DNA of 64,000 nt from Actinoalloteichus hymeniacidonis. GTDB taxonomy: Bacteria; Actinomycetota; Actinomycetes; Mycobacteriales; Pseudonocardiaceae. A program made the position numbers and the translations under genes. A model generated the notes under the pieces. That model searched no databases. It was not told the origin of the DNA and saw only the letters and a list, made by a program, of their open reading frames with translations. The DNA lies in NCBI RefSeq assembly GCF_014203365.1, contig NZ_JACHIS010000001.1, positions 3,162,001 through 3,226,000 of the forward strand, read 5' to 3'. Positions 1 to 64,000 of the stretch are shown one piece after another. Numbering within the stretch: the stretch's first letter is position 1; every line of letters starts with the position of its first letter.

Positions 1-2
1 TC

Positions 3-470
3 CGGTCCCGCGTCACCGTTCTCGCCGATCCAGTACAGCTGCTTCGTCTACCCGACAGCATCAGCGCCGTCGTGATCTTCGGGGTCGTCGGCCATCTGAC
101 CGAGACCGAACGGAGGCTGATGTGGCGACGATTGAGTGAACGACTGCCCACGGGCGCCCCGATCATCGTGGAACTGATGGGCACGGGCACCCCTCGGGTC
201 GTCCCACCGTTCCGCATGTTGCGGGAGACCATGGGCGAGCAGACCTACGAGTGGTGGACCGAGGCCGAACCGCTGCGGGATGACGTGATGCGATGGCGAA
301 CCTCGTGGAAGATCTTCCGAGACGGTGATCTGGTCCGCAGCACCCATGACGAGTACGACTGGGAGAACCTGAGCCTCGATCGGCTCGCGGCGGAAGCCGG
401 GATGAACAGCAGATTGATCAGCGCGGCAGGTGTTCCCGGCTCTCCCGAGATCGGCATGCTCATCCGCTGA
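3..470 (+). CDS. SAM-dependent methyltransferase, C-terminal part (starts before the window)
   Basis: The frame is open from the first bases, so the N-terminus with the SAM-binding glycine motif lies outside the window. The visible part resembles the second half of the methyltransferase encoded on the other strand at 2353-3123: both carry a (V/I)xxIGHLT or VVGHLT strand, a following helix with a WxxLxERL pattern, a proline-rich loop, and a late HxxYxW segment (here HDEYDW, there HYDWW). I infer a paralogous class I methyltransferase. It runs towards the salicylate synthase gene and is separated from it by a bidirectional hairpin. Its likely role is tailoring in the same metallophore pathway, but the substrate cannot be read from the sequence. 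The ATG at position 72 is internal and is not the true start. Confidence 0.75.
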   Translation, partial: RSRVTVLADPVQLLRLPDSISAVVIFGVVGHLTETERRLMWRRLSERLPTGAPIIVELMGTGTPRVVPPFRMLRETMGEQTYEWWTEAEPLRDDVMRWRTSWKIFRDGDLVRSTHDEYDWENLSLDRLAAEAGMNSRLISAAGVPGSPEIGMLIR

Positions 471-506
471 CCTCGGTACCCAGCCCGCGGCTGTCGCATC
501 GCTGTC

Positions 507-544
507 GACGTCGGACTCGACCAGAGGGTGCCGAGTCCGACGTC
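507..544. terminator. Bidirectional hairpin terminator
   Basis: A perfect 13-bp inverted repeat (gacgtcggactcg / cgagtccgacgtc) encloses a 12-nt loop. It sits exactly between two converging genes, the methyltransferase fragment ending at 470 and the salicylate synthase ending at 580, as expected for a shared terminator without a strong U-tract, which is common in actinomycetes. Confidence 0.75.
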
Positions 545-579
545 CTCGCTGGTGGAGAGAGGTTGTCGCGGCAAATCGG

Positions 580-1902
580 TCAGGCGGGGACGAGGAAGGG
601 AAGCACACTGTCCAGCTTCTCGCGGGTCTCCTCAAACTCGCGATCGGGAGTGGAGCCCGCCACGATGCCTGCGCCCGCTCGCAGCCAGGCCTGTCCGTCC
701 TCCTGGTAGACGGCTCGCAGTACGAGGGCGGCGTCCAGATCTCCCGCCGAGGACGCGGTGACGATCGCACCGGAGTAGAGACCCCTCGGTTCGTCGAGTC
801 GCAGGATGGCGTCGAGCGAGTCCGGCTTCGGAATGCCAGAGGCGGTGATCGCGGGGAAGAGCACGGAGAAGGCATCCCAGGCGCTGTTGCCTGGCGCGAG
901 ACGTCCTCGGACCGTGGAAGCCAGATGTTGGACGCTGCCACGCTCGGAGACGCTCATGAAGTCGGAGACGGAGGTGGAATTCGGATCGCACACCGAGTTC
1001 ATCTCGGTGAGGGCCGCGCGCACGGAGACCGCGTGTTCGTAGATCTCCTTCGGGTCGGATTCCAGATCCGCTCTCGCGGTGGCGTTCCGGGCATCATCTG
1101 GCCCGAAGGCCCTGGTTCCCGCCAGCGGATTGGTGACGACGTTGCGTTGCTCGTCGACGGTGACGACGAGTTCGGGGCTGAAGCCCGCACAGCGCACGCC
1201 GTCGAGGTCGAGCAGGAAGGATCGGGCGGGGGAGTTGCCTCGACGTCCCGCCACATAGGTGGCGGGGAAGTCGACAGAGAAGGGCAGTCGTACCACCCGG
1301 GACAGGATCACCTTCTGGTAGAGGCCACGCCTAATCTCCTCGATTGCAGTGCGAACCCGGGCCCGGTAGGACGCCGCGTCTGCCTCCGCGTTTACCGAAC
1401 CGCCGCCATTGCCGGATGTGGCAGGTGTGGCCCGCAGTTGCGACAGCTCGGCGAGAACCCGTTCGGTCGCGGCGATGTCCATCCCCTCGACGGTCGTCCC
1501 GGCAGGAGTGCAACGGACCTCGGTCCGGGGAATCATCAGACGTGCGAGTCTTCGGGGTGGTGCCTCGGGCGCCGGAGGGTCGATGTGGACGGCCGAGGCG
1601 AAATCGAATCCGACCCAACCGTAGGCCCGCCACTCGGGGTATCCCAATGAATCGAGGGCGTTCCGTAATGCCTGTCCCGGGTGGCCCCGGTAGGCGTGTG
1701 ACACCGGTTCGCCACCCGCATGGTGGATCGTGATTCGATCGCTGTCGAGCGCGATGCTGCTCAGCACCCCGCCTGCGAACGTCCATTCGTCGTTGCGTTC
1801 ATAGCCGACGTACTCGGAGAAGAGCCCCGACCGGGCGAGCCCGGCCGTCAGTGCGACGGGGTCGAGGGACGTCTCGACGACGTCCTGGATGTGATGGGTC
1901 AC
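580..1902 (-). CDS. Salicylate synthase (MbtI/Irp9/YbtS family)
   Basis: Converts chorismate to salicylate through isochorismate, the first step of salicylate-capped siderophores and metallophores. The 440 residues match the usual length of this chorismate-utilising family. Visible family motifs are YQKVILSR, NPLAGTRA, DPKEIYEH, the VQHLAS histidine segment, PAITASGIPK and the Mg-binding DEPRGLYSG region near the C-terminus. The GTG start at 1902 is chosen because AGGAG stands six bases upstream. Methyltransferase genes lie on both sides, and a Fur-family box stands about 170 bp upstream of the start, so control by metal limitation is likely. The rest of the assembly line (NRPS modules) must lie outside the window to the left. 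Confidence 0.92.
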   Translation of the reverse strand: MTHHIQDVVETSLDPVALTAGLARSGLFSEYVGYERNDEWTFAGGVLSSIALDSDRITIHHAGGEPVSHAYRGHPGQALRNALDSLGYPEWRAYGWVGFDFASAVHIDPPAPEAPPRRLARLMIPRTEVRCTPAGTTVEGMDIAATERVLAELSQLRATPATSGNGGGSVNAEADAASYRARVRTAIEEIRRGLYQKVILSRVVRLPFSVDFPATYVAGRRGNSPARSFLLDLDGVRCAGFSPELVVTVDEQRNVVTNPLAGTRAFGPDDARNATARADLESDPKEIYEHAVSVRAALTEMNSVCDPNSTSVSDFMSVSERGSVQHLASTVRGRLAPGNSAWDAFSVLFPAITASGIPKPDSLDAILRLDEPRGLYSGAIVTASSAGDLDAALVLRAVYQEDGQAWLRAGAGIVAGSTPDREFEETREKLDSVLPFLVPA

Positions 1903-2352
1903 TCCGGCTCCTAGTGAGGGACATCGATACCGACAGCCCTGTTCTGGATGCGCCCGTGGCGCGTCCGAGAGCTATCGGAACGGTGTCGTGGGACCGCCCG
2001 CCGGGCGGCTGGCGCCGGAGACGGGGCACGGCGAGGGTCTGCAGGGTCGTGTCCGAGAGGAATCAACAAAAGATAATGATTCTCATTTTCATTCCGTTGA
2101 ACCGCTTCGTCAACCGCTTCTGATGTGATCAGCCGCACGCTCGCGCCCTCGGGGCGGGCCGATCACCGCACGTTGCGGCGACGGTCGGCGGGCGGTTCCC
2201 GTCCGGTGAAGGCGAGCAGAGTGCTGACGGAGTCGCTCGATACGGCCGTCGTTCCGGTCGGCACGAACGCCGACGGCTCGCGTTCGGCTCCAGCGAACGG
2301 GCTCGGGCCGCGTACGGGTGGTCACACCCGGGAGCCGCGCCGGAGTTCCGAG
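1903..2352. other. Intergenic region upstream of salicylate synthase
   Basis: This 450-bp stretch separates the start of the salicylate synthase gene from the end of the next methyltransferase gene on the same strand. It holds the Fur/Zur-like box at 2072-2090 inside a short AT-rich patch (about 2060-2110) and presumably the synthase promoter. No convincing gene is seen; the open frames here have no ribosome site or recognisable content. Confidence 0.5.
2072..2090. promoter_or_regulatory. Fur/Zur-type metal regulator box
   Basis: GATAATGATTCTCATTTTC matches the classic 19-bp Fur box (GATAATGATWATCATTATC) at most positions. On the minus strand it also reads TGAAAATGAGAATCA, close to the actinomycete Zur consensus TGAAAATGATTTTCA. 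It lies in an AT-rich island upstream of the salicylate synthase gene. Whether iron or zinc is sensed cannot be settled from one box. Confidence 0.6.
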
Positions 2353-3123
2353 TCAGTCCAGCGGGCCACGGTCGATCGTGTACATCGCAAGCTCGGATGG
2401 TCCGGTCCTCGCTGTTCGCAAGCCGCGCGCTGCGACCTCGGCGCGGAGGGTGTCCTCGTCCAGCACCCACCAGTCGTAGTGGACTCGATGTTCGGCCTGG
2501 ATCTCCTCGTCGTGGTAGACGCGGTAGGTCATCTGCCAGGTGACGCTGTCGGGCCCCGAGATCTCGGCTCGGCCGGTGCCTTCGTAGCGACGCCTGCCGA
2601 CTCGAGCGGAAATGGGCGCCGTTTCCGGAACGGACTCGGGCCTGGCGGGCGGTTGGAGGTTGAGCACCACGCGACCTTCGGTGGCAAGCCGCTCGGCGAG
2701 GAGGTCCCACAGTCTGCCCCGGTCGGTCGGGGTGAGATGGCCGATCATGTTGATCGCGACCATGGCCGAGAAGGTCTCGGGCAACGACGGTGCCTCCAGC
2801 GGGCCTCGATCGATCACCGTCACCCTGTCTCGTAGTCGTGGCGACGCCGCGACGGCGGACAGCAGGATGCTCCGCAACGTGCGTGCTGGTTCGAAAGCCC
2901 AGATCTCCGCATCGGGCAGGGCCGCATCGATGGGGGCCAGCGCCCGTCCGCTACCGGCCCCGAGGTCCAGCACCGGCCCGGTGCTGGCGTCGACGCCGTC
3001 CAGTGCGTCCTTCAGCGCAGGCTCGAGGAACTCCCAGTGCGGGGCGATCAGCAGGTCGAGGAATTCGCCGGATACCTCGTACTCGTCACCGGGGGATCGT
3101 TGCTCGCTCGGCATCGACGTCAT
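2353..3123 (-). CDS. Class I SAM-dependent methyltransferase
   Basis: A 256-residue methyltransferase with the SAM-binding motif VLDLGAGSGRA near residue 52, an acidic FEPA segment at the end of strand 2, and MVAINMIGHLT around strand 4. The start ATG at 3123 has GAGGAAGGAC directly upstream. The fold and the IGHLT, YRVYHDEE and HYDWW segments are shared with the truncated methyltransferase at the left edge of the window, so the two are probably paralogues flanking the salicylate synthase. A Fur/Zur-like box lies 38 bp upstream of the start, placing it in the same metal-controlled pathway. Substrate unknown; N- or O-methylation of a metallophore intermediate is an inference from context only. 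Confidence 0.85.
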   Translation of the reverse strand: MTSMPSEQRSPGDEYEVSGEFLDLLIAPHWEFLEPALKDALDGVDASTGPVLDLGAGSGRALAPIDAALPDAEIWAFEPARTLRSILLSAVAASPRLRDRVTVIDRGPLEAPSLPETFSAMVAINMIGHLTPTDRGRLWDLLAERLATEGRVVLNLQPPARPESVPETAPISARVGRRRYEGTGRAEISGPDSVTWQMTYRVYHDEEIQAEHRVHYDWWVLDEDTLRAEVAARGLRTARTGPSELAMYTIDRGPLD

Positions 3124-3436
3124 GTCCTTCCTCGGCTGTCACAGGACATCGAGGCTACATGAAAATGATTACCATAATCTACTAGCGGCGGGTGCATCGC
3201 CATCCAGCTCTGTCCCCGGGGGCTCGGCCTCACGTCGGCGCAGGTGTTGTCGGTCGCTGGATCGGTGGTGCGCTATCCGTGGGCGGTTACGGCGGGTCGG
3301 AAGCCGCGCTGATCACTGTCGAAACATGTGCAGACCGATCACGGACGCTGATCAGGCGAGATGGTCCGGAGGTTCCCACCGGACCATCTCGTTCATCGCA
3401 GGTTCATCTGACCGTGCGCAACTACTGGTCTGATGC
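3124..3436. other. Intergenic boundary between metallophore genes and the defence genes
   Basis: About 310 bp between the methyltransferase start and the 3' end of the caspase-helicase gene. It contains the metal box at 3161-3179 and otherwise no gene I can support. I looked here for a further copy of the tRNA-Leu-derived core repeat that would mark the left end of the island and did not find one. Confidence 0.45.
3161..3179. promoter_or_regulatory. Second Fur/Zur-type metal regulator box
   Basis: GAAAATGATTACCATAATC differs from the 19-bp Fur box at three positions. Read with its left flank it gives TGAAAATGATTACCA, 13 of 15 bases of the actinomycete Zur consensus. It ends 38 bp upstream of the methyltransferase start at 3123, a normal operator position. 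Confidence 0.65.
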
Positions 3437-6400
3437 CTAAGGTAGTGGAATCGCACCTTCTTCATCGGCGGATGATGCCGTGCTGGTTTTAGCCAGCGCG
3501 ATCCGGACGGCATCCGGATCATGCAACTTCCAGGAAGGCATACGGATCGCGCTCGACTCCGACCCGATCGGAGTGAGGAGCTCGCATCGGCGCAGCTGGC
3601 GCCGAAGATGACGTGCAGGATCGGCAGCGCCGGTATTGCCTCGGTCAATCAGCACCGGGCGGGCGATCCCATCCTCATGTGTGAGTACCGCGTCAACGGC
3701 GTATCCGTTCATGCTGCAACTGAGCTCGATGCCCACACCGGGAATGGCAGTTGCCACCTCATAGAGCCGTTGGCCGAGGTCATCGGAGGCGTGCGCGAGG
3801 CTCGATCCTGCGTCGGAGGCACGCTCGGCTGCAAGGACGAGTTCGCTGCCTGTTCCGCCGTATCCAGACCAGAATTCCCTGTCCCCGACGACAATGAGGT
3901 GGGATCGAGCGCGAGTGATCGCGACATTCCACAAATTGAGCTGCTGGTTCACCCAACTCACAGCGCCGGGCTTCATCCCCGGTCCGGCCACCAGCGAGAG
4001 GACCATGGCATCTCGCTCACCACCTTGGAACGTGTGCACGGTGCCCACACGGACCCGTTCCTCGGCGCGTAGCACGCGCATGAGCTCGGTCTGTTGCGCC
4101 TTGAAAGGTGTGACCACGCCGATCGTGGCGTCCTGGGGGAGATGCTCGAGAAGATAGTCGACACACTTGCGCACTATCAGGACTTCTTCGCGGTTGATCC
4201 ATGAGCCACCATTTTGAGGGCGCTCCGATTTGCCGGAGGCCTGCGCCCAGGTCACAGCGGGCCGGTTTACAACGGGCCTGCCTCGGATATCGGTCAGTAC
4301 GGCGAGCGCTCCACCGTAGAAGAGTTCGTTTGAGATGGCGGCGATATCGGGGTGGCAGCGGTAATGCTCGTCGAGCAAGAGACTGCCGCGATGAGAGCTC
4401 TCCGCAGCGTGGAAAGCGGAGTGTCGACGAAAAGCGAGCCTGTGCTGTTCGAGGAAGGCAGAACTGATGCCAGCGCGGCGCCGGATAGTGCTCTCACGCT
4501 GAGATGTTAGCGATGTGATGTGTGCCAATTGCATGACGTCGCCGATGATCAGAGCCCTTCGGGCACGAAACAGCAGCGGAATGATTTGTGGGATGGAGCA
4601 TTGGCTCGCCTCATCGATGATCACAAGATCGAACAGAGCGGGGTCGGTAGGGAACCGTCGGGCGGACAGACTTGTTGTTGCCCAAGCGCGGACATGGGGC
4701 ACGGCTCGACGTCGTGCTGCCCAATCTGACGAATTCCCTGTGCTGGCCTGCAACAAGGCTTGGATGGCGGGCTTCCCCGTATTGACCGCCGTGATCAATG
4801 CGGCTTTCCAGGTCGCAAGAGAGGTGTCCTGAATGGCTGCATCGGTGGCACTGACCGCCCCGGTGAGCACATCGTCCGTGGGGGCGGTATCCGCGTCAGC
4901 GCGGAGACGGAGCCAAGCGATTTGCGAAGCTGCGAATGAGGCCAGCGACTGGCAGCTCGCTCGGGTGTCAGTGTTGGCGTCGATGCCGAATCGTCGCAGC
5001 AGACGGGTGCGGCGCCACTCGCCGAGAAAGCGAGCCTGTTCGAGTTGTCGAGCTCGCCTTTCCCATTTAGACAGCCTCGAACCGAGGCGTTCAGTGAGGG
5101 CATTTGTTGAGCAGCCGAGGATCTCCGAGTAACGCTCTCGATCCTTCGCCGCTGTTCTCAGCGAGGACTCCATTTTTGCTTTTCGGGCGAGCTCTTGGCG
5201 GACTCCACTGTGCTCACGGTGCGTTCGCTTGTGTTCCGCGGTTGCCGTTGCGACATTGATATTCGATGGCGTCGATTTCAGCAGGCGTTGCAACGCATCT
5301 GTCTCATACTGTCGATAGTTAATGGGGCTCGATGAACCGGTTCGTACGACGCTGTCTGGTAGAAGTCGATTGCAGCGTTGCCAGACTTCGTCGACTGCTT
5401 GGTTGTTGGTCGAAGCGATGAGCACTGACTGTTTGTGGGACATGGCCGTTGCAATGGTGTTGGCCACGAGTTGACTTTTGCCAGTCCCCGGTGGCCCCGT
5501 AGCCACGGTGATCGGTTGGGTCATCGCTGCCTGAAGCACATCGACCTGCGCTTCGTTGGCGGGGAGTGGGGTGACGGGAAGCACTGGCTCTGCGGGGATT
5601 CCATTGCGTGAGCCGGGTAGCAACGCCCCCAACGCAGTGTCGGGGATCTTCGCGTGGTGCTGCGCGATGTATTCGAGATCTTTGAGTAGCTGCGTGCTCG
5701 CGCCGCCGCTGGGAGCGTGCCGGATCAGAACTGCGGCGTTGCGGGCGCCATGGCCAGGTGAGTTGGTGTCTATACGAGACTCAAGGAAATCGGGGTGGAG
5801 TTCTTGTACACAAGGAAGTTCGAAGTCTTGCATAACCAGGTTGCGCGCGTCTCGTGCGAGCAACCCATGCTGACCCGCATGCCAGGTCGGTTGATAGGTC
5901 TCGCCAAGATGCGCTGCGGCTTCTTCACCTAAGTGGTCCGTGGCCAGCCCTGGGTGCGGGATTACCGGACCGAACGGCCGGAAGCGCGGCGGGGCGCCAT
6001 CTTCACCACCGACGATCTCGACGCGACGTATCAACAGCGGTGCGAAACGAGGCGCTGGCCATGCTTTTCCGGTACGCGGCTTATTGAGCACCACAGCCGG
6101 ATACCCCGCCCATAGTTCATCGGTCTCATTCGTCGAAGCGACGAAATCCTGTGCTTCCGGCGGGACTTCGGCGGTGCCATGCTCGTCTAGGTGGCCCGAG
6201 ATGATCTGTTCTTCTCCAGGCAGACAGACGTAACTCTGGCCATTTTCTGACACCGGCAGATACGGCATGGCCGCGCTCTCTTCCAGCACGCAACCCCGGT
6301 AGTAGTCAACCAGGTTCTGCCAGGTGACCGGTCGTTTGGGAACGTCGGCGTCCTTGCTGGTGTCGGTGCGCGTCCGATCCCGAGGACGCTCCGCAGGCGG

Positions 6401-7216
6401 CGCGTGCCGGAGGGAGGCCAGCTCCGGTGCTTTTCCGACCGGGCAGGATGCGATCACGACGCGATCGTTCACACCGAAAGCCGACCGCGTGGGAATCTGT
6501 CCCTTGCGGCCGCGAAGTTTCCTGGTGACGTGGTCACCGAGGTCTTCTACCGATACGGTCCCGGAGCCGTCTTTGCTTGCCTGGCCGGTGCGCAGTGCTT
6601 CGACCACCGCGCCGGTGAACACCGATGGTGCAGGCTCGTCTGCCGTGCCAGCTCCAGAGAAGGATTCCTCCAGCGGGCCCGAGGAGCTAAGAACATAGAC
6701 ACCGTGGCTGTTCAGGGGTGCCTGCGTCGCCTGCGGCGCGGACTTGGCGATTCCCCGCGAAGGGTCGCTTGTGCGCAAGCCCATCACGAACCCGCCGCTG
6801 AGGCAGCAGTCCAGCATCGCGATCTTATGCGCTGCCCAGCATTGTTCGAGTTGTTCGTTGACGAAGCCAGCGCCAAGCCCGGTCTCCGCGAGTCGATCGA
6901 GGTCCGTGTCGGTGGCGACGAAGTAGAATTCTCCGGTCGTCTGAATCGCTCGCTCTCCATGACCGGAGAAGTAGAGCAAAGCCAGCTCGTCCTGTTCACA
7001 GCTTTCAAGGAATTCGGATATCTCGATGCGCAGGTCATTGGCGGTGAGATCACCGACAACCTTGACGGATTCGAAGCCTCCGATGTTGCGGTGGTCCAGA
7101 ACCTGCTTGAGCTGCCAGGTGTCAGCTCGTGTCGAAGGCAGGGCCGGGAACCGGGGGTCCTGGTAGTTCTCGGTGTGGATCAGCAGGGCTCGTCGTCGTG
7201 TCACTCGCCGACTCAT
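3437..7216 (-). CDS. Caspase-like peptidase fused to superfamily 1 helicase (conflict/defence protein)
   Basis: A 1259-residue multidomain protein. Residues 1-290 form a caspase (peptidase C14) domain with the catalytic histidine in YFSGHGE (about residue 86) and the cysteine in LDCCLSGG (about 137). A middle region of unknown fold leads to an Upf1/Dna2-like SF1 helicase with GPPGTGKS (about 572), IDEASQC (about 865), DEHYRCHPD, VHTFQGGERD and AITRARSHLIVV. The last 120 residues have a pattern like the short nuclease domain often fused to such helicases, but the expected catalytic acids look degraded (VLIDRGN). I place the start at 7216, where ATGA overlaps the end of the EACC1-like gene; an upstream in-frame ATG would overlap that gene by 136 bases and adds only a low-complexity extension. 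A nucleic-acid-triggered protease effector is inference. Confidence 0.88.
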   Translation of the reverse strand: MSRRVTRRRALLIHTENYQDPRFPALPSTRADTWQLKQVLDHRNIGGFESVKVVGDLTANDLRIEISEFLESCEQDELALLYFSGHGERAIQTTGEFYFVATDTDLDRLAETGLGAGFVNEQLEQCWAAHKIAMLDCCLSGGFVMGLRTSDPSRGIAKSAPQATQAPLNSHGVYVLSSSGPLEESFSGAGTADEPAPSVFTGAVVEALRTGQASKDGSGTVSVEDLGDHVTRKLRGRKGQIPTRSAFGVNDRVVIASCPVGKAPELASLRHAPPAERPRDRTRTDTSKDADVPKRPVTWQNLVDYYRGCVLEESAAMPYLPVSENGQSYVCLPGEEQIISGHLDEHGTAEVPPEAQDFVASTNETDELWAGYPAVVLNKPRTGKAWPAPRFAPLLIRRVEIVGGEDGAPPRFRPFGPVIPHPGLATDHLGEEAAAHLGETYQPTWHAGQHGLLARDARNLVMQDFELPCVQELHPDFLESRIDTNSPGHGARNAAVLIRHAPSGGASTQLLKDLEYIAQHHAKIPDTALGALLPGSRNGIPAEPVLPVTPLPANEAQVDVLQAAMTQPITVATGPPGTGKSQLVANTIATAMSHKQSVLIASTNNQAVDEVWQRCNRLLPDSVVRTGSSSPINYRQYETDALQRLLKSTPSNINVATATAEHKRTHREHSGVRQELARKAKMESSLRTAAKDRERYSEILGCSTNALTERLGSRLSKWERRARQLEQARFLGEWRRTRLLRRFGIDANTDTRASCQSLASFAASQIAWLRLRADADTAPTDDVLTGAVSATDAAIQDTSLATWKAALITAVNTGKPAIQALLQASTGNSSDWAARRRAVPHVRAWATTSLSARRFPTDPALFDLVIIDEASQCSIPQIIPLLFRARRALIIGDVMQLAHITSLTSQRESTIRRRAGISSAFLEQHRLAFRRHSAFHAAESSHRGSLLLDEHYRCHPDIAAISNELFYGGALAVLTDIRGRPVVNRPAVTWAQASGKSERPQNGGSWINREEVLIVRKCVDYLLEHLPQDATIGVVTPFKAQQTELMRVLRAEERVRVGTVHTFQGGERDAMVLSLVAGPGMKPGAVSWVNQQLNLWNVAITRARSHLIVVGDREFWSGYGGTGSELVLAAERASDAGSSLAHASDDLGQRLYEVATAIPGVGIELSCSMNGYAVDAVLTHEDGIARPVLIDRGNTGAADPARHLRRQLRRCELLTPIGSESSAIRMPSWKLHDPDAVRIALAKTSTASSADEEGAIPLP

Positions 7217-7593
7217 GCGTCGTCTCCGAACTTCTCCATGAATTCCCGAGCGAGTTCTTGTTGGGCAGCATCGGGCTTGCCGGTGATTTCGAGAGTGGTA
7301 TCGCCTCTGGTGATGCGTACCGTCCGATGTCGCTCCCGCGCGCACCACTGCGTGATCAACGTCGTGAGAGAACGGACGGCAACAGCCGAGGACCCCAAGA
7401 TCACCACCAGCATCGGATCGATAAGGCCGCCGCTCTTGCTACCTGGCGTCGGATCATCGGTCGGCATGAAGTCGACCGTGAGCCCATCCCATTGGGCAAG
7501 ATCATCCCGAAGTGAGCGGGTCCAGCGCTCTTTTCGCAGGGGGTCGCTACCTGCGACAACTTCGACCCGATAGGTGGTCGCGCCTTCAACCAT
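7213..7593 (-). CDS. EACC1-like effector-associated membrane component
   Basis: A 126-residue protein with a short N-terminal alpha/beta segment, a glycine-rich turn, a hydrophobic helix (LIDPMLVVILGSSAVAV) and a small C-terminal beta unit (RTVRITRGDTTLEITG). This arrangement matches EACC1, the effector-associated constant component described by Aravind and colleagues next to caspase- or trypsin-type effectors in NTP-dependent conflict systems. The ATG at 7593 has GAGAGG upstream. Its stop overlaps the start of the caspase-helicase gene by four bases (ATGA), so the two products are probably made in fixed ratio. It is likely to tether or sense at the membrane. The family call rests on pattern and context rather than on a search. 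Confidence 0.72.
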   Translation of the reverse strand: MVEGATTYRVEVVAGSDPLRKERWTRSLRDDLAQWDGLTVDFMPTDDPTPGSKSGGLIDPMLVVILGSSAVAVRSLTTLITQWCARERHRTVRITRGDTTLEITGKPDAAQQELAREFMEKFGDDA

Positions 7594-7752
7594 ATAACCC
7601 TCTCGATCGTCTCGCAGAGCAAGATCGATGGCGAGGGTAGAACGGTCAGACCGGTTCGCTGCGGGTATCTGTCCGGTTACGCCCGGAAGGAGTACTGCTG
7701 TCTAATTCGGGTACGACCGCTCGGAATTTGTGTTAGTCGATAGACACCGCGA

Positions 7753-8528
7753 TCACCCCGCGCCCCCTGCAGCTATCGGCGTAACGGGGTAGTCGCTTCG
7801 CCGCCGGTGCCATTCCGGGTCGTGGCCGTGGGCCTGTAGGTGGGTCATCAACGTCGGGGAGACCGGTTGCCAGCTGGTCGTCTCGCCTTTCTCGCGTAGG
7901 AAGATCAGGCACTGCGTCGGACCCGGACCTGAGGCCGTAGGGCCAGGGCGCCACCTCGGCGGCAGGCGGTTTCGATATGAAGTCGCAGGAGCAAGGTGTC
8001 CAGAGCTGGATCGTTGCCGGTGGTGGCCGCAGTGTGGTTGATTTCGGCAAGGCGGGTGTCGGCAACCGCCCTGCGGGTGGTGGGCAGCCGCCGAGGTTTC
8101 GCGACCTTGAGCGCCGGGTTGTCAGCCCGAGTGATCAATCCGTCGTCTTCGGCGTGGCGGTAGAGGCATCGCAGGGCGGCGATCAGATGTTCCCCGGCGC
8201 CTCGTCCGCCTCGGGCGTTGCGGCGGGGGACGACCTCGGCTCTGATCCGTGTGACGAGTTCTTTGATCTCCGACGGTGTCGGCTCGTCGAGCTGACGTTC
8301 ACCCCAATACCGCAGGATCCAATTCCAGTAGGAGCCGTACACCCGGCGGGTGCCGTCGGTGACGGCGGCCGAGACCACGGGAATGTACTCGGCGAACGTC
8401 GGCACCACCGGCCGATCCGCCGGTGCCGCCAACAAGTCCTCAGGTGACAGACCGAGACGGGTCAGCAACAGCCGGGCGGCGTCCATCTCAGTCGACGAGG
8501 CCGCGTCCGACGCAGCGGAAGTAGTCAT
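7753..8528 (-). pseudogene. Tyrosine integrase, frameshifted and truncated
   Basis: Residues 1-200 are a good SAM-like core-binding domain (TFAEYIPVVSAAVTDGTRRVY, ALRCLYRHAEDDGL) followed by the first catalytic arginine block ETACRRGGALALRP. Directly after this, near 7920, the frame is lost: it stops within a few codons, while the +1 frame continues with the expected integrase sequence TQCLIFLREKGETTSW and ends at 7753. The remaining catalytic residues (HxxR, H/W and Tyr) are absent. I infer a one-base deletion plus loss of the 3' half, so no active recombinase is made. It follows the AbrB-type gene with an ATGA overlap and lies next to the left copy of the tRNA-derived repeat, where an integrase gene is expected. 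Confidence 0.85.
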
Positions 8529-9010
8529 CCGAGGTCACCACCGGACAACACCACATGAGGGACCACGAGCAGATCGTCCAGCACTGACGGCGGGTACACG
8601 ATCAGACGATCCCCAACAGGATCAGCTGCCAACAACACCCGATCGCCAGCAACCAAGCCCACCCGATGCCGGATCACCGCAGGAAGACGAAGATGCCCCT
8701 GAACAGTGATCAACAACACGGCCGACGCTGAGCGCTCGACGACCACCAACCCATCGCGGGCGCACAGCTCTATCCGTGTGCCCGCAACCCAACCCAACGC
8801 ACGCAGAACAGAGCGATCAGCAACACGGCCTCGGCTATCCACCGCACCCATCGCGTACACCGAAGTGCCACTCCGGGGCACCGGAACAACCGGCAACGGA
8901 AGCGAGCGACGGATTCGGGACGCCGCAGAATGAGAGTCAGCAGAAACGACACTCGACACCGGAGAAACGAGATTCACCGGGCCGATCACAGCCCCATTCA
9001 CGACGAACAC
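8525..9010 (-). CDS. AbrB/MazE/SpoVT-type DNA-binding protein with two swapped-hairpin repeats
   Basis: A 161-residue protein with two copies of an AbrB-like unit. The first begins AVDSRGRVADRSVLRALGW and ends RDGLVVVER; the second begins ITVQGHLRLPAVIRHRVG and ends DRLIVYPPS. Such proteins are DNA-binding transition or partner regulators. It is coupled to the integrase pseudogene (ATGA at 8525-8528), so it was probably the regulator of that recombination module. The GTG start at 9010 falls inside a strong hairpin; a start further downstream is possible. The N-terminal 45 residues show no recognisable domain. Confidence 0.7.
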   Translation of the reverse strand: MFVVNGAVIGPVNLVSPVSSVVSADSHSAASRIRRSLPLPVVPVPRSGTSVYAMGAVDSRGRVADRSVLRALGWVAGTRIELCARDGLVVVERSASAVLLITVQGHLRLPAVIRHRVGLVAGDRVLLAADPVGDRLIVYPPSVLDDLLVVPHVVLSGGDLG

Positions 9011-9033
9011 CCCCGCCGAAAACGGCGAGGGTG
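9008..9033. promoter_or_regulatory. Hairpin over the start of the AbrB-type gene
   Basis: An 11-bp stem with one mismatch (cacccccgccg / cggcgagggtg) closes on an AAAA/TTTT loop. On the minus-strand transcript the GTG start codon of the AbrB-type gene lies in the stem. It could hide the start from ribosomes, or be a terminator for transcription entering from the island. Both are inference. Confidence 0.45.
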
Positions 9034-9105
9034 CGCCTTACAAACCACAACACCGTGCCTGAGCGTACTCAAACACTGAACACAAAACTGTGGCATAGAT
9101 GCCAC

Positions 9106-9145
9106 AAAACTGTGTCCGAGGGGGGACTTGCACACTAACCACACG
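9106..9145. repeat. Left 40-bp direct repeat of the BREX island (att-like, tRNA-Leu core)
   Basis: This 40-bp sequence recurs at 28498-28537 with one mismatch. Its inner 19 bp, GTGTCCGAGGGGGGACTTG (9112-9130), is identical to 40531-40549, the 3' end of the tRNA-Leu gene read from its complement. Just to the left are a repeated CACAAAACTGTG (9081-9092 and 9103-9114) and the inverted repeat TGTGGCA/TGCCACA, which could be recombinase arm sites. The pattern is that of an attachment-site duplication left by integration into a tRNA. Confidence 0.85.
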
Positions 9146-9885
9146 CCTCCTACTTGCTGAAGCAGGTTGAAGCTAAAGGGTTTTCGCTGTTCCGTCCGTT
9201 CCGGCGCGACGACACCTGGGACACCTCTGGTCGGACAGGCGGGCCTGCACTATGTACCGCGGAAACGGGATCCGGGGACGGGTCTGCGGGTGTCCCAGTG
9301 CGCACCCAAGTCGGCTCTGACCGTAATTCATGGCCGCAGACGTCGGCCGCGGCTACGTGTCCCGCAGTGTGACATGGAAACCTACTGCAGTGTCACGATC
9401 TCTTGATCGTTCGAAAATAACGATATCTTCAGTATTCAAGTGAAATAAAGACTATGTGGGAATCCAAGCATGTGGCGCGGTGCTGCCGTCACGGAGATTC
9501 TGCAGACGCCACCAGGCGCGCGGGCTAGGCGGCTTCGCGGGCGGTGGTTGCGAGGTCAGCGGCTACGGCGATCCGACGCGGATCGAGACCCCATCGGCCA
9601 CCGTCGGAACAGGCGATCATCTTCGGCAGGCAAACCTCGGTCGATGCGAGGTCGAGGAGTATGACCCGAACGCGCACCGGTAAGTTCCAGACATCCGGAA
9701 CGGTATGTGGTGCTGTCGATCGCCGGACATGTTCCCATAGTCGGCTCAAGGCGACCCCGTCGCATAGTGCGTCCCGATCACGTCCGGGTGTCGGTCTTGG
9801 TAGGCGGGTCCTCCGCAGATCTGGTCGATCGTAGAGTCGGGGTTCTGTTTCGATCATTATGATCGCGTGAGGAATTGTTGATCTC
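9146..9885. other. Region between the left att-like repeat and pglW
   Basis: About 740 bp. The first 300 bp show no gene I can support. A short AT-rich patch lies at about 9405-9465, unlike the GC-rich surroundings, and may hold promoter or regulatory sequence. A possible small gene on the minus strand (9525-9857) would be divergent from pglW; the pglW promoter should lie in the last 30-100 bp, which contain the AT-rich stretch around 9845-9860. Confidence 0.4.
9525..9857 (-). CDS. Possible small hypothetical protein divergent from pglW
   Basis: An open frame of 110 codons starts with ATG at 9857 and runs away from pglW. The second half reads like a folded protein (VRVILLDLASTEVC, DPRRIAVAADLATT), while the N-terminal third is arginine/proline-rich and uninformative. 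There is no clear ribosome site upstream of the ATG. It could be a remnant of a larger gene lost when the island formed, or a non-coding frame. I do not recognise it. Confidence 0.25.
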   Translation of the reverse strand: MIETEPRLYDRPDLRRTRLPRPTPGRDRDALCDGVALSRLWEHVRRSTAPHTVPDVWNLPVRVRVILLDLASTEVCLPKMIACSDGGRWGLDPRRIAVAADLATTAREAA

Positions 9886-12800
9886 GTGTGCGAGGGGGTG
9901 GCTTCGGTGGCCAGCGGTGGCGCGACGCCGGGGCCTGGTCGGGTTCGGCGCTGGTTCCAGTCGAGGCCATCGCCGTATCCGTGGGAGCAGGAGGGCCTCG
10001 ACCACGTCCGGCGCCTCATGCCCGACACCGAGCCGTTCCGTGGCTGGGCGACGTTCTCGTTCACCGCGTCCTCGGGGCGGATCAATGAGTGCGATCTGTT
10101 CGTGGCGACGCCGGGCGGCCTGTATTTGGTCGAGCTCAAGGGGCACCCCGGCAGGGTGATCAACAGCGGCGACACCTGGAGGTTCCGCGACCAGGGCGCG
10201 TCGTTCTCCAGCACACTGCGCAACCCGCTGCATCTGACGGACATGAAGTGCAAGGATCTGCGCTCCCGGTTGGACTGGGCTTTGCGCAAGCGCGGTCACC
10301 AAACGGAGAAGACGCCGTGGATCCAGCCCGCGATATTCCTGACCGCCGAGAATCTGCGCTCCGAGCTCGACGAGGTGCAGGCCGAGCACGTCTACGCTCG
10401 CTCCGAGGAGTCGAGGCTGCCGGAGATCTGGCGGGATCTGCTGGCGAAGCCACCGAAGCACGAGAAGCAGCGGGTCCAGCCCCAGTTCTCGCGGCTGCTG
10501 CCGGACCTGTTCCAGCAGATCGGGATCAGTGCGTCCACGGCACACCTGCGTTTCGGCAACGACTGGACTCTGGAGCCAGCGAAGCTCGACGCGGGCAACA
10601 CGTGGGAGGACCGGCTCGCGCAGCGGTCCGAGCCGGTCAAGGAAGAGGGCCGAGTCCGGATCTACCTCACTGCGCAGCAGGCCGGTGACCAGCAGCGTCA
10701 GTCGGTGGAGCGGGCCGCGAAGCGCGAGTATCAGGTGCTGCAGGGCATCCATCACCGCGGCATCGCGCAGGCCGTGCAGTTCGCCGACCACGGCGGTTCC
10801 CCGGCGATCCTGTTCCGCCACAGGCACACGGACCTGCGGCTGGATTCGTATCTCGACCTGTTCGGCGAGTCGCTGAGTGTGGAAACGCGGCTGGAGCTGG
10901 TGAGGCAGCTCGCGGAGGCCGTGCAGTACGCGCACCAGCGGTCGCTGTATCACCGTGCGCTGTCGGCCCGGTCGGTGTATGTGTCGGCGCGTGACGACGG
11001 GTCGCAGCCGGTCGCGCGGATCATCGACTGGCAGACTGCCGCCCGCGATTTCGACACCACTGCCGGTGTGTCGTCGATGGGTAACAGCATGGTGTCGGGC
11101 GAGCACCTGGCGCACTCCTCGGAGGTGTATCTCGCGCCGGACTTCGACACGCTCTACTCCGACCCAATCGAGCTGGACGTGTTCGGTCTCGGAGCGCTGG
11201 CGTATTTGCTGCTCACCGGTAGCCCGCCGGCAACGGCGCGCAGCGTGTTGCTGGACCGGCTCGGCGAGAACCAGGGGCTGCGGCCGTCTGCGGTGGCCGA
11301 CGGCGTCTCTGACGAGCTCGACGATCTCGTGTTCGACGCGACTCGACCGGATCCGCTGGACCGGCTGCTGTCGGCCGACGACTTCCTCAAACGCCTGGAC
11401 GACGCCGAGAAGGAGTCGGTGCCAGACGTCGTCGCGGCCCCGGACGCGGATCCCCTGGAGGCGTCGGCGGGGCAGGTCGTCGACGGTGAGTGGGATGTCG
11501 TGCGCGTGCTGGGCAGCGGCGCTACCGCCCGTGCGCTGCTGGTGTCGCGGCTGGACGAATTCGCCGACGGGGAGCCGAGACCCGAGTACCGGGTGTTCAA
11601 GGTCGCCCTCGACGAGGACAAGGCCACCCAACTGCGGGCAGAGGCCGAGGCGCTGACGAAGGTCGGCGGCGGTGTGGTCGTGAAGCTGCTGAACCCGGTG
11701 CGGCACCTGGCCGGGCGCACGGTGCTGGAACTGGAGTTCGCAGGGGGCGCCGATCCGGGCGGGCGGACGCTGGGCGAGGTCATCCGCGACGAGGGCAAGC
11801 TGACCTACCACAACCTCGAACGCTACGGCCGCGACCTGTTCACCGCCTTGGACGCGCTCGCGGCGCACGGGGTGTGGCACCGGGACATCAAGCCCGACAA
11901 CCTCGGGGTGTTCCGTCGAGCGGACCGCTCCACGCAGCTGAAACTGTTCGACTTCTCCCTCGCGGCGGTCTCCGACCGCGATGTCAAGGCGGGCACCCGC
12001 AGTTATCTCGACCCGTTCTTGGGTATGCCCCGCCGCCCGGAGTACGACGGCCACGCCGAGCGCTACGCCGCCGCGATGACCCTGCACGAGATGGCCTCCG
12101 GGCGCCTGCCGGAGTGGGGCGACGGGATGGCCCATCCGCAACACCTCGACGACGAGACACCGATCTTCGCCGCAGACCTGTTCGACCCGGACCTGCGCGA
12201 GCCGTTGACCGCTTTCTTCCGCACCGCCCTGCACCGCGACACCGACCAGCGCTTCGAGAACCTCAAGCGGATGGCCGACGCGTGGTGGAAAGTCTTCCAG
12301 ACCGCCGACCGCACGCCGCCGCTGACCACCCCGGGCACTGTCGAAGGCGACCTCGAGGCCGAGCTGGCCGACGACGAGCTTGAAGCGCTTCGCGACGCGG
12401 CCGCGAAGAACGCCACCCGCGACACCCCCCTGGATGCGGCAGGGCTGTCGCCACGCGCGCTGTCGGTCGCGAGCGTGTTCGACGTGTTCACCGTCGGCGA
12501 GCTGCTTCGGGTGCCCGCGCACCAGATTTCGAAGGCACGCGGCCAGGGGCGACGCGCCAAGAACGAACTCCAGCGCCGCTACCGCCAGTGGAGCAGGAAA
12601 CTTGGCGCCGAGCACGAACGCCCGAGGATCGAGGGCGCGTCCCCGACGATCGACGACCTCGCCACGCTGCTCACCAGCCTCGCCGCCGAGCAGCGCCGCA
12701 CCAAGGCCGCGGGTGCGATCCCGCTGCTACTCGGCCTGCCGGGTGAGAACGGCGTGCCGGAGTCGTGGTTGACCCAGACCGAGGTCGCCAAGCGGCTCGG

Positions 12801-14223
12801 CGTCACCCCGGCCGCCATCTCGACGAAGCAGCGCAACGCGGTCGGCGAGTGGGCCGCCGATGCGCATGTCACTGCGGTCCGTGACGAGCTCGTGGACCTG
12901 CTCACCGAGTCCGGCCGCGTGATGACCGCCGACGAGCTGGCCGCCGCACTGCGCGCCCGGCGCGGCTCAATCGAGCCCGACCCGGCACGCGTGCGGGCCA
13001 TGGCTCGGGCCGTCGTCCGTGCGGCGGTGGAAACAGAGAAGGCGCCGGTCGACGACGCCGAACCCAGGTTGAACATGCTGCGCCGCAACGAGAAGGTACT
13101 CATCGCGCTGGAGACGATGCCGGGCTCCTCGGACCCGGACGCGGCCGAACTCGCCGACTTCGCGATGCACCTCGGCGAGTGCGCCGACGAGCTGGTGCGC
13201 ACGGAGCCGCTGCCCGGACGCGCCGTCGTGCTGCGCGACTTGCGTGCGATCACCCCACCGGACGGCCTTGCGGCCCAGGCGGACACCCGTCTCGTCGAAC
13301 TGGCGGCGGCGATGTCGCGGCACGCGGCCGCGTCCCCGCGTCAGGAGCTGTATCCGACGGACCTGGACCTGGTGCGGGCACTGCGGATCTCGCAGGCGCC
13401 AGCCGGGGTCCGCGAAGTCGGCATCACGGTCGAGGGCCTGATCGCCAAGGTCAGGGCCCGGTTCCCGCTGCTCGACCTCGACGAGGACATCACCCACGTC
13501 CGCTTGGAAGAGTCGCTGAACGCGGCGGGGTTCCGGCTCGTGTTCGACACCGCGAAGGCTCGGTTCGTGCCGCCCGCGCCCGACGTGTCGCGGAGCGTGA
13601 GCAGCTCGTTCACGTCGATCGCGAGCACGAAGCAACCCAGCGCATCGGCCGTCGCAGCCCAAGCCCGCCTCGACAGCGCGGTGCAGCGGGGCGGGTTCGT
13701 GGCGCTGACACTGCGCGGGGTGCACCTGCCGGGCGCAGCCGAATCGATCGCGGCGGCGTTCCCGGTGAAGCCGGTGCACGTCGACTCGCTGTTCCTCGCG
13801 GCGTTCCGTGACCTGGTCAAGAAGTACGACGAGGACTGGGATACCTTTCGCGCGCTCGACACCGAGTTCGGCGCGACCGGTCGCCTGTCGCCCGGTTTCG
13901 CGTCGTTCGTCGAGGTCGCGTGGGACACCGTGGCCGAGGACCTCAACGGCCGCGACCCGAAATCGGTGCTGTTCCTGCACCACGCGAGCCTGCTCGGCCG
14001 CTACTACGAACGCGGCGGCCGGGACCTGCTGACGAACCTGCAGAACGCGGCCCGACGCGCCGACGACCGCCCGCACGGGCTGTGGCTGCTGTGCCCAGGC
14101 GAGTCGGCGAGCGACACACCGCGGCTCGAACAGCACATCGTCGAGGTGTTGGGGGAGTCGGAGCGCGCTGTGCTCGATGGCACCTACTTGTCCAGATTGG
14201 CTGCGGGCGAGGGCACCGCGTGA
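9886..14223 (+). CDS. pglW: PglW, BREX type 2 serine/threonine kinase with NERD domain
   Basis: The kinase component of BREX type 2 / phage growth limitation, 1445 residues. Residues about 35-130 are a NERD nuclease-related domain (INECDLFV, GGLYLVELKGHPG). A first kinase-like domain (about 270-510) is degraded: where HRDLKPxN is expected it has YHRALSARSVYV, lacking the catalytic Asp. A second kinase domain (about 534-805) looks active, with a VFKVA lysine, WHRDIKPDN (about 664) and LFDFS in place of DFG. The C-terminal third includes a helix-turn-helix-like stretch near residue 957 (EVAKRLGVTPAAIS). First gene of a six-gene run. The start is uncertain: GTG at 9886 or 9898, both with weak spacing to GAGGGG or GAGGAA. 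Confidence 0.93.
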   Translation: MCEGVASVASGGATPGPGRVRRWFQSRPSPYPWEQEGLDHVRRLMPDTEPFRGWATFSFTASSGRINECDLFVATPGGLYLVELKGHPGRVINSGDTWRFRDQGASFSSTLRNPLHLTDMKCKDLRSRLDWALRKRGHQTEKTPWIQPAIFLTAENLRSELDEVQAEHVYARSEESRLPEIWRDLLAKPPKHEKQRVQPQFSRLLPDLFQQIGISASTAHLRFGNDWTLEPAKLDAGNTWEDRLAQRSEPVKEEGRVRIYLTAQQAGDQQRQSVERAAKREYQVLQGIHHRGIAQAVQFADHGGSPAILFRHRHTDLRLDSYLDLFGESLSVETRLELVRQLAEAVQYAHQRSLYHRALSARSVYVSARDDGSQPVARIIDWQTAARDFDTTAGVSSMGNSMVSGEHLAHSSEVYLAPDFDTLYSDPIELDVFGLGALAYLLLTGSPPATARSVLLDRLGENQGLRPSAVADGVSDELDDLVFDATRPDPLDRLLSADDFLKRLDDAEKESVPDVVAAPDADPLEASAGQVVDGEWDVVRVLGSGATARALLVSRLDEFADGEPRPEYRVFKVALDEDKATQLRAEAEALTKVGGGVVVKLLNPVRHLAGRTVLELEFAGGADPGGRTLGEVIRDEGKLTYHNLERYGRDLFTALDALAAHGVWHRDIKPDNLGVFRRADRSTQLKLFDFSLAAVSDRDVKAGTRSYLDPFLGMPRRPEYDGHAERYAAAMTLHEMASGRLPEWGDGMAHPQHLDDETPIFAADLFDPDLREPLTAFFRTALHRDTDQRFENLKRMADAWWKVFQTADRTPPLTTPGTVEGDLEAELADDELEALRDAAAKNATRDTPLDAAGLSPRALSVASVFDVFTVGELLRVPAHQISKARGQGRRAKNELQRRYRQWSRKLGAEHERPRIEGASPTIDDLATLLTSLAAEQRRTKAAGAIPLLLGLPGENGVPESWLTQTEVAKRLGVTPAAISTKQRNAVGEWAADAHVTAVRDELVDLLTESGRVMTADELAAALRARRGSIEPDPARVRAMARAVVRAAVETEKAPVDDAEPRLNMLRRNEKVLIALETMPGSSDPDAAELADFAMHLGECADELVRTEPLPGRAVVLRDLRAITPPDGLAAQADTRLVELAAAMSRHAAASPRQELYPTDLDLVRALRISQAPAGVREVGITVEGLIAKVRARFPLLDLDEDITHVRLEESLNAAGFRLVFDTAKARFVPPAPDVSRSVSSSFTSIASTKQPSASAVAAQARLDSAVQRGGFVALTLRGVHLPGAAESIAAAFPVKPVHVDSLFLAAFRDLVKKYDEDWDTFRALDTEFGATGRLSPGFASFVEVAWDTVAEDLNGRDPKSVLFLHHASLLGRYYERGGRDLLTNLQNAARRADDRPHGLWLLCPGESASDTPRLEQHIVEVLGESERAVLDGTYLSRLAAGEGTA

Positions 14224-14234
14224 AGGAGACGGCA

Positions 14235-17200
14235 GTGACCGAACAGACGACCCGCGGTCTCGACCTGTCAGCGCTGGTCAAGGACCTGCGCGCCCAGGTC
14301 TCTACGCTGGAAAACGATCTGCGGGCCCGCGCGGGCGCGGTTGAGGAGTTCGACACGAGACTACGCGCGGAGTACGCGAAGGCCTGCGAGGCCGGACGCA
14401 CCGCAGCGGCCTATCAGTCCTGGTTGGACGATCGCGTCACGCAGATCGCGGCGGCGTGGGTGCTGGGCACGGTGTTCGTGCGGTTCTGCGAGGACAACAG
14501 CCTGATTCCGGGCCCGTTCCTGACCGGTCCCGGGGAGCGGTTCGGGGAAGCCGAGGACCGGCACGAGGCGCACTTTAAGCAGCGGCCTCAGGACAACGAC
14601 CGCGACTGGATCGTCACGGCTTTCCGCGCCCTCGCCGATGCGCACCCGACTGCAGCCGGACTGTTCGACGCTGACCACAACCCACTGTGGGAGGTCACGC
14701 CGTCGTTCGAAGCCGCCACCGAGCTAATCCGGTTCTGGCGCCGCCGCGACGCCGACGGGCACGTGCGTTACGACTTCACCGACCCGGAGCTGGATACCCG
14801 TTTTCTCGGCGACCTGTACCAGGACCTGTCGGAGAACGCCCGCAAGACATTCGCGCTGCTCCAGACACCGGAGTTCGTCGAGGAGTTCATCCTCGACCTC
14901 ACCCTTGAACCAGCCGTCGAGGAGTTCGGGCTGGAGGGCCTGCGCACCATTGACCCCGCTTGCGGATCGGGGCACTTCCTGCTCGGGATCTTCCACCGGC
15001 TCCTCGACAAATGGCGCGCGGCCGAGCCCGGCACCGACCGCTGGGAACTGATCCGCCGGTCCCTCGATTCCGTCCACGGCTGCGACAAGAACCCGTTCGC
15101 TGTGTCCATCGCCCGGTTCCGGCTGCTGGTCGCGGCACTGAAAGCGGCCGAGGAGTCCAGGTTGGACAGAGCTGCGACGTTCCCGATCCACGTGGCTGTC
15201 GGGGACTCCCTGATCCACGGCAAGGACGTGCCCGGCACGCAGCTCACGACCGACTCGCTGGAGCACACGTACGAGCCCGAGGACGTCTACGACTACGTGC
15301 GCGCCTGCGAGCTGCTGACCAAGGGCTCCTACCACGTGGTCGTCGGGAATCCTCCGTACATCACGGTGAAGGACAGGAAGGAGAACGAGAAGTACCGCAC
15401 GAGCGCGGATTACAGGGCAGTGTGCTCGGGGAAGTACGCACTGTCGGTGCCGTTCGCGAAGCGGCTGTTCGACCTCGCGGTCAAGGCGCCCGGCTCGGAG
15501 CGCCGGGCCGGGTACGTCGGGCAGATCACCGCGAACTCGTTCATGAAGCGCGAGTTCGGCAAGAAGCTCATCCAAGACTACTTCGCCCAGAAGATCCACC
15601 TCACCCACGTGATCGACACCTCCGGCGCCTACATCCCCGGACACGGAACGCCGACGGTGATTCTGGTGGGGCGGAACCACTTTCCGCGCATCAACGACCC
15701 GATCCGGGCGGTACTCGGGGTTCGTGGTGAGCCGAGCCAGCCGGAGGTTCCGGCCGAGGGACTGGTGTGGTCGGCGATCGTCGAGCAAGTCGGCAAGCCG
15801 GGTAGTGAATCTGAATGGATTTCGGTCGCGGATTCTGAGCGGAATCAGTTCTCGCTGTTTCCATGGATGCTGAGCGGTGGCGGTGCAGTAGATCTTTCGC
15901 GTCATCTTGAAAGCGTGGCTGGAAAGCGGCTGCGTCGATTGCTTTCGCGCGCGATTGGGTTCGCGAGCTTCCCTGGTCGCGACGAGGTTTTCTTTCTATC
16001 AGAACCTTGGTTTCGGCACAACGAGACGAAGGATTCTATGTGTCGACCCTTGGTAGTTGGTGAGAATATTCGAGATTGGCGGGAAAATTCGGAAAGTCCC
16101 GCGCTCGTGCCCTACGATCAGAAACATGAGCCCGTGGATTTCGATCTCGAATCGTCATGGGGGCGCTATCTCTGGTCTATGCGACGGGTTCTAGGGTCCA
16201 CGACCGGTTTTTCTGGAGAGTCGCGCGACAGTACGGACGCCCCGTGGTGGACGTGGTATCGCTGGGTGGCAGATAGATACCGCCGTGAGGTTGCATTGGT
16301 TTTTTCCGATGTTGCGACTCATAATCATTTCGCGTTGGATCGAGGGGGAAATGCATTTAACCAGCATGCCCCCATGGTTCATATGGCCAACGAGGCGACC
16401 GAGGACGAGCATCTGGCGTTGTTGGGGGTGTTGAACTCGTCGGCGGCGTGTTTCTGGCTCAAGCAGGTCAGTCACAACAAGGGCAATGAGGGCTATCAAT
16501 CCGGCATCAAGACCGAGATGTGGGAACGTTTCTACGAGTTCACCGGCACGAAACTCCAGGATTTCCCGCTGCCGCAACAGCTTCCAACCGAACTCGGTCG
16601 CAAACTTGACTCGCTGGCGCGGGCTCTGTCGGCGGTGACGCCGTCGTCGATCGCGGCCGAGTCGGTGCCGACCCGAGAACGGCTCGACACGGCCCGCGCG
16701 GGTCACGACAGCATCCGCGCCCGGATGATCGCGCTGCAGGAGGAGCTGGACTGGACCGTTTACCACTCCTACGGACTGCCCAACGACGCGGAACTCGCCG
16801 GTGTGCGTGCGGAGTCGTTCGACGACGTGCCGGATGTGCGGCTGGGGGAGCGTGCGTTCGAGATCGTCCTCGCGCGCAAGGTGGCGGCCGGTCAGGCCGA
16901 GACAGCGTGGTTCGAGCGCCACGGCTCGACGCCGATCACGGAGATCCCGGATCGCTGGCCGTCCTGGTATCGCGACATCGTGCAGCGCCGGGTCGAGATG
17001 ATCGAGACGCGGCGTGATATCGCGTTGATCGAGCGTCCGGAGTGCAAACGCCGCTGGTCGGAGACCCCGTGGGACAAACGTGAGGCCGAAGCGCTCGAAA
17101 CGTGGCTGCTGGACCGGTGCGAGCGGCGGGACCTGTGGTTCGCGTTGCGGGAGGGGCTCGAACAGCCACGCACGCTGACGATCCACCAGCTCGCCGACGC

Positions 17201-17870
17201 CGTCGGCCGGGATGCCGATGTGCGGTCGGTCGCGAGCCTCTACGCACGCGATCATCTCGGCAAGCCAGACCTGTCGGTGGCGCAGGTGCTCGACAAGGTG
17301 GTCGCCAGCCAGCATGTGCCCTACCTCGCCGCACTGCGCTACAAGGATTCCGGTCTACGCAAACGCGCCCAGTGGGAAGAAGTCTGGGAACTCCAGCGTC
17401 AGGAAGACAAGACAGGCGAGCGGCTGCCGATCCCGGTCCCGCCCAAATACACCTCCGCGGACTTCCGCAAGGGCTCTTACTGGTCGCAGCGCGGCAAACT
17501 CGACGTGCCGAAGGAACGCTTCGTTTCGTATCCGGACGCCTCGCCCGGAGCCGACGGATCGCTGCTGCTGGGCTGGGCGGGCTGGGACCACCGGGACCAG
17601 GCCCAGGCCCTGGTGAACCTCGTCAACGACCGCACCGATGAGTCCTGGACACCCGAGCAGCTCACGCCCCTGCTGGCCGGGCTCGCCGAACTCATGCCGT
17701 GGATCCACCAGTGGCACGGCGAGCACGACGCCGAGTGGGACGGCAATCCGGCGCAGGAGTGCCAGGCGTTCCTCGAGCAACACCGCAACCGCCATCAGCT
17801 GACGAACGAGGACCTCTCGGCCTGGCGCCCCGCCACCGGCCGCCGCAGCAAGCAAGGTGACCAGCAATGA
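14235..17870 (+). CDS. pglX: PglX, BREX type 2 adenine-specific DNA methyltransferase
   Basis: The modification subunit of the Pgl/BREX type 2 system, 1211 residues. The start is the GTG at 14235 because AAGGAGA lies six bases upstream; the longer open frame reading back into pglW is not used. An N-terminal charged helical segment (LVKDLRAQVSTLENDLRA) leads to the methyltransferase core with motif I DPACGSGHFLL (about residue 240) and motif IV NPPYITVK (about 372), typical of N6-adenine methylation. The region of roughly residues 520-720 (15790-16390) is clearly richer in A and T than the flanks and probably is the target-recognition part. Its stop overlaps pglY by four bases (ATGA). I see no homopolymeric G tract of the phase-variable type. 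Confidence 0.95.
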   Translation: MTEQTTRGLDLSALVKDLRAQVSTLENDLRARAGAVEEFDTRLRAEYAKACEAGRTAAAYQSWLDDRVTQIAAAWVLGTVFVRFCEDNSLIPGPFLTGPGERFGEAEDRHEAHFKQRPQDNDRDWIVTAFRALADAHPTAAGLFDADHNPLWEVTPSFEAATELIRFWRRRDADGHVRYDFTDPELDTRFLGDLYQDLSENARKTFALLQTPEFVEEFILDLTLEPAVEEFGLEGLRTIDPACGSGHFLLGIFHRLLDKWRAAEPGTDRWELIRRSLDSVHGCDKNPFAVSIARFRLLVAALKAAEESRLDRAATFPIHVAVGDSLIHGKDVPGTQLTTDSLEHTYEPEDVYDYVRACELLTKGSYHVVVGNPPYITVKDRKENEKYRTSADYRAVCSGKYALSVPFAKRLFDLAVKAPGSERRAGYVGQITANSFMKREFGKKLIQDYFAQKIHLTHVIDTSGAYIPGHGTPTVILVGRNHFPRINDPIRAVLGVRGEPSQPEVPAEGLVWSAIVEQVGKPGSESEWISVADSERNQFSLFPWMLSGGGAVDLSRHLESVAGKRLRRLLSRAIGFASFPGRDEVFFLSEPWFRHNETKDSMCRPLVVGENIRDWRENSESPALVPYDQKHEPVDFDLESSWGRYLWSMRRVLGSTTGFSGESRDSTDAPWWTWYRWVADRYRREVALVFSDVATHNHFALDRGGNAFNQHAPMVHMANEATEDEHLALLGVLNSSAACFWLKQVSHNKGNEGYQSGIKTEMWERFYEFTGTKLQDFPLPQQLPTELGRKLDSLARALSAVTPSSIAAESVPTRERLDTARAGHDSIRARMIALQEELDWTVYHSYGLPNDAELAGVRAESFDDVPDVRLGERAFEIVLARKVAAGQAETAWFERHGSTPITEIPDRWPSWYRDIVQRRVEMIETRRDIALIERPECKRRWSETPWDKREAEALETWLLDRCERRDLWFALREGLEQPRTLTIHQLADAVGRDADVRSVASLYARDHLGKPDLSVAQVLDKVVASQHVPYLAALRYKDSGLRKRAQWEEVWELQRQEDKTGERLPIPVPPKYTSADFRKGSYWSQRGKLDVPKERFVSYPDASPGADGSLLLGWAGWDHRDQAQALVNLVNDRTDESWTPEQLTPLLAGLAELMPWIHQWHGEHDAEWDGNPAQECQAFLEQHRNRHQLTNEDLSAWRPATGRRSKQGDQQ

Positions 17871-20800
17871 GCACGCAGTATCTTCGTGACGTCATCGCCC
17901 TCCCGGAGTCGGTGCACTCCGGGGATTTCAAGGTCGAGCTCTCCGGCGGGTTCGGCAAGACCGCCGAGCGGGTCGAGCAGTACGTCGTCACCGACCAGCT
18001 TCGGGATGCGTTCCGGCGAGCGCTGTCGATCGTGCGGGCGGCGTTCCGTGACGGCAGCTCGCACGCGGCCTACCTGCACGGGTCGTTCGGTTCCGGTAAG
18101 AGCCACTTCCTGACCGTGCTGCACGCCGTCCTCAACAACGACCCGGCCGCCCGCGCCAAACCCGGGCTGCAGCCGGTCATCGCCGAGAACGAGTCGTGGA
18201 TGTCGGGCAAGCGGTTCCTCATGGTGCCGTACCACTTGGTGGGGGCGAAGGACATCGACGCCGCGTTGCTTGGCGGCTACGTCGACCACGTGCGCCGTGA
18301 ACTCCCGGACGCGCCGCAGCCCGCTGTCTACCGGTCCGACGCGATGCTCGACGACGCGCGCCGCATCCGGGAGACCGTCGGCGACGAGCAGTTCGCCGCG
18401 ATGCTCGGTTCCTCGTCGCAGCCGGCCGGTGCCGGTGGTGGCGCCAAGGACGTCAAAGTCATCACCAAGGGCGGGTCGAAGAAACTCTCGTGGGATTCGT
18501 CCACCCTGGACGCCGCGTTCGCCGCGCCCCAGGGCAGCGACGAACGTAACGCACTGGTGTCGGCGCTGCTGTCCGGCCCGATGTCGTCGTATAGCAAGAA
18601 CGTCAGCGGCGACGAGGCCAAGTTCATCCCGCTCGATGACGGGCTGTCGGTCATCTCCCGGCACGCCCGCGACCTCGGCTACGACGGCCTTGTCCTTTTC
18701 CTCGACGAACTGATCCTGTGGCTGCAGGCCAAGATGAGCGACCAGGTGTTCGTCAACGAGCAGGTCCAGAAGCTCGTCAAGCTCATCGAGTCCGGCAACG
18801 CGGATCGGGCCGTGCCGATCGTGTCGTTCATCTCGCGACAGCGTGACCTCTCGCAACTCGTCGGTGACGACATTGCCGGCAAGGATGTGAAGAACCTCGA
18901 AGCGCAGGTGCATTATCTGGCGGAGCGGTTCGACACCGTCACCATCGAGGACTCCAGCCTCCCCGCGATTATCAAGGAGCGCGTGCTGAAGCCGCTTCCC
19001 GGCGGGCGGGAAGTCCTCGACGCCGCTTTCGCGTCGATCGAGTCCACCAAGGCCGCCGACCGCGAGACACTCCTGGACGCGGCAGGAGCGACCGGCGCCA
19101 CCTGGGACGACTTCCGTGCGGTGTACCCGATCTCGCCGGTGCTACTCAACGTGCTCGTCGCGCTGTCCGGGGCGCTGCAGCGCGAACGCACCGGGCTCAA
19201 GCTGCTGCAGGAGATGCTGTACCGGCGGCGTGCGGACATGAAGGTCGGTGAGTTGATCCCGCTCGGGGACCTCTGGGACGTGCTCATCGACAATAGCGGG
19301 GACGCGTTTACTGACCGGCTCAAGGGCGAAGCCACCGCCGCCCGCCGGTTCTATGACAAGGCCCGCAAACACATCGAAGGGAAATACCCGCCCGAGAGCG
19401 CGGACTTCCTCGCCGCAGACCGGATCGTCAAGACGCTGCTGCTCGCCGCTCTGGCGCCGAGCGTGCCCGCGCTGAGCCGGCTCACCGGGGCGCGGCTCAA
19501 CGCCCTCAACCACGGCTCGATCCGCACCCGCACCGTCTCGCCAGGGTCGAAGGCAGTGCAGATCCTGCGGGACATGCAGGCTGAGTTCGGCGAACTGCGT
19601 TCGGAGCATGAGGAGAACCCGGTGTTCCGGCTCGTGCTGTCCGACATGGAAATCGAGCCGCTGCTCGACCAGGTCGACGAGCAGGACTCCCTCGGTGAAC
19701 GCCGGAAGTGGATCAAGCGGCAGTTGTTCCGGGAGCTCGGAGTCGGCGACGTCGACGACGCAGTCTCGGACCGCGAGGTCGTGTGGCGGGGGACGCGGCG
19801 GACCGCCGAGTTTTTGTTCGCCAACGTGCGTGACGAGAACGAGCTGCCCGCCACGGCGTTCGAGCCGAGCGTTCCGGGGCGGATCCGGATCGTGGTGGAC
19901 TATCCGTTCGACGACGCCGACAAATCCCCGGCCTTCGATGCGGCGCGCGTCAACCAGCTGCGGCGGGACAAGGTCGTCGCCCCGACGGTCGTGTGGCTGC
20001 CGCACTTCCTCTCCACGCAGAAGGGGCAGCAGCTCGGCAGGCTGCTCAAGATCCGGTATCTGCTGGACAAGGGTCGGTTGGCGACGTTTGCGGGGACGAT
20101 GTCCGAGGACTCGCGAATGAAGATGCGGCACCAACTGCAGGCCAACGCCGACAACCTGGAGAGCCAGCTCGTTGCGACCCTGCGCGGCCTCTACGGCATC
20201 GCGGGGATCGACGAGAACGCGGTGAGCAAGCGGGTCGGCGACGACGGGCATCTCATGTCGCTGCTGCCCGACCACCAGCCGCGTCCCCTCGCCGGGGCCG
20301 GCTTCGAGCAGAACGTACTTGCGATCGCCGACGGGCTGTTCGACCAGCTCCATCCCAAGCACCCGGACTTCGACGTCAACCGCAACCGCAAGGCTGTCAC
20401 CCTCGGCGAGCTACGGACGGTGTACGGGTGGATCGCGCGGGCCGCCGAAAACGGGGGCCGGGTGGTCGTCGACTCGAAGAATCTGGCTCTGGTGCGGCGG
20501 ATCGTGCACCCCCTGGGGCTAGGGGAGGTCGCCGACGGGCCGCTCAACCTCCGCTCCGAATGGCGGCGCCGCATCGAGCAGGCCGCCGCGCAGGATGGCG
20601 TCACCGGGGACTTCCCAGTCGACAGAATCCGCACCTGGATCAAGAACGCCGGATTCACCGGCATGGACAACGCCGTCATGGGGCTGGTGATCGCGACCTA
20701 CGCGCTGCAGTCCGACCGGGCGTGGCTGATCAACGGATCACCCCTCGCGGAGCCACCGAGCCTCGACAAGATCGGGCTCGGGCACGCTCTGCGAGCGCAG

Positions 20801-21616
20801 GAGCTGCCTACGGCCGAGGAGTTCGCCCGGGCCCGTGAGAGGTTGTCGTCGATTTTCGGGGCGACCGTGCCCGACACGTTGTCGGCGCGGAACGTGGCGG
20901 CACTGGCCGAGATAGTGCGGTCGAAGGCTCAGGAGACCGAGGAGGCCCTCGCCCAAGTCCGGCACACGCTCGACCGGCATCGGGATGATCTCGGCATCGC
21001 CGTCGACGCGGATCGGATCGTGTCCACCCGGGACGCATCCGACCTCGTCGCGCGGGTCGTGCGTGCCGAAGGTCCGACCTCACTCGTACGGGAACTGGTC
21101 GGTGCCTCCTACGGCACCACCGACGTCGTGCTCGGGTCGGTGATCGCCTCGGCCGGGCAGCTCGCCTCGGTGTTCAACACCGTCGAATGGCAGCTCGTCA
21201 CATCAGTGCGGTCCCTGGTCGGCCGGGAAGCACCGATCGGGAACTGCGCGGAACGCCTCATCGACGGACTGCTCGAGACCGCCTCGGCCAGCCAGTGGAC
21301 CAGGGACCTCGGGCCCGTGCTACAGCAGTTCCGAGGGGCCGCGCTGGACCTCATCCAAGAGGCAATGCGGCTGGACAACCCGCCGCCGACCCCTCCACAG
21401 CCGACGACCGGGACGGTAAACCAGGTCACTCCGCCGGAATCAGGCTCCGGTGCCGACGGGGTGAGCGCCAAGCGGGTCAAGGGCAGCGCCGTCGAGTCCC
21501 AGCTGCGCGCGCTGCTCGACGCCGTCCAGGACGAGATCCGCGCGCATTCCCAGGCCCACCCCGGCGTCGAGGTCGAGATCACCTGGCGCGTCGTCGGAAA
21601 CGAGCGTGATCAATGA
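17867..21616 (+). CDS. pglY: PglY, large BREX type 2 ATPase
   Basis: A P-loop ATPase of 1249 residues, the PglY (BrxC-like) member of the system. Walker A is GSFGSGKSHF at about residue 71, and Walker B is VLFLDELILWL at about 277. A long, mostly helical C-terminal region follows, ending in a proline-rich linker (NPPPTPPQP) and a short charged helix. The ATG overlaps the pglX stop (ATGA), and its own stop overlaps pglZ in the same way, so translation is coupled along the operon. In BREX systems this large ATPase is required for resistance; its partner contacts cannot be read from the sequence. Confidence 0.95.
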   Translation: MSTQYLRDVIALPESVHSGDFKVELSGGFGKTAERVEQYVVTDQLRDAFRRALSIVRAAFRDGSSHAAYLHGSFGSGKSHFLTVLHAVLNNDPAARAKPGLQPVIAENESWMSGKRFLMVPYHLVGAKDIDAALLGGYVDHVRRELPDAPQPAVYRSDAMLDDARRIRETVGDEQFAAMLGSSSQPAGAGGGAKDVKVITKGGSKKLSWDSSTLDAAFAAPQGSDERNALVSALLSGPMSSYSKNVSGDEAKFIPLDDGLSVISRHARDLGYDGLVLFLDELILWLQAKMSDQVFVNEQVQKLVKLIESGNADRAVPIVSFISRQRDLSQLVGDDIAGKDVKNLEAQVHYLAERFDTVTIEDSSLPAIIKERVLKPLPGGREVLDAAFASIESTKAADRETLLDAAGATGATWDDFRAVYPISPVLLNVLVALSGALQRERTGLKLLQEMLYRRRADMKVGELIPLGDLWDVLIDNSGDAFTDRLKGEATAARRFYDKARKHIEGKYPPESADFLAADRIVKTLLLAALAPSVPALSRLTGARLNALNHGSIRTRTVSPGSKAVQILRDMQAEFGELRSEHEENPVFRLVLSDMEIEPLLDQVDEQDSLGERRKWIKRQLFRELGVGDVDDAVSDREVVWRGTRRTAEFLFANVRDENELPATAFEPSVPGRIRIVVDYPFDDADKSPAFDAARVNQLRRDKVVAPTVVWLPHFLSTQKGQQLGRLLKIRYLLDKGRLATFAGTMSEDSRMKMRHQLQANADNLESQLVATLRGLYGIAGIDENAVSKRVGDDGHLMSLLPDHQPRPLAGAGFEQNVLAIADGLFDQLHPKHPDFDVNRNRKAVTLGELRTVYGWIARAAENGGRVVVDSKNLALVRRIVHPLGLGEVADGPLNLRSEWRRRIEQAAAQDGVTGDFPVDRIRTWIKNAGFTGMDNAVMGLVIATYALQSDRAWLINGSPLAEPPSLDKIGLGHALRAQELPTAEEFARARERLSSIFGATVPDTLSARNVAALAEIVRSKAQETEEALAQVRHTLDRHRDDLGIAVDADRIVSTRDASDLVARVVRAEGPTSLVRELVGASYGTTDVVLGSVIASAGQLASVFNTVEWQLVTSVRSLVGREAPIGNCAERLIDGLLETASASQWTRDLGPVLQQFRGAALDLIQEAMRLDNPPPTPPQPTTGTVNQVTPPESGSGADGVSAKRVKGSAVESQLRALLDAVQDEIRAHSQAHPGVEVEITWRVVGNERDQ

Positions 21617-24300
21617 CCGCACCACCCACAGTCGACCGGCGGGTGATCGAGGCGCTGGTCAAGGAACAGCTGCAGTACGCGAAGGATCGGCGGCTGCTGT
21701 TGGTCTACGCCCGCTACGACGACCCGGTCACGACCTTCGTGCTCACCGACGAGCGTCGGCGGCGGGTGTACGTCGATGACCAGCACTCAGTGCTGGGGAT
21801 GGCCGAGGCGTGGCGGCGGCATCTCGACGAGCACGCGTCCGACGACGATGTGCTGGTGCTCACCACGAGCGTGCCCGACGACCAGCTCGGCTGGGACCTG
21901 CGGGCGTATGCGGTGAAGCGGTCGGTGCGCGACGTGGACCGGGCGCGGATCGTGGCGCAGCGTTTCGGCGCCAAGGGCGTGGACGCGCGGGTGCGCTCGG
22001 AGGAGTGGCTCGTCGACGGCCTCCTTGACGCCGAGCCGGTCGACGGTTGGCCGCGAGCCGGTTCGGTGCTCACTCGCGACCACGCGATCCGCGCGCTCAT
22101 CGGTGCGAGGCTCGGGCTCTCGCTCGACGGGGGGATCGACCCCGGATCGCTGCTGGAATGGTCGCGGACCTCCTCGGCAAGCCGGTTCGCCGAACTCGCG
22201 GGGGCTGAGCGGGACGGGATCGCCGCGTGGCTCACCGACGCCGTCGGGAGCGCGGCGACGGTGCTGCTGCGGCTGGTCGATCAGGGCAAGGCGGCCGACG
22301 CGATGCCGCTGGGTGTCGTGGCCGCGGTGGCGACCGGGCCGAATCCGCCGGTCGAGGCGGGCCTCGCGCTGGGCGGGTTGCTCGGAGGTGTGCACGGGCC
22401 ACAGCTGCGGGCGTTCACCGAGGCCGTCCGCGGCACCCTCGAACGCTGGATGGGCCAGATCGAGCATCCGCGACACGGCGACGCGGCACGGCGCCGGGTA
22501 CTGGAGATCGCCGAGCGGGCCGACGAACTCGCCGCCAGAGCCGGCCTATCCGAGGCCTTGCGGGACGACACGTTCGTGCCCTCGGCGTTCACCGCACGGC
22601 TCCGAGCATTGGGAACGGCCGTGTCCGGACCGGGTGCCGCGATCGTCGAGGCCGAGCGGGCGCTGAACGCGGTCGGGGATCACGTGGTCGCGCGGCTGCG
22701 CCCAGACCGGGTGCGGGCCGCGGAGATGGCGGTACGGCTGTTGCGCTGGTCGCGCGAGCCCGATGTGGACACGAAGTCCGTGGCCGCGGACATCACGCGC
22801 TACGTCACCGACACGGCGTGGGTCGATCGGGGGCTGCAGGCGCTCTGGCACGGCGACCCCAGCGGCGACCTGGTCGTGGGGCAGGCGTATCGGGTGCTGT
22901 GGCAAGAGGTGCGGCAGCGGCGGGATCGCCTTGATGAGGGGTTCGCGCAGCGGCTGGCGACGTGGGCGCCGCACGCGAGCGCCGTCGGATCCGACGGCGT
23001 GCTGCTGATCGAGCAGGTGCTGCCCGAGGTCGCGGCTCCGGTCGCGCGCCGCGCCGCGCCGCTGATCGTCGTGCTCGACGGAATGAGCGCCGCCATCGCC
23101 GCCCGGCTCGGCGAGGAACTCACCGAGTGGACTGAGGTCAGCCCCGAACCGCGGCGGGTCGCGGCCGTCGCGACGATTCCGTCGGTGACACAGATCAGCC
23201 GCGCGAGCCTGTTGAGTGCGACCGTCACCGACGGTGGGCAGGACGTCGAGAAGACCGGGTTCGAGAAGTTCTGGCGTGGACGCAAACGTTCCGACGCCCG
23301 CCTGTTCCACAAGGCCGAGATCGCCGGTGGCGCTGGCACGTGGTTCTCCCAGGAGCTGTACGAGGCGCTGTCCGTGCCGGAACGGGTCGTCGGGGTCGTG
23401 CTTAACACGATCGACGACGCCCTCGACGATGGGAAGGAGGGCGACCGGGCCGAGTGGCGGGTCGACGACGTCACCTACCTTCGCGTGCTGCTCGATTCCG
23501 CCCGCTCCTATCAGCGGCCGGTCGTGCTTGTCTCTGACCACGGGCACGTCCTCGACCGTGGCGGGCCGCAGACCCAGGCCAGCAGCGTCGAATCCGCTCG
23601 CTGGCGACGCGGAACGCCCGGTGACGGGGAGCTCGCGCTCGCCGGTCCGCGGGTCGTCCCCGGTGCATTGGTGGCGCCGTGGCGGGAGGACATCCGCTAC
23701 ACGCGACGCAAAGCCGGCTATCACGGTGGCGCGTCCCTGGCCGAGATGACGGTGCCGGTGTTGGTGTTGGTGCCGAGTCTGGAATACCTGCCCGATCAGT
23801 GGCACGTGGTACCGAGGGAACGCAGCGAACCCGCGTGGTGGAGCGGACGGACCGTCCACGCCGAACCTGAGCCGACACCGGTCGCCGCGCCCACGACAGC
23901 TCCAACGAAGAAGGCGGCGAAGAACAAACCCGCGCCCGAGACTGATCTGTTCACTGTGGACCCTTCAGCTGCTGAGGTGGCAGTGCCACCCGTGTCGTTG
24001 GGCGAACGCGTCGTTGCCAGCGATGTCTACGAGCGCCAGCGGATACTCGTTCCGCGTGCACCGGAACGGAAGTCGGTCGCCGCGGTCATCGATGCGCTCG
24101 TGGCCGCTGACGGCCGCGCCAGCACCACCGCCGTCGTCGCCGTCGCCGGGCGGGCCGCCCGGCGACCCGAGGGCTTCGTGCGCATGATCGAGCGGTTGCT
24201 CAATGTCGACGGCTATCCGATCTTGTCCATCGAGGACGGAGGAACCACGGTGCGCCTCGACGTGGCGCTGCTGCAGGTCCAGTTCGGAGTCGAGTCGTGA
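21613..24300 (+). CDS. pglZ: PglZ, alkaline-phosphatase-fold protein of BREX
   Basis: The signature gene of BREX/Pgl loci, 895 residues. The PglZ core has the alkaline phosphatase superfamily metal motifs LIVVLDGMSAA (about residue 483) and VLVSDHGHVLDRG (about 638). The C-terminal 150 residues contain an alanine/proline/lysine linker (PTTAPTKKAAKNKP) followed by a small folded domain that ends with a winged-helix-like pattern (RIDG-type turn replaced by VDGYPILSIEDG). The start ATG overlaps the pglY stop by four bases and the stop overlaps the GTG of brxD. Length and motif order fit PglZ of Streptomyces type 2 systems. Confidence 0.95.
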   Translation: MTAPPTVDRRVIEALVKEQLQYAKDRRLLLVYARYDDPVTTFVLTDERRRRVYVDDQHSVLGMAEAWRRHLDEHASDDDVLVLTTSVPDDQLGWDLRAYAVKRSVRDVDRARIVAQRFGAKGVDARVRSEEWLVDGLLDAEPVDGWPRAGSVLTRDHAIRALIGARLGLSLDGGIDPGSLLEWSRTSSASRFAELAGAERDGIAAWLTDAVGSAATVLLRLVDQGKAADAMPLGVVAAVATGPNPPVEAGLALGGLLGGVHGPQLRAFTEAVRGTLERWMGQIEHPRHGDAARRRVLEIAERADELAARAGLSEALRDDTFVPSAFTARLRALGTAVSGPGAAIVEAERALNAVGDHVVARLRPDRVRAAEMAVRLLRWSREPDVDTKSVAADITRYVTDTAWVDRGLQALWHGDPSGDLVVGQAYRVLWQEVRQRRDRLDEGFAQRLATWAPHASAVGSDGVLLIEQVLPEVAAPVARRAAPLIVVLDGMSAAIAARLGEELTEWTEVSPEPRRVAAVATIPSVTQISRASLLSATVTDGGQDVEKTGFEKFWRGRKRSDARLFHKAEIAGGAGTWFSQELYEALSVPERVVGVVLNTIDDALDDGKEGDRAEWRVDDVTYLRVLLDSARSYQRPVVLVSDHGHVLDRGGPQTQASSVESARWRRGTPGDGELALAGPRVVPGALVAPWREDIRYTRRKAGYHGGASLAEMTVPVLVLVPSLEYLPDQWHVVPRERSEPAWWSGRTVHAEPEPTPVAAPTTAPTKKAAKNKPAPETDLFTVDPSAAEVAVPPVSLGERVVASDVYERQRILVPRAPERKSVAAVIDALVAADGRASTTAVVAVAGRAARRPEGFVRMIERLLNVDGYPILSIEDGGTTVRLDVALLQVQFGVES

Positions 24301-25613
24301 GCGTGGTCAGCGAAGCAAGGCGCCGCGACGTCATCGACGCGCTTCGACGAGGCACCGTGCCCCAAGCGGGACTGGACCTGCTCGCGGTCGGGCTCGACCG
24401 GTTCGCCGCCGCGATGGGCGAGGATCTCGACACCGCTGCCCGAGGCGGCGCGGCCTTTCACGCCGTGCGCGGCGAATACGGCTCTGGCAAGACGTTCTTC
24501 TCCCGCTGGCTGGCCGAATCCGCTAAACGACGCGGCATGGCCGCGGCCGAGATCCAAATCTCCGAGACCGAGACCCCGCTGCACCGACTCGAAACCGTAT
24601 ACCGCCGGTTGACCGAACGCCTGACCACCGCCGCGCACCGGCCCAGCGCGCTGCGTGCCGTCGTCGACTCCTGGTTCTACACCCTCGAAGAGCAGATTCT
24701 CGACGCGGGCGAGATCGATCCCGATGACACGGCAACGCTCGGTGGGGCCGTCGACGCCCTACTGGAACAGCGGCTCGCCGACGTCGCCCGCACCACCCCC
24801 GCGTTCGCCGCAGCCCTGCGCGGCTACCGACAGTCCATGGACACCGGCGACACCGTCACCGCCGAAGCGCTCATCGCCTGGCTGGGCGGGCAGAAGTCCG
24901 TTGCCGCCTCCGCCCGCCGGGCAGCCGGGGTGCGCGGGGATCTCGACCACTTCGCCGCACTCGGATTCCTGCAGGGCCTGCTCACCGTGCTGCGCGACTG
25001 CGGGCATCCCGGACTGCTGCTGGTGCTCGACGAAACCGAGACCCTCCAGCGCGTGCGCGGGGACGTGCGGGAGAAAGGCCTTAACGCGCTGCGGCAGCTG
25101 CTCGACGAGATCGACGCCGGACGCTTCCCCGGCCTGTTCCTGATCTTGACCGGCACGCCAGCGTTCTTCGACGGACGACAGGGTGCGCAGCGCCTGCCGC
25201 CGCTGGCGCAGCGGCTGGCGACCGACTTCACCACCGACGCCCGCTTCGACTCGCCCCGCGCGGTCCAGCTGCGACTGCCCGGCTTCGACCTGGATTCACT
25301 CGGCGAGCTCGGGAGACGCGTCCGCGACCTCTACGCCGACGGGGCACGGAACCCGGAGCGGGTGCGCTCGAGGGTCGACAATTCCTACGTGGACCTTCTT
25401 AGTCGGGCGTTGGCCGGTGAACTCGGTGGGAAGGTCGGCGTCGCGCCGCGGATCTTCCTGCGGAAACTCGTCGCCGACGTGCTCGATCGGGTCGATGAGT
25501 TCGACACCTTCGACCCTCGCCGCGACTACACCCTCACCCTCGTGGGCACCGAACTATCCGATGTGGAACGCAACGCGGTGCGCGCCGACGAGATCGACCT
25601 GGATCTGTCGTGA
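24297..25613 (+). CDS. brxD: BrxD, BREX type 2 ATP-binding protein
   Basis: A 438-residue AAA-type ATPase with Walker A GEYGSGKTFFSRW (about residue 60) and Walker B GLLLVLDETETL (about 237), followed by an arginine-containing sensor-like segment (FLILTGTPAFFDG). This is the BREX-associated ATP-binding family typical of type 2 systems, placed between pglZ and brxHI. GTG start overlapping the pglZ stop (GTGA); its stop overlaps brxHI in the same way. The function within BREX is not established; with the next gene it probably forms a helicase-loader-like pair, which is inference. Confidence 0.92.
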   Translation: MSVVSEARRRDVIDALRRGTVPQAGLDLLAVGLDRFAAAMGEDLDTAARGGAAFHAVRGEYGSGKTFFSRWLAESAKRRGMAAAEIQISETETPLHRLETVYRRLTERLTTAAHRPSALRAVVDSWFYTLEEQILDAGEIDPDDTATLGGAVDALLEQRLADVARTTPAFAAALRGYRQSMDTGDTVTAEALIAWLGGQKSVAASARRAAGVRGDLDHFAALGFLQGLLTVLRDCGHPGLLLVLDETETLQRVRGDVREKGLNALRQLLDEIDAGRFPGLFLILTGTPAFFDGRQGAQRLPPLAQRLATDFTTDARFDSPRAVQLRLPGFDLDSLGELGRRVRDLYADGARNPERVRSRVDNSYVDLLSRALAGELGGKVGVAPRIFLRKLVADVLDRVDEFDTFDPRRDYTLTLVGTELSDVERNAVRADEIDLDLS

Positions 25614-27907
25614 GCACCGGCGCGCCGGAACCGTGGGCACGACTGCATCCTGCACTGACGCACCACATCGTCAACACGCTCGGGTGGCGCAGCCTCCGCC
25701 CGCTGCAACGCGAGGCCATCGATCCCGTGCTCGACGGCGACGACGCGCTGCTGCTCGCCCCGACCGCGGGCGGCAAGACCGAGGCCGCGTGCTTTCCGCT
25801 GCTGTCGGCGATGGAGCATCACGGTTGGTCGGGTGTGTCCGTGCTGTATGTGTGCCCGCTCAAGGCGCTGTTGAACAATCTCCTGCACCGCCTCGAGGAC
25901 TACACCGCCTGGCTCGGGCGGCGCGTCGGGATCTGGCACGGCGATGTCACCGCCTCGGCCCGCAAACGCCTGCTGCGCGATCCACCCGACATCCTGCTGA
26001 CCACCCCGGAATCCCTAGAATCGATGCTGGTCAGCACCCACGTCGACCACGCCGCGCTGTTGGGGGACGTGCGGGCGATCGTCGTCGACGAGGTTCACTC
26101 CTTCGCCGGAGACGACCGCGGCTGGCATCTCCTTGCTGTGTTGGAACGCATCACGCGGTTGACCGCACGACCGATCCAGCGGGTGGGCTTGTCGGCGACG
26201 GTGGGAAACCCGGAGGACCTACAGCACTGGCTTCAGGGCTCCGGGCGGGGTGAACGTCCGGGATCCGTCGTGGCACCGGGAGTCCCGATCGCCAGCGCGG
26301 CTGGCAGGCCGGACGTTCCAAACGGAACTGGTGCTCGCGGTCGTGGTCGAGGCGTCGGCTCCATCGAAATGTCCGCTCGTGCCTTGAGCGATGCGGCACG
26401 TGCAACCGGCAAAGATGCGCGCGACACCGAGAAGGCGACAGTCTCCAGTGAAACATCCGCAGGCCCAGCCTCCCGCGAGGTTCCCCCCGGCGAGATCGAG
26501 CTTGACTACGTCGGCTCCGTCGCGAACGCCGCCACGATCATCGCCTCCCTGCACCGCGGTGAGAAACGCCTCGTGTTCTGCGACTCCCGGCAACTCGTCG
26601 AAGAGCTCGGTGCCGCGCTGCGCGGGCGAGGGGTGACGACGTTCCTCTCCCACGCCTCCCTGTCGCTGGACGAACGCCGCCAGGCCGAGGACGCCTTCGC
26701 CGACGCCCGCGACTGCGTCATCGTGTCGACGTCCACATTGGAACTGGGCATCGACGTCGGCGACCTCGACCGAGTCATCCAGATCAATGCACCGGCCACG
26801 GTCGCGTCGTTCCTGCAGCGCCTCGGCCGCACCGGACGCCGCCCTGGAATCAGCCGCAATTGCCTGTTCCTCGCACTGCGCACCGACGCGCTGCTGTGGT
26901 CTGCAGCCCTGCTGCGATTGTGGGGGCGAGGATTTGTCGAGCCGGTAACGGCGCCGCCCGCGCCGCGCCACATCGTCGCGCAGCAGCTACTGGCGCTGTG
27001 CCTGCAGAACCACACGATCGGCGAGCACACCTGGCCTCAGGAATGGAACGGACTCGAACCGTTCGACCGCACCGCCGAACCAATCCTGCGTCATCTCATC
27101 GACGAGGGATTCGTCGAACGCGACGGGCCGATGCTGTTCATTGGACGCGAAGCTGAACGTCGCTTCGGCCACCGCCACTTCATGGACATGACCGCGGTGT
27201 TCACCGCCCCGCCCCAGATCACCGTCCTGGAAGGCCGCCGCGAGATCGGCCACACCGACCCCGCACTGCTGACCGAACACGTCGACGGCCCCCGCCTGCT
27301 GCTGCTGGGCGGCCGCAGCTGGAAAGTCACCTGGATCGACTGGAAACGCCGTCGTTGCTACGTCGAACCGGCCGAAGCCGGCGGACGTGCACGCTGGATG
27401 ACCCCGGGCGTCAGGGGTACCGGATACGAGTTGGCGCGGGCCGCTCGCGAAGTGCTGCTCGGCGCCGATCCACCGGTGGCGCTGACCCAGCGGGCGACCT
27501 CGGCGCTCGCGGGCATGCGGGAGAAGCGGTCGAGTGTCGTGACCAAGGATGCCACCGTGATCAGCCGCGACGGCGATGACGTCCGCTGGTGGACATGGGC
27601 GGGCTTCCGCACGAACGCGACCCTAGCAGCGAGCCTGAACGGCCTGACCGACGAGCATACGCGGTTCGACGACACGACGATCCGACTGCGCGGCGATCTG
27701 ACCCACGAGATGTGGCGAGCCGGAATCGAGGCAGCCGAGACCCGGCTCGTGCTGCCGGATGTGAACGAACGCGCGTTGGAAGACCTGAAATTCAGCGAGG
27801 CACTCCCGCATAAACTAGCGACCGCGACGCTGGCCGCGCGGCTGGCCGACGAACCCAACGCCCGCACAGTCCTCGGCGAACGAGTCCAGTTCGTCGCCGA
27901 GGGGTGA
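25610..27907 (+). CDS. brxHI: BrxHI, Lhr-like superfamily 2 helicase of BREX type 2
   Basis: A DEVH-box helicase of 765 residues. Motifs in order: APTAGGKTEA (about residue 50), TTPESLESML, VVDEVHSFAGDDRGW (about 158), GLSATVGNPEDL (about 194), STSTLELGIDVGDLD and QRLGRTGRRPG (about 405). The C-terminal part resembles the Lhr winged-helix and beta-sheet region. Between motif III and the second RecA-like domain there is a low-complexity insertion (about residues 212-292, rich in Gly, Ser, Ala and Arg) not usual for the family. GTG start overlapping the brxD stop (GTGA). It is the last gene of the coupled operon; no clear hairpin terminator follows directly. Confidence 0.92.
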   Translation: MSTGAPEPWARLHPALTHHIVNTLGWRSLRPLQREAIDPVLDGDDALLLAPTAGGKTEAACFPLLSAMEHHGWSGVSVLYVCPLKALLNNLLHRLEDYTAWLGRRVGIWHGDVTASARKRLLRDPPDILLTTPESLESMLVSTHVDHAALLGDVRAIVVDEVHSFAGDDRGWHLLAVLERITRLTARPIQRVGLSATVGNPEDLQHWLQGSGRGERPGSVVAPGVPIASAAGRPDVPNGTGARGRGRGVGSIEMSARALSDAARATGKDARDTEKATVSSETSAGPASREVPPGEIELDYVGSVANAATIIASLHRGEKRLVFCDSRQLVEELGAALRGRGVTTFLSHASLSLDERRQAEDAFADARDCVIVSTSTLELGIDVGDLDRVIQINAPATVASFLQRLGRTGRRPGISRNCLFLALRTDALLWSAALLRLWGRGFVEPVTAPPAPRHIVAQQLLALCLQNHTIGEHTWPQEWNGLEPFDRTAEPILRHLIDEGFVERDGPMLFIGREAERRFGHRHFMDMTAVFTAPPQITVLEGRREIGHTDPALLTEHVDGPRLLLLGGRSWKVTWIDWKRRRCYVEPAEAGGRARWMTPGVRGTGYELARAAREVLLGADPPVALTQRATSALAGMREKRSSVVTKDATVISRDGDDVRWWTWAGFRTNATLAASLNGLTDEHTRFDDTTIRLRGDLTHEMWRAGIEAAETRLVLPDVNERALEDLKFSEALPHKLATATLAARLADEPNARTVLGERVQFVAEG

Positions 27908-28149
27908 GGTGCTAGGAGCCTCGGACGTCGATCCAGCCGCTGCCCACACAGCGCCACGAGATCAGGTGATGTATAGCGCCCAAGTTTCGTGCTGATCCTC
28001 GTGGTCCTGGTGACGCGGCATCCGTTGTCGACGCCGCAAACACCAATCGGCGGAACGTGCCCCGGGGGCGTTTCACGACCGAGCCCGAAGCGGACTATTT
28101 CGTCGCCCGCAGGGCGGGCCGACGGAACACTGTGCTGCCGTTGCCGGGC
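27908..28149. other. Non-coding stretch after the BREX operon
   Basis: About 240 bp between brxHI and the pseudogene that follows. No intact gene or clear terminator is seen. Several short open frames in different phases suggest decayed coding sequence of a former mobile element. Confidence 0.4.
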
Positions 28150-28406
28150 TCGCGGCTTCTTGGCGCTGTTGTCGGCATGGCGCTCGGGCGCACGCCGCGC
28201 CCACCCCACCGTCGCGAAGGCCCACCTCTGGGCGGCTCCTGTCGCTGGCCGGCCGGGTCGTGGTCTACGCCAGCGTGATTGTCGCCATACAATGGGCGCT
28301 GGTTGCCAGTGAGGTGCACCATGGCGTCTTACTCACCGCACTGACGGTCCCAGCATTGTTCGCCGCCCATAGTCTGGCCCGCGCACTAACGATCACCACG
28401 AACTGA
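28150..28406 (+). pseudogene. Remnant of the AICE small membrane protein gene
   Basis: The 3' part reads RLLSLAGRVVVYASVIVAIQ and continues through LTALTVPALFAAHSLARAL to a stop at 28404-28406. It aligns closely with the intact protein at 36183-36515 (RLLSLTGRVLFNAGLIVAVQ, LTALAVPALFAAYSLTRAL). Upstream, the WRSGARRAH...AKAHL segment that should precede it lies in another frame, so there is a frameshift near 28230, and no start codon remains. It sits just inside the right repeat of the BREX segment, showing that this segment once carried conjugative-element genes related to those of the neighbouring element. Confidence 0.85.
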
Positions 28407-28454
28407 GCGCCACCTCAAGAAAACCGGCACTGCCGATAACCCACAAAACGAAAA

Positions 28455-28481
28455 AGAGGCCGCCGAAAAACGACGACCTCT
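28455..28481. terminator. Hairpin left of the second att-like repeat
   Basis: An 11-position stem with two mismatches (agaggccgccg / cgacgacctct) closes on AAAAA. A similar hairpin stands about 85 bp left of the first repeat at 9008-9033, so the two repeats share a comparable left context. It may end transcription leaving the BREX segment. Confidence 0.5.
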
Positions 28482-28497
28482 CAACCGTTGAACACAG

Positions 28498-28537
28498 AAA
28501 ACTGTGTCCGAGGGGGGACTTGCGCACTAACCACACG
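28498..28537. repeat. Right 40-bp direct repeat of the BREX island (att-like, tRNA-Leu core)
   Basis: Identical to 9106-9145 at 39 of 40 positions and containing the same 19-bp tRNA-Leu 3'-end core (28504-28522). It marks the junction between the BREX segment and the next element. The left flank CACAGAAAACTGTG forms a small inverted repeat over the edge of the core. Recombination between this copy and the left one would excise about 19.4 kb carrying the whole BREX operon. Confidence 0.85.
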
Positions 28538-28570
28538 GCTCAACGTGTAGTTTTTTGAAGAAAGCTCAAT

Positions 28571-28621
28571 GTTGTTTCTCTTGCTCTGCGAGAGCAGCGA
28601 TCGCAGAGCAAGAGAAACAAC
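28571..28621. repeat. Perfect 21-bp inverted repeat with 9-nt loop
   Basis: The left arm (28571-28591, beginning gttgtttctcttgc) is exactly complementary to the right arm (28601-28621, ending gagaaacaac). It lies between the att-like repeat and the 3' end of the HEPN-like gene, so it may be that gene's terminator. No T-run follows on either strand, and the length and perfection are unusual for this GC-rich genome. A structured RNA or a cruciform used in element transfer are alternatives. Confidence 0.8.
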
Positions 28622-28674
28622 GAAGAAGCTTCGCGCACTATACCCTACGTTCCTTGCGGCGACCAAGGGTCGAT

Positions 28675-29208
28675 CTAGATTTTATCCAACCCGCGCAGAA
28701 TTCGAACCGCACTAATGGTTGCTAATTGTTGAACCTTAAGATTACCAATAAGGTCAACTTCATCTTGCAAATCAGCGCCCAGGAAGCTGAGGACGGGTAC
28801 CCACTCTCCTCCGTCCTCAGTCGCATAATCTCGCCACACCGATGCAACGCGAACGCGGTCATGCACAGCGCGATTGCGAAGCTCGATGGCGTTTCCAATG
28901 CACGAGATCTCAAATTTCCATAACTGAATGTCTCCCGCGCCCATGTTCTTCGTGATGTCGTTGAAAATCGATCCTGCCGGGCGGTCAATTTTGCCGCCAG
29001 GCTTAATCTTGCGGAGAATCATTCCAAGAACTGCTTCAGTCTCTGATGACTGAACCATAATCATACCGCGCAGTTCATTCATTTCGCGCGCATCCGAGTC
29101 GGAACTCCATCCTTGAGGTTCTTCGTCGACTTCTCCGGGATAGAGTTCGTACTCCACTGTCTCCCAAGAGACTGAACATACCCCGAAGGGAGGTTCCTCT
29201 ACGGCCAC
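28675..29208 (-). CDS. HEPN-like protein
   Basis: A 177-residue protein with clearly lower GC than its neighbours, a sign of recent transfer. The helical region has the pattern of HEPN domains: an early helix RGMIMVQSSETEAVLGMIL and a later helix with ELRNRAVHD, which contains the R-x4-H motif of HEPN ribonucleases. The N-terminal 50 residues are acidic and show no fold I recognise. It is transcribed in the same direction as the tandem RusA-like gene 190 bp upstream. HEPN proteins often act as RNases in toxin and defence modules, so a role as effector is plausible but inferred. The C-terminal segment (NLKVQQLATISAVRIL) is another helix. Confidence 0.55.
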   Translation of the reverse strand: MAVEEPPFGVCSVSWETVEYELYPGEVDEEPQGWSSDSDAREMNELRGMIMVQSSETEAVLGMILRKIKPGGKIDRPAGSIFNDITKNMGAGDIQLWKFEISCIGNAIELRNRAVHDRVRVASVWRDYATEDGGEWVPVLSFLGADLQDEVDLIGNLKVQQLATISAVRILRGLDKI

Positions 29209-29399
29209 CCATGAATCATGACAGTCAGATGCTCCGATGTCTACCTAATTTTTTGCGGTAATTCTTTTGCGCGGTTCGATGGAAGCGCGGTAGTCATATC
29301 GCCTAGAATTGAATTGTCATGCAAAATGGCCGCGACATCAGGCATAGGAGCCCTTAATGCTTCAATGCGACTTCGAGGATACTGATTTTCCCCCGGACC

Positions 29400-30707
29400 C
29401 TAGTGGTGCTCGCCTCCTTTAAGAAAGGAACGGTGAATCTTATCCGCCTGCAGCATGTATGATTCGAGGGCATCCGTCACGCGGCTCCAGCTACTTTGGA
29501 GGCTGAGACCGCTTCCCAGTGCAAGCTGGAGGTACCCGTCCGGGTGGTCTGATTTTTGCCGTTTGAGCTCGATGACTTCGTACGCCGATATTCCCCGGTC
29601 CGCATAAATTGGGTTGGATTGCAAAGCAGGGTGGCGAAGGTTCACCTCTTGTTCTTTGATTACCCTTTGGATGATGGGAAGAATGGTGAGCGCAAGATTA
29701 TCCAAGTCTTTCCCTTGGCTTGGTGGCATAACAAGAAATATAACCTTCAGTGGAACCATCAAGGGCGACAAGCTGCGCTTTCTGTGGAAAAGTTCGATCA
29801 GCTCTTTCCTGACGGATTCATGAAACAGTGATCCCTCGCCGGAAGATTTCGGCAGTCGCGGCAACGGATCTGTAATCATACTCGACAGGAGAAAGGAATC
29901 TGAATCATTGTTAAGTGGAGTATGACACCTTGTCATCGCCATCAAAATTTCTTTTAACTGCGGCGCCATTATTGGTTCGATTGATCGGCGCGCACTTCCG
30001 GCGATGATCCTGGGATTGAACGTTAGCATCGATGCAACCCGTGCTTCAGCTCCTTGCAGGAAGGCGCTCTGGAATTCAGCTAGGCTAAACTGAGCATGCC
30101 AATGGTTTCGTTCCTTCCATCGATTTCTTTCCTCGGGCGATGCGGCGTAATTCAGATCAAGAAGTGGCTCTAAAGTATGGGCTGGAAGCTTCGGAGAGCG
30201 CATGGGATCATTCTCTTCCTCCCAGATTTGAGTTCGGCTTTCCAGGATTCGCACTAATTCAAGGTCGGCTACTACGTCTCTGAGTGGACGCGCGAAAATC
30301 TGAGTCGATCCTTTGGGTGGAAATCCAGCACTGGTTGATTTCTTTAGTGAAACATAAAGCAGCTTAACCTGCCGGTCATCGCGATAAACGATCCCATCCC
30401 GGTTCGGGTAAGGTTCCATGGCTGGCCCGATTAGATCAAGCGTATGCTTGGCAAGTCGTTGTATGGATGGTGGTTCGCGACTTGTGCAATGAAAGTCCAA
30501 CTCTAGCGCCACGGGCCCGAGTAGCTCGCCGTGCTTGCTCGAATCTAGTTGTGTCATTATGCTGCGCTGCGCTTTAGTTGATCGATATTGCACGCCGCGC
30601 TTGCCTTTTTGGTCCGGTTCACCATCAATTTCAACTCGCCTAGAGCGGAGGAACCTTCTCATCCATTTAACCGAAAGACCGTCAGGGCTGTCCCAATATT
30701 GATCCAC
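29400..30707 (-). CDS. Tandem RusA-like protein, possible split active site
   Basis: A 435-residue protein I do not recognise as a named family. Two segments resemble the Holliday-junction resolvase RusA. The first (about residues 65-125) has a beta strand VALELDFHCTS, a helix, then VYRDDRQVKLLYVSLKK, matching the DDxQV part of RusA, but the DLDN part is replaced by PPSIQRL. The second (about 320-390) has VPLKVIFLVMPPSQGKDLDNL, matching the DLDN part, but lacks a DD pair. Each half therefore keeps a different set of acidic residues. Codon use and GC are lower than in host genes. It runs in the same direction as the HEPN-like gene. A nuclease or structure-specific DNA-binding role is inference. 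Confidence 0.6.
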   Translation of the reverse strand: MDQYWDSPDGLSVKWMRRFLRSRRVEIDGEPDQKGKRGVQYRSTKAQRSIMTQLDSSKHGELLGPVALELDFHCTSREPPSIQRLAKHTLDLIGPAMEPYPNRDGIVYRDDRQVKLLYVSLKKSTSAGFPPKGSTQIFARPLRDVVADLELVRILESRTQIWEEENDPMRSPKLPAHTLEPLLDLNYAASPEERNRWKERNHWHAQFSLAEFQSAFLQGAEARVASMLTFNPRIIAGSARRSIEPIMAPQLKEILMAMTRCHTPLNNDSDSFLLSSMITDPLPRLPKSSGEGSLFHESVRKELIELFHRKRSLSPLMVPLKVIFLVMPPSQGKDLDNLALTILPIIQRVIKEQEVNLRHPALQSNPIYADRGISAYEVIELKRQKSDHPDGYLQLALGSGLSLQSSWSRVTDALESYMLQADKIHRSFLKGGEHH

Positions 30708-31319
30708 TACGCCTCCGTGTGATCCACATCGAAGGCTATTCTACCAAATGGCAACTCCAGTGCGCTCTTCCGAGGACGATCGTCGAGGTCATTCATAGTT
30801 CAATAGATACGTGCTCGGTCGGAGCAGGTGTCCCAGCAGTCCCAGATTTTGCGCTCCCTGTGACTGGAGGAGGCGCCTAGGGCGCGGGACGGCTGCTATT
30901 TTCGGATGGCTTACAAGGCCTTGCGGGGAAACGCCTCCGCCACCGGCACACAGTCGCACTCGACGCCACCCCGGCAACGGCTACTCAGCCACGCGACGCA
31001 GCGCGCCCGTTGGGCGGCGGGGCTGTCCGGTGGGAGCAGAGGTGCCCACGGGTCCGAGGATCGATCTTCCGGGTTCTTCGCCATCAGCGTCATGCCTCCC
31101 ACCGAGTAGGGAGAACGCGGCCGGGGTGGGGCGCCGGTACGGCTGTCCCGGCCGCGTTCCGGCGCGCGACGGTTTGAGGCGGGCGCGAATGCCCTCCGTC
31201 GGGCGCCTGCTTGACCAGCTGCTTTACAGCCGTGCCAAACTGAAATCATCATTTCGTCAGCTTGCGGTCAGCGGTACGACCGCACGCGGACCTAGTGACG
31301 ACATCAACGGACCTGGGGT
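30708..31319. other. Intergenic region with possible small gene and regulatory repeat
   Basis: About 610 bp between divergent genes (RusA-like on the minus strand, Nudix-like regulator on the plus strand). Apart from the weak candidate gene at 30911-31093, the notable element is TGAAATCATCATTTCG at 31241-31256, which shares the TGAAATCA unit with the direct repeats in front of the conjugation genes at 35549-35582, about 65-80 bp before the next start. The rest is GC-rich with no support for genes. Confidence 0.4.
30911..31093 (-). CDS. Possible small cysteine-containing protein
   Basis: An open frame of 60 codons from ATG at 31093 with GGGAGG close by; the spacing suits the second ATG at 31084 better. 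The product has a proline-rich start and a C-terminal half with three cysteines (ARCVAWLSSRCRGGVECDC) that looks like a small folded unit. The opposite strand is also open here, so coding is unproven. I do not recognise the protein. Confidence 0.25.
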   Translation of the reverse strand: MTLMAKNPEDRSSDPWAPLLPPDSPAAQRARCVAWLSSRCRGGVECDCVPVAEAFPRKAL

Positions 31320-32972
31320 GTGGGGTGGCTCGTGAGCGTGTACCGGACCGTGCTTGAGCAGAAGGTCAAGGAACGACGTCAGTCCGTAGAGGAGTTCGCG
31401 GAGTTCGTCGAGACGTTCGCCCGCGAACACGGTGAGCCCGGCACCTTAAGCGCTCGGCACCTGCAACGACTGATCTCCGGCAACCGAGCAGATGGCGCCC
31501 CGCTCGGCCCTGTTCGGGCGGTTACGGCCCGCCTCCTCGAACGCATTTTCGGGCTCGACATCGATGTCCTGCTGTCCCCGCCACGGGACACCCTCGGGAC
31601 GGGCGCCACGGAAGTCGGGACACCCTCTCCTGAAGCGGAACCAGCCTCGGGGACAGCCAGGGAAACAGTCGCACTCGCACCCGCAGCGACATTCGAACAC
31701 GCCGGGTTGTCCTTTGCGTTCGATTGGCTCGACGCGAATACCGGTTGGCTGCCGCAGACAACTCGTACCAAGGTGGCCGTGCGGATTGAGGAACGCGCGA
31801 CGCAGGGGGAGGCCGACCGCAGTCGACGCCGTTCAAGGACGGATCGGAGTTCTCTTGCCCAGGGCATCGCGGCCTACTACGACCGTGGGTTGCCGGGACA
31901 TGACGTCTATCGGGCTCGGTGTGACCATCGGGAGATCGTGACGACTGTTCTCACTCGACCAGAGTGGCTCGATCTCGCGTGTCCGCTGGGGCCGGAGACA
32001 GACTTGTTGCGGTTGGACGATGCCAGGTTGAGCACTCCGCCGGTCCACGCTGGCCCACAGCACGCCATCGAGCGATTGGCGGAAGCGGTGGAATCCGGCG
32101 TGCGTTTCACCGACCTTCCGCTATACCGGCTGCTCGACATCGACATCCGAGGCGGCAGGATCGCCGGATCACTGGGGCTCGCCTCGTTCGTCGAGTACGC
32201 GTTGACGATGGACCTACTCGAACACGAGCTGGTCGATGCTGTCGCTCGGGATGCGACACCGTGGCACGGAACTTTGTCACTGCGGGACCGGTATCTGCCG
32301 ACCCTCACGGCCGCACTCGACTTCCGTTCTCGCCTCTGTGTGGGCGGAGTGGTCTCGCTGTGTGCCATCGCCCGGCCCACCGACGGCTATCGGCCAGCGG
32401 ACTACACACTGCTCGTTCAGGAACGCTCCGCCCAAGTGCTCAACGCGGCTCGCCGCCTGGCCGTGATTCCCAAGGGCTTCCACGAGCCGATGACCGACGT
32501 TCGTGCGGATGCCCGGCTGGGCGCGACACTCCGACGCGAGATGGAAGAAGAGCTGTTCGGCCGCCGCGATGTCGACAGCACCGGGGGAGGGAATCGGGCC
32601 GCCGACCCGATGCACTTCGGACGCCTGTCCGAGCCTATGCGTTGGCTGACCGAGGAACCCGGCAGGCTACAGACGGAATGCACCGGGTTCGGGTTGAATC
32701 TGATCAGTGGGAATTATGAGTTCGCGAGTCTGATCGTCATCGATGATGAGGACTTCTGGCGGAAGTACGGCGGTGCGATCGAGGCCAATTGGGAGACGCA
32801 CGGGCTCCGCCTGTATTCCAGCCTCGATCGTCGCCTGTTGGCTGAATTGATCAGTGACGAATCATGGAGCAACGAGGGGTTGTTCGCTCTGCTGCAAGGT
32901 CTTCGACGACTGGGGGAAATCGGTGGTGATCGCGTCGACCTCCCCCGAATAGAATCGTACGGGAAACGGTGA
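31320..32972 (+). CDS. Putative DNA-binding regulator with Nudix-like box (paralogue A)
   Basis: A 550-residue protein of a conserved actinomycete type I cannot name. The N-terminal 90 residues look like a helix-turn-helix region (HLQRLISGNRAD). About 400 residues from FDWLDANTGWLP onward match the protein at 33323-34906 closely, including SLVEYALTMDLLE-type, AVIPKGFHEPMTD, LRREMEEELFGR and FGLNLISGNYEF segments. REMEEELFG resembles the core of a Nudix box with a one-residue shift, so a nucleotide-binding sensor is possible. The start is uncertain between GTG at 31320 and 31332; neither has a strong ribosome site. Its stop directly abuts the stop of the convergent cupin gene, forming TGATCA. 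Confidence 0.7.
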   Translation: MGWLVSVYRTVLEQKVKERRQSVEEFAEFVETFAREHGEPGTLSARHLQRLISGNRADGAPLGPVRAVTARLLERIFGLDIDVLLSPPRDTLGTGATEVGTPSPEAEPASGTARETVALAPAATFEHAGLSFAFDWLDANTGWLPQTTRTKVAVRIEERATQGEADRSRRRSRTDRSSLAQGIAAYYDRGLPGHDVYRARCDHREIVTTVLTRPEWLDLACPLGPETDLLRLDDARLSTPPVHAGPQHAIERLAEAVESGVRFTDLPLYRLLDIDIRGGRIAGSLGLASFVEYALTMDLLEHELVDAVARDATPWHGTLSLRDRYLPTLTAALDFRSRLCVGGVVSLCAIARPTDGYRPADYTLLVQERSAQVLNAARRLAVIPKGFHEPMTDVRADARLGATLRREMEEELFGRRDVDSTGGGNRAADPMHFGRLSEPMRWLTEEPGRLQTECTGFGLNLISGNYEFASLIVIDDEDFWRKYGGAIEANWETHGLRLYSSLDRRLLAELISDESWSNEGLFALLQGLRRLGEIGGDRVDLPRIESYGKR

Positions 32973-33326
32973 TCAGGAAGGGAACGACGGCCAACGGACG
33001 GTGATGACCACCGAATCGGCGAGCGCTTCCCACGAGTGATCGATCCCCGGCCCCCACAAGACGTAGTCGCCTTGCCGAGCAAGGGTGACGCTGCCCTCGG
33101 TGAGGTCGAGTCGGAATTCTCCCTGGACCATCAACAACAGGGTGGTGCGCTGGTCATCGGCCGTCCACTCGGCGCGTTTGTCGCCTGCCGGGTGGTTGGC
33201 CCATTTCACCTCGACGTCTTGGGTCGAGCGGATTCCCTCGGCGGGATCAATGAAGTGGCCGAGCAACCAGCCACGGTTGTCCTGCGTGTCATCGTTGGCG
33301 TTTCCGTGTTGCCAGCGAGTGGTCAA
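32973..33326 (-). CDS. Cupin-fold protein
   Basis: A small single-domain cupin of 117 residues: VEVKWANHPAGDKRAEW, LLLMVQGEFRLDL, QGDYVLWGPGIDHSWEA. I choose the TTG start at 33326 because GGGAGG and GGAG lie upstream and TTG overlaps the stop of the preceding gene (TTGA), so it is translationally coupled to the Nudix-like regulator paralogue B. A longer upstream reading frame is only low-complexity arginine-rich sequence inside that gene. Cupins of this size often bind small ligands or metals; the gene may supply the sensor or metabolic function for the regulator pair. Confidence 0.72.
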   Translation of the reverse strand: MTTRWQHGNANDDTQDNRGWLLGHFIDPAEGIRSTQDVEVKWANHPAGDKRAEWTADDQRTTLLLMVQGEFRLDLTEGSVTLARQGDYVLWGPGIDHSWEALADSVVITVRWPSFPS

Positions 33327-34906
33327 CTCCGTACCTCCCAGTCGATCGCAGGCAGGTTGACGCGGTCCCCGCCGATCTCTTTCAGTCTGCGAAGGCCCTG
33401 CAACAGTGCGAACAGGCCTTCGTTGCTCCACGCTACCGCACCGATCAGTTCGGTGATCAATTGCCGGTCCAGACTCGAATACTGGTGGAGTCCATGCGAT
33501 TCCCAGTTGGCCTGGATGTCGCCGCCATAGCGCACCCAGAAATCTTCATCGTCGATGACGATCAGACCGGGGAACTCGAAATTGCCGCTGACGAGATTCA
33601 GCCCGAATCCCGTGCATTCCATTCGCAGCCTGCCGGGCTCCGTGCTCAACCAGCGCATCGGCTCGGACAGGCGGCTGTGGTGCATCGGGTCCGCTCGCAA
33701 CTGACTGGTCAGCGTTCCATCGACGTCTTCGCGGCCGAACAGCTCCTCTTCCATCTCGCGGCGGAGCGTCGCGCCCAGTCGGGCATCCGCGCGGATGTCG
33801 GTCATCGGCTCGTGGAAGCCCTTAGGAATCACGGCCAGGCGGCGAGCCGCGTTGACGACGTGTCCGGACCGTTCTTGAACGAGCAGCACATAGTCCGCCG
33901 GTCCTCGGCGCGGTTCGGCCGGGCGAGCGATCGCGCAGAGAGCGAGTGTGCCGCCAGCACAAAGCCGACCGGCGACGTCGAGCACGGCGGAGGTGTCGGG
34001 CAGAAGTCGGTCCCGCAGGGGCAGCGATCCGGGGCCGACTGCACTTCCTACGGCGAGCGCGTCGACTAGCTCGCCTTCCAGCAGGTCCATCGTCAATGCA
34101 TACTCCACGAACCGGGACAGTCCGAGTGTTCCCGCGACGCGGCCCGTCGCCATATCGATTCCGGTCAGTCGGTACAGCGGCATGTCGGTGAGCCGGATAC
34201 CCAGGGCGAGCGTCTCCGCCAGCCGTTGGACGGCATGATCAGCTGCCTTGTCATTCAGCGGAGCGCCGATCGTCGAGGCGCTGTCGACTGTGAGCCGGTC
34301 GTGCTCGGTCATGAGGGCGGCGCCGAGATCGAGCCAGTCCGGGTGGGTGAGGACGCTCGTCACGGCTTCACCATCGTCCCCGTACCGGGCGGCGTAGCGG
34401 CCGTGCCCGCTGCCGCTGTTGCGGTAGTAGCCGCCGAGCGCGTTCGCAATGCCTCGTTGGTCGACCCGGCTGCGGCGACGACCCCGGTTCTGAAGATCGT
34501 TCAGGTCGATTGTGGCCAGCCGGGAGGAGACCGCGAGCCGAGCACTGCCGGGTTCCCATCCTGCATGGTCGTCGAGCCAGTCGAAGGCGCCTGCGATGTT
34601 CGGGTCTGTGTTCAACCGGGTCACTGCGGCAGGGGAGATCGACGTTAATGCGGTGCTGGCAGAGTCCGATACCGACGGCGAGTTGAGCGCGTCGAATCGC
34701 TCCCGCGCAGCCGGTGAGGCCTGTTCCAACATCGTGTCGAGAAGCTGTTGCATCTCCGGTCGTGGGCGGGTCGTCGGCTTCTGATGCCAACCGGCGACAG
34801 TGCGAACTGCGATTCCGAGTTGGGCAGCGAATGACTCATTGCTCAGCCGCAGTGCCGCTTGTAATGCACATGCGCGTTCGCCGGTCCAGCCTGTCGTCAG
34901 CGCCAT
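33323..34906 (-). CDS. Putative DNA-binding regulator with Nudix-like box (paralogue B)
   Basis: A 527-residue paralogue of the protein at 31320-32972. It shares about 400 residues (FDWLDDHAGWEPG to NEGLFALLQGLRRL) with the same REMEEELFGRED segment. The N-terminus is different: LRLSNESFAAQLGIAVRTVAGW reads as an XRE-like helix-turn-helix, while paralogue A has another DNA-binding-like start. The two genes face each other with the cupin gene between them and downstream of this one. The ATG at 34906 has GGGGGT nine bases upstream. Domain shuffling of the DNA-binding part on a common sensor body is inferred. Confidence 0.72.
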   Translation of the reverse strand: MALTTGWTGERACALQAALRLSNESFAAQLGIAVRTVAGWHQKPTTRPRPEMQQLLDTMLEQASPAARERFDALNSPSVSDSASTALTSISPAAVTRLNTDPNIAGAFDWLDDHAGWEPGSARLAVSSRLATIDLNDLQNRGRRRSRVDQRGIANALGGYYRNSGSGHGRYAARYGDDGEAVTSVLTHPDWLDLGAALMTEHDRLTVDSASTIGAPLNDKAADHAVQRLAETLALGIRLTDMPLYRLTGIDMATGRVAGTLGLSRFVEYALTMDLLEGELVDALAVGSAVGPGSLPLRDRLLPDTSAVLDVAGRLCAGGTLALCAIARPAEPRRGPADYVLLVQERSGHVVNAARRLAVIPKGFHEPMTDIRADARLGATLRREMEEELFGREDVDGTLTSQLRADPMHHSRLSEPMRWLSTEPGRLRMECTGFGLNLVSGNFEFPGLIVIDDEDFWVRYGGDIQANWESHGLHQYSSLDRQLITELIGAVAWSNEGLFALLQGLRRLKEIGGDRVNLPAIDWEVRS

Positions 34907-35056
34907 CAGCTCATACCCCCGTCAATAGCAGTGTCGTGTTGCTCTGCACTGGTCATGCATCGGAGTTGCACTGTCATCGCATGGTTCTCCACCTGCATTG
35001 CCGGTGGAATCAATGGCATGAGAGAGACCCGATTCCCTGGTCCGCGATTCACACCG

Positions 35057-35440
35057 TTATTTCGAATCGCGGACATGCTCGATCACCGTCGCCAGATCGG
35101 TGTGCAGCTCGTCGAGACGCTCGGTGATCTCGGTCAGCCGATCTTCGATGCTCTCCAGTCGCGACCAGACCGTGTCGACCTCGTCGCTCACCGGTTCGTC
35201 CACTTCGGACGGTGTACGACCGCGAACCACGGCGTCCAGGTGTTGCGGGTGCCAGCCCAGCGTCACGGACAGGGATTCCAGGGTGCGGGGGCTGCGTCTG
35301 CGCTCGACGGTGTGGTGCTGAAGCTCCCGGACGATCGCCTGCGAGACGTGCGAACGCTCCGCGAGTTCTCGTTGTCGCCAACCCAGCTCGTTCACGCGCG
35401 CACTAATCGCCTTGGCGACTGCCGCCCAGTCCTCCGACAC
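35057..35440 (-). CDS. XRE-family transcriptional regulator
   Basis: A 127-residue protein with an N-terminal helix-turn-helix of Cro/XRE type (LGWRQRELAERSHVSQAIVRE) and a C-terminal coiled-coil helix (RLESIEDRLTEITERLDELHTD) likely to mediate oligomerisation. It is divergent from the conjugation operon beginning at 35609, the usual place for the main repressor of an actinomycete integrative conjugative element. The direct repeats at 35549-35582 in the shared intergenic region are its likely operator. Confidence 0.85.
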   Translation of the reverse strand: MSEDWAAVAKAISARVNELGWRQRELAERSHVSQAIVRELQHHTVERRRSPRTLESLSVTLGWHPQHLDAVVRGRTPSEVDEPVSDEVDTVWSRLESIEDRLTEITERLDELHTDLATVIEHVRDSK

Positions 35441-35548
35441 CTATTCCTCCGCGCTCCGCCTCGGCGCCGAGATTAGTCGCTCCACACCTATTTGCGTGAC
35501 GACAGGGCGTTGTTCGGGGCGCCGGCGACACAACACGCCCTATTGAGC

Positions 35549-35582
35549 GCTGAAATCAACACTATGTTGCTGAAATCAATAC
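35549..35582. promoter_or_regulatory. Direct-repeat operator candidate in front of the conjugation operon
   Basis: GCTGAAATCAAYAC occurs twice, at 35549-35562 and 35569-35582, spaced 20 bp, that is two helical turns. It lies between the XRE repressor gene and the first gene of the operon. The same TGAAATCA core appears at 31241-31248 before the Nudix-like gene. Confidence 0.5.
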
Positions 35583-35608
35583 ATCAGGCTTCGTCGAGAG
35601 GTTTTCTC

Positions 35609-35824
35609 ATGGCTATTCGTCTGCCCGAATCCGGGCGAGAAACGCACTACACCGTCCGCCAAACCGCATGGATTCTCGGAGTCCATCCCGCCCAGGTCTC
35701 GCGTGCCGTTCGGCTCGGCGCGCTGCGTGTCCGGTGGCACGAAGGCAGTCCCCGCATACCGGCGACCGAACTCGTTCGCCTGCTCGGCGAACACGGCTAC
35801 TCGGCAGCCGGGGGTGACGCCTGA
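35609..35824 (+). CDS. Small helix-turn-helix protein (excisionase/MerR-like)
   Basis: A 71-residue protein; the ATG at 35609 is chosen because GAGAGG stands seven bases upstream, and the longer frame reads through the operator. The body HYTVRQTAWILGVHPAQVSRAV followed by a short wing RWHEGSPRIPATELVRLL is a MerR/excisionase-like helix-turn-helix. It is the first gene of the conjugation operon; its stop overlaps the WhiB gene by one base (TGATG). It may be the excisionase of the element or an activator. Confidence 0.75.
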   Translation: MAIRLPESGRETHYTVRQTAWILGVHPAQVSRAVRLGALRVRWHEGSPRIPATELVRLLGEHGYSAAGGDA

Positions 35825-36186
35825 TGACTCACGAGCAGTGGGACGGCGTCATCCGCCGCCTAGCCGAGTTCGCCCCCGTGCCCACCGATGTCCTTCGCAA
35901 CACCGTCGAGCGCGACGGCCTGTGTCTCTCGGAGCACCGCGAAGGCAACCCGCCCGAGTCCGACATCACCGAAAACCCGGACCGCGAGCTGGCCGCGCGC
36001 TTCTGTGACGGCTGCTCAGTCCCGGACGAGTGCTTGGCGCTCGAACTCCGTACCGCTGGGGCCGAGACCCACGGCATCTGGGGCGGGCTCGCCGAGGACG
36101 ACCGGCGCGCGCTGCATCCCGTCTGGACACGACACCGCTTCTCCGACTCCGACGCTTCCGATCACGAAGGGGCATCACTGTCATGA
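35824..36186 (+). CDS. WhiB-family iron-sulfur transcription factor
   Basis: A 120-residue WhiB-like protein. Four cysteines are in the family arrangement: one in DGLCLS, then FCDGCSVPDEC, which supplies the CxxCx5C triplet expected to bind a 4Fe-4S cluster. The GIWGG turn before the basic C-terminus is present. Small WhiB genes are common in actinomycete conjugative elements, where they regulate transfer genes. Overlaps the next gene by four bases (ATGA). Confidence 0.88.
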   Translation: MTHEQWDGVIRRLAEFAPVPTDVLRNTVERDGLCLSEHREGNPPESDITENPDRELAARFCDGCSVPDECLALELRTAGAETHGIWGGLAEDDRRALHPVWTRHRFSDSDASDHEGASLS

Positions 36187-36515
36187 CCGCTCTCACCTTG
36201 ACGCCGATCGAGATCATGGCAGGGCTCGGCGTGCTGATCGCGTTTGCCTCGGTGTGGCGAGCGGGGGCACGACGTGCCCGCGCTGCGGCGGACAAAGCCC
36301 AGGCCGGTGGACGCCTGTTGTCGCTCACCGGGCGGGTCTTGTTCAACGCCGGGCTGATCGTCGCCGTTCAGTGGGTGCTGTTGTCCAGCCGAGTTCATGA
36401 CGGATTGGTGCTGACGGCCTTGGCCGTGCCGGCGCTGTTCGCGGCCTACAGCCTGACCCGCGCATTGACGGTCACCACGAACGACCTGCCTCGCCGTAGG
36501 GGTGGTCGTCGATGA
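36183..36515 (+). CDS. Small membrane protein of the conjugative element
   Basis: A 110-residue protein with an N-terminal hydrophobic segment (IEIMAGLGVLIAFASVW), a basic arginine-rich loop, and two more hydrophobic segments (LFNAGLIVAVQWVLL and LVLTALAVPALFAAYSL), so probably three membrane helices and a basic tail. It is placed between the WhiB gene and the FtsK/Tra gene with ATGA overlaps on both sides, suggesting a membrane partner of the DNA translocase. A decayed copy lies at 28150-28406 beside the BREX operon. Confidence 0.8.
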   Translation: MTALTLTPIEIMAGLGVLIAFASVWRAGARRARAAADKAQAGGRLLSLTGRVLFNAGLIVAVQWVLLSSRVHDGLVLTALAVPALFAAYSLTRALTVTTNDLPRRRGGRR

Positions 36516-38635
36516 AGAGAGCGAAGACGAACGAGACGAGCACCGCTTTGGACCGATCTCCGGCAAGTAGCCCGCCGATCCCGTTGCTCGGGCCACAACG
36601 CTCATTGGCCGCTCGGCTGGTGGACCAGTGCCGTCACTCCCGAGTGTTCCGGTCGAGGCGGTTCGGAAGGCAGGCCGTCAAAGATGCCGTGACATGGCTG
36701 CTTCGCTCCCCGCTGCGGCTGGCAAGCGCGGTCGGCCGAGGATTGTTGGCCGCGCTACGCGCATGGCGCCGATGGGTTCGAGTGCAGGACTACCGGGACG
36801 CGATCGAACAGGCTGAGAAGCTCGCAGAGAAGTTCGTCGAGATCCGCGCGTTGACGCTCTACCGCTGGCGCGTCACCGGGATCACGGCAGTAGCCGCCAC
36901 CTTTCTTCTCCTCATGGCCCACGTGATCGCCGCGCCACTCGCGATGTGGGGCGCGGTCGGGGCGAGCCTGATCGCCCTGGCGGTGGCCGGACGCCGGAAG
37001 GAAGGGGCGACGGGCCGCACACCGGCTCTGGGCGGGCCGCGCACGCTCGCTTGGACGATGGACCCACAGGTGTTGGTCGATGCCTTCCGGGACGCGAAGT
37101 TGATCGGCCGAGACGAGTCGCTCCGCTTGGTCGAGCGCGCCACGCACACCGGCGGCGGGTGGTCGATCACCGTCGACCTACCCGCCACCCGCAAAGCGGC
37201 CGACGTGATCAAGCATCGGGACGCCCTGGCCTCCGCACTGGCGGTGGACGAAGTGCAGTTGGTCGCCGAGCGGGTGCGCGGCCGAGGCGGACATGCCGGA
37301 CGGGTGTTCCTCTGGGTGGCCGACGTCGACCCCTACAGCGGTCCGCCGTTCTCCTCCCCGCTCGTTCGCGCGGAGAGCTGGGACGCCTGGCGGCCGGTGC
37401 CGTTCGGCCGCGACGCGCGACGGCGGAAGGTCGATCTTCCCTTGGTATGGACGTCGTTGCTGGTCGGTGCGATCCCTCGGCAAGGCAAGACGATGGCGGT
37501 GCGCTTGGCCGCAGCCGGATTCATCCTGGATGCCTTCGCCCGGCTGTATGTGTTCGACGGCAAGGGCGGGAAGGACTGGCGGGCGGCCGAGGCCGTCGCC
37601 CATCGGTTCGTCTGCGGCGACGACCAGGCGGACGCCGAAGCTGTGCGGGACGGCTTGGTCGAACTCGTGGCGGAGGTTCAGTCCCGATACGCACGCATGG
37701 CCGAACTCGACGACGAGACGTGTCCCGAATCGAAGATCACGCCGCAGCTTTCTCGTGATCCCGCCCAGCGGATGCCCATCACGGCCGTGATCTTCGATGA
37801 GGTTCAGGTGTTTCTCGACAACCCGACCAAGGTGGCCATCGGGGAGCGGGGAACGACCCTCGGCGAGTACATCGCGGACATGCTGGCCTACCTCGCTCGC
37901 AAGGGTCCGGCCGCCGGGATCATCGTGGTGCTCGCGACCCAACGGCCCGATTCCCAGACCATCCCGTCTCGGCTCCGATCGGTGCTGGGCACCCGTTTCG
38001 CGCTGCGGGTGATGGACTGGCGGGATTCCAACATCGTGTTGGGCGACCAGATGAACACCCGTGGCTATGACGCTTCCACGCTGCTGCCGAGCCATAAGGG
38101 CGTCGGCATCCTGCGGCCGGACGGGGAGACCGACGCGGGTGCGGATGCGGTCGCCCTGACGGTGCGGACCTTCTACCTGACGAACGCCGAGTGGCGGGCT
38201 ATCTGCGTGCGCGGTCGACTGCTGCGGGAGATCGCCGGAACCTTGTCGGGTTACGCGGCCGGGGAGGACACGACGCGGGCCGTCGACTCGGCGGACGTGG
38301 CGGGGGCGCTCAGCGCAGGGCCGGTGAGCTGGAGTGCCGAGCGGCTGCCGGAACCGCTGGGGGCGGTCGTCGAGTTTCTGGGCGAGGAGTTACGCCCCGG
38401 CGGCCGTCGCTTCGTTCCGACCGCCGAACTCACCGACGCACTCGACGTGGAGCCGAGTGTGTTCGCCCGGCAGATGGGCGAATTGGGCTGCCGACCGACC
38501 CGGCATTACGTCCCGGAAGGCGACGGTGTTCGGCGGGTGCGCGGGTATCTGACGGCAGAGATTCGGGACGCGGTCGCCCGCGTCCGATCTGGTGAAATCA
38601 GCTCGACTGGTGACGATGCGGACGGTGCGGCGTGA
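36512..38635 (+). CDS. FtsK/SpoIIIE-type DNA translocase (Tra protein of an AICE)
   Basis: A 707-residue protein that transfers double-stranded DNA between mycelia in actinomycete integrative elements. Two closely spaced membrane helices lie at about residues 125-160 (VAATFLLLMAHVIA and GAVGASLIALAVAG). The motor domain has GAIPRQGKTMA as Walker A (about residue 325), AVIFDEVQVFL as Walker B and VLATQRPDSQTIP. The C-terminal 100 residues resemble a winged-helix DNA-binding unit (FVPTAELTDALDVEPSVF), as in other Tra proteins. ATGA overlap with the upstream gene, GTGA with the small gene downstream. Confidence 0.9.
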   Translation: MKRAKTNETSTALDRSPASSPPIPLLGPQRSLAARLVDQCRHSRVFRSRRFGRQAVKDAVTWLLRSPLRLASAVGRGLLAALRAWRRWVRVQDYRDAIEQAEKLAEKFVEIRALTLYRWRVTGITAVAATFLLLMAHVIAAPLAMWGAVGASLIALAVAGRRKEGATGRTPALGGPRTLAWTMDPQVLVDAFRDAKLIGRDESLRLVERATHTGGGWSITVDLPATRKAADVIKHRDALASALAVDEVQLVAERVRGRGGHAGRVFLWVADVDPYSGPPFSSPLVRAESWDAWRPVPFGRDARRRKVDLPLVWTSLLVGAIPRQGKTMAVRLAAAGFILDAFARLYVFDGKGGKDWRAAEAVAHRFVCGDDQADAEAVRDGLVELVAEVQSRYARMAELDDETCPESKITPQLSRDPAQRMPITAVIFDEVQVFLDNPTKVAIGERGTTLGEYIADMLAYLARKGPAAGIIVVLATQRPDSQTIPSRLRSVLGTRFALRVMDWRDSNIVLGDQMNTRGYDASTLLPSHKGVGILRPDGETDAGADAVALTVRTFYLTNAEWRAICVRGRLLREIAGTLSGYAAGEDTTRAVDSADVAGALSAGPVSWSAERLPEPLGAVVEFLGEELRPGGRRFVPTAELTDALDVEPSVFARQMGELGCRPTRHYVPEGDGVRRVRGYLTAEIRDAVARVRSGEISSTGDDADGAA

Positions 38636-38799
38636 CCGCGCGGACGACGGACGCCGAGGGTAAATCGGTCGTCTCGGTCCAACTTCCCACCGATCTACCA
38701 GTGCTGACAACGTCTGTGAGTCGTGTTCTGCTTGCCATACTGGTCGAGTTGACCACGATCCCGGTCCTCGGCGACCGAACTGACGAGGTGATCAGATGA
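38632..38799 (+). CDS. Small 55-residue protein between tra and the recombinase
   Basis: An unbroken frame of 55 codons begins with GTG overlapping the tra stop (GTGA) and ends with TGA overlapping the recombinase start (ATGA). The product has a polar N-terminus (VTARTTDAEGKSVVSVQL) and a hydrophobic middle (RVLLAILVELTTIPVL). The four-base overlaps at both ends, the same spacing as throughout this operon, are the main evidence for coding. No family recognised. Confidence 0.6.
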   Translation: MTARTTDAEGKSVVSVQLPTDLPVLTTSVSRVLLAILVELTTIPVLGDRTDEVIR

Positions 38800-40550
38800 C
38801 TGTTGAAATCAACAACCCCTGGAAAGTACTGGACGATCTGCTGGGCGTGGAGGTCGTCGAACCGGTGGACGTCGGTATCGGGCCGGTGGCCTTCTACGGC
38901 CGGTGCTCCACCGAGGACAACCAAGATCCCGAGACGTCGCACAGCTGGCAGGTCGGTACCGCACGGAAGTTCGTCGAGCCTCTCGGCGGGACGGTGACAG
39001 CCGAGTTCTTCGACATCGGCCAATCCCGTTCGGTCCCGTGGGAACGGCGGAGCGACGCGGCTCGCTTACTAGCAGAACTGAAGAACCCGAACCGGGGTTG
39101 GTCCGCCGTGGTCGTGGGGGAGGGGACACGCTGCTGGTTCGGCAATCAGTTCTCGTTGATCGCGCCCAAGTTCGCGGCCTATGGCGTTGAACTCTGGGTT
39201 CCCGAACTGGGTGGGAAGTTCGACCCGCGCAATCCTTCACACAAGATGCTGATGAGTGTGCTCGGCGGGATGAGCGAGTCAGAGCGGCAGCACGTTCAAG
39301 CTCGTGTCCGTGCGGCCATGGATGCACAGGTGCTCAACGAGGGGCGCCATCAGGGCGGTCGAGCCCCGTTCGGTTATGCGGTCGTCGACGCCGGTCCGCA
39401 TCCGAACCCGCGTAAGGCTGCCGAGGGATACCGGCTGCGGGTACTGGAGATCGACCCGGAAGCGGCCGAGATCGTGCGGCGGATCTTTGCCGAGTATCTC
39501 GATGGCAAGGGGGATCGGGCTATCGCGGCAGGGCTGAACCGCGATTCCATCGCCTGCCCCTCGGCACGTAAGCCCGAACAGAACCGGCATCGGCTCGCCG
39601 ACGGGTGGCAGGCGAGCACGGTGCGCGCGATTCTCGACAACCCCCGCTACACCGGATTCGCCGTGTTCGGACGGTGGACGCGACACGAGACGCTGCTTGA
39701 TCCCGAGGATGTCGCGGCCGGTCACGTCACCCGGTTCCGGCGGGCGGAACCGGAACAGGTGGTGCGGTCCCGTCGCCCTGCCCATCCCGCAATCGTGTCT
39801 GTGGAGGACTTCACGGAAACACAGTTGGCGCGGCGTTCCCGCGCGTCTGGAGGAATGCGCGGCATCGCGAAGCTGGAGCGCACACGGACAACGGGGACAC
39901 GCCCGTATCTCCTCCGAGGGATGGTGCGGTGCGACATCTGTGGCCGGAAAATGCAGGGCGCGACGATCCGCAAGCATGACACCTACTACCGCTGTCTGGC
40001 ACGTTCCCTTGCTCCTGGATCGGCTGCATTGGCCGAGCACCCGCGCACGGTCAATCTCCGTGAAGACGAGCTGTTGGAACCGCTTAACGACTGGATCGGC
40101 AGACTGTTCGAGCGGCGAAACATCGACCGCACCGTGGCGGCACTGGTTGCCTCCCAGGACGGCGGCGGCATTCCCACTGATCGAGACGCCGCGAAACAGA
40201 GACTGGCAGAGGCCGAAAAGAAGTTGCGCCGATTTCATGACGCGATCGCCGCAGGCGTCGATCCGGCTGCGCTGGTCGACCCGATCAACGAAGCACAGTC
40301 CCAGCGGGCGACCGCTCGCGCCGAACTCACCGGTACCCGCGCTCCCGGCCTGATCACTGAAGCCGAGGTACGCGCCATGATCGACTCACTGGGGAACGTG
40401 GGAGAAGCGCTGTCCGGTGCTGATCCGAACGAACTCGGACAGCTGTATTCAGAACTGCGGCTAAATCTCCGTTACACACAAAAGGAGCGGACTGTGATTG
40501 CCACAGTCTCGCCCCGTGTGTTTAACGAACGTGTCCGAGGGGGGACTTGA
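38796..40550 (+). CDS. Large serine recombinase (site-specific integrase)
   Basis: A 584-residue serine integrase. The catalytic domain has FYGRCSTEDNQD with the nucleophilic serine, LLAELKNPNRGWSAVVVGEGTR, and SVLGGMSESERQHVQARVRAAM as helix E. The recombinase domain follows (GGRAPFGYAVVD, STVRAILDNPRYTGF), then a zinc ribbon (MVRCDICGRKM, YYRCLA) and a coiled-coil (DAAKQRLAEAEKKLRRF). The last codons lie inside the tRNA-derived core and the stop TGA uses its final bases, so the gene ends in the attachment site. It is the likely integrase of this element, although tRNA targets are more often used by tyrosine integrases. Confidence 0.9.
   Translation: MTVEINNPWKVLDDLLGVEVVEPVDVGIGPVAFYGRCSTEDNQDPETSHSWQVGTARKFVEPLGGTVTAEFFDIGQSRSVPWERRSDAARLLAELKNPNRGWSAVVVGEGTRCWFGNQFSLIAPKFAAYGVELWVPELGGKFDPRNPSHKMLMSVLGGMSESERQHVQARVRAAMDAQVLNEGRHQGGRAPFGYAVVDAGPHPNPRKAAEGYRLRVLEIDPEAAEIVRRIFAEYLDGKGDRAIAAGLNRDSIACPSARKPEQNRHRLADGWQASTVRAILDNPRYTGFAVFGRWTRHETLLDPEDVAAGHVTRFRRAEPEQVVRSRRPAHPAIVSVEDFTETQLARRSRASGGMRGIAKLERTRTTGTRPYLLRGMVRCDICGRKMQGATIRKHDTYYRCLARSLAPGSAALAEHPRTVNLREDELLEPLNDWIGRLFERRNIDRTVAALVASQDGGGIPTDRDAAKQRLAEAEKKLRRFHDAIAAGVDPAALVDPINEAQSQRATARAELTGTRAPGLITEAEVRAMIDSLGNVGEALSGADPNELGQLYSELRLNLRYTQKERTVIATVSPRVFNERVRGGT
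40531..40549. repeat. Third copy of the 19-bp att core, within tRNA-Leu
   Basis: GTGTCCGAGGGGGGACTTG is identical to 9112-9130 and 28504-28522. Here it forms the 3' acceptor strand, discriminator and part of the T arm of the tRNA-Leu gene on the complement. The sequence outside the core differs from the other two copies, so this is the original chromosomal half of the site. Confidence 0.85.
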
Positions 40551-40615
40551 ACCCCCACCTCCTTATCGGAGACTAGCACCTCAAGCTAGCGCGTCTGCCA
40601 TTCCGCCACTCGGAC
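40532..40615 (-). tRNA. tRNA-Leu (anticodon GAG)
   Basis: Read on the minus strand, the gene starts GTCCGAGTGGCGGAATGG and ends with CTCGGAC plus the discriminator A. The acceptor arms pair over seven bases. The anticodon stem CTAGC/GCTAG encloses loop TTGAGGT, giving anticodon GAG for CTC codons. A long variable arm (TCTCCGATAAGGAGG) and the GGTTCAAGTCC T loop fit leucine class II tRNAs. CCA is not encoded. Its 3' end is the integration target of the neighbouring elements. Confidence 0.95.
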
Positions 40616-40728
40616 CAACTTCGGCTTCTGCCGTGCTGATGGGCATAGGTTAGCTGATCGCACCTCGAGTTCCCAAATCGGCCCCCTGAACCTCCCATCG
40701 GCGGGGTACCCGGTGGTAGGAAGTGCAG

Positions 40729-42066
40729 GTGAGCACCCATGCAGACACCAGCGGGCTCGGCGTCGTCGAGGATGACGCGGTCCGGCTGACCAGCGAACTG
40801 ATCCGGATCGACACCACCAACACCGGTGACCCCGACACGTTGGTGGGGGAGCGTGCTGCGGCGGAGTATGTCGCCGAGCAGCTGGCCGATGTCGGGTACG
40901 AGCCGACCTATGTGGAGTCCGGGGATCGTCCGGGGCGCGGCAATGTGTTCGTGCGGCTGCCGGGGGCGGATTCGAGTCGGGGCGCGTTGTTGGTGCACGG
41001 GCATCTCGACGTCGTGCCCGCAGACGCCTCCGAATGGTCGGTGCACCCGTTCTCCGGTGCGGTGCAGGACGGGTATGTGTGGGGCCGGGGTGCCGTCGAC
41101 ATGAAGGACATGCTGGGCATGTCGCTCGCGGTGGCTCGCAGGCTCAAGCGGGAGAACATCACGCCGCCGCGCGACATCATCTTCGCGTTCCTCGCCGACG
41201 AGGAGGCCGGTGGTCTCCAGGGGTCGCACTGGCTGCAGGCCAACCGCCCGGAGCTGTTCGAGGGCGCTACCGAGGCGATCAGCGAGGTCGGCGGGTTCTC
41301 GGTCACCTTCAAGGACGGGGTGCGCAGCTACCTCGTCGAGACTGCGGAGAAGGGCATCGCCTGGCTCAAGCTGACCGTCCGGGCCCGGGCCGGTCACGGG
41401 TCGATGATCCACGAGGACAACGCGGTGACCAAGCTCGCCGCAGCGGTGACCCGGCTGGGCAATCACCGGTTCCCGCTGGTGATGACCGACTCGGTGCGGG
41501 AGTTCCTGGACGGGGTCGCCGAGCTCACCGGGTGGGACTTCCCCGAGGACGACCTCGATGGCGCGATCGGCAAGCTCGGCGCGATCTCACGGATCGTGGG
41601 GGCCACGCTGCGCGACACGGCGAACCCGACGATGCTCTCGGCCGGCTACAAGGCGAATGTGATCCCCTCGGTCGCGGAGGCGACGGTGGACTGCCGCATC
41701 CTGCCGGGCAGGCAGGAGGCCTTCGAGCGCGAGTTGGCGGAGGTCCTGGGCCCGGATGTCGAGCGGGAGTGGATCGTGGGCCTGCCGCCCGTGGAGACCA
41801 CGTTCGACGGGGCGTTGGTGGACGCGATGAGCGCCTCGATCACAGCGGAGGATCCCGGTGCGCAGGTGCTGCCGTACATGCTCTCCGGCGGAACCGATGC
41901 GAAGGCCTTCTCGAAGCTGGGCATCCGGTGCTTCGGGTTCGCGCCGCTCAAGCTGCCCGCGGACCTGGACTTCTCCGCGTTGTTCCACGGGGTGGACGAG
42001 CGGGTGCCGGTCGACGCGTTGAAGTTCGGCACGCGGGTGCTGAACCGGTTCCTGCTGAACAGCTGA
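40729..42066 (+). CDS. M20 family metallopeptidase (dipeptidase/deacylase)
   Basis: A 445-residue cytoplasmic zinc hydrolase. Metal and catalytic residues visible: HGHLDVVPAD (His ligand and catalytic Asp), GRGAVDMKD (bridging Asp), FLADEEAGG (catalytic Glu and ligand), and a late GGTDAKAFSK; RAGHGS marks the dimerisation domain. The GTG at 40729 is preferred because AGGAAG lies upstream at a good distance; a GTG six bases earlier is possible. It probably cleaves dipeptides or acylated amino acids. Convergent with the DUF5703 gene across a hairpin. It is the first ordinary chromosomal gene beyond the tRNA. Confidence 0.9.
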   Translation: MSTHADTSGLGVVEDDAVRLTSELIRIDTTNTGDPDTLVGERAAAEYVAEQLADVGYEPTYVESGDRPGRGNVFVRLPGADSSRGALLVHGHLDVVPADASEWSVHPFSGAVQDGYVWGRGAVDMKDMLGMSLAVARRLKRENITPPRDIIFAFLADEEAGGLQGSHWLQANRPELFEGATEAISEVGGFSVTFKDGVRSYLVETAEKGIAWLKLTVRARAGHGSMIHEDNAVTKLAAAVTRLGNHRFPLVMTDSVREFLDGVAELTGWDFPEDDLDGAIGKLGAISRIVGATLRDTANPTMLSAGYKANVIPSVAEATVDCRILPGRQEAFERELAEVLGPDVEREWIVGLPPVETTFDGALVDAMSASITAEDPGAQVLPYMLSGGTDAKAFSKLGIRCFGFAPLKLPADLDFSALFHGVDERVPVDALKFGTRVLNRFLLNS

Positions 42067-42094
42067 TCAGCGCGCTGCCACAGCGCGAGAGGTT

Positions 42095-42122
42095 GGTCCG
42101 GCGGGGCGATTCCCGTCGGACC
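42095..42122. terminator. Terminator between M20 peptidase and DUF5703 genes
   Basis: ggtccggcggg and cccgtcggacc form an 11-bp stem with one mismatch around a 6-nt loop, lying between two convergent genes. Confidence 0.65.
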
Positions 42123-42141
42123 GGAGCTTGGACCGGTCGTC

Positions 42142-42357
42142 TCAGGTGTGTAGGCCGGGGATGCCGACGGCGCTGCGTTTGCGGCGCAGCCAGACCTTGC
42201 GGGTGCCATCCCCGTAGAGCAGAACGCGGGAGAGTTCCCAGCCCGCGAATTCGGCGTGGATGGCGAGTTGGGTGGCTGCGGCTCGGCGCGAGACGCCGGG
42301 CGGCAGTCGAAGCGGTTGATATTCCCAGTCTCCGTCGCTGACGGATTCGTCGTTCAC
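42142..42357 (-). CDS. DUF5703-like small protein
   Basis: A 71-residue protein with WEYQPLRLPPGVSRRAAA, an AEFAGWELSRVLLYGDG beta segment and a basic end KVWLRRKRS, the pattern of the short DUF5703 family found in Pseudonocardiales and Mycobacteriales next to an M20 peptidase. GTG start overlaps the stop of the upstream lipoprotein gene (GTGA), so the two are coupled. Function unknown. Confidence 0.75.
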   Translation of the reverse strand: MNDESVSDGDWEYQPLRLPPGVSRRAAATQLAIHAEFAGWELSRVLLYGDGTRKVWLRRKRSAVGIPGLHT

Positions 42358-43433
42358 GGATGCACCACCTGAATCCCTTCTCCGGTTGCGGAGCCCACGA
42401 CCACCGTGCCGGTGTCCTGGTCGATGGCCACGGAGTTCGGTTGCTGCACGCTGGGGAAACGGTGCTTCTCGACGGGATCGCCCGCGGCGATGTCGAAGCC
42501 GACCAGCTCGTTGGTCTCGGTCAGGGTGACCCATGCCAGGTCGCGCTGCTCGTCGTAGGCGAGGGCGTAGGGGCCGCCGGGGACGGGGTGCCGCTGGCGG
42601 AGCAGGAAGGGATCCGCAGAGAAGACCAGCAGTTCACCGGAGCGGGTCTCGGTGACGATGATCCGATCGAAGCGGTCGACGACGGCGTTGGTGGCGCCTT
42701 CCCCTGCGCGCAGCGCCAGGCCGCGCCGGGTCTCGTCCAGGTCGACCTCGACGAGGGAGCTCTGGACCCGGTCGAGCGCGTAGACGATGCCCCCCGCCGT
42801 GACGACCGTGGTGGTTCCGTCGAATCCCGGCACCTCGCGGTGCTCGCCGTCGGCCTCGATGATGCCCACGGAGCCATCCGGGTGGGCGATCACGGTGGCC
42901 TCCTCGGCGCCCTCGGTGGTCGACACGGCGGCTTCCGCCAGGGCGATCTCCTCGGTGTCGCCGCTGGCAAGGTCGACCTCGACTAGGGCGCCCGCATCAG
43001 GGATCAACGCCTGTACGGTGCCCGCCTGCGCGCTTTCCAGCCGAGCCGCTGTCCCGGGAAGGTCGATCTCGTGGGGTGTGGCCTCGAGATCGTCGAGGTC
43101 CTGCAGCAACAGTCTGGGTGGATCGGCGACTGCGGCGACCAGGGTGGCCGTCTCCGGGTCGGCGAGCAGGGCGGTGACGGGTGCACCGGCTTCGACGATG
43201 TCGCCCGCCGGGCTGTCCTGCCGCACCGGGGAGTCGGCCGGGCCCGCTGCCGCCGAGACTGGTACCGGGTCGTCCCCGACGATCTCTTCGGCCACACCGA
43301 AGGAACAGCCTGCCATCAGGGTTGTTCCCGCGGTGAGGGCTGCCACGAGGCGAGTGGTCGCGCCCCTGGTCCGAGTTGGGCGGGACGAGATGGCTGCGGG
43401 CTGAGCGGGGTGCATTCGTCCAGCATCCCCCAT
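42354..43433 (-). CDS. Secreted beta-propeller-like lipoprotein
   Basis: A 359-residue protein with a basic N-terminus, a hydrophobic segment (LVAALTAGTTLMAGC) ending in a lipobox, so anchored outside the membrane through the cysteine at about residue 42. The mature part consists of repeated blade-like units (VIAHPDGSVGIIEADG, GGIVYALDRVQSSLVEVDL, GPYALAYDEQRDLAWV, PNSVAIDQDTGTVVVGS) typical of YncE/NHL-type beta propellers. It may bind a ligand or a cell-wall component. The start may be 43433 or the ATG at 43415. Coupled to the DUF5703 gene. Confidence 0.8.
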   Translation of the reverse strand: MGDAGRMHPAQPAAISSRPTRTRGATTRLVAALTAGTTLMAGCSFGVAEEIVGDDPVPVSAAAGPADSPVRQDSPAGDIVEAGAPVTALLADPETATLVAAVADPPRLLLQDLDDLEATPHEIDLPGTAARLESAQAGTVQALIPDAGALVEVDLASGDTEEIALAEAAVSTTEGAEEATVIAHPDGSVGIIEADGEHREVPGFDGTTTVVTAGGIVYALDRVQSSLVEVDLDETRRGLALRAGEGATNAVVDRFDRIIVTETRSGELLVFSADPFLLRQRHPVPGGPYALAYDEQRDLAWVTLTETNELVGFDIAAGDPVEKHRFPSVQQPNSVAIDQDTGTVVVGSATGEGIQVVHP

Positions 43434-43475
43434 CGACCGTGGTGCCCGTGGCCCCAGGGTCGCCCGTCCGGGGAA

Positions 43476-43506
43476 GGCCCGGGGCGTCGAGTGACTGCCC
43501 CGGGCC
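43476..43506. terminator. Terminator downstream of carbonic anhydrase
   Basis: A perfect 10-bp stem (ggcccggggc / gccccgggcc) with an 11-nt loop stands just past the stop of the carbonic anhydrase gene at 43520, before the promoter of the lipoprotein gene. Confidence 0.7.
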
Positions 43507-43519
43507 CGTCACCGTGGTA

Positions 43520-44293
43520 TCAGTCGATGCGGTTGACCTGCCCGGTCTCGAGGTCGTAGACGGCGGTGACGATCTGCACGCCGTGACCCTCGACCGCGTC
43601 CCGGACGATGTCGGAGCGTTCCAGGAGCATGGCGGCGGTGCGCCGGACCTGGTTCTCGACGCAGGCGGCGAAGAAGGCGTCCGGGTCGGAGTCGGCCGGG
43701 GTGGCGCGGACTGCGGCCTCCACGTCGCGGACCAGCGAACTGATGTCGCCCTCGAGGTGGCCCTCGCCGTTGACGGTGTCGATGGCGGCGGCGACTGCGC
43801 CGCACTGGGCGTGGCCCAGGATCACGACGAGCGGGGTGCCCACGTGTTCGACGCCGTATTCGATACTGCCGACGACAGCGTCATCGAGTACTTCGCCTGC
43901 GGAGCGGATGGTGAACAGGTCACCGAATCCCTGGTCGAAAAGAACTTCCGGTGGGACTCGCGAGTCAGCACAGCCGAGAACGGTCGCGAAGGGGTTCTGT
44001 CCTTCGACCAGGGAATCGCGCCAGGATTCGTCCTGATGGGGATGACTCGGCTGCCCCTGGACGAATCGGGCATTTCCCTCAGTGAGTAGTCGCCAGGCTT
44101 CCGTGGCATCGGCGGGGTGGCCGGCTGGCGACGTCGTTCCTGGTGGGGAGGTTTGTCCGGATACCGGGGACGCGGCGGCGAAGGACGCCAGCGCTAGCCC
44201 GGCGGTGGCGGCCGCTCCTAATCCGAAAAGGCGACGCCGGGACATTCTGGCCGGTTCTTCGACCGGGTTCGTTCCCCCAGATGTATTAACCAT
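43520..44293 (-). CDS. Tat-exported beta-class carbonic anhydrase
   Basis: A 257-residue enzyme that hydrates CO2. Zinc ligands and the catalytic dyad appear as VLGCADSRVPPE (Cys, Asp-Arg) and ILGHAQCGAV (His, Cys). The N-terminus has a twin-arginine signal (SRRRLFGLGAAATAGLAL) followed by a proline/serine linker, so the enzyme is exported folded, unlike most beta carbonic anhydrases. An alternative start at 44245 would still keep the twin arginines. Single gene with its own terminator. Confidence 0.92.
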   Translation of the reverse strand: MVNTSGGTNPVEEPARMSRRRLFGLGAAATAGLALASFAAASPVSGQTSPPGTTSPAGHPADATEAWRLLTEGNARFVQGQPSHPHQDESWRDSLVEGQNPFATVLGCADSRVPPEVLFDQGFGDLFTIRSAGEVLDDAVVGSIEYGVEHVGTPLVVILGHAQCGAVAAAIDTVNGEGHLEGDISSLVRDVEAAVRATPADSDPDAFFAACVENQVRRTAAMLLERSDIVRDAVEGHGVQIVTAVYDLETGQVNRID

Positions 44294-44493
44294 GCGAGAA
44301 CTCTAAACGCTGCTATGTCCGTTCCGTGGAGTAAATGATTCGGACTTCTTGGACAGAGAATCCGAAACAACATGAAAATGCTTTGTGATGCGCATCACCG
44401 GGACCGCCTGTCTGTTGGGCGGACGCACAGCACTCGAGCGTGCGGCCGAGTCGACCCTGACAGGAATGGTTACTCGCCGGTAAGGTCTGGCGG

Positions 44494-45543
44494 GTGCGAC
44501 TTGGGCTGAACCTTGGGTATTGGGGCATGGGCAACGACCACCAGAACCTGGCGCTGGCGGTCGAGGCCGATCGATTGGGCTACGACGTGGTCTGGGTGGC
44601 GGAGGCGTACGGGTCGGACGCGCCCAGCGTGCTCGCCTGGGTCGGCGCGAGAACGGAACGAATCGGACTGGGCAGCGCCGTGATGCAGATCCCGGCGCGT
44701 ACCCCGGCGGCCACCGCGATGACCGCTGCGACCCTGGACACGCTGTCGCAGGGCAGATTCCGACTGGGCCTGGGCGTCTCCGGTCCGCAGGTGTCCGAGG
44801 GATGGCATGGCGTGCGTTTCGCCAAGCCGTTGGGCCGGACCAGGGAATACGTGGACATCGTCCGCACGGCACTGCGCCGCGAGCGACTGAGCTATGCCGG
44901 GGAGCACTACCGCCTGCCGCTGCCGGACGGACCCGGTGCGGCCCTGAAGCTCACTGTGCATCCGGTGCGGGAGGAGATCCCGGTCTACCTGGCGAGCATC
45001 GGGCCCAAGAACACCGAACTCGCCGGGGAGATCGCCGACGGGTGGCTGGCGGTGTTCTTCTCCCCGGAGCATGCCGGCGAGCAACTCGGTTATCTGGCAG
45101 AGGGCAGGCAACGAGTGGGCAAGGATCTCGCCGGTTTCGATATCGCCCCCACCGTCCCGATCTGCCCCGGCGACGACTGGCGAGCGTGCGCGGACGCGAT
45201 CCGCGGCTATGCGGCGCTGTATGTGGGCGGGATGGGCAGCCGCAAGCAGAACTTCTACAAGGACCTCGTGATCCGGATGGGCTTCGCCGACGCCGCCGAG
45301 GAGGTCCAGCGCCGCTACCTGGAACGGGATCACGCCGGAGCCATGGCGGCCCTGCCGGTGGAGTTCCTGGACGCGATCGCGCTGCTCGGTCCGGTCGAGC
45401 GGATAGCAGACCGCATGCAGGCGTTCGCGCAGGCGGGGGTCACCACACTGTCTCTCGTTCCGATGCTGCAAGATCCGACGCGGGGAGTCGAAACCCTTCG
45501 TCTTGCCGTCGAGGCTCTTGAGCTAGCGGGAGTATGTAAGTGA
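44494..45543 (+). CDS. LLM-class F420-dependent oxidoreductase
   Basis: A 349-residue luciferase-like monooxygenase fold protein: [58 protein letters not shown], and [18 protein letters not shown] are the standard TIM-barrel cofactor-binding segments of the F420-dependent branch. The substrate is unknown. GTG start at 44494 and GTGA overlap with uppP downstream, so the two are cotranscribed. Confidence 0.88.
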
Positions 45544-46373
45544 CGTGGATCGAAGCCCTGGTCCTCGGACTGGTCCAGGGGCTCACGGAATTTCTTCCGG
45601 TCTCCTCCTCCGGACATCTTCGGATCGTCTCGGAGTTCTTCTTCCAGGAGGACGCAGGCGCCTCCTTCACCGCCGTCACCCAGTTGGGAACCGAGGCGGC
45701 GGTGTTGATCTATTTCGCGAAGGACATCGGTCGGCTGTTCATGGTGTGGTTGCGGGGCTTCCGTGATCCCAGCGTGCGCTCGACGCCCGATTACAAGCTG
45801 GCCTGGTACGTGATTATCGGCACGATCCCCATCGGCGTGCTGGGCCTGCTCTTCGCCGATCAGATCCGGACGACCGCACGAAACCTGTGGTTGATCGGCA
45901 CGACGCTCATCGTGTTCGGTGTGTTGTTGGGCCTCGCCGAGTATCTGGGCAGGCAGCGCCGAGAGATGAGCCAATTGACGCTCAAGGACGGGATCATCAT
46001 GGGCTTCGCCCAGTCGATGGCCTTGATTCCTGGTGTGTCCCGATCCGGCGGCACCATCACCGCGGGTCTGTTCCTCGGTCTGAACCGGCCTACCGCGGTG
46101 CGGTTCTCCTTCCTGCTCGCCATTCCGGCAGTGGTGGCATCCGGACTCTCGGAGCTACCCGAGGTGTTCGAGACCGGCGGTCCCGGACTGCAGCCGAGCG
46201 GCGCGCAGATGTTGGTCGCCACACTGGTGGCGGGCGCGGTCGGGTACGCGATCATCGCGTGGTTGATGAAGTACGTCGAACGACACAGCGTGTACCTGTT
46301 CGTCTGGTATCGGATCGCGTTGGGCCTGTTGGTGTTGGGTCTGCTCTCCTTCGGGGTGATCAGCCCGGTCTGA
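45540..46373 (+). CDS. uppP: Undecaprenyl-diphosphatase UppP (BacA)
   Basis: Integral membrane phosphatase that recycles undecaprenyl diphosphate to the monophosphate for cell-wall synthesis and gives bacitracin tolerance when abundant. The two signature motifs are present: [19 protein letters not shown] near the N-terminus with the catalytic glutamate, and [15 protein letters not shown] with the catalytic arginine. Several hydrophobic helices fill the rest of the 277 residues. GTG start overlaps the preceding stop; a hairpin terminator follows. Confidence 0.95.
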
Positions 46374-46390
46374 GTGACATCGCGAGGCAG

Positions 46391-46421
46391 CGGGGGTCGG
46401 CACGGGTCGTGTCGGCCCCCG
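46391..46421. terminator. Terminator after uppP
   Basis: cgggggtcgg and tcggcccccg pair over ten positions with two G-T wobbles around an 11-nt loop, 18 bp after the uppP stop. Confidence 0.65.
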
Positions 46422-46543
46422 TTGTCGTCTGTGCGGTGGTGGGTCGGCACGGATGCGCCGTCACCGCCGGTCATTCCGGTAGCGTGATCGGGTCGAGCGA
46501 GAGAACGTGCTGGTGAGCGTGGGCGAGAAAGGGAGTCAAGAGC

Positions 46544-47023
46544 ATGTCGACGCAGGATCAGCCGAGGTCGAGTCTCAGCTCGGACGAGGCGATCCGGGCC
46601 ATGCTGCTGTTGATGCCCCGTGTGGCGGCCCGGCTCAAGCGCATCCCGATCCCCGAGCGCCTGCAATCCTTCAATCTCGCCCCGCGCCATCTCTCCCTGC
46701 TGTCCTATCTGTTGTTCGACGGCCCGATGCCGGTCAACCAACTGGCCGCCCGTTTGGAGGTCGCCCCGACCACGGTGAGCCTGATGGTCAGCGACCTGAC
46801 CGGCCGAGGCGTCCTGGAGCGGCATGCCGACCCCGATGACGGCCGACGGACCATCGTGGCGATCACCCGGGACGAGCAGACGCGAGCGGCCATCGACGGC
46901 TGGTTGGCCAACGGGGCGAACGCCTGGCGTTCGGCGTTCGCACCGCTCTCGGCCGAGGACCGGGCGATGTTCGTCAGGACGATCGAGGCCTACGAGCGTG
47001 GCACCACCGGCGAGCTGAATTAG
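46544..47023 (+). CDS. MarR-family transcriptional regulator
   Basis: A 159-residue winged-helix regulator. The DNA-binding part is LSYLLFDGPMPVNQLAARLEVAPTTVSLMVSDLTGRGVLE followed by the wing HADPDDGRRTIVAIT. The flanking helices form the dimer domain. The ATG at 46544 has GGGAG nine bases upstream. No adjacent target gene in the same operon; it might act on the serine hydrolase gene that converges with it or on distant genes. Confidence 0.88.
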   Translation: MSTQDQPRSSLSSDEAIRAMLLLMPRVAARLKRIPIPERLQSFNLAPRHLSLLSYLLFDGPMPVNQLAARLEVAPTTVSLMVSDLTGRGVLERHADPDDGRRTIVAITRDEQTRAAIDGWLANGANAWRSAFAPLSAEDRAMFVRTIEAYERGTTGELN

Positions 47024-47046
47024 GCGTCGTCGCCATCCGAGACCGT

Positions 47047-48171
47047 TCAGCTCTCGCAGAAGGCTATGCCGAACAACCCGAGCAGCGCAGTCGGATCGGT
47101 CGGGGTCTCTCCGGGGTTGTAGGACAGCACGAGGGTTCGGCCGTCCTCGGATTGCACGGCGTAGGTGAGGTAGCCGATGAGTTGCCCGCTGTGCCCACCC
47201 AGGGTGACCCCGCAGGGCAGTTCGATCTCCTGGTAGCCGAGTCCGTAGGCGAAGGCGGTTCCGGTGTCGACGGTGGTGCGCATCGCCGCCAGCGTCTCCG
47301 CGCTGAGCAGTTCGCCGCCGAGCAAGGCGGTGAGGTAGCGGTCGAGGTCCTCGGCGGTAGAGATCATCTCGCCTGCGGCCCAGTCCAGCGAGGGGTTCAT
47401 CTCGGTGGCATCGACGGGCTGCCCGTCCACGATGATGTAGCCGCGGGCGTGTGGGTCGGGAAGGCCGGGCTCGATCCCGGGGACGCTGGTGTCGGTAAGG
47501 CCTAGCGGCTCGAGGATCCGCTGCTGGACCTCGTGACCGTAGGGTCGACCGGTGATCTGCTCGATGAGCATCGCGGCGATCACGTAGTTGGTGTTGGAGT
47601 ACTGCCAGCCCTGTTCCCACGGTTCGAAGTACGGCCCGTGATCGACGGCGACCTGGACCAGTTCGGCCGGCTCGTAGGTGTCGAATCGGGCGTCACCGCG
47701 CCACCGGTTGGTCGAGAGGTGCTCCTCGTTGGCGTAGTCGTAGATACCGCTGCTGTGGTCGAGGATCTGCCGCACGGTCATCTGGTCGCCATTCGGCACG
47801 AGACCGGGCAGATGGGTCTCGATCGGGTCGTCGAGTGCCAACCGCCGTTCGTCGACGAGCTGAAGGGCAACGGTGGCGACGAAGGTCTTGGTGACACTGC
47901 CGATTCGGAAGTATCCGAGCGGATCGACCTCGCCGCCCTCGACTCGATCGGCGACCCCGGCCGCGCCGGTCCAGGTCTCGTCGCCGTCGCGGAAACGGAC
48001 GAGTGCTCCGGTGGCCATATCGCCGTCCACCAGTTGGTCGACGGCCGCCTGCAACCCGGCATCGGATACTCGATCGACCGGCTCGGGTACCGCGCCCGCG
48101 TCGGGGCTACCGCAGGCTGCGAGCACGGAGGAGACAAGCAGAATTGCAGGGAGACTGTGCACCTTGGTCAT
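47047..48171 (-). CDS. Lipoprotein serine hydrolase (class C beta-lactamase / D,D-peptidase family)
   Basis: A 374-residue secreted lipoprotein: hydrophobic signal AILLVSSVLAAC ends in a lipobox. The penicillin-binding fold has the active serine and lysine in GSVTKTF, the tyrosine in YSNTNY and the third motif GGHSGQLIG. These are intact, so it should be an active hydrolase, probably a D,D-peptidase or esterase. I place the start at 48171 because it gives a normal signal peptide; the upstream extension has none. Confidence 0.9.
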   Translation of the reverse strand: MTKVHSLPAILLVSSVLAACGSPDAGAVPEPVDRVSDAGLQAAVDQLVDGDMATGALVRFRDGDETWTGAAGVADRVEGGEVDPLGYFRIGSVTKTFVATVALQLVDERRLALDDPIETHLPGLVPNGDQMTVRQILDHSSGIYDYANEEHLSTNRWRGDARFDTYEPAELVQVAVDHGPYFEPWEQGWQYSNTNYVIAAMLIEQITGRPYGHEVQQRILEPLGLTDTSVPGIEPGLPDPHARGYIIVDGQPVDATEMNPSLDWAAGEMISTAEDLDRYLTALLGGELLSAETLAAMRTTVDTGTAFAYGLGYQEIELPCGVTLGGHSGQLIGYLTYAVQSEDGRTLVLSYNPGETPTDPTALLGLFGIAFCES

Positions 48172-48409
48172 GGGCACAACGCTAGGAATCCAGGTGGCGC
48201 TCGACCATGAGGCGGACCGCCGAGCATCGGTGTGTGTTGTGGCAGCGCCGCACTGTGGAGATCCACAGTAGGGCGGCTGCTCGATCCTCCGCTCGGCGCT
48301 GACCACACGCTTCCGCGATGGTTTCCTCGGAACCGCTGCGCTCGTTTCCGTGTCGCGGGTGTGGCCCGGCGCACCGAGTAACGGACCGCATCATCAGTAG
48401 GCTTTCACC

Positions 48410-49108
48410 ATGGCCACTGTGATCCTGCTTCGGCACGCCAGGTCCACCGCGAACGGAGCGGGCGTGCTCGCCGGGCGCACACCGGGTGTGGGTCTGCACG
48501 ACATCGGTATCGGACAGGCCACCGAGCTGGTCTCCAGGTTGTCCGATGTCCCCTTGGCCGAGGTGATCACCTCGCCGCTGCAGCGCTGCCACGACACCCT
48601 GCGGCCGCTGGTGTCAGAGCGCGGGATCGAGCCGGTGATCGAACCCAGGCTGGCCGAGGTCGATTACGGTGCCTGGACCGGCCGTACCTTGGGTGACCTG
48701 GCCAAGGAAGACCTGTGGTCGGTGGTGCAACAACAGCCGTCGGCGGCGGTGTTCCCCGAGGGCGAGGGCCTGGCCCAGGTGCAGGCCCGCTCCGTGGCCG
48801 CCATCCGAGAGCACGATCGACGGATCACGGCGGAGCACGGTAGCGACGCGGTCTGGTTGGCGTGCAGCCACGGCGATGTGATCAAGGCGATCCTCGCCGA
48901 CGCGCTCGGCACCCATCTCGACGGCTTCCAACGCATCGTCGTCGACCCCGCCTCGCTGAGCGTCGTGCGATACACCGCGCTGCGTCCCTTCGTGATCCGC
49001 GTCAACGACAACAACGGCGACCTCTCGGCGTTGCTGCCCGCTGAGAAGGCGGATAAACAGGTCGGCGACGAGACCGACGCGGTGATCGGCGGATCGACCG
49101 GGCCCTGA
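48410..49108 (+). CDS. Histidine phosphatase family protein (MSMEG_4193-like)
   Basis: A 232-residue phosphoglycerate-mutase-like phosphatase. The catalytic histidine is in ILLRHARSTANG, with the arginine of SPLQRCHDTL, the acid in LAEVDYGAWTG, and the second histidine in ACSHGDVIKAI. The sequence matches the actinobacterial group annotated as putative phosphomutase. Single gene; substrate unknown. Confidence 0.88.
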   Translation: MATVILLRHARSTANGAGVLAGRTPGVGLHDIGIGQATELVSRLSDVPLAEVITSPLQRCHDTLRPLVSERGIEPVIEPRLAEVDYGAWTGRTLGDLAKEDLWSVVQQQPSAAVFPEGEGLAQVQARSVAAIREHDRRITAEHGSDAVWLACSHGDVIKAILADALGTHLDGFQRIVVDPASLSVVRYTALRPFVIRVNDNNGDLSALLPAEKADKQVGDETDAVIGGSTGP

Positions 49109-49167
49109 GACCCGGAGAAGGCCGCGACGCGCTCGACCTGAATCCCCTCGTTCCTTGAAGCCGCAGA

Positions 49168-49941
49168 TCAGGCCTGCGGAACACGGTGCACCGACAACCC
49201 CCGTTGGCCGGCTGCGCGATCCGGGAGCAGGACGTGGTCGTCGTCGTAGTCGCCCGTGTTCTGCTTCCGGTAGGCAATGGCGGGGGTGTCATCGAGGGTC
49301 TGCAGCCGTTCGCGTAGTGCCTCGGCGGCCGCCTCGTAGTCCGCCTCGCTCAGGCGGTCGGCGCCGAACACGGCCAGCGGCGGGAGGACCGTGAGGCCTG
49401 CGTACCAGAACGTGCCGTGCTGGATGGGAAACAGCAGTTCATCGAGGTCACCGTTGATCCCTCGTGGGCTGAATGCCGATTCGCCGCCGCCCGCCGTAAC
49501 GATGATCATGGCCCGTTTGCCTGCCAGGGTGCCCGCGCCATAGCGGGCGGTGCGTCCGTTCGGTTCCCGAACGCCATAGGCGAAACCCTTGACGAAGACG
49601 CGGTCGAACCAGCCTTTGAGGATCGCGGGCATACCGAACCACCACAGTGGGAACTGGAAGACGATCGTGTCGGCCCAGTCGATCTTCTCGTGTTCACGCC
49701 GGATGTCCGCGCTCAAGCCACCCGATTCGTAGGCGCGCTTGGACTCCGCACCCACGACCAGCCGGGTGTCGGGGTCTTGATCGAAGTCGGCGTGGTCGAC
49801 CACGGCATTCCACCCCATCGCGTACAGGTCCGACTGGCGATGTCGATGTCCGAGGCCGGTGAGTGTGCGTAGGCCTTCATCGCGCAATGCGCCGTTGAGC
49901 GAGCGCGCCTCGGGATGGGCATAGATCCACAGAACATTCAT
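49168..49941 (-). CDS. NAD(P)H oxidoreductase of the flavodoxin-fold quinone reductase family
   Basis: A 257-residue FMN or FAD protein like modulator-of-drug-activity and quinone reductases: MNVLWIYAHPEARSLNGAL is the phosphate-binding loop region, and FPLWWFGMPAILKGWFDRVF and GKRAMIIVTAGGGES are hallmark segments. The ATG at 49941 has AAGGACGAG upstream. It is divergent from the AraC/GlxA regulator gene 139 bp away, which probably controls it. Confidence 0.88.
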   Translation of the reverse strand: MNVLWIYAHPEARSLNGALRDEGLRTLTGLGHRHRQSDLYAMGWNAVVDHADFDQDPDTRLVVGAESKRAYESGGLSADIRREHEKIDWADTIVFQFPLWWFGMPAILKGWFDRVFVKGFAYGVREPNGRTARYGAGTLAGKRAMIIVTAGGGESAFSPRGINGDLDELLFPIQHGTFWYAGLTVLPPLAVFGADRLSEADYEAAAEALRERLQTLDDTPAIAYRKQNTGDYDDDHVLLPDRAAGQRGLSVHRVPQA

Positions 49942-50080
49942 GGACTCGTCCTTCTCTCGTCTTCGACCAGCGGATATGCGTCTGACGCGCCTGGTGTTGC
50001 CGCGTTTCCGTGGTCGAGCTTGCCGAGCCGTCCACGGTTCGACGAGTGGCCTGATAGCCAACATGTGAAAGAATTCGGCC

Positions 50081-51097
50081 ATGTCGTCTTTCGGTATCAC
50101 CGGCAGGCATCGGGTCGCGGTCCTGGTACGACCGGGCCTGTTGACCATGGAGCTCGGCGTCGTCCATCGACTGTTCGGCCAGGCTCGCGACGCGGGCGGC
50201 GAGTCGCTGTACGAGGTCGTGACCTGCGCACTCGAACCCGGGCAGCTACGGACCGACGCCGATATCACCGTGGCCGTCGCCCACGGCATCGCCGCGCTGA
50301 CCGAGGCCGACACCGTGATCGTCCCGGCCTCCGATGAGGACTACGACCCAGACGACTGCCGGATCGGTGCACCGTTGGCCTCGGCGATGGCGAGCCTGCG
50401 GCCGGGTACCAGGATCGCCTCCATCTGCTCCGGTTCGCGGGTGCTGGCGGCCGCAGGGCTGTTGGACGGCAGACGGGCGACCACCCATTGGCGGTCCGGT
50501 GGCCGGTTCCGCGAACTGTTCCCCGCCGTCGAATGGGCCGAGGACGTGCTCTACACCGACGACGGTGACGTCCTCACCGGTGGCGGCGTGGCTGCGGGCA
50601 TCGATCTCTGCCTGCACATGATCCGCCGCGATCACGGGTCGGCAGTGGCGAACGAGGTCGCCAGAGGGACCGTGGTGGCTCCCCATCGCCCGGGGGGCCA
50701 AGCGCAGTTCGGCCGACCGTCGGCTGCGCCGGTGTCGACGTCCTCGTCCACCGGTTCGATCCGGGCGTGGGCCCTCGATCGGCTCGACCAGCCGCTGACG
50801 TTGCGGGAGTTGGCTGCGCAGGGCTCGATGAGCGTGCGCACCTTCACTCGCCGGTTCCGGACGGAGGTCGGCGTCTCGCCGGTGCAATGGTTGGGCCGAC
50901 AGCGCGTCGACCTAGCCCGACGGCTACTCGAGGAGACCGATCTCCCGGTCGATCGGGTCGCACTCGCCTCGGGCTTCGGCACCCCCGCCTCGATGCGCCA
51001 GCATTTCCAGGCGGCCCTGGGTGTCTCACCGAGCGGTTACCGCGGCACCTTTCGAGGCAGCCCCGACGTGCCACGGGCCACCGCCTCGGCGCGGTGA
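50081..51097 (+). CDS. GlxA-type AraC-family transcriptional regulator
   Basis: A 338-residue regulator with an N-terminal DJ-1/PfpI-like domain (RVAVLVRPGLLTMELGVVHR, SICSGSRVLAAAGLLDGR) and a C-terminal AraC DNA-binding domain with two helix-turn-helix units (LTLRELAAQGSMSVRTFTRR, LPVDRVALASGFGTPASMRQ). Divergent from the oxidoreductase gene, suggesting local control in response to a small molecule. Confidence 0.9.
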   Translation: MSSFGITGRHRVAVLVRPGLLTMELGVVHRLFGQARDAGGESLYEVVTCALEPGQLRTDADITVAVAHGIAALTEADTVIVPASDEDYDPDDCRIGAPLASAMASLRPGTRIASICSGSRVLAAAGLLDGRRATTHWRSGGRFRELFPAVEWAEDVLYTDDGDVLTGGGVAAGIDLCLHMIRRDHGSAVANEVARGTVVAPHRPGGQAQFGRPSAAPVSTSSSTGSIRAWALDRLDQPLTLRELAAQGSMSVRTFTRRFRTEVGVSPVQWLGRQRVDLARRLLEETDLPVDRVALASGFGTPASMRQHFQAALGVSPSGYRGTFRGSPDVPRATASAR

Positions 51098-51137
51098 CCG
51101 GGGGAAGCGCCGCCACGGCGGTGCTCGCGGACGGTTC

Positions 51138-52373
51138 TCACAGCCCCAACCGGGTCACGGCGTTGTCGTCGAGGGGGTTGGCCACGCGAATGTAGCGGTG
51201 CACCGTGCGGGGATTGGACCAACGGCCCTGCCGCATGATCTCGCGATCGCCTGCCCCGCCGAGGGCCGCCTGGGTGGCGAAGCCCGCGCGCAATGAATGC
51301 CCGCCGAACAGATCGGGATCCAAGCCCGCACGGAGTGCGTAGCGTTTGACCAGGTCGGACACCGCTCGTCCCGACAGCGACTTCTCGGCGATACCGCCGT
51401 GGCGGTTGACCGAGGGCAACAGGGGCATAGCGAGGTCGGTGAGTGCCGCTACCGGGGTGAACCGATGGCAGCGGTGGACCTGTTCCGCCGCGTCCGCGTC
51501 GGCGAGTAGGGAGCGAACACCGTCTTGGCCGTGCCGTCGATGGGTGTCGATCAGCTCGGTCCAGGCGGCGAAGGCACATACCGGGCAGGTGTGCGGCCTA
51601 CCACCCCTGGGCAGGACCACCTGCTGCTCGGCGGTGCCCGAGGCGTCGGTCTTGGTGACACCGAGTCGCACGATCAACAGTGGTTCCCCGGTGGCGGGGT
51701 CGACTTCGGCGGCGACGTCGGCGAAGGTCAGAGCCGCGAGTTCGCTGCGTCGAAGTGCCCCGGCGAAGCCGACCAGCAGTAGGAGCGTGTCGCGGCGACG
51801 GGTCACGCCGCCGGGCCAGTTCGCATCCGGGCGCTCGGCGAGCAGGGCTTCCAAGGTGTGCAGCAGTACCGGGCGCTTGCGGCTCTGTCTGGCTCGTCTG
51901 GTTCGGCGGATGCCTCGCAGAGTCAGCCGGACGACATCGGCGCGGGTGGGGGAGGGCAGGCCGTTGGCGGCGTGGACGGCGGCGATGGCTGCGGCTTTGC
52001 GATCGAGTGTCGCCGGGCTGTACGCCCATTTCGGCGGGTCGGAACCCGCACGTCGCGCATCGGCCGCCAATGCGAAGTAGACCGAGACATCGACCGGATC
52101 GGCGGGCAGCGCTTGTCGTCCCTCGGTGGCACACCATGCGGACCACGCGATCCAGTCGGTGCGGTAGGCGCGCAGCGTGTTCGGCGATTGGGATGCCTCG
52201 AGGTAGCGCGACAGGGCGTCGGCCTGCTCGGTGTCGAAGCGGTCGCGGACTGCGGCCACTGCGCCGTGGTCGACCAGGACGCTGCGGTTGGAACGGTGCT
52301 GCAGCGCCGCCTGCACTGCGGCGGGCAGCCGGTCCTCGGAGACGGCGTCGGGTCGTTCGGTCACAGGCCTCAT
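51138..52373 (-). CDS. Tyrosine recombinase, complete
   Basis: A 411-residue tyrosine recombinase. The core-binding domain (ALSRYLEASQSPNTLRAYRT, DWIAWSAWCATEGRQALP) precedes a catalytic domain with all six residues: Arg in GALRRSELAAL, Lys in GVTKTDASG, His-x-x-Arg in GGHSLRAGFATQA, the Trp of GRWSNPRTV and the nucleophile in HRYIRV. The start is ATG at 52373. No tRNA or repeat pair is visible next to it, so its role (remnant integrase of a lost element, or resident recombinase) is unclear. It directly precedes the unusual peptide operon, on the opposite strand. Confidence 0.88.
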   Translation of the reverse strand: MRPVTERPDAVSEDRLPAAVQAALQHRSNRSVLVDHGAVAAVRDRFDTEQADALSRYLEASQSPNTLRAYRTDWIAWSAWCATEGRQALPADPVDVSVYFALAADARRAGSDPPKWAYSPATLDRKAAAIAAVHAANGLPSPTRADVVRLTLRGIRRTRRARQSRKRPVLLHTLEALLAERPDANWPGGVTRRRDTLLLLVGFAGALRRSELAALTFADVAAEVDPATGEPLLIVRLGVTKTDASGTAEQQVVLPRGGRPHTCPVCAFAAWTELIDTHRRHGQDGVRSLLADADAAEQVHRCHRFTPVAALTDLAMPLLPSVNRHGGIAEKSLSGRAVSDLVKRYALRAGLDPDLFGGHSLRAGFATQAALGGAGDREIMRQGRWSNPRTVHRYIRVANPLDDNAVTRLGL

Positions 52374-52789
52374 GATCCAGCACGCCGCGACGTGGCGACG
52401 CTGCGCACCTCCATCGCCACATAGTCTCACTCTTTCCGGTGGGATTCCGGCTGGATATTCTCGCGTCGATTACCTGGAGTCGCGAATTCCCGATAGGGCC
52501 TTCCCGTCACGCGAGTCACATCCGAACGAATTCACCACCCGATTCCCGGATGGGTCCTCCGGCACTCACGTGGCATCGAGTTCGTGACGAACAGCGATTT
52601 CCATCCAGCGAACGTCAACAAGGCCGCTCTTCCGGCACGTCAGGCCTTTGACCTCTCCTAATGCTTTCCAGAAGATGACGTTCATCAATTCCGTGCACCT
52701 AGCACCGCTCGCCTTCATTTGATCTCCACGGGCGGGTTGAATGTGAATTCACCCAGGCCCTGCGCAGAGTGGTAATTCAAGGAGGAGCG
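52374..52789. other. Intergenic region before the peptide operon
   Basis: About 415 bp between the tyrosine recombinase start and the peptide gene. The sequence is somewhat lower in GC than its neighbours and shows no gene. It should contain the promoter of the peptide operon; I see no clear operator, only a strong ribosome site (AAGGAGGAG) at its end. Confidence 0.45.
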
Positions 52790-52981
52790 ATGCGGACGTT
52801 CGACCACACCGAAACATCGACCGTCCCCAGCGCCGAGGAGATTCGCGCGGTAGCGGAATTGATCGAGGAACCGGAGAACCCGATCGCGGACCCGCCACTG
52901 TTCGAGCCGAAGACGCTTGGCGACTGCATGTTGGTGGTCTCCCACGGTGAGCCCAAGGCACCACGATCCGCCGCGGGATGA
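52790..52981 (+). CDS. Small peptide, possible RiPP-type precursor
   Basis: A 63-residue peptide gene with a near-perfect ribosome site (AAGGAGGAG) before ATG 52790. The N-terminal half is acidic and helical (SAEEIRAVAELIEEPENP), resembling leader peptides; the C-terminal part contains a single cysteine (TLGDCMLVVSHGEPKAP). Two unknown proteins and a beta-lactamase-fold protein follow in tight succession. The size, acidic leader and context suggest a ribosomally made precursor, but I find no known modification enzyme, so the class cannot be assigned. Confidence 0.6.
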   Translation: MRTFDHTETSTVPSAEEIRAVAELIEEPENPIADPPLFEPKTLGDCMLVVSHGEPKAPRSAAG

Positions 52982-53013
52982 GCGCGACGCGAACCCGAGG
53001 AAGGAACGAGAAC

Positions 53014-53730
53014 GTGTCCCAGCTCGACACCGAGCAGACCACCCGGGCGAACTTCGCGGCGCTGGCCGATGCACTGGCCGAGAACGTCGTCCGTGCGCTG
53101 CGTGGCATGGACGACGCCTACACCCTCAGCGCCGCGGTCGACGTCACCGACGAGAAGGGTGCCCTCGCCGCCGTCCGAGTCCTCGGGGTGGACGCCCTGG
53201 CGCCGCACCTGCTGAGCGGGCGACGGCTGGACCGGGCCGATGTCGAACTGGTGCTCGCGGGTTTGCGGGCCTTCCCGTCGCTGAGCCTTGACCGGGAGCT
53301 GCCCGCTATTCCCCGGGTACGCGACTGGCTCACGTCTTGGGCGCTAGCCTCGATGGGGGTCGCAGGTCTGGACACCGACTGGCCTGCGGAGATCGGACCC
53401 GGCTTCGGTAGACAGCCGGGCTGGGCGTCCTGGTGCACCGTGATGGCCCGGCTCTCCACACTGGCACTGCCCGGGGTGCACTGCCCACTCCACGAGGACG
53501 CGCGTCGATTCCCCGCAGACCTCGAACGCGGTATCGCCAGGTCGATTCTGCGCCGCGATCACCGCACCGCCGCCCGGCTCGCCCGATGGCGTGCCTTCGG
53601 AGGCGGTGCGAAGTCGGAGCTGTCGCTGACCTCGGTCCTGCGGCATCTGGAACTGGTGGCCGGGAACGATCCGCGAGTGCTGCTGGACGTGGTCGTCGCG
53701 ACCCGCATGGTGGAGGGAATTCGGCGATGA
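53014..53730 (+). CDS. Unknown protein, second gene of the peptide operon
   Basis: A 238-residue, mostly helical protein I do not recognise. I favour GTG at 53014 because AGGAAGG stands upstream; an ATG at 52978 would give an ATGA overlap with the peptide gene but has no ribosome site. Notable segments are WCTVMARLSTLALPGVHCPL, with conserved-looking Trp, Cys and His, and SILRRDHRTAARLARWRAF. It overlaps the next gene by four bases (ATGA). Confidence 0.7.
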   Translation: MSQLDTEQTTRANFAALADALAENVVRALRGMDDAYTLSAAVDVTDEKGALAAVRVLGVDALAPHLLSGRRLDRADVELVLAGLRAFPSLSLDRELPAIPRVRDWLTSWALASMGVAGLDTDWPAEIGPGFGRQPGWASWCTVMARLSTLALPGVHCPLHEDARRFPADLERGIARSILRRDHRTAARLARWRAFGGGAKSELSLTSVLRHLELVAGNDPRVLLDVVVATRMVEGIRR

Positions 53731-54680
53731 ACAAGGAGTTGGTGGCCCTGGGCCACCACCTGGCCGGTTCGGCATTCGGCTGGCTGAGCGAGGCCGCGCC
53801 GCATTTCCGACTCGTCCCGGACCTACCCGCGACCGAGGTCGACATCGGTGACAGCATCAAACCGCTGTCCGAGCTGGCATTGGCGGGATCGTTGGCGGTG
53901 CGCGAGGGCGTGGCCGGGAGCCGCGAGGCCCAGATCGCGCCGGAGATCGTCGATTTCGCCTGGCGGGAGTTCGGCTGCGGTTCGCTGCTGCTGGCCATGC
54001 AACGTCGAGCCCCCGGCGAGACCTACCCGATGGAGACCTACGCGCCCTTCGCGCGCGCGGGTCGCCGCAACCGGGACCTCGACGAGTTGTTGGTCCACCT
54101 CGCCGGGCTGCGGGCCGCCCGAGTACCCGAGCTGATGCCCAACCGACTGCTCGCGGTGGCAGGGGCTCAACGGATCATCGGATTGCCGCAACACATCGAC
54201 CGGGTGGGCGCGCTGGCTCGCACCTGGCTCGGCGGCCGACCGGAACCGTGGACGATCGACTTCCTCACCGCCTACGCGGTGACCCACACGGTGTTCCACG
54301 TGACCGACTGGGGTGCGCACCCGGCGGAACTGCCCGTCCCGCTGCAGAACTATCTGCACCGTTGGCTGCCCGCATGGCTCGAGGTGTACCGAGAGGCACG
54401 GCAGTGGGACCTGGTCGGCGAGCTGCTGTTGGTCGATCTCTGCCTGGAGTCGCCGAGCTACCCGGTGTCCTGCTGGACCGACCTGGCCGAGGCGCAGCGG
54501 CCCGACGGGCTGCTGCCCTACGGTCCGTTGCCGGCGCCACGCCGGGTGGCGGAGGCGTTCCGGAGTTGCTATCACCCGACGGTCGTAGCCGCGATCGCCG
54601 GAACACTCCTGGTCTCGCGGGGCATCACCGCGCTGATCCACACACCGCAGGCCGCAGGCGGGGTCGGAGTCGGGGCATGA
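53727..54680 (+). CDS. Unknown helical protein, third gene of the peptide operon
   Basis: A 317-residue protein whose helix pattern recalls alpha/alpha-toroid proteins (the DUF6895-like type): FLTAYAVTHTVFHVTDWGAH, YLHRWLPAWLEVYREARQWD, GELLLVDLCLESPSYPVSCW and SCYHPTVVAAIAGTLL. Several histidines, cysteines and acidic residues sit at helix ends and could form an active site. It overlaps both neighbours by ATGA. The role is unknown; the context suggests action on the 63-residue peptide. Confidence 0.7.
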   Translation: MNKELVALGHHLAGSAFGWLSEAAPHFRLVPDLPATEVDIGDSIKPLSELALAGSLAVREGVAGSREAQIAPEIVDFAWREFGCGSLLLAMQRRAPGETYPMETYAPFARAGRRNRDLDELLVHLAGLRAARVPELMPNRLLAVAGAQRIIGLPQHIDRVGALARTWLGGRPEPWTIDFLTAYAVTHTVFHVTDWGAHPAELPVPLQNYLHRWLPAWLEVYREARQWDLVGELLLVDLCLESPSYPVSCWTDLAEAQRPDGLLPYGPLPAPRRVAEAFRSCYHPTVVAAIAGTLLVSRGITALIHTPQAAGGVGVGA

Positions 54681-55810
54681 CTCGCCCTCTGGAGCGACTG
54701 AACACCATGCTGCCCGCGTTGCTGCGCGAGTCCCGAGGCGCGTCGCTGGTGTTGGGCACCGTTGTACGGGGTCGACGGTCGGTGATCTGCCATGGTGCGC
54801 TCGATCGGGAGGGCAGGCCGCCCGCCGATGCACGCACCCTGTTCGAGCTCGGGGCGGTGACCAAGACGTTCACCGGGCTGCTGCTCGCCGAGATGGTCGA
54901 GCGCGGCGAGGTGGGCCTCGACGAACCGATCCGCACCTATCTCCCCACCGAGGTGCGGGTCCCCCGGCGCACCGGACAGATCACGCTCGGACAGCTGGCT
55001 TCGCACACCTCCGGGTTGCCTGCGGTACCCCGCAATCTCTCTCGATCTCGGGCCCGCACGCCCAATCCGTTCGAGCGCTACGAACTCGCCGAGTTGTATG
55101 CGGGGCTGAGCCGCACCACCCCGCACGGGCGGCCGGGAACGGCCGGGCCGGATTCCGCACTGGGCGTCGGGCTGCTCGGAATCCTGCTCGGAGCGGTCGC
55201 AGGGCAGGACTGGCAGCGCTTGGTGGTCGAGCGGGTCTGCCTGCCCTTGGGCTTGACCCAGACCTGCGCGGACGAACGAGAACGACCGGAGCTGCTCAGC
55301 GCCATCGGCCATCGGCGAGGCCGGAAGGTGCCACCGTGGCGGATGGGCGCATTGGCAGCGGCAGGTGCGCTCCGTTCCACCCCCTGCGACCTGTTGCGCT
55401 ACCTCGACGCCCATCTACGGCCGGAGCGCACCCCGCTGGAGCGGGCGTTGTGGCGCAGCCACGAGCCTCGGGGGAGAACCCGGAGCGGTGATCAACGCTG
55501 TCTGGACTGGTTGCGACGCATCGACCCGGCCGGCGAGACGGTCTACCTCCATGCCGGTGGTACTACCGGCGCCCTGTCCTTCCTTGCCCTCTGTCCGCGC
55601 CGGGGCACCGGGTTGATGCTGGCCGCCGACGTCAACCCCGGCGGGCGGGCCCGGGTCGTCGATCTGGCCTACCGATTGTTCACCGAGATCACCGCGGATG
55701 AGGCCGTCCGCCACCGCGAGGCCGAACTCAGGGTCTGGGCCTCGGCTGCGCCCTACTCCGGGCCGTTCGAGATGCCCGCTCTCAGCGGAGTGTTGCTGCC
55801 CGAGGCGTAG
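54677..55810 (+). CDS. Beta-lactamase-fold protein with lost catalytic serine
   Basis: A 377-residue protein of the serine beta-lactamase/D,D-peptidase fold without a signal peptide, so cytoplasmic. Where active relatives have GSxTKTF, this protein has LGAVTKTFTG: the nucleophile serine is alanine (codon GCG). The second motif YSN is replaced around AGPDSALGVGLLG, while the third motif survives as HAGGTTGALS. It is probably a non-catalytic binding protein, or it acts by other residues. Last gene of the peptide operon, ATGA overlap with the gene before. Confidence 0.8.
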   Translation: MTRPLERLNTMLPALLRESRGASLVLGTVVRGRRSVICHGALDREGRPPADARTLFELGAVTKTFTGLLLAEMVERGEVGLDEPIRTYLPTEVRVPRRTGQITLGQLASHTSGLPAVPRNLSRSRARTPNPFERYELAELYAGLSRTTPHGRPGTAGPDSALGVGLLGILLGAVAGQDWQRLVVERVCLPLGLTQTCADERERPELLSAIGHRRGRKVPPWRMGALAAAGALRSTPCDLLRYLDAHLRPERTPLERALWRSHEPRGRTRSGDQRCLDWLRRIDPAGETVYLHAGGTTGALSFLALCPRRGTGLMLAADVNPGGRARVVDLAYRLFTEITADEAVRHREAELRVWASAAPYSGPFEMPALSGVLLPEA

Positions 55811-55846
55811 TAGACGGTGGCGTCGTTCGACGCGGACTTGGCCCGA

Positions 55847-56680
55847 TCACCGGCGGGTGCCGATGACCACGGTGGCGTTGAGTGCCTCGGAGGTCGCCAC
55901 GCGGGTCGCGAGTCCGTGGTGTTCGAAGGCGTCGACGGCCCGCGACGCCTGTTGCGCGCTGGTCTCGATCAGCAGGGCTCCGGCGGGAGCCAACCACGCC
56001 GGGGCGAGGGCGGCTACCCGGCGCAGCATGTCCAGTCCGTCGGCACCGCCGTCGAGAGCATGCCGGGGTTCATGGTCACGAGCCTCCGGCGGCAGGAGTG
56101 CCACGGCGTCGGTCGGCACATACGGAACGTTGGCGACGAGGATGTCGACCCCGCCACGCAGAGCATGGGGCAACGACGAGTCCAGATCGCCCTCGTAGAC
56201 CCGGCCGCCGTTGACGGAGGCCATGTTGCGTCGGGCGCATCGCACCGAGACGGGATCGAGGTCTGCGGCGTGCAACTCCACCGACGGAAGGTCGGCGGCG
56301 AGTGCGACCCCGACTGCTCCGGAACCGCAGCACAGGTCCACCACGACCGTTCGACGCGCCCGTGCCTTCGCGGTGTCCACCGAGCCGGGGGTGTCGACGG
56401 GGGCCGACTCGATAGCCTGCTCGACGAGGAACTCGGTGCGTCGGCGAGGAACGAAGACACCCGGCTCCACCGCGATGCGCAGGCCGCGGAACTCGGCCCA
56501 GCCCAGCACGTACTCCAGCGGCATGCCGTGGGTTCGGCGCCGCACCATGGCGTCGAGTTCATCGTCGTGCTCGGCGGCGGCGATCAACAGGCGTGCTTCG
56601 TCCTCGGCGAAGACACAGCCTGCGGCGCGTAGTCGTTCGACGATATCGGTGGCACGGGGCGGTTCAGGGAAGGTCGACAT
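55847..56680 (-). CDS. PrmC/HemK-like N5-glutamine methyltransferase homologue
   Basis: A 277-residue class I methyltransferase similar to release-factor glutamine methyltransferases: N-terminal helical domain with MVRRRTHGMPLEYVLGWAEF and PGVFVPRRRTEFLVEQ, SAM motif VVDLCCGSGAVGVAL, and VANVPYVPT where the usual catalytic NPPY is found. The change of the first proline to valine occurs in the actinobacterial subgroup annotated as putative N5-glutamine methyltransferase, so the substrate may differ from release factors. Confidence 0.85.
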   Translation of the reverse strand: MSTFPEPPRATDIVERLRAAGCVFAEDEARLLIAAAEHDDELDAMVRRRTHGMPLEYVLGWAEFRGLRIAVEPGVFVPRRRTEFLVEQAIESAPVDTPGSVDTAKARARRTVVVDLCCGSGAVGVALAADLPSVELHAADLDPVSVRCARRNMASVNGGRVYEGDLDSSLPHALRGGVDILVANVPYVPTDAVALLPPEARDHEPRHALDGGADGLDMLRRVAALAPAWLAPAGALLIETSAQQASRAVDAFEHHGLATRVATSEALNATVVIGTRR

Positions 56681-57050
56681 GATGAGCCTTTCGCGATGTC
56701 GACGGGTGCGCCCTCACCCACACGGTGTCTGGCGGACCGTGCGGCGATGAGGCGGGAGCATCCGTTCCGAGTCGGCGATGATGACTCACACCTCCTTTCC
56801 AGCGGGTCCACTACGTGCGGCGGTCACCCTACTCGCACACTTCCGGCGGCGGAGATCAAGATCGGCTTTTCGGATGCCTGTCGGCTCGGAACGCCCCGGT
56901 CCGCGAGGCGGCCCTGCAAGGACATTCCTAGCTGGCTATATTCCCAACATGGAATCTATGCTGGCCGGCATGCGGATCGATATCTCGGTCGGCGAGCTCT
57001 CGGTTCCATCGGCACCGACGATCCACCCGACGAGGGAAAGAGGAACCACC
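56681..57050. other. Intergenic region between divergent genes
   Basis: About 370 bp between the methyltransferase start and the SRPBCC gene, holding their promoters. An in-frame ATG at 56949 would extend the SRPBCC protein by 34 residues, but the ribosome site GAGGAA before 57051 favours the shorter start. Nothing else is seen. Confidence 0.45.
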
Positions 57051-57473
57051 ATGTCTGACGCTCTGCGCCCGGCGGGCGACAAGTGGGCGCTGCGCTTCGA
57101 GCGACGGTTGGCGCACCCGCCCAAGAAGGTGTGGCGCGCGATCACCGAGCCGGCGAACCTGAGCGAGTGGTACCCGCTCACCGTGACCGAACTCGATCCG
57201 CGCATCGGCGGAGCGATCCTGTTCCGCGATGAGGAGGGCACCGAGCTTCGTGGTGAGATCACCGAGTTCGAACCGCTGAAGGCCTTCGCGTTCCAGGAAT
57301 TCGGCGAGCAGGACCGTGTCGACGACCTTCAGCTCGAGCTGCGGCCCGACGCCGACGGCTGTCTGCTGATCTTCACCCACACCTTCGCCGACAAGACCGA
57401 AGCAGCGGGAACCGAGACTGGTTGGAACCGTTGTCTCGACGCGCTCGACCAGGCGCTCGACGAACGCGGGTGA
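57051..57473 (+). CDS. SRPBCC (AHSA1-like) lipid/hydrophobic ligand-binding protein
   Basis: A 140-residue START/Bet v1-like domain: FERRLAHPPKKVWRAITEPA, LSEWYPLTVTELD, GAILFRDEEGTELRGEITEF and ETGWNRCLDALDQAL are the canonical AHSA1 elements. Such proteins bind hydrophobic ligands or help stress responses. ATG at 57051 with GAGGAA upstream. A perfect 11-bp hairpin follows the gene. Confidence 0.88.
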   Translation: MSDALRPAGDKWALRFERRLAHPPKKVWRAITEPANLSEWYPLTVTELDPRIGGAILFRDEEGTELRGEITEFEPLKAFAFQEFGEQDRVDDLQLELRPDADGCLLIFTHTFADKTEAAGTETGWNRCLDALDQALDERG

Positions 57474-57539
57474 GGCACACGCAGCGCCTCGCCTCCCACT
57501 CGACGGTTCTGGCGAGTCGCTGCCTCTCGCAGGTGGGAG

Positions 57540-57572
57540 GGCCCGGCGGCCAAGGCTGCGAGCCGCCGGGCC
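57540..57572. terminator. Terminator after the SRPBCC gene
   Basis: ggcccggcggc and gccgccgggcc form a perfect 11-bp stem with an 11-nt loop, 67 bp past the stop. Confidence 0.7.
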
Positions 57573-57649
57573 GGTGAGGAAAACCGATCGACTGGCCGAA
57601 CTCGGACCGGCTACGGTGTCACACCCCAGGCTGTCCGGAGGAGCCCCCG

Positions 57650-58597
57650 ATGTCGTGCGCAAACCAGCCGGTCGTCGTGCCCGAGGGCTTGGCCCGATTC
57701 CATCAGCCTCGCCGAGCCGACGAAGGCGGCCCGGAGTGGATCGCCGCGTTGCCGACGTTGGCCGCCGAGATGCTTCAGCGCTGGCAGCTACGAGTGTCCG
57801 GGCCTGCCCGACACGGCATGGTGGCGCTCGTCCTCCCGGTGATCCGCACCGACGGCTCGCAGGCAGCGGTGAAGTTCCAGCCGGTGAACGAGGAGAACAT
57901 CGGAGAGCCCCTGGGTCTGCGCCGATGGGATGGTGACGGGGCCGTTCGCCTGCTCGATGAGGACACGGCGACGGGCACCCTGCTTCTCGAACGTCTCGAC
58001 GGCGGCCGTTCCCTGGCCGACGTGCCGGACATCGACACGGCCCTGCGTGTGCTCGCGGACCTGGCCGCCCGACTCAGTTCCGTTGCCGCCCCCGCCGAGC
58101 TGCGTACCCTGGCCGACATCGCCGCCGCGATGCTCGCCGACGCCCCCACCGCGGTTCCGAGACTGGCTTCTCCCGACCACCGCGAATTGGTACGTGACTG
58201 CGCGGCGGCCGTGGCCGAAGTGATCGACGAGCCCGGCGACCGACTGCTGCATTGGGACCTGCACTACGAGAACGTGCTCGCCGCCCCGGCGGGAAGCGAT
58301 CGTGAACCGTGGTTGGCGATCGACCCCAAGCCACTGGCCGGTGACCCCGGATTCGAGATCCTTCCCGCGCTGGACAATCGCTGGGATGACATCACGGTCA
58401 CCGGAGATGTGCCGCGTTCGGTGCTCTGGCGCTTCGACCTGCTGACCGAGGCCATGGGACTCGACCGCAGGCGCGCGGCGGGCTGGACCCTGGGTCGCGT
58501 GTTGCAGAATTCTCTCTGGGGCGTCGCCGACGGTTCGACCACGATCACCGACGACCAGACCGCCATCGCAGCCGCCCTGCTGGAGAATCGCCTCTGA
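57650..58597 (+). CDS. APH(6)/hydroxyurea-phosphotransferase-like kinase
   Basis: A 315-residue small-molecule kinase of the aminoglycoside 6-phosphotransferase family: AAVKFQPVNEEN (ATP-binding Lys), TGTLLLERLDGGRSL, the catalytic loop LLHWDLHYENVLA, and WLAIDPKPLAGDPGFE with the metal-binding Asp. Relatives inactivate streptomycin or hydroxyurea; others are biosynthetic. Without a nearby biosynthetic cluster, self-protection or an unknown sugar kinase role are both possible. Confidence 0.88.
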   Translation: MSCANQPVVVPEGLARFHQPRRADEGGPEWIAALPTLAAEMLQRWQLRVSGPARHGMVALVLPVIRTDGSQAAVKFQPVNEENIGEPLGLRRWDGDGAVRLLDEDTATGTLLLERLDGGRSLADVPDIDTALRVLADLAARLSSVAAPAELRTLADIAAAMLADAPTAVPRLASPDHRELVRDCAAAVAEVIDEPGDRLLHWDLHYENVLAAPAGSDREPWLAIDPKPLAGDPGFEILPALDNRWDDITVTGDVPRSVLWRFDLLTEAMGLDRRRAAGWTLGRVLQNSLWGVADGSTTITDDQTAIAAALLENRL

Positions 58598-58976
58598 ACA
58601 GGCGATCGGGACGCCGGACTCGCGGAGACGCAACCGCCCGCACCGCCGCCGACTGTGACAACTCGGCCTGTGGAGCTGTCGACCATTACCCGTCTCAGCG
58701 CCGCCAACCGGCCCGACCGCGCAAAGATCACTCGTCTGAGCAGCGCGGAGTGCCGGGGTGCGCGCTGAGACTGTGAACATGACAGCCATCCCGGCCCGCA
58801 CCCCTTCTCCCGAACGCCTCCTCGGCCGGTGGGGGTACCCAGCTCCTGTCGTCGATCCGGCTTATGCGCGCCTGCGGCGCCGAGGCGCCTAGCGAGTCCC
58901 CGCTGTCCGGACACACGCAGCGCCGAGGTCACCGCGCCGCAAGAATCCACATCTCGTCAACGTCCCTGGAGGAAAG
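58598..58976. other. Intergenic region
   Basis: About 380 bp between two plus-strand genes. No supported gene, RNA or repeat. The promoter of the oxidoreductase gene should be here; its ribosome site is GGAGGAAAG just before 58977. Confidence 0.45.
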
Positions 58977-59885
58977 ATGCAGTCCATTCAGTTCGCCGAG
59001 TACGGCGGCGCCGACCGGCTGGGACTCGTGGAGGTACCGATCCCCGAACCCGGTCCGGGGCAGGTTCGGGTCGCGGTCCGCTGTGCCGGGGTCAACCCCA
59101 TCGACTGGAAGCAACGCAGCGGTGCCATGGCCGATGTCGCACCGTTGGATCTACCGCACACTCCGGGCGTCGAGCTGTCCGGCATCGTCGACGCCATCGG
59201 CGAGGGCGTCGAGTTCAGGATCGGCCACGAGGTCTTCGGTTGGTCCGACAGTGGTTCCTACGCCGAGTACGCCCTGGCGACGACCGTGGTCACGAAGCCG
59301 GAGGACCTCTCCTGGCGCGATGCCGCCACTCTGCCGGTGGCGGGGGAGGCCGCGCTGCGCGTGCTGCGGCTGGGTGCAGGCGCCGGGCAAACCCTGTTGA
59401 TCCACGGTGCCAGCGGTGGGGTCGGATCGCTGGCGACTCAGCTCGCCGTCGACCAAGGCGCCACCGTCCTCGGCGTCGCAAGCAAGGACAGCGCCGAGTA
59501 CGTGCGATCCCTCGGCGCCACACCGGTCATCTACGGCGAGGGGCTGGTCGATCAGGTCCGTGAGATCGCGCCGAACGGGGTCGATGCCGTCTTCGATGCC
59601 GCCGGGCGCGGAGCCCTGCCGGATTCGGTGACCCTGCGAGGCGGCTCGACGGACCGGATCGTCACGATCGCCGATCCCGCCGCACAGGAGATCGGCATCC
59701 CCTTCGATTCCGGTGACCCCGCCGACCACAGCAACGACACGCTGACCCGACTGGCCGACATGGTGGTCGCAGGCAAGCTGCGCATCAAGCACGCGACGAA
59801 CCTTCCGTTGTCCTACGCGGCACAGGCGCAGCGACTCAGCGAGACCGGACACAGCGGCGGCAAGATCACCCTCGACGTCAATTAG
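58977..59885 (+). CDS. Zinc-independent NADP-dependent oxidoreductase (quinone reductase type)
   Basis: A 302-residue medium-chain dehydrogenase/reductase. The GroES-like part (VEVPIPEPGPGQVRVAVRCA, GVNPIDWKQRSG) and the Rossmann part (LLIHGASGGVGSLATQLA, ATVLGVASKDSAEYVRSLGA) are clear; zinc ligands are absent, as in quinone oxidoreductases. The start ATG has GGAGGAAAG upstream. Single gene. Confidence 0.92.
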   Translation: MQSIQFAEYGGADRLGLVEVPIPEPGPGQVRVAVRCAGVNPIDWKQRSGAMADVAPLDLPHTPGVELSGIVDAIGEGVEFRIGHEVFGWSDSGSYAEYALATTVVTKPEDLSWRDAATLPVAGEAALRVLRLGAGAGQTLLIHGASGGVGSLATQLAVDQGATVLGVASKDSAEYVRSLGATPVIYGEGLVDQVREIAPNGVDAVFDAAGRGALPDSVTLRGGSTDRIVTIADPAAQEIGIPFDSGDPADHSNDTLTRLADMVVAGKLRIKHATNLPLSYAAQAQRLSETGHSGGKITLDVN

Positions 59886-59983
59886 TGGACCGCCGTGCCG
59901 GCCTCGGAGCGTTTTCGAGCGGCGAACGCCGAGGTGGGGCGGCGGTGTCGGAGTTCAGTGGGTTCCCCGACACCGGACGCGCC

Positions 59984-60799
59984 CTACCCGGTGGTCGTCG
60001 CAGGCTGCCGGAGGAAGTCCCCCACGACCGACGCGAATTCCGCTGGGGCGTCGTCGTGCACCCAGTGACCGCAGCCGGAGAACTCCCGCAGAACGGTGTC
60101 GGGCCTGCGACGAACCATCTCCGAGGCCAGGGAGGTGGGCAGGATGGCACTGTCGAGGCCATGCACCAGCAATGCCGGACAGTGTGATCCGAGCCAGTCC
60201 GACCACCAGTCGCCGATCAAGGCCTGCTGCGAGGCCATCATGTCCTCGCGGTCGAAGAGCAACCCCCAACCATCCGGGTGTTCGACCGCGCTCTCCAGGA
60301 AGTAACCGGCGTCCGGAATGCCGTGTGCCTCGATGGCTCGACGCAGATCGCCGAGTGTCGCGGTGCGACGCGGCCAGCCCCGCACATCCAGCACCGGATG
60401 CGCCACCACAGGCTGCCGGTTGAGCGCGCCACCCTCTTCGACCACGAGCGTGCTGACGAGCTCGGGGTGGCGGGCGGCGAGCCGAAAGGCGAGGACCCCG
60501 CCCATCGAGTGGCCCAGCACTGCGACCGGACCGAGATCGAGGTGTCGGAGGAATGCCGCGACATCGGCGAGGTAGGCGTCCGGCTCGAAGTCGTCCGCAC
60601 GATCGCTGTTGCCGTGTCCACGTAGATCGAGCGCGATCACTCGGAAGCCCTCACCGAGATCTGCGGCCAGCCGAGCGAACATCCGCGCCCGGCCGAAGTG
60701 ACCGTGCAAGGCCACCAGGGGTGTGCCCGTTCCGCCGAAATCCCAGTAGGCCAGGCGTAAGCCTGCTGCCATGACGTGACGTTGGGTGGGCAGTGTCAT
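59984..60799 (-). CDS. Alpha/beta hydrolase
   Basis: A 271-residue alpha/beta hydrolase: oxyanion segment ALHGHFGRARMF, nucleophile elbow VLGHSMGGVLAF, LLVHGLDSAILP before the acid and SGCGHWVHDDAP with the catalytic histidine. Downstream of the TetR regulator gene on the same strand with a 72-bp gap, so perhaps part of its operon. Substrate unknown. Confidence 0.9.
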   Translation of the reverse strand: MTLPTQRHVMAAGLRLAYWDFGGTGTPLVALHGHFGRARMFARLAADLGEGFRVIALDLRGHGNSDRADDFEPDAYLADVAAFLRHLDLGPVAVLGHSMGGVLAFRLAARHPELVSTLVVEEGGALNRQPVVAHPVLDVRGWPRRTATLGDLRRAIEAHGIPDAGYFLESAVEHPDGWGLLFDREDMMASQQALIGDWWSDWLGSHCPALLVHGLDSAILPTSLASEMVRRRPDTVLREFSGCGHWVHDDAPAEFASVVGDFLRQPATTTG

Positions 60800-60871
60800 C
60801 TCGATCTCGCTCCGGTCGGTGATGGTCTCGGTGTCGGCGACGAGCTCGGACGCATACTCCGTGCGGCCCGA

Positions 60872-61465
60872 TCAGCCGTGCCGGTCGAGGATGCCCTCGA
60901 CGATGCGCAGTACTCGATCACCGACTTGGTCGATGCTGCCGTTCTGTGCACTGACCTGAGCACCCTCGAGCACGAAGGTGATCTCGGCGGTGCATTGTTC
61001 GGGGTCGGACACGCCTGCCCCGGTGCACATTCCGAGCAACCGATGCGTTTGGCGGGCCTTGTGCTCCTCGATGACCCTGCGGGCGGGATGGGCCCGGTCC
61101 GGCAGCTCGGCGAGGGAGTTGATGAAGGGACAGCCCCGATATGAGATCGCAGGCAGGCTGTCGGCGATGAACCGGGCCAGCGCCATGATCTGTTCGCGAG
61201 GACGATCGGGATGTTCGGCCTCGGCACGGTCGAAGGCCGCCTGATAGTCGGCGGCGACGATTCGCAACCACTCCGCCACCAGTGCGTCCTTGGTCTCGAA
61301 GTGCCGGTAGATCGCCATCTTGGTGGTCTCGGCCTTGTCGGCGATGGTCTGGACCCCGACGCGGCGAATCCCCTCGCTGTGGAACAGCTCTTCGGCTGCG
61401 TCGAGGATGCGTTCCCGAGGAGGAAGTTTCGCGATCCTGCTCGGCCTGCCTGCGGTCGATGCCAT
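60872..61465 (-). CDS. TetR/AcrR-family transcriptional regulator
   Basis: A 197-residue repressor. The helix-turn-helix domain ILDAAEELFHSEGIRRVGVQ and TIADKAETTKMAIYRHFETK is typical, and the ligand-binding domain follows. It is divergent from the amidase gene, with a large symmetric operator between them, and upstream of the alpha/beta hydrolase gene; it likely represses one or both and itself. Confidence 0.92.
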   Translation of the reverse strand: MASTAGRPSRIAKLPPRERILDAAEELFHSEGIRRVGVQTIADKAETTKMAIYRHFETKDALVAEWLRIVAADYQAAFDRAEAEHPDRPREQIMALARFIADSLPAISYRGCPFINSLAELPDRAHPARRVIEEHKARQTHRLLGMCTGAGVSDPEQCTAEITFVLEGAQVSAQNGSIDQVGDRVLRIVEGILDRHG

Positions 61466-61513
61466 GGGTTACTCCGTGCGATCCAGGGTTGCTCGGCCCC
61501 ACGATACCAGTAC

Positions 61514-61547
61514 GTTCTATGCGATACCGTTGAGTATCGTCCAGAAC
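61514..61547. promoter_or_regulatory. Palindromic TetR operator
   Basis: A perfectly symmetric array, gttct-3 nt-cgatac-6 nt-gtatcg-3 nt-agaac, lies in the 104-bp gap between the divergent TetR and amidase genes, about 22 bp before the amidase start. Its symmetry and position make it the likely operator of the TetR protein. Confidence 0.75.
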
Positions 61548-61569
61548 TAATCGGTACCGGGGAAGTGCG

Positions 61570-63030
61570 ATGCGAGTCTCGGAGTACGTGAACTACGACG
61601 CGGTCGGCCTGGCGAGACTGGCCGCCCACGGCGAGGTGACCAACGCCGAACTGGAGGCGGCGGCACACGAAGCAGCGCGGGCGGTCAATCCACAGCTCAA
61701 CGCCATAGTGGAGACCTGGCCCGCCGATGACCGACCGACCCCGGGAAGCTCACCGCTGTCCGGAGTCCCGTTCCTGATCAAGGACATCGGTGTCGCCATG
61801 GCGGGACGGCGGATGGAATTGGGCAGCAGGCTTGCTGCCGGGAACGTAGCCAAGGCCGATTCCGCTCTGATGCGGCGCTTCCGCCGGGCCGGGCTGGTCA
61901 CCTTCGGCCGTACCGCGACACCAGAACTGGCCTACAGCATCACCACGGAATCCACGCTGTACGGCGCGACCCGGAACCCATGGCACCCGCACCGCAGCGC
62001 CGGCGGCTCCAGTGGAGGAGCGGGCGCGGCGGTCGCCGCCGGAGTGGTTCCGATCGCCCATGCCACCGACGCCGCAGGCTCTCTGCGCATCCCCGCCGCC
62101 TACACCGGCCTGTTCGGGATGAAGCCCAGCCGAGGCCGCATTTCCGCAGGTCCGGAAGCCGACGAGATCTTCAACGGCTTAGGCGTGCACGGCAGCCTCA
62201 GCCGCACCGTCCGCGATAGCGCGGCGTTACTCGACCAGATCCGCGGTCCGGAACCGGGCGACCCCTACTTCGCGCCGCAACCCGCCCGCCCCTACACCGA
62301 GGAGATCACGCGTCCACCGGGTGCACTGCGCATCGGTGTCCTACCCCAAGGCTGGGGCGGCCGCCGCACCGCCCCGCCGGTCGCCGACGCGCTCTCGCGC
62401 ACCGCCCGGTTACTCGAATCCCTCGGTCACCATGTTCACGAGACCACGGCCGAGCTAGGAGTCGGCTGGGAGGAGTTCGTCCTGGCCAACGCCCGCCTGC
62501 TGGCGACGAACCTCACCGCCTCGATCGATGCACTCGCCGCCGCCTTCGCTCGCCCCGTCGACGCCTCCACCCTCGAACCGGTGGTCCTCGCGAGCCACCA
62601 CTACGGGCAGCAGGTGAGCGGGGCCCGGTTCGTCGATGCACTCGCCGTTCGCAACCGCGTCGCCCGCAGCCTGGCCCGACACCTCGACACCTACGACGTG
62701 CTGCTCACTCCCACCACACCGGAACTCCCCGTGCCCCTGGGCACCTACGCCGAAGGAGCGGAGACACTCGACGGACTCGGCTGGATCGCGCGGATCCTCG
62801 ACCGCTCGCCGTTCACCATGGCGTTCAACGTCGCCGGCACCCCCGCTATGTCCGTTCCTCTCACGAACGACGTCGAGACCGGTCTCCCGATCGGCATGCA
62901 GTTCGCCGCCGGATACGGCTTGGAGGACCGACTCTTCCGGCTCGCCGCCCAGCTCGAACAGGCAGCGCCGTGGTCGGGCCGAGTCCCGCCCGTGTGGGCA
63001 GGAACAGCCGGTGGAGGCGAACGACCGTGA
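61570..63030 (+). CDS. Amidase-signature family hydrolase
   Basis: A 486-residue amidase. The Ser-cisSer-Lys triad is visible: lysine in PFLIKDIGV (about residue 74), the first serine in the glycine/serine stretch AGGSSGGAGAAVAAG and the nucleophile in DAAGSLRIPA. GLFGMKPSRGRIS completes the signature. The substrate (amide, cyclic oligoamide or nitrile-derived amide) cannot be told. Regulated by the TetR palindrome immediately upstream. Confidence 0.92.
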   Translation: MRVSEYVNYDAVGLARLAAHGEVTNAELEAAAHEAARAVNPQLNAIVETWPADDRPTPGSSPLSGVPFLIKDIGVAMAGRRMELGSRLAAGNVAKADSALMRRFRRAGLVTFGRTATPELAYSITTESTLYGATRNPWHPHRSAGGSSGGAGAAVAAGVVPIAHATDAAGSLRIPAAYTGLFGMKPSRGRISAGPEADEIFNGLGVHGSLSRTVRDSAALLDQIRGPEPGDPYFAPQPARPYTEEITRPPGALRIGVLPQGWGGRRTAPPVADALSRTARLLESLGHHVHETTAELGVGWEEFVLANARLLATNLTASIDALAAAFARPVDASTLEPVVLASHHYGQQVSGARFVDALAVRNRVARSLARHLDTYDVLLTPTTPELPVPLGTYAEGAETLDGLGWIARILDRSPFTMAFNVAGTPAMSVPLTNDVETGLPIGMQFAAGYGLEDRLFRLAAQLEQAAPWSGRVPPVWAGTAGGGERP

Positions 63031-63207
63031 GCCCAGGTCGAGCCCAGGGCTCACCGCCCGCACCGATGTAGGCCGACGACCGCGATCGAGTAGGTGCGAC
63101 GGCTTTCGGGTAGCCCGGATTAACCAGGCCGCCGCGCGCCGGTGTCGAGCCGCGCGCATCGGCCCGCCCGGGCCTAGTCAGCCGTTGAGTCGACCGAGGG
63201 AGGCGCG

Positions 63208-64000
63208 ATGAGCACCATCACGACCAATGACGGTACGACGCTGTTCTACAAGGATTGGGGAGTCGGAACACCGGTCGTCTTCTCACACGGTTGGCCTTTG
63301 CACGCCGACGTCTGGGACGACCAGCTCAACCTGGTAGCCGAGGCGGGCTTCCGCGCGATCGCGCACGACCGACGCGGCCACGGTCGATCCGAACAGACCT
63401 GGACCGGAAACGACATGGACACCTACGCCGACGATCTCGCCCGGTTGATCGAACAACTCGATCTGCGCGACATCGTCTTGGTCGGCCACTCGACCGGTGG
63501 CGGGGAGGTGACCCGCTATATCGGCCGCCACGGCACCGCACGGGTACGCAAAGTCGTACTGCTGGGCGCCGTCCCACCCTTGATGCTGCGAACGGAGGCG
63601 AACCCGGAAGGCACCCCGATCAGCGCCTTCGACGACATTCGCGCAGGCATCCGAAAGGACCGCTCACAGTTCTACCGGGATCTAGGCGAACCGTTCTTCG
63701 GTGCCAACCGGCCGGGGAACTCGGTGACGCAGGGTGCCAGGGATGCGTTCTGGCTGATGAGCATGCAGGCGGGCATCAAACCGGCGCTCGACTGCGTCGA
63801 AGCCTTCTCCGAGACCGACTTCACCGAAGACCTGGCCCGCTTCGACGTTCCCACCCTGATCGTTCACGGCGACGACGACCAGATCGTGCCGATCGATGCC
63901 GCGGCCAAGAAGTCCGCCGCGATCGTCCCGGACTCGACTCTCAAGATCTATCCGGGGGCGCCGCACGGCCTGGCAGGCGTCGAAGGATTCAAGGAGACCT
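63208..64000 (+). CDS. Non-haem chloroperoxidase-like alpha/beta hydrolase (runs off the window)
   Basis: About 264 residues are visible, nearly the full family length of about 275. [25 protein letters not shown], the nucleophile [15 protein letters not shown], the acid in [12 protein letters not shown] and the histidine in YPGAPHGL are the hallmarks of the perhydrolase/arylesterase group often named non-haem chloroperoxidase. The ATG at 63208 has GAGGGAGG upstream. The last residues lie beyond the window. Confidence 0.93.

Follow-up and report, generated by a model that had tools for sequence, protein, structure and literature searches.

The stretch of DNA analysed here (the window, 64,000 nucleotides of Actinoalloteichus hymeniacidonis and part of one 6.3 Mb contig) carries a unit of four genes on its forward strand. 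The unit opens with a 63-aa, precursor-like peptide that starts on an ATG (52790..52981, +; identified as an open reading frame and by a family HMM), and its ribosome-binding site, AAGGAGGA with an AAGGAGG core, can be read directly from the sequence just upstream (52779..52786, +). Gene 2 (53014..53730, +) encodes a 238-aa, predicted all-helical protein without a Pfam, NCBIfam or PDB relative; its start is the GTG at 53014 with AGGAAGG, with the ATG at 52978 as a second possibility. Gene 3 (53727..54680, +) encodes a 317-aa DUF6895 protein (PF21836), a putative peptide epimerase, and gene 4 (54677..55810, +) encodes a 377-aa protein of the S12/PF00144 serine-hydrolase fold in which Ala takes the place of the catalytic Ser60 and Asp that of Tyr159. 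ATGA overlaps join gene 2 to gene 3 and gene 3 to gene 4, and the start signals and reading frames of all four genes are intact. An earlier note on this DNA had described a peptide with an acidic leader and a strong ribosome site that is tightly coupled to three downstream genes, and both features are plainly present. Directly upstream of the operon, in divergent orientation, lies a gene for an integrase-family protein (51138-52430, −), and ~5 kb upstream is a second PF00144 serine hydrolase (47047-48306, −), which has intact SxxK and YSN motifs and is not of the cassette type.

Scanning one genome per species for DUF6895 yielded 396 relatives of gene 3, and gene order was counted in the best 80 of these loci from named genomes. 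Gene 2 is found upstream of DUF6895 in all 80, and the hydrolase is found downstream in 77. Two of the three cassettes that lack the hydrolase (L098 and L142) keep a normal peptide core, so the hydrolase is not strictly required. A homologous small peptide ORF lies 5' of gene 2 in 112/115 loci, a set in which some genomes are counted twice and which gave 96 distinct peptides among 111 aligned; one of the three loci without a peptide call (L088) proved on inspection to hold a divergent peptide. The genera among the best 80 include Streptomyces, Kitasatospora, Saccharothrix, Lentzea, Nocardiopsis, Streptosporangium and Actinoalloteichus, among others. DUF6895 was detected in 38/200 genomes of the same family versus 6/296 genomes drawn across the phylum, and in 0/14 control genomes; gene 2 was detected in 6/396 genomes across the phylum. 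In RefSeq, plasmids of Streptomyces and Kitasatospora have the peptide, two to three hypothetical proteins and a serine hydrolase annotated in one run. In the 6-kb flanks of the cassettes nothing is conserved besides the cassette genes; this holds for transporters and regulators too. The four-gene unit is real and widespread in Pseudonocardiaceae, Streptomycetaceae and other (soil) actinobacteria, and we found no description of it in the open literature. Because the four genes travel together across loci, joint function and a peptide-modification system, both proposed in the earlier note, are supported. The genome mining suggested there finds the unit to be common among actinobacteria, and the peptide gene, on whose conservation with the other three that proposal depended, is indeed conserved with them. 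In eight loci (L076-L079, L138, L143, L146 and L153), a tandem pair of DUF6895 copies accompanies a distinct type of peptide (RDSRECA...LLLSPPTPRPKKG), and in Streptomyces philanthi (L147, 7107-8084) the hydrolase match is broken into several pieces, as expected of a degenerate copy.

The peptides share a common layout that consists of a variable N-terminus, the motif L(M/V)xEPEAxVSDAPxYAPEAxG, a run of ~6-9 mostly leucine residues and a final SP(K/P)xPKxPK. An HMM trained on 93 homologues, with the window peptide and its two same-genus relatives left out, recovered the window peptide as the sole significant match among 1186 window ORFs (E = 2.8e-9; next E = 0.53), with 35.0 bits versus a best of 14.7 bits in 5000 shuffles. 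The peptide ORF is not a product of chance. It keeps the acidic leader with the family motif (EEPE...ADPPLFEP) and has the tail SHGEPKAPRSAAG, and its leucine run has shrunk to GDCMLVV. Both same-genus relatives keep the run (GGALLLGLLL or AGLLLLGLLLAL), and a LLLLLLLLSPKEPKEPK-type core occurs in intact cassettes of Streptomyces or Kitasatospora. The family has the properties expected of a RiPP precursor, namely a short encoded peptide with a conserved leader and a distinct core, located beside putative modifying enzymes in those 112 loci. One subgroup of peptides (L087-L091, L093, L095-L097, L102 and L111) carries a C-terminal extension, DEPVEDAFGGxxQNLACAxAF, after the leucine core.

Gene 3 matches DUF6895 over profile positions 3-288 of 289 (E = 6.6e-85; 285.4 bits versus a cut-off of 23.8), while NCBIfam returned no match for the peptide, gene 2 or gene 3. 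A DUF6895 member is reported, in work cited in PMC13352647, to be the peptide epimerase of a lasso pathway (Shi et al., ACS Catal 2026, 16:1757). Pfam runs on representative DUF6895 loci outside the cassette revealed that, where gene 2 is absent, DUF6895 adjoins LanB, LanC or flavoprotein genes (L061, L063, L064, L066 and L072), a lasso synthetase, a protease and a small precursor (L067), or a radical-SAM gene and a small peptide (L073). The earlier note held that no known RiPP enzyme was present; since the family of gene 3 has a reported epimerase and sits in several types of RiPP cluster, this claim gives way to a candidate RiPP enzyme within the operon itself. The five lanthipeptide clusters are of class I, with LanB, LanC and in several cases a flavoprotein; the precursors in L064 and L066 have CTPGC motifs, and in L064 a second, partial DUF6895-like gene lies beside the first. 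The putative lasso cluster (L067, 7998-11709) comprises Asn-synthetase-like and transglutaminase-like genes, the precursor MQENTPNTEVEVEFVGMVEEVTMGWTGPTDDFIDGDWTP, DUF6895 and a FAD-monooxygenase-like gene. At L073 (5756-9275), a 40-aa acidic peptide ending in AEDWCVVNNSQAL is followed by radical-SAM, glycosyltransferase-like and DUF6895 genes. DUF6895 also occurs outside actinobacteria, on a Cupriavidus plasmid (L170, 5066-10007), where it is preceded by ORFs of 164 aa and 125 aa, the latter precursor-like, and followed by one of 1040 aa.

The fold prediction proposed in the earlier note for its two unknown proteins gave all-helical models for both (pLDDT 93.7 for gene 2 and 95.7 for the AlphaFold2 model of gene 3). 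The description as unknown holds for gene 2, which has no relative in Pfam, NCBIfam or the PDB, but not for gene 3, which is DUF6895. The gene 2 model matched no PDB fold at E ≤ 0.001, and gene 2 always adjoins a DUF6895 of the cassette type. Profile comparison with hhalign (probability 0.6%) revealed no similarity between gene 2 and DUF6895, which rejects gene 2 as a diverged half of that protein; nor is it an RRE, a winged helix with beta strands, as the gene 2 and gene 3 models both have zero strands. RREs are frequent in RiPP systems yet not required, and many RiPP classes lack one.

Gene 4 matches PF00144 (E = 1.5e-44), with all NCBIfam matches below the cut-off. The earlier note had read the nucleophilic Ser as Ala and the YSN motif as gone in a beta-lactamase-fold protein, and we read the same residues: SxxK is A60-V-T-K and YxN is D159-S-A, while Lys63, H292 and the HxGxTxG motif (HAGGTTG) are kept. 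Having lost Ser and Tyr, the window copy does not qualify as an active S12 serine hydrolase, which is defined by SxxK, YxN and HxG. The cassette family does qualify, with catalytic Ser, Lys, Tyr and His retained in 74 of the 76 hydrolases aligned, including those of both same-genus relatives. A60 and D159 are unique to the window copy, and the hydrolase at L117, a locus where no peptide was detected, has SxxR. Since the active sites of the homologues are intact, the catalytic loss is local to the window copy. The earlier note had proposed a pseudoenzyme as binding partner, to be abandoned if homologues kept an active serine; they do, and the idea that the system as such relies on a pseudoenzyme is rejected. 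A second, intact cassette-type hydrolase acting in trans is likewise rejected, because the genome holds none (next best 115 bits versus 439). Among proteins of solved structure, class C beta-lactamases and not D-peptidases come closest to gene 4, and they score above ClbP, which aligned over nearly the full length of gene 4. ClbP acts on D-Asn substrates, and other enzymes with D-residue peptides as substrates also belong to the S12 family. The aligned N-termini of gene 4 have no evident signal peptide, which places its action inside the cell.

Our preferred interpretation, which we consider somewhat probable, is that the unit is a minimal, undescribed RiPP cassette that makes D-amino-acid, leucine-rich peptides, with DUF6895 as the epimerase and the S12 hydrolase for processing. 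The sequences themselves establish that the unit is conserved, that the peptides form a family, that gene 3 is a DUF6895 protein and that an active site intact elsewhere is lost here together with the leucine run. The small peptide would be the precursor, made up of an acidic leader, a leucine-rich core and a proline/lysine-rich tail. We infer that DUF6895 would convert at least one residue of the core to the D-form. Gene 2, the helical protein that constantly accompanies it, probably serves to bind the substrate or the complex. Gene 4, as a rule a catalytically active S12 serine hydrolase of the cytoplasm, would then act on the D-residue peptide, with leader removal, tail removal or transpeptidation as candidate reactions. 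Because S12 includes D-peptide enzymes and ClbP is related to gene 4, epimerisation followed by D-specific processing is the natural, though unproven, order. In the window copy, leucine run and hydrolase active site are lost together, as would fit a hydrolase that acts on the leucine core; as a single case, this hints weakly at such a role. Against the interpretation as a whole stand the low identity of the window DUF6895 to the lanthipeptide and lasso types, the closeness of gene 4 to class C beta-lactamases, the lack of a conserved transporter and the few cassettes that do without a hydrolase.

Other assignments of the two enzymes can be weighed against this cassette of epimerase and hydrolase. 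The cassette DUF6895, from a diverse family, may instead serve a structural purpose or modify the peptide in some other way, as the window protein is only ~22-24% identical to lanthipeptide- and lasso-type members and its predicted alpha/alpha toroid had only weak Foldseek matches (glycosidases and terpene cyclases), which were not used for function; this fold hosts many chemistries. Eight residues (E49, Y183, T186, H187, D228, E232, G261 and H283), however, are invariant in the aligned DUF6895 members from cassette, lanthipeptide, lasso and radical-SAM contexts, which suggests a shared acid/base chemistry, and we regard a non-epimerase as rather unlikely. It is less likely still that the hydrolase is a transpeptidase, macrocyclase or acyltransferase and not a peptidase, in the manner of PBP-type thioesterases and LovD-like S12 proteins. 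The S12 fold supports all three reactions and intracellular action would suit them, but the conserved neighbourhood includes no gene for a carrier protein or an acyl donor.

For the window copy itself, the best reading is a cassette that is degenerating or redirected, its pathway either stalled before hydrolysis or turned to a different product. Outright decay, with a hydrolase and a core that no longer function and an operon in the course of being lost, has a little short of an even chance. The catalytic Ser and Tyr are gone together with the leucine run, no other cassette-type hydrolase exists in the genome, and among positions conserved in four close relatives 22/123 are changed in gene 4 versus 22/254 in genes 2 and 3, a twofold excess (Fisher p = 0.016) that fits relaxed constraint. 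Against decay, no frame or start signal of the four genes is broken, genes 2 and 3 show no unusual changes and retain virtually every residue conserved in their families, and the peptide keeps its leader motif. The state of genes 2 and 3 also suits a hydrolase kept as a true pseudoenzyme in this species, which would bind the peptide or its D-form without cleavage (as escort, immunity factor or sensor) alongside a co-evolved peptide. In keeping with such retention, gene 4 runs for 377 codons without a stop or frameshift despite dS >1 to relatives, and besides the two catalytic residues most conserved positions are kept (4/40 changed). The raised change rate in gene 4 and the absence of the same loss from every other homologue argue against it, and we consider it unlikely. 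The intact frame and a dN/dS of ~0.2 between the window copy and L042 would suit either decay that set in recently or a non-catalytic role that has been kept. More speculative, and improbable, is an undescribed RiPP class in which DUF6895 converts the leucine run to yield a peptide of D- or D/L-leucines, with a hydrophobic segment that resembles gramicidin and a Pro/Lys tail. A D-specific serine hydrolase would complete this peptide, and the window hydrolase would be a non-catalytic D-peptide binder that changes the product.

Compared with known systems, the cassette combines familiar parts in a different setting. Gene 3 belongs to the same Pfam family (285 bits versus 23.8) as the lasso-peptide epimerase reported by Shi et al., as cited. 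The cassette differs from that pathway in its precursor and partners and shares only ~22% identity with the DUF6895 of the L067 lasso cluster; the Asn-synthetase-like cyclase and transglutaminase-like protease of lasso clusters are absent from its conserved flanks. Neither LanB/LanC nor LanM-type genes of lanthipeptide clusters were found in these flanks or in the Pfam results for genes 1-4. As in the cassette, DUF6895 lies beside a small precursor in lanthipeptide (L061, L064, L066 and L072), lasso (L067) and radical-SAM (L073) clusters; none of these, however, has gene 2 or a cassette-type hydrolase, and the cassette lacks their core enzymes. The hydrolases share fold and motifs with the S12/class C beta-lactamase family (PF00144; AmpC and ClbP), but lie in a peptide operon and lack an evident signal peptide, and the window copy departs further from that family in its missing Ser and Tyr. 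Epipeptides (YydF/YydG) and the systems of MslH or linaridin epimerisation pair a small ribosomal peptide with an epimerase, as the cassette is proposed to do, whereas the cassette has no radical-SAM or calcineurin-type enzyme and its putative epimerase is of a different family.

If the proposed pathway is correct, many actinobacterial genomes would carry a compact cassette, of four genes and with no dedicated transporter found in its conserved flanks, that makes D-amino-acid peptides without radical-SAM chemistry, and thus a simple enzyme set for protease-resistant peptides. It would also give a function to the uncharacterised helical protein family of gene 2 and show a beta-lactamase-fold enzyme put to a new use within an operon. 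The window copy provides a natural active-site variant with which to probe the role of the hydrolase.
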